Source of the DNA: Nostoc sp. GT001
GTDB lineage: Bacteria; Cyanobacteriota; Cyanobacteriia; Cyanobacteriales; Nostocaceae
Assembly: GCF_030382115.1 (NCBI RefSeq)
Contig: NZ_JAUDRJ010000003.1
Coordinates: forward strand, 3,611,729 to 3,629,956
Direction: 5' to 3'
Length of the DNA stretch: 18,228 nt
A program made the translations under genes and the position numbers. Positions within the stretch are counted from its first letter, which is position 1. The number at the start of each line of letters is the position of its first letter. Shown here one piece after another: positions 1 to 18,228 of this stretch. The notes beneath the pieces were generated by a model, which searched no databases, was not told where the DNA came from, and was given only the letters and a program-made list of their open reading frames with translations.

Positions 1-1089
1 ATAAATTTGAGTATACACAAGAGGCTGTTAAAGAAATTGAAAAAGAAGTTGCTGTTATTGGAATCAGATGTTACAGTGCCACCTCGTTACAATCCTTTTG
101 ATAAGCAAGAACTGTTTGAAATTGTAACAGAGGAAAGTACTAAGGGTGTCAATAGTAATTCTTTTGTTAGCTTTACTCAGCAACAAGAAGAACTATTCCT
201 ATCTTTAAATTTATATATTCCCATATTCAGCAATAAAACTATTAAATATTTAGAAGAGCCGCAAGAAGACACAGATAAAGATAAAAAACCATTTTTTCAA
301 CTTCCTAGCGTAGTCGATTTGAGTTATTGGTTTTCTTCAGTGAAAGACCAAGGTTCTTTAAAATCGTGTACTGCATTTGCGGCTGTTTCATTATTAGAGT
401 ACTTTGCCAACAAAAACTCTAAAGATAAAATTGAACCGTCTCCTATGTTTCTCTACAAAGCTGCACGTAACAAAATGAAAGTTAAAGGAGATGTAGGTTC
501 GTCAATCAGAGAGACGATGAAAGCATTAGCTTTATTCGGAGTTCCACCAGAAGATTATTGGCCTTATGATGAAAATCAAGTAGATGAAGAACCACTACCA
601 TACTGCTATGCTTATGCTCAGAATTACAAAACGCTCAAGTATTTTCTTTTAGATTATGCAGGTATTACTCCAGAAACGCTTTTATTTCAAATAAAAGCAG
701 TTCTGTCCGCAGGTTTCCCTTGTATTTTTGGACTTACGCTTTATAGCTCTATCTACAAAAGCTCAAACGAAAAAGGTCACATTCCGTTTCCAAATTATCA
801 AGAAGATAAGATTGTTGGCGGACATACACTTGTAGCAGTTGGTTATGATGATTTTCAGTTTGTTAAATGTGCTAATAGTCAGCAATATTCAAAAGGTGCA
901 TTTTTAGTTAGGAATTCTTGGGGAACTGAATGGGGTGTAGAAGGTTACGGGTGGCTTCCTTACGATTATGTATTAGCTGGATTAACCTCTGCTTGGTGGT
1001 CGTTGCTCAAGTCAGAATGGTTTAACGAGAATAATTTTGGTTTTTCAGGTACAGGTGGTGAAGGAGTACCAGGTAGTACAGGTACATAA
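1..1089 (+). CDS. C1 family (papain-like) cysteine peptidase, 5' end possibly cut by window edge
   Basis: A papain-fold cysteine protease. Counting from the TTG at position 7 (360 aa), the full catalytic set is visible: Gln115 (oxyanion hole) in DQGSLKSCTAF, nucleophile Cys121, His273 in GGHTLVAVGYDD and Asn303 in RNSWGTEWG, followed by the usual glycine-aromatic segment GYGWLPYDYV. The roughly 100 residues before the mature-like domain are charged and do not look like a signal peptide or a typical inhibitory propeptide. The C-terminus is a short Gly/Ser/Thr tail. The frame is open to base 1 and no ribosome site is visible before the TTG, so the true start may lie outside the window. Bacterial relatives include cytoplasmic and secreted enzymes; substrate and location are unknown. 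The next feature is an IS1 element inserted about 40 bp after the stop. Family assignment is firm, function is not. Confidence 0.85.
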   Translation: MNLSIHKRLLKKLKKKLLLLESDVTVPPRYNPFDKQELFEIVTEESTKGVNSNSFVSFTQQQEELFLSLNLYIPIFSNKTIKYLEEPQEDTDKDKKPFFQLPSVVDLSYWFSSVKDQGSLKSCTAFAAVSLLEYFANKNSKDKIEPSPMFLYKAARNKMKVKGDVGSSIRETMKALALFGVPPEDYWPYDENQVDEEPLPYCYAYAQNYKTLKYFLLDYAGITPETLLFQIKAVLSAGFPCIFGLTLYSSIYKSSNEKGHIPFPNYQEDKIVGGHTLVAVGYDDFQFVKCANSQQYSKGAFLVRNSWGTEWGVEGYGWLPYDYVLAGLTSAWWSLLKSEWFNENNFGFSGTGGEGVPGSTGT

Positions 1090-1122
1090 ATGTTGATAAT
1101 TTAATGGTTGGGATCGCCTAAC

Positions 1123-1130
1123 ATAGATTT
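1123..1130. repeat. Target-site duplication, left copy (8 bp)
   Basis: ATAGATTT immediately precedes the left end of the IS1 element and is repeated exactly at 1887-1894. IS1-family elements typically duplicate 8-9 bp of target. If the right boundary is moved one base (to 1885), the duplication reads as 9 bp, CATAGATTT. Confidence 0.9.
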
Positions 1131-1154
1131 GGCGTTGCATAATGGCGGTATGAA

Positions 1155-1847
1155 TCATACTGAAACTGGAACATCCCAAAACTTGAGATAGTGAAGTAGC
1201 AATCGAATCGAGTATTTCAGCATTTGTGCTGATTTGGAATAACATAGCGTTTTTCGATGCAATCGAGCGAGATAGTGGCGCAACCGGGTGTTTTCCCCCT
1301 CAACTCGTGTCATGTAAGTCTTGCTCACAATCTGAGTCGCCCTCTGGAATAAAGCCTGGATAGACCAACCATCCATCCGTGACATAGAAATAGCACTGCC
1401 AAGTACCTACAATATCCCATAACGGTCGAAAAGTTTCGGCGCTATGGTCGCCCAAAACCCACGCTAAAATACCTTGTGTGAAGTGGTTCACTGCTGTCCA
1501 AAGCCAAACTTTGTTTTTTTTGAGCCGACGAACGTTTCTAGTTCATCGAGTTCGCCAACTTCTGGAATTGTCTCTGGATCATAAACATCAGGTAGCAGTT
1601 CTCCTACAAGTTTTACCCAAGTAATCAATGTCGTGTGATGCACACCTTTGACCCGTTCAATGCCACGAAATCCCATACCATTAACGTACATTTTCAGGCA
1701 TTCCCGTTTCACTTCATCACTGTATCCTTGAGGTGGTTCGTACCGATCAATAAATTGGCGATCGCAATTACAGCAAATGTGATTCTGTTTACCTCTTTTA
1801 TTTCCGTTCTTACGGATATGAGACGACCCACAACGCGGACATTCCAT
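1155..1847 (-). pseudogene. IS1-family transposase (InsA/InsB type), frame broken twice
   Basis: The transposase is read from ATG 1847 down to 1155 but lies in three reading segments. Segment A (1847-1488, 119 aa) has a four-cysteine zinc finger (Cys3, Cys6, Cys25, Cys28), then a helix-turn-helix region up to about residue 80, and the start of the catalytic core (GELDELETFVGSKK). Segment B (1491-1300) continues with NHFTQGILAWVLGDHSAETF. Segment C (ending at 1155) carries the conserved end YMTRVEGENTRLRHYLARLH. The A-to-B junction sits on a run of eight A residues followed by C, as in the programmed -1 frameshift of IS1. The B-to-C junction (near 1335) has no slippery run: GAC-T-CAG looks like one extra base in a GDQIVSKTYM context, most simply a disabling mutation. 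The two catalytic Asp regions and the Glu region are all still readable. Confidence 0.85.
1513..1521 (-). other. Candidate programmed -1 frameshift site of the IS1 transposase
   Basis: On the minus strand the codons read TCA AAA AAA ACA. The run of eight A followed by C allows a -1 slip to TCA AAA AAA AAC AAA GTT TGG, which restores the conserved KKNKVW segment. Without slipping, translation stops at TGA 1488-1490. IS1 makes its InsAB' transposase by a -1 shift on a similar A6C run. Alternatively this is a simple one-base loss. Confidence 0.6.
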
Positions 1848-1886
1848 CCAGTTTTACCTCAATTCATACCGCCATTATGCAACGCC

Positions 1887-1894
1887 ATAGATTT
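1887..1894. repeat. Target-site duplication, right copy (8 bp)
   Basis: ATAGATTT directly follows the right IS1 end and matches 1123-1130 exactly. Confidence 0.9.
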
Positions 1895-1950
1895 TAATCA
1901 ATGCTGTAGAGCGATGAATTATTTAGACAAAACGGCAGATTCTTTGTCAT

Positions 1951-2099
1951 TGGAGTTTAGACTAATTTTGCTTACCAAACCACCAAACCCTTATCCAGAA
2001 AGGCTTTCCTAATTTATAGGCAAGTTTTAGATTCCCAAGTTTAAAATGCTTGTTACACAAGGGCTGTAGCCTGAAAAATAGAATTTAGTCTAAACTCCA
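1951..2099. repeat. 15-bp inverted repeat pair bracketing a 149-bp non-coding stretch
   Basis: TGGAGTTTAGACTAA (1951-1965) and its exact reverse complement TTAGTCTAAACTCCA (2085-2099) bound 119 bp of AT-rich sequence with no credible gene. This could be a miniature mobile element or an old relic; I see no clear target duplication. The rest of 1887-2237 holds nothing else I recognise. Confidence 0.4.
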
Positions 2100-2237
2100 G
2101 TCAAAAGTGAGCAAAAACAAATTGCGCTACCACTTGAGAATAAGTGCCTTATGCGATGCGTTGCAATAGCGCAGCCTCTTTGAGTAATCGAGTGTCGGAG
2201 CTAGCGTCAGAATTAGTAATAGCTAAACAGATATCAC

Positions 2238-2294
2238 TATGAGTTGTGAACTTTGAATTAAAAAATTGCTTTAACTCAACACTCACAACTCATA
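2238..2294 (-). repeat. Long hairpin overlapping the stop codon of the transglycosylase gene
   Basis: TATGAGTTGTGA (2238-2249) pairs perfectly with TCACAACTCATA (2283-2294). Inside, TTGAATTAAA and TTTAACTCAA pair with one mismatch. The outer right arm encodes the last residues (Tyr-Glu-Leu-stop) of the transglycosylase on the minus strand. It may act as a transcription end or RNA-stabilising hairpin, but there is no clean T-run. It looks like one of the interspersed AT-rich repeats common in Nostoc. Confidence 0.5.
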
Positions 2295-4502
2295 ACTTTC
2301 TAAGATTATTGCGCTCAGTAGTTGTGGGTGTGTGGTCGAGTACTTTGTCACTATGCCAGAAATCTCCGGGTTGTAAAGCCTTAGATAATTCCAGTAGTTG
2401 CCAAATACTTGCCGCACATAGTTTTTAGTTTCATCAAAGGGAATTTGTTCAACAAACTCATCTGGATCTTTTGTCGTTAGAGTTTGCAACCATTTGGAGA
2501 CATTGCCGGGGCCAGCATTGTAACTAGCGATCGCCAGCAAGGAGTTATTGTTATATTGCTCATGGGTATGATCCAAATACCATGTACCCATCATGATGTT
2601 ATCATTGGGATTTTCTAGACTTATTGTTTTGAAATCCACTTTGATTTGGGGCGCAATCCATTTAGCTGTACTCGGCAACACCTGCATTAAACCAGTAGCA
2701 TCAGCAACAGACTTAATTTTTGGTTCAAACCGTGACTCTTGACGCATCAAAGCAGTTACTAGCAGAGGATTGAGTTGACGCTCAGTAGACCACTTTTCAA
2801 TCTCTCGCTGATAGGGAAATGGATAACGCGCTTGCCAATAGGTGATTTGTTTACTTAGAGTCTGATATTGGGCAAGTTCGCCTGGTATTTCCCGGTCTTC
2901 TAATTTAGAAATTTTGTCAATTCCGATGAGATTTTCTCCTCTAGCCTGCCGCATCAACCCTTCAGTAAATTGCTCTGCTACCGTTGGCTGAATTTTGTTC
3001 TGAAATTCTGTTTGCCATTGTAACCAGGCATCGCGGTCTTGACCTAGCAGATACAATTCTTTGAAAGTATCAGAACCAGCAGGCGGTACTGGACGCCGGG
3101 GTGCGATTACTTCTGGGTTCATGACGCGCACGTTGTCAAAATTGCCGACATTTAGCCCCAACATTGTCGCGGCTCGCCATGCATAGTAAGAGTAGGGAAA
3201 CTGGCTAACCACATATTCATAAGCAGTTTTAGATTCTTGCTGTTTCCCCAGTGCAGCCGCCCATTTACCTACCCAAAAGCCTGCTCTTGGAGCCAAAATG
3301 CTATTGGGGTTATTAGTGACAATTGGTTCTGCCCATTGCCAAGCACCAACGTAATCTTTGGCATTGGCTTTATCTTGGGCGATTTTCCAACGGTACTCTG
3401 CTGCTTCATTAGAGTTACCGTATTTACCTATGAGTAATTGCCACGCCGCGCTAGCTGATTTTTGATCCTTAAGAGTTTGGAGAGTTTTGGCTTTTTGTGC
3501 CAGCGCAGTACCAGCTTGTTTGGGAAATTTACTAATTACCTGGTCAAGATATGGTAAGCCGTCTTTAGGTGTTTTTGCGGTTTCTGCTAACCGCAGTAGT
3601 GCCGTCCCAGTTTCCTCACTATTGGGAAATTGCTGCACTAATTGTTTATAGGTAGCGATGGCTTTTTCTTTATCTTTGCCTCCCACCTGTAACCCGCGTG
3701 CAGTACGGTAAAGGTTGCGCGATGTTTTGGGTGCTTTGGCATAAGCATTCGCCGCTTTCAGAAATTGACTATTTTCCCAATAGCTAGTACCAATAAGTTC
3801 CCAGTCTTCAGGTTTGAGAGTATTTTGTTTTACTAACTGATCCAAAACGCCCACTATGCCTGGTTGATCGTAGGCATACTTAGCCAAAATCAATTGTAAT
3901 TGTGGCTGATTGGGATTTTCTTGCAAGCGTTTGCGGATAATTTCCCAAGTTAGAGGATTGGAAGGAAATTGAGCGATCGCTGTTTCTTGTTGCTTTGGTT
4001 GAGCAATCAGATATAACGCTTTCACACTGGCCGCTTCTTTGGGATACTGTTTCAGCACCCTTTGCCTGAGATCCGAGGCTTTGCCGTCCTCGCCCAGCAT
4101 ATCCTCTGCCTGGGCTTGTTTGAGCAAAATGTAAGGCGCAAGGATGGGATAGTCTTTCTCTAGTCCTTGGAGTAAAACCAGAGCTTTTTGCCCTTGGGTT
4201 CTTTCAATATAATCACTCGCCAAAAGATAACGAGCGCGATTCCGATCAGGCGATCGCGATTCGGCAGCGATCGCTGCTAGTTTTGCCGCCCGTTCTGGCA
4301 GCGATTGCGATATCAGCGGGAAGACGGCTGATTGGGCAACACTACCGTCCGATGTTTGCTCTGCTTGATTCTGACTCAGTTTGAGCCATTTCCCCAGAGA
4401 CTTGCCAATCTCAGGTGCTGATACCATTGCCCCAGTCAAAAAGGCAAACAGTGCTGCACCCGCAATTATCGAAATTTGCTTTTTCTGTAGTTTCTTCAGC
4501 AT
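2283..4502 (-). CDS. Slt70-like soluble lytic murein transglycosylase
   Basis: A 739-residue exported or membrane-anchored enzyme that would cleave the MurNAc-GlcNAc bond of peptidoglycan, leaving 1,6-anhydro ends. The N-terminus is basic and then has one hydrophobic segment (about residues 9-29: ISIIAGAALFAFLTGAMV), a signal peptide or anchor. Residues of roughly 60-540 are alanine- and leucine-rich helical repeats (TPR/superhelix-like), as in the ring of Slt70. The C-terminal SLT domain (about 560-710) shows catalytic Glu589 in ALMRQESRFEP, then GLMQVLPSTA and ASYNAGPGNV, all diagnostic. Length is near that usual for cyanobacterial Slt70 proteins. The gene stands alone on the minus strand with over 500 bp upstream. 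Its last codons (ESYEL) lie in a repeat hairpin, so the extreme C-terminus may have been replaced. HIP1 sites cluster in the 5' part (about 4250-4275). Confidence 0.92.
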   Translation of the reverse strand: MLKKLQKKQISIIAGAALFAFLTGAMVSAPEIGKSLGKWLKLSQNQAEQTSDGSVAQSAVFPLISQSLPERAAKLAAIAAESRSPDRNRARYLLASDYIERTQGQKALVLLQGLEKDYPILAPYILLKQAQAEDMLGEDGKASDLRQRVLKQYPKEAASVKALYLIAQPKQQETAIAQFPSNPLTWEIIRKRLQENPNQPQLQLILAKYAYDQPGIVGVLDQLVKQNTLKPEDWELIGTSYWENSQFLKAANAYAKAPKTSRNLYRTARGLQVGGKDKEKAIATYKQLVQQFPNSEETGTALLRLAETAKTPKDGLPYLDQVISKFPKQAGTALAQKAKTLQTLKDQKSASAAWQLLIGKYGNSNEAAEYRWKIAQDKANAKDYVGAWQWAEPIVTNNPNSILAPRAGFWVGKWAAALGKQQESKTAYEYVVSQFPYSYYAWRAATMLGLNVGNFDNVRVMNPEVIAPRRPVPPAGSDTFKELYLLGQDRDAWLQWQTEFQNKIQPTVAEQFTEGLMRQARGENLIGIDKISKLEDREIPGELAQYQTLSKQITYWQARYPFPYQREIEKWSTERQLNPLLVTALMRQESRFEPKIKSVADATGLMQVLPSTAKWIAPQIKVDFKTISLENPNDNIMMGTWYLDHTHEQYNNNSLLAIASYNAGPGNVSKWLQTLTTKDPDEFVEQIPFDETKNYVRQVFGNYWNYLRLYNPEISGIVTKYSTTHPQLLSAIILESYEL

Positions 4503-4890
4503 GAATACCCGCTGAAAAGTTTCGGTGAATTTCTTGAAACTCTAACACTCCTAACCATCAGTGTTACCAATTTTTAATTTTAGATTTTTAATTTTATGTA
4601 GAAAAATACTAATTTTCAATCCTATAGTTGGTAGTATTGAGTAGATAGCACATATTAGATACTATTACATCTATCTTAGGTATATCTTAAAGATCCTAAG
4701 AGATAGCTCTTCTACTGGGGATTCGCCTCCTACTGATTTGGGGCCACTAACTCTCGTACCCTGCAAGAAGCTGACGCTACAAATCTAAAACTCTTCTCTC
4801 GATAGATAAAATTTACCGCCACTATTTGGGCGTTTTTCCTGACAACTTAGTTTTGTAATGGCGTGGCAAGCTTAAAATGATGCATCAAAT
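4503..4890. other. Gene-free stretch upstream of the transglycosylase gene
   Basis: AT-rich DNA in which I find no open frame with protein-like composition and no RNA gene. The transglycosylase promoter (minus strand) should lie here, but no convincing -35/-10 pair or Shine-Dalgarno stands out. Confidence 0.4.
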
Positions 4891-4923
4891 GTAGGTTGGG
4901 TTGAGGAACGAAACCCAACCTAC
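4891..4923. repeat. 12-bp-stem hairpin of an interspersed repeat
   Basis: GTAGGTTGGGTT (4891-4902) pairs perfectly with AACCCAACCTAC (4912-4923) over a 9-nt loop. A T-run follows on the plus strand, giving the form of a terminator, but no plus-strand gene ends here. The right-hand segment GGAACGAAACCCAAC recurs inverted near 16383-16397, so this is a dispersed repeat, not a dedicated terminator. Confidence 0.6.
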
Positions 4924-4960
4924 AAATTTTTTTGCTAATGTGGAACAGGTTTTTCGTGTG

Positions 4961-4974
4961 TGTACACTGTAGCC
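4961..4974 (+). repeat. Dispersed 14-mer, copy 1 (copy 2 at 16537-16550)
   Basis: TGTACACTGTAGCC occurs here and again, in the same orientation, at 16537-16550. Both copies are intergenic and lie near other interspersed repeats. The meaning is unknown. Confidence 0.5.
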
Positions 4975-5030
4975 GAAACAGTCAGAGGAATGGAAGCGGG
5001 GTTTTTTTAAATCCCCTCCCTATTCATTAC

Positions 5031-5063
5031 ATTCTGAATTCTGAATTCTGAATTCTGAATTCT
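5031..5063. repeat. Heptamer short tandem repeat (ATTCTGA), 4.7 copies
   Basis: Four perfect copies of ATTCTGA plus a partial fifth run into the 3' end of the DAHP synthase gene; the last bases overlap its TGA stop (5063-5065 on the minus strand). Heptanucleotide short tandem repeats are known in heterocyst-forming cyanobacteria. Confidence 0.85.
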
Positions 5064-6121
5064 CATTTAAGTTTTTCGTGAGCAGCCAAAATAATTTTTT
5101 CAGTTTCTTCCCAGCTAATACATTTATCAGTTACAGAAACACCATATTTTAATTCTTCTTGTTTACCAGTAATTGGTTGACTACCTTCATACAAATGCGA
5201 TTCCAGCATCATGCCAACAATTGATGTATTACCATCCACTATTTGCTGAATAATATTTTCTAAGACAGCACCTTGTAATTTATAATCTTTATTAGTATTG
5301 CCGTGGCTACAGTCGATTACAATTCTCGGTGGTAAATTTGCCTGTTTTAATTTCTCTTCTACCAGTTTGACATTTGCTGGATCGAAGTTGGGTTGACTAC
5401 CACCCCTTAAAATTACGTGACCATAGCCATTACCTTTAGTTTGAAAGACACTGACCTGTCCGTTTTGATTAATTCCCAGAAAATTATGCGGATTTCCAGC
5501 AGATTGTAGGGCATTCAAGGCTACTTGAATATTGCCATCAGTACCGTTTTTAAAACCCACAGGCATCGAAAGCCCACTGGCCATTTCGCGGTGAGTTTGT
5601 GATTCAGTAGTGCGTGCGCCGATGGCAGACCATGTAATCAGTTCACTGATGTATTGAGGGATGATTGGATCTAATGCTTCTGTGCCAGCAGGTAATCCCA
5701 ACTCTGTAATTGTTAATAGTAGCTCCCGTGCAATTAATAAACCTTTCTCTACATGGAAAGAATCATCCATATCTGGATCGTTAATTAAACCTTTCCAGCC
5801 TACAGTTGTTCTGGGTTTTTCAAAATACACTCGCATAATTAATAGCAAGTTATCCTTGACTCGCTCGGACAATATTTTCAATCTCTCAGAATATTCGAGC
5901 GCTGCTTTTGGGTCGTGGATTGAGCATGGGCCAACTACTATAAATTTCCTGCGATCCTTAAAATCCAGGATATCTTTTATTTCCTGTCTATATGCTAAAA
6001 CTCTTTGTTCAGCTAATTGTGTTAAAGGTAATTTTGACTTGACTTCATTGGGGGTTAATAAAATGCGATCGTTCTCAATGTTAGCGTTGTCGATATTACT
6101 ATTAAGTAATTTGTTGTGCAT
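5063..6121 (-). CDS. aroG: Class I 3-deoxy-7-phosphoheptulonate (DAHP) synthase
   Basis: Catalyses phosphoenolpyruvate plus erythrose 4-phosphate to DAHP, the first step of the shikimate pathway, in the cytosol. The 352-aa length equals that of the AroF/AroG/AroH type. Diagnostic motifs in order: GPCSIHD (64-70), EKPRTTVGWKG (101-111), GARTTESQTHREMASG (168-183), GFKNGTDG (189-196), LRGG (238-241), DCSHGN (270-275) and LESHLYEGSQ (306-315). The metal ligands known from E. coli AroG are all kept: Cys66, His273, Glu307 and Asp332, each five to six residues later than in AroG. The N-terminal about 35 residues, involved in feedback inhibition in E. coli enzymes, are present, so allosteric control by Phe or Tyr is possible but cannot be assigned. 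The gene is monocistronic. Whether it should be called aroF or aroG is not decidable from the sequence alone. Confidence 0.95.
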   Translation of the reverse strand: MHNKLLNSNIDNANIENDRILLTPNEVKSKLPLTQLAEQRVLAYRQEIKDILDFKDRRKFIVVGPCSIHDPKAALEYSERLKILSERVKDNLLLIMRVYFEKPRTTVGWKGLINDPDMDDSFHVEKGLLIARELLLTITELGLPAGTEALDPIIPQYISELITWSAIGARTTESQTHREMASGLSMPVGFKNGTDGNIQVALNALQSAGNPHNFLGINQNGQVSVFQTKGNGYGHVILRGGSQPNFDPANVKLVEEKLKQANLPPRIVIDCSHGNTNKDYKLQGAVLENIIQQIVDGNTSIVGMMLESHLYEGSQPITGKQEELKYGVSVTDKCISWEETEKIILAAHEKLK

Positions 6122-6253
6122 GGGGATGCTCTGACAATTTTATATACGCACTTCAACTCAGAAGTGTAACACAAACCCATGAAATTTTAAAATAGCTTAT
6201 TTTTTAATTGACAAATTTCTAATTAAACTGTAGGTGAACTAAAATAATAACTG

Positions 6254-6280
6254 AAAAGGGGAAATATCTTTTCCCCTTTT
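6254..6280 (-). terminator. Hairpin terminator downstream of the GH13 gene
   Basis: AAAAGGGGAAA (6254-6264) and TTTCCCCTTTT (6270-6280) form an 11-bp perfect stem with a 5-nt loop, about 40 bp past the GH13 stop on the minus strand. On that strand the stem ends in TTTT and is followed by an AT-rich tract. The location and shape fit rho-independent termination; it could also work on the plus strand. Confidence 0.7.
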
Positions 6281-6320
6281 CTTTGCTATTAGACTACTGA
6301 TTCAGTGGTAGTGTATATAA

Positions 6321-7979
6321 TTACTGCCATACAAACACTTTTGCTTCATATGGTCCCAAGTCTGTGATGATCCCATCATCACCAGATTCGACATCATAAT
6401 TACCTGTCCACTCATGCCATGTACCAGCGCTAGGAAAGTTAGGAACATGATAGCCAGCTAGAAAATCTCCTGAGAAATTTGCTATTACAACTACACGAGA
6501 ACCTTCATCATTCCAACGAGTATAAGCTAATACTTTTGCTTCAGGATTTTCGTGGATAAAATCGATATTTTCTGTGTAGAGAGCATGATTGCTTTTACGC
6601 AGGTTAGTTAAGCCTTTGTATGATTCAAATAAACCACGATTTAGATCGTTACCTAACAGCGTCCAATCGATTTTGGATGATTCAGGTTGTTTAGGTTTAT
6701 ACTCACCAAATTCTTCTCCCATCCAAATCAAAGGCACACCAACAGCAGTCATTAGGATGGCTACTCCTAATTTGACCCGCCGAAATGCTTCTTCGTCAAA
6801 AATCTCACGGTTCCCCAGTTCAACCATGACATGATTATGGTCGTGGTTGGTGAGATAATTTACTACATTGGTAGCACCCAAAAAGCCTTGGCGCTTGCAG
6901 TCAATGACATCTTTGAGACGCTCCAAATCAAATGTATCACCGCAAATGTGTTCGAGAATGCAGTGATAAAAACTGTCATGCCAGCAACCATCCATTGGCC
7001 CATCTACATTGGTAATACTGGTAGTTTCAGGAATGTGTTCGGCAACGTTGTAAAAAGGCTTCATGCTAGCAGTTTTTTTGGCTTCCTGAACAATCCAGTG
7101 CATGAAATCGTAGTTAGCAATTTGCCGCGCTGCATCATAGCGAATACCATCAAGATGATATTCTGATATCCAAAAATGGATTACCTCACTAATAAATTTC
7201 CAGGCTGGCTTAATATCTAATTTTTCATCATAATGTTCATAATTAAACTCAGGCCCCCAGTTATTATCAGGGTCACGAGGATCGTGATGATACCAGTAAT
7301 CGTGGTCAATTTGTGTTAAAGGAGCAGATGCTTCTGAGTGGTTATAAATCCCGTCAAGAATTACACGAATACCTTTAGCGTGACACTCATCAATCAAATT
7401 TTTTAACTCAGCAGTAGAACCATAACTAGATTCTGTTGCAAAGAAGTGGCGGGGATTATAACCCCAACTATAATCACCAGGATATTCTTTAAGTGGCATC
7501 AACTCAATAGCGTTGATTCCCAGTTCACACAAATAGTCTAACTTTTCAATGACGTGTTTGTACTTACCTCGTGCATAAGGATCGTCCTCGCCACCGGAAA
7601 AGTCACCAACGTGCAATTCATAAATTACTAATTCGTGGTCAGCAGGTAAAGGTTTATCATCATGTTGCCAAACATAAGTATCGGTAATCTTTTGACCATC
7701 TTTGACTCGGATAACACCATCGTCTTTTCCACTTTGTTCATCTATGTCAGTTGCACAAGGATCTGTAACATCAACCCATTGTTCTGGTTCAAAAAACCAT
7801 GAATTTGATTGAACGCGGAATTTATATTTATAAATGCCGTCTTTTAGTTCAACACTTGTACGAAAATAACCATCATCACCTTTTTCCATTGGAATCTCTT
7901 GCCAATCAGAAAAAGAACCAATTAATGCGGCTCCTTTGTTGTAAGGTGCAAATAAATTAAATTCAATTGGCTTTGCCAT
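6321..7979 (-). CDS. GH13 alpha-amylase-family enzyme, branching-enzyme-like with N-terminal CBM48/E-set domain
   Basis: Acts on alpha-1,4/1,6-glucans such as glycogen. The N-terminus (about 1-105) is a CBM48/E-set beta-sandwich (FNLFAPYNKGAALIGSFSDW ...). The (beta/alpha)8 barrel follows (about 115-465) with the GH13 regions: VILDGIYNH (207-214), GIRYDAAR with nucleophile Asp282 and its Arg280, NVAEH with acid/base Glu314, and LTNHDHN with Asp380. A beta-rich C-terminal domain closes the protein. At 552 aa it is shorter than classical GlgB (about 640-780). It could be a short branching enzyme, a maltooligosaccharide hydrolase or a debranching-type enzyme; the domain order favours the GlgB/trehalohydrolase side. 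There is no signal peptide, so it is probably cytosolic. It is transcribed alone, with a hairpin terminator 40 bp downstream. Confidence 0.88.
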   Translation of the reverse strand: MAKPIEFNLFAPYNKGAALIGSFSDWQEIPMEKGDDGYFRTSVELKDGIYKYKFRVQSNSWFFEPEQWVDVTDPCATDIDEQSGKDDGVIRVKDGQKITDTYVWQHDDKPLPADHELVIYELHVGDFSGGEDDPYARGKYKHVIEKLDYLCELGINAIELMPLKEYPGDYSWGYNPRHFFATESSYGSTAELKNLIDECHAKGIRVILDGIYNHSEASAPLTQIDHDYWYHHDPRDPDNNWGPEFNYEHYDEKLDIKPAWKFISEVIHFWISEYHLDGIRYDAARQIANYDFMHWIVQEAKKTASMKPFYNVAEHIPETTSITNVDGPMDGCWHDSFYHCILEHICGDTFDLERLKDVIDCKRQGFLGATNVVNYLTNHDHNHVMVELGNREIFDEEAFRRVKLGVAILMTAVGVPLIWMGEEFGEYKPKQPESSKIDWTLLGNDLNRGLFESYKGLTNLRKSNHALYTENIDFIHENPEAKVLAYTRWNDEGSRVVVIANFSGDFLAGYHVPNFPSAGTWHEWTGNYDVESGDDGIITDLGPYEAKVFVWQ

Positions 7980-8284
7980 AGAAGTATTTGTAATATCAAT
8001 GGTTGATAGAAATATTCTCTGATGCTGAATTGAATTTGCAAATAGCTCTAGAGAAATAATTAGTTCGTGAGTGCTTCTCTCTTCAGGAATAATTTATATT
8101 TTCTTGATAAAACTTAACTGGGTATTTTTGATTTTTGGCTGTTTATAGTATTTAGTAGTTGACTCAAATACGGATTTACTCTCTTGTAAAGATTGTCTAT
8201 AAAACTAATATTTTTTAAGCTACCGCATACAAATACATAAAAATATTAAACAAAACAATAGTTTTAATAATGTTCAAACACAGT
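7980..8284. other. AT-rich gene-free stretch upstream of the GH13 gene
   Basis: No credible ORF or RNA gene. It must hold the GH13 promoter on the minus strand. A TATAAA-like hexamer exists near 8090-8095 (minus), but no convincing -35 partner is seen. Confidence 0.4.
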
Positions 8285-8324
8285 ATATATTTGGTAAAAT
8301 TAGGATGTTTCTCACCAAATATAT
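8285..8324 (-). terminator. Hairpin just downstream of the DUF1823-like gene
   Basis: ATATATTTGGT (8285-8295) and ACCAAATATAT (8314-8324) form a perfect 11-bp AT-rich stem beginning 10 bp after the stop codon at 8334. The position suits a transcript end, but no strong T-run follows and the stem is weak. Confidence 0.45.
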
Positions 8325-8333
8325 GCTACAAAA

Positions 8334-8717
8334 TTAATCTTTTTTGCGATTAGCTTGTTGTAGATAACTTAATAACCAATTTGCCGCTGTCGCCCTGCGA
8401 GTTTGCCGAGGTCCAAATTCCCCAATTTTGTAACCTTTGAAACCCAACTTTTCTTTTAGCATTTGTTTATTTTCAGCAGGAATGGAACGAGTCAGCTTGA
8501 CAGTTGCGGGGCGAGATTCAATGAAATCTGGTGGTTGTGGGTAATCATTATGCCATTCTGGTGCAACTTGGCTAACATCCCATTGTGCAATTGAGGAGTC
8601 ATAGCGATAGCCTAAATAATGCCATAGCAACTGGTTGACTGTGGCATCATCAAGTTTATCATCAAGAATCGCCCAAATTGTTTCTGTATTAAGTGGTGGC
8701 AGGTTAGACATAAACAA
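8334..8717 (-). CDS. DUF1823-like conserved cyanobacterial protein
   Basis: A 127-residue soluble protein (125 if the second Met, at codon 3, is used). I recognise the pattern of a small conserved family, DUF1823, found in cyanobacteria and plastid-bearing plants: LNTETIWAILDDKLDDATVN, WHYLGYRYD, PPDFIESRPATVKLTRSIP, and the basic end GFKGYKIGEFGPRQTRRATA. There are no signal peptide, membrane segment or catalytic motifs that I can name. The C-terminal third is rich in Lys/Arg, which might suit nucleic-acid or acidic-partner binding, but this is speculation. It is read in the same direction as the GH13 gene but 354 bp apart with a hairpin between, so it is probably a separate transcript. The family name is from memory; the function is unknown. 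Confidence 0.85.
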   Translation of the reverse strand: MFMSNLPPLNTETIWAILDDKLDDATVNQLLWHYLGYRYDSSIAQWDVSQVAPEWHNDYPQPPDFIESRPATVKLTRSIPAENKQMLKEKLGFKGYKIGEFGPRQTRRATAANWLLSYLQQANRKKD

Positions 8718-8899
8718 TTCAAAATTCCAAGTGGAATAACTAACTACTGATCAAATTACAGCAGTTTTCAGGTATTTAGACTAGGACTTCAATGAAGAGT
8801 AGGGTAGTTCAATTACTTGAAAAGTTCGGGAAATATACAAAAACTAGTAGGTATTAAGAAAGACTGGGATTAATTTGGCGAGTTGGAGTTAAAAACAGA

Positions 8900-8913
8900 T
8901 TGTGTATACACAA
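8900..8913. promoter_or_regulatory. 14-bp perfect palindrome upstream of acylphosphatase, candidate operator
   Basis: TTGTGTATACACAA is a perfect dyad 38 bp before the acylphosphatase start codon, between two divergently read genes. The size and position fit a dimeric regulator site, but it matches no regulator motif that I can name with confidence (not LexA; not the GTA-N8-TAC of NtcA). Confidence 0.35.
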
Positions 8914-8919
8914 ACTAGG

Positions 8920-8952
8920 TAGACTGGAAATCGTAAAGATTAGACCAGTCTA
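8920..8952 (+). promoter_or_regulatory. Inverted repeat abutting the acylphosphatase start codon
   Basis: TAGACTGG (8920-8927) pairs with CCAGTCTA (8945-8952); the last base is the A of the ATG. The loop is 17 nt. If it forms in the mRNA it would hide the ribosome-binding region, which has no clear Shine-Dalgarno. It may be a translational control element or chance. Confidence 0.3.
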
Positions 8953-9254
8953 TGCAGAATTCTACACCACTGCCAAAGATTATCCGCGCCCATGTATTCA
9001 TTTCTGGCCGAGTCCAAGGAATAGGTTATCGCTATTCCACTGTTGATACAGCTAGGCAATTGGGATTAACTGGTTGGGTGCGGAATCTCCCCGATAGTCG
9101 AGTAGAGGCAGTTTTTGAAGGGGCGCGAGGGGTTGTAGATGACATGGTTCGCTGGTGCCACTCTGGTCCGCCTGCTGCTGTGGTTAAAGATGTTGTGGTT
9201 GAATATGAGGAACCGGAAGGGTTACGGGGATTTGAAGTTAAGCGGGTTGAGTAG
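8952..9254 (+). CDS. acyP: Acylphosphatase
   Basis: Hydrolyses acyl-phosphates (carboxyl-phosphate mixed anhydrides) to carboxylate and phosphate; a small cytosolic alpha/beta ferredoxin-like-fold enzyme. The 100-aa protein has the signature HVFISGRVQGIGYRYST (14-30) with the phosphate-binding loop and catalytic Arg27, and the second block GWVRNLPDSRVEAVFEG (41-57) with catalytic Asn45. Length is normal (about 90-100 aa). The ATG at 8952 is the only start that retains the N-terminal strand; the context lacks a strong Shine-Dalgarno and sits against an inverted repeat. The next gene begins about 190 bp downstream on the same strand; a shared transcript is possible but not shown. Confidence 0.93.
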   Translation: MQNSTPLPKIIRAHVFISGRVQGIGYRYSTVDTARQLGLTGWVRNLPDSRVEAVFEGARGVVDDMVRWCHSGPPAAVVKDVVVEYEEPEGLRGFEVKRVE

Positions 9255-9446
9255 GGAGTTAACAAAAGCATAGGAAAGAGAAACTATCCCTTGTACCCTA
9301 TAAACTATGCTGAAGTAACCTGTATACTTGTGGGTTTTTCCTGTTCATCCTTTGAAGCAGTTTACCGCCTGTGAAAAATTTTGATTACAATGCAGATGTC
9401 AACTAGGCGGCGTGCTGTCTATCCACGTAAATCCAGAAGATACTCA

Positions 9447-10493
9447 ATGAGTAATCAATTAAAAGACTACAATCCCAGCGGTGTAGGTGAAATAAATGGC
9501 AACCTCTTAGGTTTGCCCTGCGATTATGAGTCTGCAAACTTGATTGTCTTTGGTGTACCGTGGGAAGTAACTGTTTCCTATGGTGCTGGCACTGCTAATG
9601 GGCCACAGCGAATTCTAGATGCTTCGACTCAATTAGATTTGTTCGATTTTGATCACCCTGATGGCTGGAAGCAGGGAATTTTTATGGAAGAAATTCCCCA
9701 AGATATTTTAGAGAAGAACACATACTACCGCGCCTTGGCAGCAAAAATTATCGAACGATTAGCCCAAGGTAAACAACTCTCCGATACACCAGATTTAACA
9801 TCTGTGCTGACAGAAATTAATCAGGCTGGTCAACAGGTTAATCAATGGCTGTTTGAAAATTGTCAGGCAGCATTTAATAATGGCAAACGAGTTGCAGTCA
9901 TTGGTGGAGATCACAGTTCGCCTTTAGGTTATTTCCAAGCATTAGCAGCTAAATACCCAAACTATGGCATTTTGCATATTGATGCCCACGCAGATTTACG
10001 CGATGCTTATGAGGGATTTGAGTTTTCCCATGCGTCGATTATGTTTAATGCGATGAAAATACCGCAAATTTCTAAGTTAGTGCAGGTAGGTTTGCGTGAT
10101 ATTAGTCATGATGAAGTGCAAATGATTGACCAATCCGATAGTCGCATTATTGCTTATTACGACCCAGCTATTAAGCAAAAGCTTTACTCTGGCACAACTT
10201 GGATTGATTTATGCCGAGAAATTATTAGTCATTTACCTGAATATGTTTATATTAGCTTTGATGTAGATGGTTTAGATCCAAAACTCTGTCCGAGTACAGG
10301 TACTCCTGTTCCAGGTGGGTTGGAATTAGAGCAAACTTTTTGTCTTTTCCGAGAATTAGTCAATAGTGGAAGAAAAATTATTGGCTTTGATATCTGCGAA
10401 GTCGGTGATGCAGAGTGGGATGGTAATGTTGGAGCGCGGGTAGTTTACAAGTTGGCAAATTTGATGGATTTATCAAACAGAATTCAGGAGTAA
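9447..10493 (+). CDS. Ureohydrolase (arginase/agmatinase superfamily), candidate guanidine hydrolase
   Basis: A binuclear-metal hydrolase that releases urea from a guanidino compound. From ATG 9447 (348 aa, preceded by AGAAGA) the metal ligands are all visible: His156 in GGDHS, Asp179/His181/Asp183 in HIDAHADLR, and Asp272/Asp274 in SFDVDGLDP. The N-terminus has the block NPSGVGEINGNLLGLP followed by VPWEVTVSYGAGTANGP, and the C-terminus has AEWDGNVGAR with Trp324. As far as I recall, this pattern marks the branch of 'agmatinase family' proteins that includes Synechocystis Sll1077, shown to be a nickel-dependent guanidine hydrolase, and not the SpeB agmatinases. The frame is open upstream (TTG 9381, ATGs 9390 and 9396), which would add a basic 17-22-residue leader; I prefer 9447 because homology-like sequence starts there. 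No hypA/hypB nickel-loading genes and no guanidine riboswitch are evident in this window. Confidence 0.88.
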   Translation: MSNQLKDYNPSGVGEINGNLLGLPCDYESANLIVFGVPWEVTVSYGAGTANGPQRILDASTQLDLFDFDHPDGWKQGIFMEEIPQDILEKNTYYRALAAKIIERLAQGKQLSDTPDLTSVLTEINQAGQQVNQWLFENCQAAFNNGKRVAVIGGDHSSPLGYFQALAAKYPNYGILHIDAHADLRDAYEGFEFSHASIMFNAMKIPQISKLVQVGLRDISHDEVQMIDQSDSRIIAYYDPAIKQKLYSGTTWIDLCREIISHLPEYVYISFDVDGLDPKLCPSTGTPVPGGLELEQTFCLFRELVNSGRKIIGFDICEVGDAEWDGNVGARVVYKLANLMDLSNRIQE

Positions 10494-10532
10494 GGTGGTC
10501 GCCGAGCGCAGTCGAGGTGAGTCAGAATGGGC

Positions 10533-10704
10533 TAAACCTTAGCTATCCGCTAACAGAATTAATTCTGTACGGCTGGCGGATGAATAAGAGGGTTTAAAAT
10601 CCCCACTAAATCATTCGCGTAACGTCTATGAAAGACAATATTTAGTGGTTTTCAATCAGTGGCGGGTCTGTAGCAAGATCCCGCAGGGTATCCACCACTG
10701 ATTG
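10533..10704. repeat. Run of three consecutive hairpins after the ureohydrolase gene
   Basis: Hairpin 1: TAAACC (10533-10538) with GGTTTA (10591-10596), then ATCCGC (10545-10550) with GCGGAT (10576-10581), enclosing the 16-bp perfect palindrome ACAGAATTAATTCTGT (10553-10568). Hairpin 2: CCACTAAAT (10603-10611) with ATTTAGTGG (10640-10648). Hairpin 3: CAATCAGTGG (10653-10662) with CCACTGATTG (10695-10704), whose loop carries GTAGCAAGATCCCGC. This last segment recurs inverted at 12156-12198. It may be a structured RNA 3' end or a cluster of dispersed hairpin repeats. Confidence 0.5.
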
Positions 10705-10709
10705 TTCTG

Positions 10710-10804
10710 ATACCAATTCTCTATGAAGATGCACAGAATAACACACTTGAAGCTCCATGCTGGACAAGGTAATTATTCTATGCAGGCTCACATAGATTTG
10801 GTAT
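10710..10804. mobile_element. MITE-like inverted-repeat unit, about 95 bp
   Basis: The ends ATACCAA (10710-10716) and TTGGTAT (10798-10804) are complementary, and inside them GCACAGAATAA (10731-10741) pairs with TTATTCTATGC (10773-10783) with one mismatch. The whole unit can fold into one long interrupted hairpin and has no coding capacity. It resembles small dispersed palindromic elements of Nostoc genomes. I see no clear target duplication. Confidence 0.4.
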
Positions 10805-10869
10805 GACTCCTGAATTCTTCTTCAACCAGAATTTCTATAAGGAACAAACAATCAGTACATCAGCGTCTT

Positions 10870-10933
10870 GTCTCTATATCTGTTTCAGAATATAGAGACT
10901 AAACTAATTCCAGATAGTGAAGTTCTGGAATTA
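10870..10933 (+). promoter_or_regulatory. Two adjacent 10-bp-stem hairpins upstream of the 381-aa secreted protein gene
   Basis: GTCTCTATAT (10870-10879) with ATATAGAGAC (10890-10899), then TAATTCCAGA (10905-10914) with TCTGGAATTA (10924-10933). Both stems are perfect and lie 54-117 bp before the start codon. They could be a leader RNA structure, a terminator for upstream transcription or a transposon relic. Confidence 0.4.
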
Positions 10934-10986
10934 TATACTTTATTGTCTATTAGTAGCTGAATAGTATTTATTCGTTCTATTTTACT

Positions 10987-12132
10987 ATGAAAATCATGCG
11001 AAAAAACTACTTTAACACCAATCAAGGGCGAATTTTCACTGCTTTGATTTTGACGGGAATTTTATCTGTTGCTAGCGGTTTAATACTTGTCAAAGGTGCG
11101 ACGGGCGCTTCTGCGAACTTCTCTCTAGAAACAAGCAATGAAGTTCTCAAAGACAATATTAAACCAAACCGCTTGCCACGTCCAGTAGCTAATGCAGTAC
11201 TGCGAGACTTAGCGCGCAGACAGGGAATTTTTACTAGACAACTGCAAATTATTGACTACAATCAACAGACTTGGCGTAATGGTTGCTTGGAACTACCTCA
11301 AGCTGATGAATTCTGTACCCAAGCCTTAGTTCGTGGTTGGCGGGTTGTGGTATCTAATGGCAGAGAAAAGTGGGTTTATCATACCAATAATAATGGGCGA
11401 TCGCTACGTTTAGCTTCGGCAAATACTCCCTCAGAAAATCTGCCAGATAAATTACCTGCATCTGTAAAAAATGCTGTTCTACAAGCCGCATCCAGACGGT
11501 TGCAACAGCCAATTTCTCAGTTAACTATTATTGAGGCTCAACAGCAAACTTGGAGAGATAGCTGCTTAGAATTAGCTAATCCTGATGAATTCTGTACCCA
11601 AGCTTTGGTATCAGGCTGGCGGGTGGTTGTCGGTGGAGTTGGCCAAACCTTGGTTTATCATACTAATCAAACAGGTTCCACACTCAGGCTAAATCAAAAG
11701 GCTAACGAAAATACATTGAGCCCTGTGCAAATTCCAGCTAGTGAGTTACCACCACCGTTAGATCGAGATATAGTATTTCGCCAAATCTCCAGTGGGGGTT
11801 TTGCTGGCAGAACCTATGAGACTGTTTTACTCAAAGATGGGCGACTGATTCGCGTGCGGATTGGTGATGCTAATGATTCGGAACGTAGTGTTCGCCGTGT
11901 TTCTGTGCAACAGGTGCAACAATTTGTGCGATCGCTAAAACGTTCTCAGTTTAGTCAATTTCGGAATTTGAGTTACCCAGCCCCCAGTGGTGCTGCTGAC
12001 TATATCACCTATACGCTCACCAGCCAAGAAGGTACGGTTCAGTACAATGATATTTCTCAAAATAACCTGCCAAAGAATTTACAGACAGCAGTCAAAGCCT
12101 GGAATCAAATTGTAGCCAGCGCACAATCATAA
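10987..12132 (+). CDS. Secreted or membrane-anchored protein with a duplicated two-cysteine domain, function unknown
   Basis: I do not recognise a named family. The N-terminus has a basic start and a hydrophobic segment (about 16-38: IFTALILTGILSVASGLILV) ending at an ATGASA-like site, so it is exported or anchored. Two tandem copies of an about 80-residue module follow (63-142 and 156-235). Each has LP-x-(P/A)V-x-NAVL at the front and the core QTWR-x2-CLEL-x4-DEFCTQALV-x-GWRVVV, then VYHTN and LRL. The paired cysteines (100/110 and 193/203) are ten residues apart in both copies and could form disulfides. A different C-terminal domain (about 258-378) has TYETVLLKDGRLIRVRIGD and a helical end. 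The gene is monocistronic, with hairpins before it and a strong 13-bp hairpin 24 bp after the stop. A periplasmic role is likely. Confidence 0.85.
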   Translation: MKIMRKNYFNTNQGRIFTALILTGILSVASGLILVKGATGASANFSLETSNEVLKDNIKPNRLPRPVANAVLRDLARRQGIFTRQLQIIDYNQQTWRNGCLELPQADEFCTQALVRGWRVVVSNGREKWVYHTNNNGRSLRLASANTPSENLPDKLPASVKNAVLQAASRRLQQPISQLTIIEAQQQTWRDSCLELANPDEFCTQALVSGWRVVVGGVGQTLVYHTNQTGSTLRLNQKANENTLSPVQIPASELPPPLDRDIVFRQISSGGFAGRTYETVLLKDGRLIRVRIGDANDSERSVRRVSVQQVQQFVRSLKRSQFSQFRNLSYPAPSGAADYITYTLTSQEGTVQYNDISQNNLPKNLQTAVKAWNQIVASAQS

Positions 12133-12155
12133 ACCTTATTGATGGAATTGAAGAA

Positions 12156-12198
12156 TAAGAGAGTGGCGGGATCTTGCTACGGACTCGCCACTCTCTTA
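12156..12198 (+). terminator. Strong 13-bp hairpin after the 381-aa protein gene; dispersed repeat
   Basis: TAAGAGAGTGGCG (12156-12168) and CGCCACTCTCTTA (12186-12198) pair perfectly over a 17-nt loop, starting 24 bp after the stop codon. No T-run follows. The loop and inner arms (GTAGCAAGATCCCGC on the minus strand) match, in inverted orientation, hairpin 3 near 10658-10684, so this is a mobile or dispersed repeat that may also stop transcription. Confidence 0.55.
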
Positions 12199-12442
12199 CA
12201 AAGTGACGGGTTTCAAATTTCGTAGTGGCGATCGCACTATCTTGAAAAATGAACTTTCAAGATAGCGAAATTAATCAAAGGTGTTTACGGCAATTAATAT
12301 TAAATTGTAATCTTAACCTAATTCGCCGTTTTGTAAAACACCACATAGGATTAAAATTAAAGATAAAGGCAACTATTAAATATAAACTGCTCAAAAATCA
12401 ATATTATATTCAATTGTCAATCCTCCGAAAGAAGTATATTAA

Positions 12443-12588
12443 ACTTTCCCCCTTAAATTTGAACGCTTGGAACTGGATAATAATTTCTGCATCATAGATA
12501 CATCCGAGCAAGTACAACGGTTTGTAGAACGCCGCAAGCCAAGAAAACGAATCTGCTATCAAGTGCTTTAATCTCAGACAGAAATTAC
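12443..12588 (+). pseudogene. Probable eroded N-terminal remnant of the downstream cyclase gene
   Basis: One frame (12443-12568, stop TAA 12569-12571) reads FERLELDNNFCIIDTSEQVQ and then RFVERRKP, which looks like genuine protein. The cyclase frame, open from 12484 but without a start codon, reads NLLSSALISDRNY directly into Met1 of the cyclase. From memory, related cyanobacterial sensor proteins carry an N-terminal module of this kind (IDTS..VQRF) joined through a LLLSAL...NYI linker to the first PAS domain. The simplest reading is a deletion plus frameshift that removed most of the module. Upstream, 12199-12442 shows no clear coding relic; the 82-codon frame at 12249-12497 has no protein-like features. 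Confidence 0.45.
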
Positions 12589-14496
12589 ATGGAACAAGTA
12601 ATTACTTCAATGGCAGATGCTTTGTTAGTAACCAGTAATTCAGGAAAAATCAAAAAAGTCAATCGTGCTGCTCAACAATTATTTGGTTTTCGGGAAGAAG
12701 AATTAATTAATCAGCCGATATCACTGATAATTGATGATAATCAAATATTAACAAAAGCTATTTCTCAACATTCTTATTTGAAGCGAAGTTCACAGAATTT
12801 ACAAGTAGTTTGTCGAACAAAAACTAGAGAAAAGCTGTTGATTGCTTTTTCTTGCTCAGTGATTGCAAAAAAAACAGAAGGACTAGAAGATATTGTCTAC
12901 ATTGGTCGGGATATTACTGCTTGGCAACGCCGGGAACAGCGTACAAGTGCCCAGTATGCTATTACCCGTATCTTATCAGAATCACAGAGCGTAAGGCAGG
13001 TAATTCCACAAATTTTGCAGTCTATTTGTCAAAACTTGGGATGGGATTTAGGCGAACTTTGGACACCAAGTCAATATATTGGTACTTCACTACAAGGAGA
13101 TAGTCTCAATGCAGTACTAAGGTGTGTAGAAATTTGGTCAAGTCGATTAATTTCTGCGCGAGAGTTTAAGGCAATCACCTGGCAAGCTACCTATACACCC
13201 GGTGTTGGCTTACCTGGTAAAATTTGGATCAGACGTTTGCCTTTGTGGATTAAAGATATCACAGTAGATGGAGATAATAGGCGATCGCAACCTGCTGCTG
13301 AGGCTGGATTGCACGCAGCTTTTGGCTTCCCCATTTTAGACGATAGTGAAATCTTAGGAGTGATGGTTTTCTTTAGCCGGGACGTACAACCAAAAGATAA
13401 AGACCTATTACAAATGATGGGTTCTATTGGTAGCCAAATCTCTCAGTTTATCAAACGCAAACAAGCAGAAAATGCTCTTGTAGAAAGTGAAGAACGATAT
13501 CGAGATTTATTTGAAAATGCTAATGACTTGATTCAATGCGTCAATCCATCTGGTCGTTTTTTGTATGTCAATCGTGCATGGCGAGAAACTTTGGGATATA
13601 GTGAAGCTGAAATCGCAAATATGAGTGTTTTCGATATTATACATCCAGAGTTTAAGCAACACTGTTTGCAAAGGTTTTATCGTGTTTTATCAGGAGAAAA
13701 GCTTGGGCAAGTAACAGCCACATTCGTTACTAAAGACGGTCAAACAATCTTTCTAGAAGGTAATATTAATTGTAAATTTGTCGAAGGTCATCCAACTGCG
13801 ATTCGCGGCATTTTTCGCAATGTCACCCAACGACTAGCAGCAGAAGAAGCGTTGCGCCATCAGCAGGAAGAAACCGAACGTTTATTGCTGAATATTTTGC
13901 CAGCCGCAATTTCTAAAGAACTGAAAGAACAACCAGCTAGTATTGCCGAAGACTTTGCTGATGTCACAGTTTTATTTGCAGATATCGTTGGCTTGAGCGA
14001 AATTGCTACTTCTATAAGTGCAATTCAACTACTGAACCTACTCAACTCAATTTTCTCAGCTTTCGATCGCCTCACCGAACGATATAGTTTAGAGAGAATC
14101 AAGAACATTAACGATGCTTATATGGTGGTAGGCGGCTTACCTACACGTCGCCAAGATCATGCTCAAGCGATCGCTCTGATGGCACTGGATATGCAAACTG
14201 CGATCGCTCTATTTAATACTGAGAAGAACCAAAATTTCAGCATCCGTATCGGCATCCATAGTGGTTCGATAATGGGGGGAGTCATCGAGCTGAATAAGTT
14301 TACTTATGAACTCTATAAAGACACAGTAAACATCGCTCGCTCTATGGAATCCCAAGATGTTGCTGGTAAAATCCAAGTTACAGAAAATACTTATAAGTGT
14401 TTGTGTGATGAATTTGTATTTGAAAAACGAGGCGAAATTGAAGTTAAAGACAAAGGGAAGATAACAACTTATTTGTTGATTGGAAAGAAGGAATGA
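12589..14496 (+). CDS. PAS-GAF-PAS class III adenylate cyclase-like protein with altered catalytic site
   Basis: A cytosolic sensor protein of 635 aa. Domains: PAS (about 1-115, starting right at Met1), GAF (about 125-288), PAS/PAC (about 300-418), short coiled coil (416-445), class III cyclase (about 455-632). The cyclase keeps both metal aspartates (Asp465 in VLFADIVG; Asp509 in NINDAYMVVGGLP), the adenine-type Lys505 and Asn581. Several normally fixed residues differ. The G before the second Asp is Asn508. The purine-contacting Asp of Y-D-x-W-G is Glu574 in YELYKDTVN. The catalytic arginine of N-x-A-S-R-M is shifted: the sequence is NIARSMES, so Ser585 occupies the arginine position and Arg584 precedes it. 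If active it would be expected to make cAMP, but activity is doubtful. The start has no clear Shine-Dalgarno and follows an eroded coding remnant, so this may be a truncated gene in decay. Confidence 0.88.
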   Translation: MEQVITSMADALLVTSNSGKIKKVNRAAQQLFGFREEELINQPISLIIDDNQILTKAISQHSYLKRSSQNLQVVCRTKTREKLLIAFSCSVIAKKTEGLEDIVYIGRDITAWQRREQRTSAQYAITRILSESQSVRQVIPQILQSICQNLGWDLGELWTPSQYIGTSLQGDSLNAVLRCVEIWSSRLISAREFKAITWQATYTPGVGLPGKIWIRRLPLWIKDITVDGDNRRSQPAAEAGLHAAFGFPILDDSEILGVMVFFSRDVQPKDKDLLQMMGSIGSQISQFIKRKQAENALVESEERYRDLFENANDLIQCVNPSGRFLYVNRAWRETLGYSEAEIANMSVFDIIHPEFKQHCLQRFYRVLSGEKLGQVTATFVTKDGQTIFLEGNINCKFVEGHPTAIRGIFRNVTQRLAAEEALRHQQEETERLLLNILPAAISKELKEQPASIAEDFADVTVLFADIVGLSEIATSISAIQLLNLLNSIFSAFDRLTERYSLERIKNINDAYMVVGGLPTRRQDHAQAIALMALDMQTAIALFNTEKNQNFSIRIGIHSGSIMGGVIELNKFTYELYKDTVNIARSMESQDVAGKIQVTENTYKCLCDEFVFEKRGEIEVKDKGKITTYLLIGKKE

Positions 14497-14513
14497 GGGT
14501 ATGGGTAAAGAGG

Positions 14514-14584
14514 AGGCAGGAGGCAGAAGTTCTTTAATTTTGAATTTTGAATTTTGAATTTTGAATTGATTTCTCCTCCTGCCT
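14514..14584. terminator. Inverted repeat between convergent genes, possible bidirectional terminator
   Basis: AGGCAGGAGG (14514-14523) pairs perfectly with CCTCCTGCCT (14575-14584), lying between the cyclase stop (14496, plus) and the stop of the deoxyhypusine-synthase-like gene (14591, minus). The loop is filled by an AATTTTG heptamer array. Flanks are not T-rich in the classic way, so termination is an inference from position. Confidence 0.45.
14536..14568. repeat. Heptamer short tandem repeat (AATTTTG), 4 copies plus partial
   Basis: Four perfect AATTTTG units (14536-14563) and a partial fifth. It is the same type of heptanucleotide repeat as at 5031 and 17045, with a different sequence. 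Confidence 0.85.
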
Positions 14585-14590
14585 ATTCCC

Positions 14591-15766
14591 TTAGTGAGTA
14601 TTCGGAATCATCCGACTCAAGGGATAAGTCGCTGTTTGCTGTGAAGCACTTTCAGCAACTGCTGCTGGAACTTGATCTGATGGTTGGGTTTTGGCTGCTA
14701 GATAGTCTTTTTGCAGTTTATCCAAAATGGCTTCTCGCCTGTCATATATACGCTTCAAGGGACGAGGTTGGCATTTGTTCAACACATACGCTGTCACCAG
14801 TGGTAGAGCGATCGTGCTATCGGTATAACAAACGATTGTGTTAGGTAACTCATCCGGGTCAATTTTACCCCAACTGACAGCTTCCGATGGGGTTGCTCCA
14901 GATAAACCGCCTGTATCTGGACGTGCATCGGTAAATTGCACAAAGTAATCGTGTCCTCGTTCTTCTAACCCTAAAACCTCGTGAAGTTGCGGTTGGGTTT
15001 GTAGCAAAAAGTTTTTAGGACTACCGCCACCAAGAATTACAGCCGCACTTTTACCTCCTGATTCACGGGCATTATATGCGATCGCTGCTGTCTCATTCAC
15101 GTCAATTGATGGATCGATCACCAACTGCGAACCTTCTAATGCTAAAGCCGCCACGTTCATCCCAATTGAGCTATCGCCTGGAGAAGACGTATAAATCGGT
15201 ACGCCATATTCATAAGCTGTAGCTAGCAAGCAGGAATGCTGCACACCCAATTGCTTTTCTATTTCTCGGACATATTTACCCAGTAAATGATGAAATTCAG
15301 CCGTTCCCATCCGCTTTTGAAACGCTTCTCCTTGGAGAATCTTGCGGATAAACGCATCAGTTTCTAGCAGCACATCGTAACCAAAAATAATGTCATAAAT
15401 GCGGATCGTGCCTTCTTGGCGAAGTTTCACATCATCCAAAAACGGATTACCAGCAAAGAGTTCAAAACCCAATCCGTAGTGCATATCGTGGTAAAGATTT
15501 GCACCAGTGCTAATCATCCAGTCAATAAAGCCGTTGCGAATTAAGGGTGCAAGCGCTGAAACCCCAAATCCTGCTGGCGTCATCGCACCGGAAAGGCTAA
15601 CTCCCACTGTGACACCTTCTGTTAGGACATCGCGACTCAGTAGTTGGCAGATTTCCCGCAACCGCGCTGAGTTGTAAGCGGTGAAGTATCGATCGATCAA
15701 ATCCACCACATTGATATCATTTGATATCGGTGTGGGTGCAATTTTTTGACCCAGCTGTTTAGACAT
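14591..15766 (-). CDS. speY: Deoxyhypusine synthase-like protein, probable homospermidine biosynthesis enzyme
   Basis: A 391-aa member of the deoxyhypusine synthase fold (NAD-dependent aminobutyl transfer from spermidine). Bacteria lack eIF5A, and bacterial members are associated with homospermidine formation from putrescine and spermidine. Visible blocks: [14 protein letters not shown] (55-68), [16 protein letters not shown] (85-100), [14 protein letters not shown] (193-206), [13 protein letters not shown] (244-256) with Lys251 at the position of the DHS active-site lysine, and [19 protein letters not shown] (278-296). The last about 35 residues are Ala/Gln-rich and look like a variable tail. 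The start at 15766 is supported by a GGGAG Shine-Dalgarno (15774-15778, 7-nt spacing). The gene is monocistronic, convergent with the cyclase gene. The symbol follows usage for cyanobacterial homologues; the precise product is inferred. Confidence 0.9.
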
Positions 15767-15861
15767 TTTGGCACTCCCGAACAGTAAACACGCCGAATCT
15801 AATAGTATCTAGCTTTCACCCAAAGTGACAGCAATACTTTTTTACTACCAGCTTGAGAAAG

Positions 15862-15895
15862 CAATTGACATCCTCACCGACCTAAAGGCGTGGGG
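15862..15895. mobile_element. Solo end of an IS200/IS605-type element (relic)
   Basis: CAATTGACATCCTCACCGAC followed by CTAAAGGCGTGGGG resembles the hairpin end found beside tnpB genes of cyanobacterial IS200/IS605 elements: CCTCAC pairs with GTGGGG around a CCTAAAGG core. No tnpA or tnpB sequence is nearby, so only an end remains. Identification is from memory. Confidence 0.4.
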
Positions 15896-15902
15896 AAGAA
15901 GG

Positions 15903-15954
15903 AGTAATGAGTAATAAGTAATAAGTAAATACCCATTACTCCTTACTCATTACT
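15903..15954. repeat. Imperfect 20-bp inverted repeat of AGTAATGAGTAA type
   Basis: AGTAATGAGTAATAAGTAAT (15903-15922) and ATTACTCCTTACTCATTACT (15935-15954) pair with two mismatches. The AGTAATGAGTAA motif recurs as the arms flanking the heptamer array at 17023-17125. Confidence 0.6.
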
Positions 15955-15960
15955 TTAAAG

Positions 15961-16004
15961 CATTGCGTGAAGCACGGGGCTTCTCTACGAGACGCTTCGC
16001 GAAC
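15961..16004. repeat. Dispersed Nostoc-type repeat with the motif TACGAGACGCTTCGCGAAC
   Basis: The segment GGGGCTTCTCTACGAGACGC continuing into TTCGCGAAC resembles a palindromic repeat I know to be frequent between Nostoc genes. GAAGC and GCTTC arms (15969-15973 and 15994-15998) can pair. No gene is overlapped. Confidence 0.4.
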
Positions 16005-16269
16005 AGACCCAAATATGTGGTGAGAAGTAGGAGAAGAAACCTTTTTCAGCCCTTTTGGGATTTTCCGATGATTAGCCCATCAAAGCCAGAAAGTATTTCG
16101 TGGGTATACACTTTGTAGTCAGTCTAACAAGTTGCATCCTTCGCAAGTGAAGAGAATTAAGTAAGGGGCTTTCTATCCCAGCCCAATACAGTTAAACTAA
16201 GGTTTTTTGATGAAAATGCTAGATCAAAAAGACGCTGTAAATCGCCGTCAAGACGAAAGACTGATTATT

Positions 16270-16304
16270 GTAGAGACGGCGATTCATCGCCGTCTGCGGT
16301 CTAC
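16270..16304. repeat. Hairpin repeat (AGACGGCGA stem, TTCA loop)
   Basis: AGACGGCGA (16274-16282) and TCGCCGTCT (16287-16295) form a perfect 9-bp stem; GTAG (16270-16273) and CTAC (16301-16304) extend it across a bulge. It looks like one of the interspersed palindromes of this lineage. Confidence 0.55.
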
Positions 16305-16338
16305 TCTATAAGTCAATACGCTTGGATTAAGAAAAATT

Positions 16339-16400
16339 GTAGGTTGTGTGAAGCAAAGCGCAACCTAATAAAGCTATAAAAATGTTGGGTTTCGTTCCTA
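16339..16400. repeat. Second copy of the GTAGGTTG / GGAACGAAACCCAAC interspersed repeat
   Basis: TAGGTTGTG (16340-16348) pairs with CGCAACCTA (16359-16367) with one G-T wobble. GTTGGGTTTCGTTCC (16383-16397) is the reverse complement of part of the repeat at 4891-4923. Confidence 0.55.
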
Positions 16401-16536
16401 ATGCTAATACCAATTAAAAAAATAATGTAAAGGTTTTAGCGTCAGTTTTTTCCCTACCTTTGTGAAATATAGAGAACTAAATTTCATGTTTACCCCCAAT
16501 ATATCGGGTGGATTAAGTGGGGTAATTCGACTTTTA

Positions 16537-16550
16537 TGTACACTGTAGCC
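16537..16550 (+). repeat. Dispersed 14-mer, copy 2 (copy 1 at 4961-4974)
   Basis: TGTACACTGTAGCC, identical and in the same orientation as 4961-4974. Confidence 0.5.
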
Positions 16551-16633
16551 AAGGTATCAGGGAGGGTACGCAGGATATCTGTCGCAAACATTTTTGAATT
16601 GCTATAAGGAAAAAATGCTTATCCTGACCTAGT

Positions 16634-16680
16634 TTCAGGCAAATGCGTAATTTCTTGATTTTGGAACGGTGATGCCTGAA
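16634..16680. repeat. Short inverted repeat, 8-bp arms
   Basis: TTCAGGCA (16634-16641) and TGCCTGAA (16673-16680) are exact complements over a 31-nt spacer in gene-free DNA. Another weak pair, TTACCCC (16490-16496) and GGGGTAA (16519-16525), lies nearby. No function is evident. Confidence 0.35.
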
Positions 16681-16743
16681 TGGATATTAGTTGCAAAAAA
16701 TTAACAATTAGTATTTTTTCTTTAATAACTATCTTAAATCTTT

Positions 16744-16870
16744 TAACTATCTGCTTAACTGTCTTAACTGTCTTCTAATTCTTCAATTTTTGATTTAACT
16801 ATTTGCTTAACTGTCTTAACTGTCTTAACTGTCTTCTAATTCTTCAATTTTTGATTTAATTATTTGCTTA
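16744..16870. repeat. Nested direct repeat: 52-bp and 61-bp units built on a CTTAACTGT 9-mer
   Basis: Unit 1 (16744-16795) has two CTTAACTGT copies, unit 2 (16796-16856) has three, and a third unit is begun at 16857. The units are otherwise nearly identical, so they differ by exactly one 9-mer. Read on the minus strand, each unit gives the same short end, KSKIEELEDS followed by a stop, preceded once (about 16813-16890) by NPYIEAVKQII. This looks like the triplicated 3' end of a lost coiled-coil-type gene. No intact gene remains. Confidence 0.7.
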
Positions 16871-16974
16871 ACGGCTTCAATGTACGGATTGCTTTTTATT
16901 TACAACTATGAAAAATTATGAGAACACCACGATTCAGTATTAAAAATTTATTTGCCAACAACTTCAAATAAAAC

Positions 16975-17177
16975 GTACCCCGCATTTCTCACAAGCTCAA
17001 GGCGTTTGATGTAGCAAAGGACAAGTAATGAGTAATGAGTAAAAACTTCTTACTTCTTACTTCTTACTTCTTACTTCTTACTTCTTACTTCTTACTTCTT
17101 ACTTCTTACTTCTTACTCATTACTTCTCCCCGGCACTTGCGCAGGCTTTAAGAGGTGTGGTGAGAAATCCGGGGTAC
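16975..17177. mobile_element. MITE-like element, 203 bp, enclosing a heptamer array, upstream of geosmin synthase
   Basis: GTACCCCGCATTTCTCAC (16975-16992) and GTGAGAAATCCGGGGTAC (17160-17177) are inverted repeats matching at 17 of 18 positions. Inside, a second pair, AAGTAATGAGTAA (17023-17035) and TTACTCATTACTT (17113-17125), is perfect and flanks ten ACTTCTT heptamers. There is no coding capacity. Structure is that of a non-autonomous miniature element or a palindrome that collects tandem repeats; I found no target duplication. Confidence 0.5.
17045..17117. repeat. Heptamer short tandem repeat (ACTTCTT), 10 perfect copies
   Basis: Ten uninterrupted ACTTCTT units (17045-17114) plus ACT. 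It is the longest of the three heptamer arrays in the window, and copy number is likely to vary between strains. Confidence 0.9.
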
Positions 17178-17317
17178 ATAGCTCGTTATTTAGATTATGA
17201 GCATCTTAATATTATCGGCTTGAAACGAGCCACCATGAGCAAACGAGATGTGGGGATCTAGCTGGGTAGTAATGATACTTGTGAACTGCAACGATGCTCA
17301 GATCGGCCACGAAATAA

Positions 17318-18228
<911 letters not shown>

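Follow-up and report, generated by a model that had tools for sequence, protein, structure and literature searches.

The cyclase domain and its active site

What is a class III cyclase domain for when its catalytic motif reads NIARSM where canonical enzymes have N-x-A-S-R-M? The domain in question ends a PAS-GAF-PAS sensor encoded in an 18,228-nt stretch of the Nostoc sp. GT001 genome, hereafter the window (assembly GCF_030382115.1, contig NZ_JAUDRJ010000003.1, positions 3,611,729–3,629,956, forward strand). In window positions, its features are as follows.

12589..14496, forward strand: 635-residue PAS-GAF-PAS-cyclase protein (ORF list, domain scan)
Preceding the GAF domain, forward strand: first PAS domain, about residues 1–115 (domain scan)
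12985..13452, forward strand: GAF domain, PF13185, residues 133–288
13492..13830, forward strand: second PAS domain, about residues 302–414
13948..14481, forward strand: class III cyclase domain, PF00211, residues 454–631, 182.7 bits
13981..13983, forward strand: first metal-binding Asp465, kept in 97 of the 98 sequences of the Arg-less clade described below (among the matches listed)
14101..14115, forward strand: K505 to N508 (canonically Gly) and the second metal-binding Asp509
14308..14319, forward strand: E574-L-Y576-K577, replacing D-L-W-G (sequence comparison)
14329..14346, forward strand: NIARSM, inside a predicted helix at residues 573–588 (codons, alignment, model)

The frame is open from 12484, with its first ATG at 12589. 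Its C-terminal domain passes the curated cut-off of PF00211 and has a predicted fold that matches CyaB, Rv1625c, RhGC and CyaC, making it a member of class III by fold and homology. The model has a mean pLDDT of 64.4 and falls below 50 in the GAF region at residues 149–234 and 240–309; within the cyclase domain, the low-confidence blocks 501–510, 561–570 and 571–580 (pLDDT 63, 41 and 59) hold or adjoin active-site residues.

The term transition-state arginine, like the roles of K505, D574 and K620, belongs to the general knowledge of the class III family. The codons AAC ATC GCT CGC TCT ATG read N581-I-A-R584-S585-M, as the earlier note had reported, and the other residues that it named (the first metal aspartate D465, K505, N508, D509, E574, Y576, K577 and N581) are likewise correct. 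Both metal-binding aspartates are present and the ribose-binding Asn581 is kept, but Arg584 sits at the usual serine and Ser585 occupies the position of the transition-state arginine; of the base-specifying lysine and aspartate pair of adenylyl cyclases, K505 is present and Asp574 has become Glu. Relative to canonical class III adenylyl cyclases (Rv1625c, Pseudomonas aeruginosa CyaB, Spirulina CyaC; PF00211), the window domain has therefore exchanged Arg for Ser and the purine-contacting Asp for Glu, and it also has YK in place of WG and Asn in place of the Gly before the second metal aspartate. In CYG12, the published account assigns roles to the two metal aspartates, Asn599, Arg603, Arg571 and Lys640 (PMC2576301). 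The other seven of the eight PF00211 domains in the genome have Arg at the corresponding position (motifs read by eye).

A homodimer site that lacks the transition-state arginine and has a changed purine aspartate most likely makes no cyclic nucleotide, and we consider the domain to be probably a pseudo-cyclase without activity, which the PAS-GAF-PAS sensor has retained for a structural or signalling role. This reading, judged from sequence, bears out as likely the proposal of the earlier note that the enzyme may be dead; its wording of a displaced arginine fares differently, as described below. A sequencing error can be rejected as the source of NIARSM: the motif recurs in the database proteins P0006 (named Nostoc sp. 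PCC 9305) and P0033 (named Nostoc sp. ChiSLP03a), and 35 of 39 same-genus orthologues lack Arg585.

Orthologues within the genus

We searched same-genus genomes with the sensor part only (residues 1–421), so that the condition of the cyclase domain could not influence the outcome, and found the orthologue in 44 of 53; frames were read in these 44 loci and in four outgroups. The cyclase domain is kept in 39 of the 44 and absent from five. Among the 39, residue 585 is Cys in 30, Tyr in four, Arg in four and Ser in the window protein alone, and residue 584 is Ser in 29, Arg in four, Asn in three, His in two and Tyr in one; N-x-A-S-R-M is found in all four outgroups. The first metal aspartate, D465, is retained in 39/39, the second has become Asn in three, K505 has become Arg in four, and D574 is retained in 23.

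In the five domain-less orthologues (G021, G013, G049, G012 and G051) the frame does not extend beyond the second PAS domain, and in four of these five loci the next gene starts 117–163 bases beyond the frame end. Five of the nine members of the sister clade lack the domain. Loci L104, L106, L108, L109 and L111 consist of a sensor without an output domain, and the sensor is still strongly constrained.

Loss of the arginine among close relatives

The wider census drew on the best 120 of 930 protein-database matches at E<=1e-60, 45 loci with organism names from a genome collection, and nine loci from the same-genus survey; removing duplicates and sequences whose sensor part had over 150 gaps reduced 173 sequences to 159 before trees were built, L177 (34% identical) having been excluded before this cut. 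Since the best 120 of 930 matches were used, the census describes close relatives and not the family. Among the matches listed, 33 of the 159 sequences have Arg585 (the four outgroups included), 120 have another residue and six have no cyclase domain. The largest Arg-less clade comprises 98 tips; its local support is 0.928 in the full-length tree and 0.916 when only the sensor is used. Further Arg-less clades among these matches contain Komarekiella sequences (EIAKYV and similar) and sequences of N. linckia, N. carneum, Calothrix and Tolypothrix (K505Q, some D509E), and P0086, P0103 and L169 are single Arg-less sequences outside the clades. L170, which is also domain-less, sits within one of the other clades. 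We also noted an Arg-less group of 12 sequences (L161, L162, L164–L166, L174, L176, P0105, P0112, P0114, P0115 and P0118) in which K505 has become Gln (His in L166) and D578 has become Glu, with Glu at position 509 in eight and Asp in four; this is apparently a separate degeneration.

Plain parsimony on the 159-sequence trees gives five changes, with one early Arg-to-Cys change and two reversals to Arg. If losses never reversed, there are eight loss events on the full-length tree and ten on the sensor tree, two in each being losses of the whole domain, and substitutions removed the arginine on six to eight occasions among the heterocystous relatives listed. In our judgement independent losses are preferable to an early loss with reversals, given that the active sites of the Arg-bearing same-genus proteins are canonical in other respects too. 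A sensor-only tree of 48 sequences, built with IQ-TREE, nests the Arg-bearing clade within Arg-less taxa with a support of 56, which, if true, means more than one loss, or a reversal. A test of whether the data reject a single Arg-less clade is void, since the tree constrained in this way equalled the best one. Inside the 98-tip clade, residue 585 changed ten times on the full-length tree, eight times to Tyr and twice to Ser, and no tip went back to Arg585 in this clade, which is defined by the absence of Arg.

Residues that persist, and the possibility of a split enzyme

Among the matches listed, the tips of the 98-tip clade that keep a given residue number 97 for D465, 98 for I466, 93 for D509, 95 for R553, 92 for N581, 85 for K505, 59 for D574, 62 for K620, 31 for G508 and none for R585. 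The corresponding counts for all 120 Arg-less sequences listed are 119 for D465, 107 for D509 (eight more have Glu), 114 for R553, 109 for N581, 94 for K505, 63 for D574, 74 for K620 and none for R585. The 33 Arg-bearing sequences share 56 invariant sites, of which 35 are conserved in 95% or more of the 98-tip clade. In the Arg-less clade most of the fold core persists, and some of the positions that serve the transition state and the base are relaxed. Metal-side residues are more conserved than those of the transition-state side, at about the level of an average invariant site, with D465, D509 and R553 averaging 3.0 changes against 3.4 for all 56.

Such a pattern could also arise if the domain were a half enzyme resembling the C1 domain of mammalian adenylyl cyclases, its metal half kept and a paralogous chain, for example the 437-residue one, supplying Asn, Arg, Lys and Asp to give one active and one degenerate site. 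The preference for D465, D509 and R553 over D574, K620 and R585 in the 120 Arg-less sequences speaks for this, as do the C1 domains of AC8 and AC9, the top PDB sequence matches, which like the window domain keep the aspartates and lack the arginine, having Lys (AC8) or Leu (AC9) in its place. Unlike the window domain, for which no fused or neighbouring partner is seen, mammalian C1 is fused to a C2 domain that supplies the arginine. Two publications offer a precedent in heteromeric cyclases, where key residues are missing from one of the sites (PMC3591389, PMC8815786): for heteromeric soluble guanylate cyclase, the former reports a pseudosymmetric second site devoid of key catalytic residues, and the latter, on NeoR/RGC heterodimers, reports the RGC1 and RGC2 sites as complete, so that this precedent fits less well. 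Soluble guanylate cyclase (alpha/beta) resembles the Nostoc protein in linking a sensor to a cyclase domain with an incomplete active site, and differs in having a known partner subunit.

The candidate partners would be the seven other PF00211 domains of the genome, of which the closest belongs to the 437-residue canonical paralogue (G000:C3:7131195-7131845), 55% identical over the domain; this differs in having N-x-A-S-R-M in 17/17 genomes fetched. Against such a pairing, D509 changed five times inside the 98-tip clade and is Asn in five of its 98 tips, which argues against a strict need for metals; by their change counts, the metal-side sites are not specially guarded, and N581 and K505, residues of the other side, are also kept. 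Nor is a second cyclase domain listed beside the sensor gene within the 18,228-nt window, and five relatives lack the whole domain. We therefore regard a C1-like half enzyme as rather unlikely. The same slim chance attaches to the broader proposition that a Nostocaceae class III cyclase is split as in animals, a free-standing C1-like subunit and a separate Arg-bearing cyclase forming a single active site; were this true, the PAS-GAF-PAS sensor would control another cyclase allosterically.

Selection on the cyclase domain

Omega was estimated on fixed trees under IQ-TREE codon models; these runs and the stop forecast below cover 34 of the 35 Arg-less taxa, all but L110, which is truncated by a contig end. 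Across these 34, omega was 0.184 for the sensor and 0.445 for the cyclase domain, whereas the four Arg-bearing orthologues gave 0.172 and 0.092, respectively, from only four close sequences with a tree length of 0.11. The canonical 437-residue paralogue had an omega of 0.082 in 17 genomes, and in the nine genomes common to both sets the values were 0.423 for the studied domain and 0.097 for the paralogue. The value of 0.445 is below one (2dlnL 122.6), as is that for the sensor of the five domain-less proteins (omega 0.178, 2dlnL 178.8), where the domain has gone without decay of the sensor; both statistics are somewhat too large because kappa was not re-optimised in the omega=1 fits. Being an average, 0.445 could mix constrained lineages with lineages in free decay. 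Pairwise counts over 594 of 595 pairs, with medians of 0.32 for the cyclase domain and 0.21 for the sensor, agree in direction and show a smaller contrast.

Could the domain simply be functionless and on its way out, as in the five domain-less relatives? An omega that exceeds the canonical paralogue's roughly four- to fivefold, the loss of the domain from over half of the sister clade and the reduction of the N-terminal region in many Arg-less members would all fit neutral decay. However, at the fitted rates a neutral forecast for the 185-codon domain on the 34-tip tree gives 54 stop events, with stops in 32.0 of the 34 tips and a minimum of 24 in 2000 draws, and the cyclase domain has no stop in any of the 35 Arg-less genomes. 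As the loci were found through their sensor part, this absence is not a bias of the search. Gaps within the domain are whole codons in open frames, most fold-core sites are retained, and omega is below one. Neutral decay is thus already disfavoured by the stop forecast, and we hold it to be improbable. The Arg-less cyclase domain is relaxed but not free of constraint, and it is a pseudoenzyme in the sense of an enzyme homologue that lacks an essential catalytic residue in a domain under purifying selection.

The N-terminal region has been reduced as well. Longer relatives have about 150 extra N-terminal residues (for example the Arg-bearing orthologue P0082, named Desmonostoc muscorum LEGE 12446, 782 residues), and no best Pfam stretch fell within this extra region in the two longer relatives scanned. 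Two pieces of it are found in the window.

12401..12529, forward strand: remnant of the N-terminal region (MKDQVLD-type), in a frame that differs from that of the ORF (converted from L068:3313-3441)
12535..12648, forward strand: second N-terminal piece, in frame and running into the ORF (L068:3447-3560)

The stretch between these remnants was not found in the window. In 20 of the 44 orthologues the frame stays open for 156 residues or more ahead of the aligned Met1 (counted irrespective of start codons; G053 begins near its contig end): 11 of the 35 Arg-less proteins, all four Arg-bearing ones and all five domain-less ones. Because the region is broken in the window, the sensor gene as a whole may be eroding there.

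Origin of the NIARSM motif

Codons 584–585 read AGC CGC in the four Arg-bearing same-genus members, mostly AGC TGC (14) or AGC TGT (6) in Arg-less same-genus relatives, and CGC TCT in the window. Two single substitutions (A to C, G to C) lead from AGC TGT to CGC TCT, and the catalytic arginine has therefore most likely not moved; we infer from the codons that Arg585 most likely became Cys first and that, in the window lineage, Cys became Ser and Ser584 became Arg. The claim that the catalytic arginine is displaced by one position thus gives way to one of replacement, likely via Cys, with Arg584 a separate change of the neighbouring serine, and it is further undercut by A-R-C intermediates (Arg584, Cys585) in three same-genus genomes (G041, G044 and G017). 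A codon swap by a small rearrangement was also considered and is unnecessary, because six AGC TGT relatives (G020, G052, G018, G050, G060 and G022) lie two single substitutions away. NIARSM is a late addition to a loss of the catalytic arginine that is older and extends across the clade. Among the matches listed it occurs in three of the 159 sequences (P0001, P0006 and P0033), with two origins on the trees, one in P0001 and one in P0006 with P0033, though tree error or recombination may well have made a single origin look like two.

Some class III cyclases function with unusual residues, which counts against the inactive reading. Arg584 arose 9–10 times on the 159-sequence trees and, among the matches listed, solely in Arg-less proteins (17/120 versus 0/33 Arg-bearing). 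Arg accounts for 22–23% of the weighted one-step amino-acid changes from AGC, and event counting gives a weak excess over this single-base expectation (binomial p 0.03–0.11): of 15 departures from Ser584, six were to Arg (p 0.11, and 0.08 when weighted by base frequency), and of the 12 one-step departures likewise six (p 0.04 or 0.03). Gly is absent from the observed replacements of Ser584, as one might anticipate in a helix, and this explains part of the Arg excess. Compensation for the lost Arg585 is no more than a hint, and a working cyclase of changed chemistry in which Arg584 takes over the role of Arg585 seems to us highly improbable, given that 103 of the 120 Arg-less relatives listed lack Arg584, that residue 584 is variable among close relatives, that Arg is a common one-step neighbour of AGC, the usual codon at 584 in relatives, and that base-binding and triphosphate positions have changed as well.

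A model for the probably inactive domain

With its arginine lost and the domain nevertheless intact, a role other than cAMP synthesis is probable. In our preferred reading, of an inactive domain kept as a module, a single transition (CGC to TGC) would have turned the transition-state arginine into Cys in the ancestor of a large Nostoc clade, after which homodimer catalysis would have been lost or nearly lost. Later drift may then have changed Cys to Tyr or Ser, Ser584 to Arg, Asn or His, D574 to Glu or Asn, WG to YK or CK, and so on. The domain could have stayed open and folded by serving something besides turnover, most simply as a dimerising C-terminal module through which the sensor core would signal or touch a partner; it is this non-catalytic role, together with the order of the changes and the absence of activity, that we infer.

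We found no literature on this orthologue group in an open-access library, which misses most subscription papers. Many proteins of the group among the matches listed are named adenylate or guanylate cyclases by their sources, so an annotation-based count of cyclases may include a dead one. Close relatives form a graded series, from an intact site through an Arg-less but constrained domain to a sensor without the domain, which lets experiments ask what a sensor does after its output enzyme has died and whether a dead domain regulates a live paralogue.

Neighbouring genes

The sensor locus is flanked by an arginase-family gene (9381–10493) and a deoxyhypusine-synthase-family gene (14591–15766), both of which we take to hint at polyamine metabolism. 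In 38 of 44 same-genus loci the orthologue is followed by a deoxyhypusine-synthase-like gene; no match was found downstream in L078, L079, L084, L085, L099 and L111, and the sequences of three of these six (L084, L085 and L099) end soon after the orthologue gene. An Rfam scan of the window returned no family at gathering score. Upstream of the sensor gene, at 10987–12132, lies a gene for a 381-residue protein without a Pfam match, which is also found upstream in several relatives. A 119-residue ORF at 1488–1847, likewise without a Pfam match, presumably resembles a fragment of an insertion-sequence transposase, going by its cysteine pattern.
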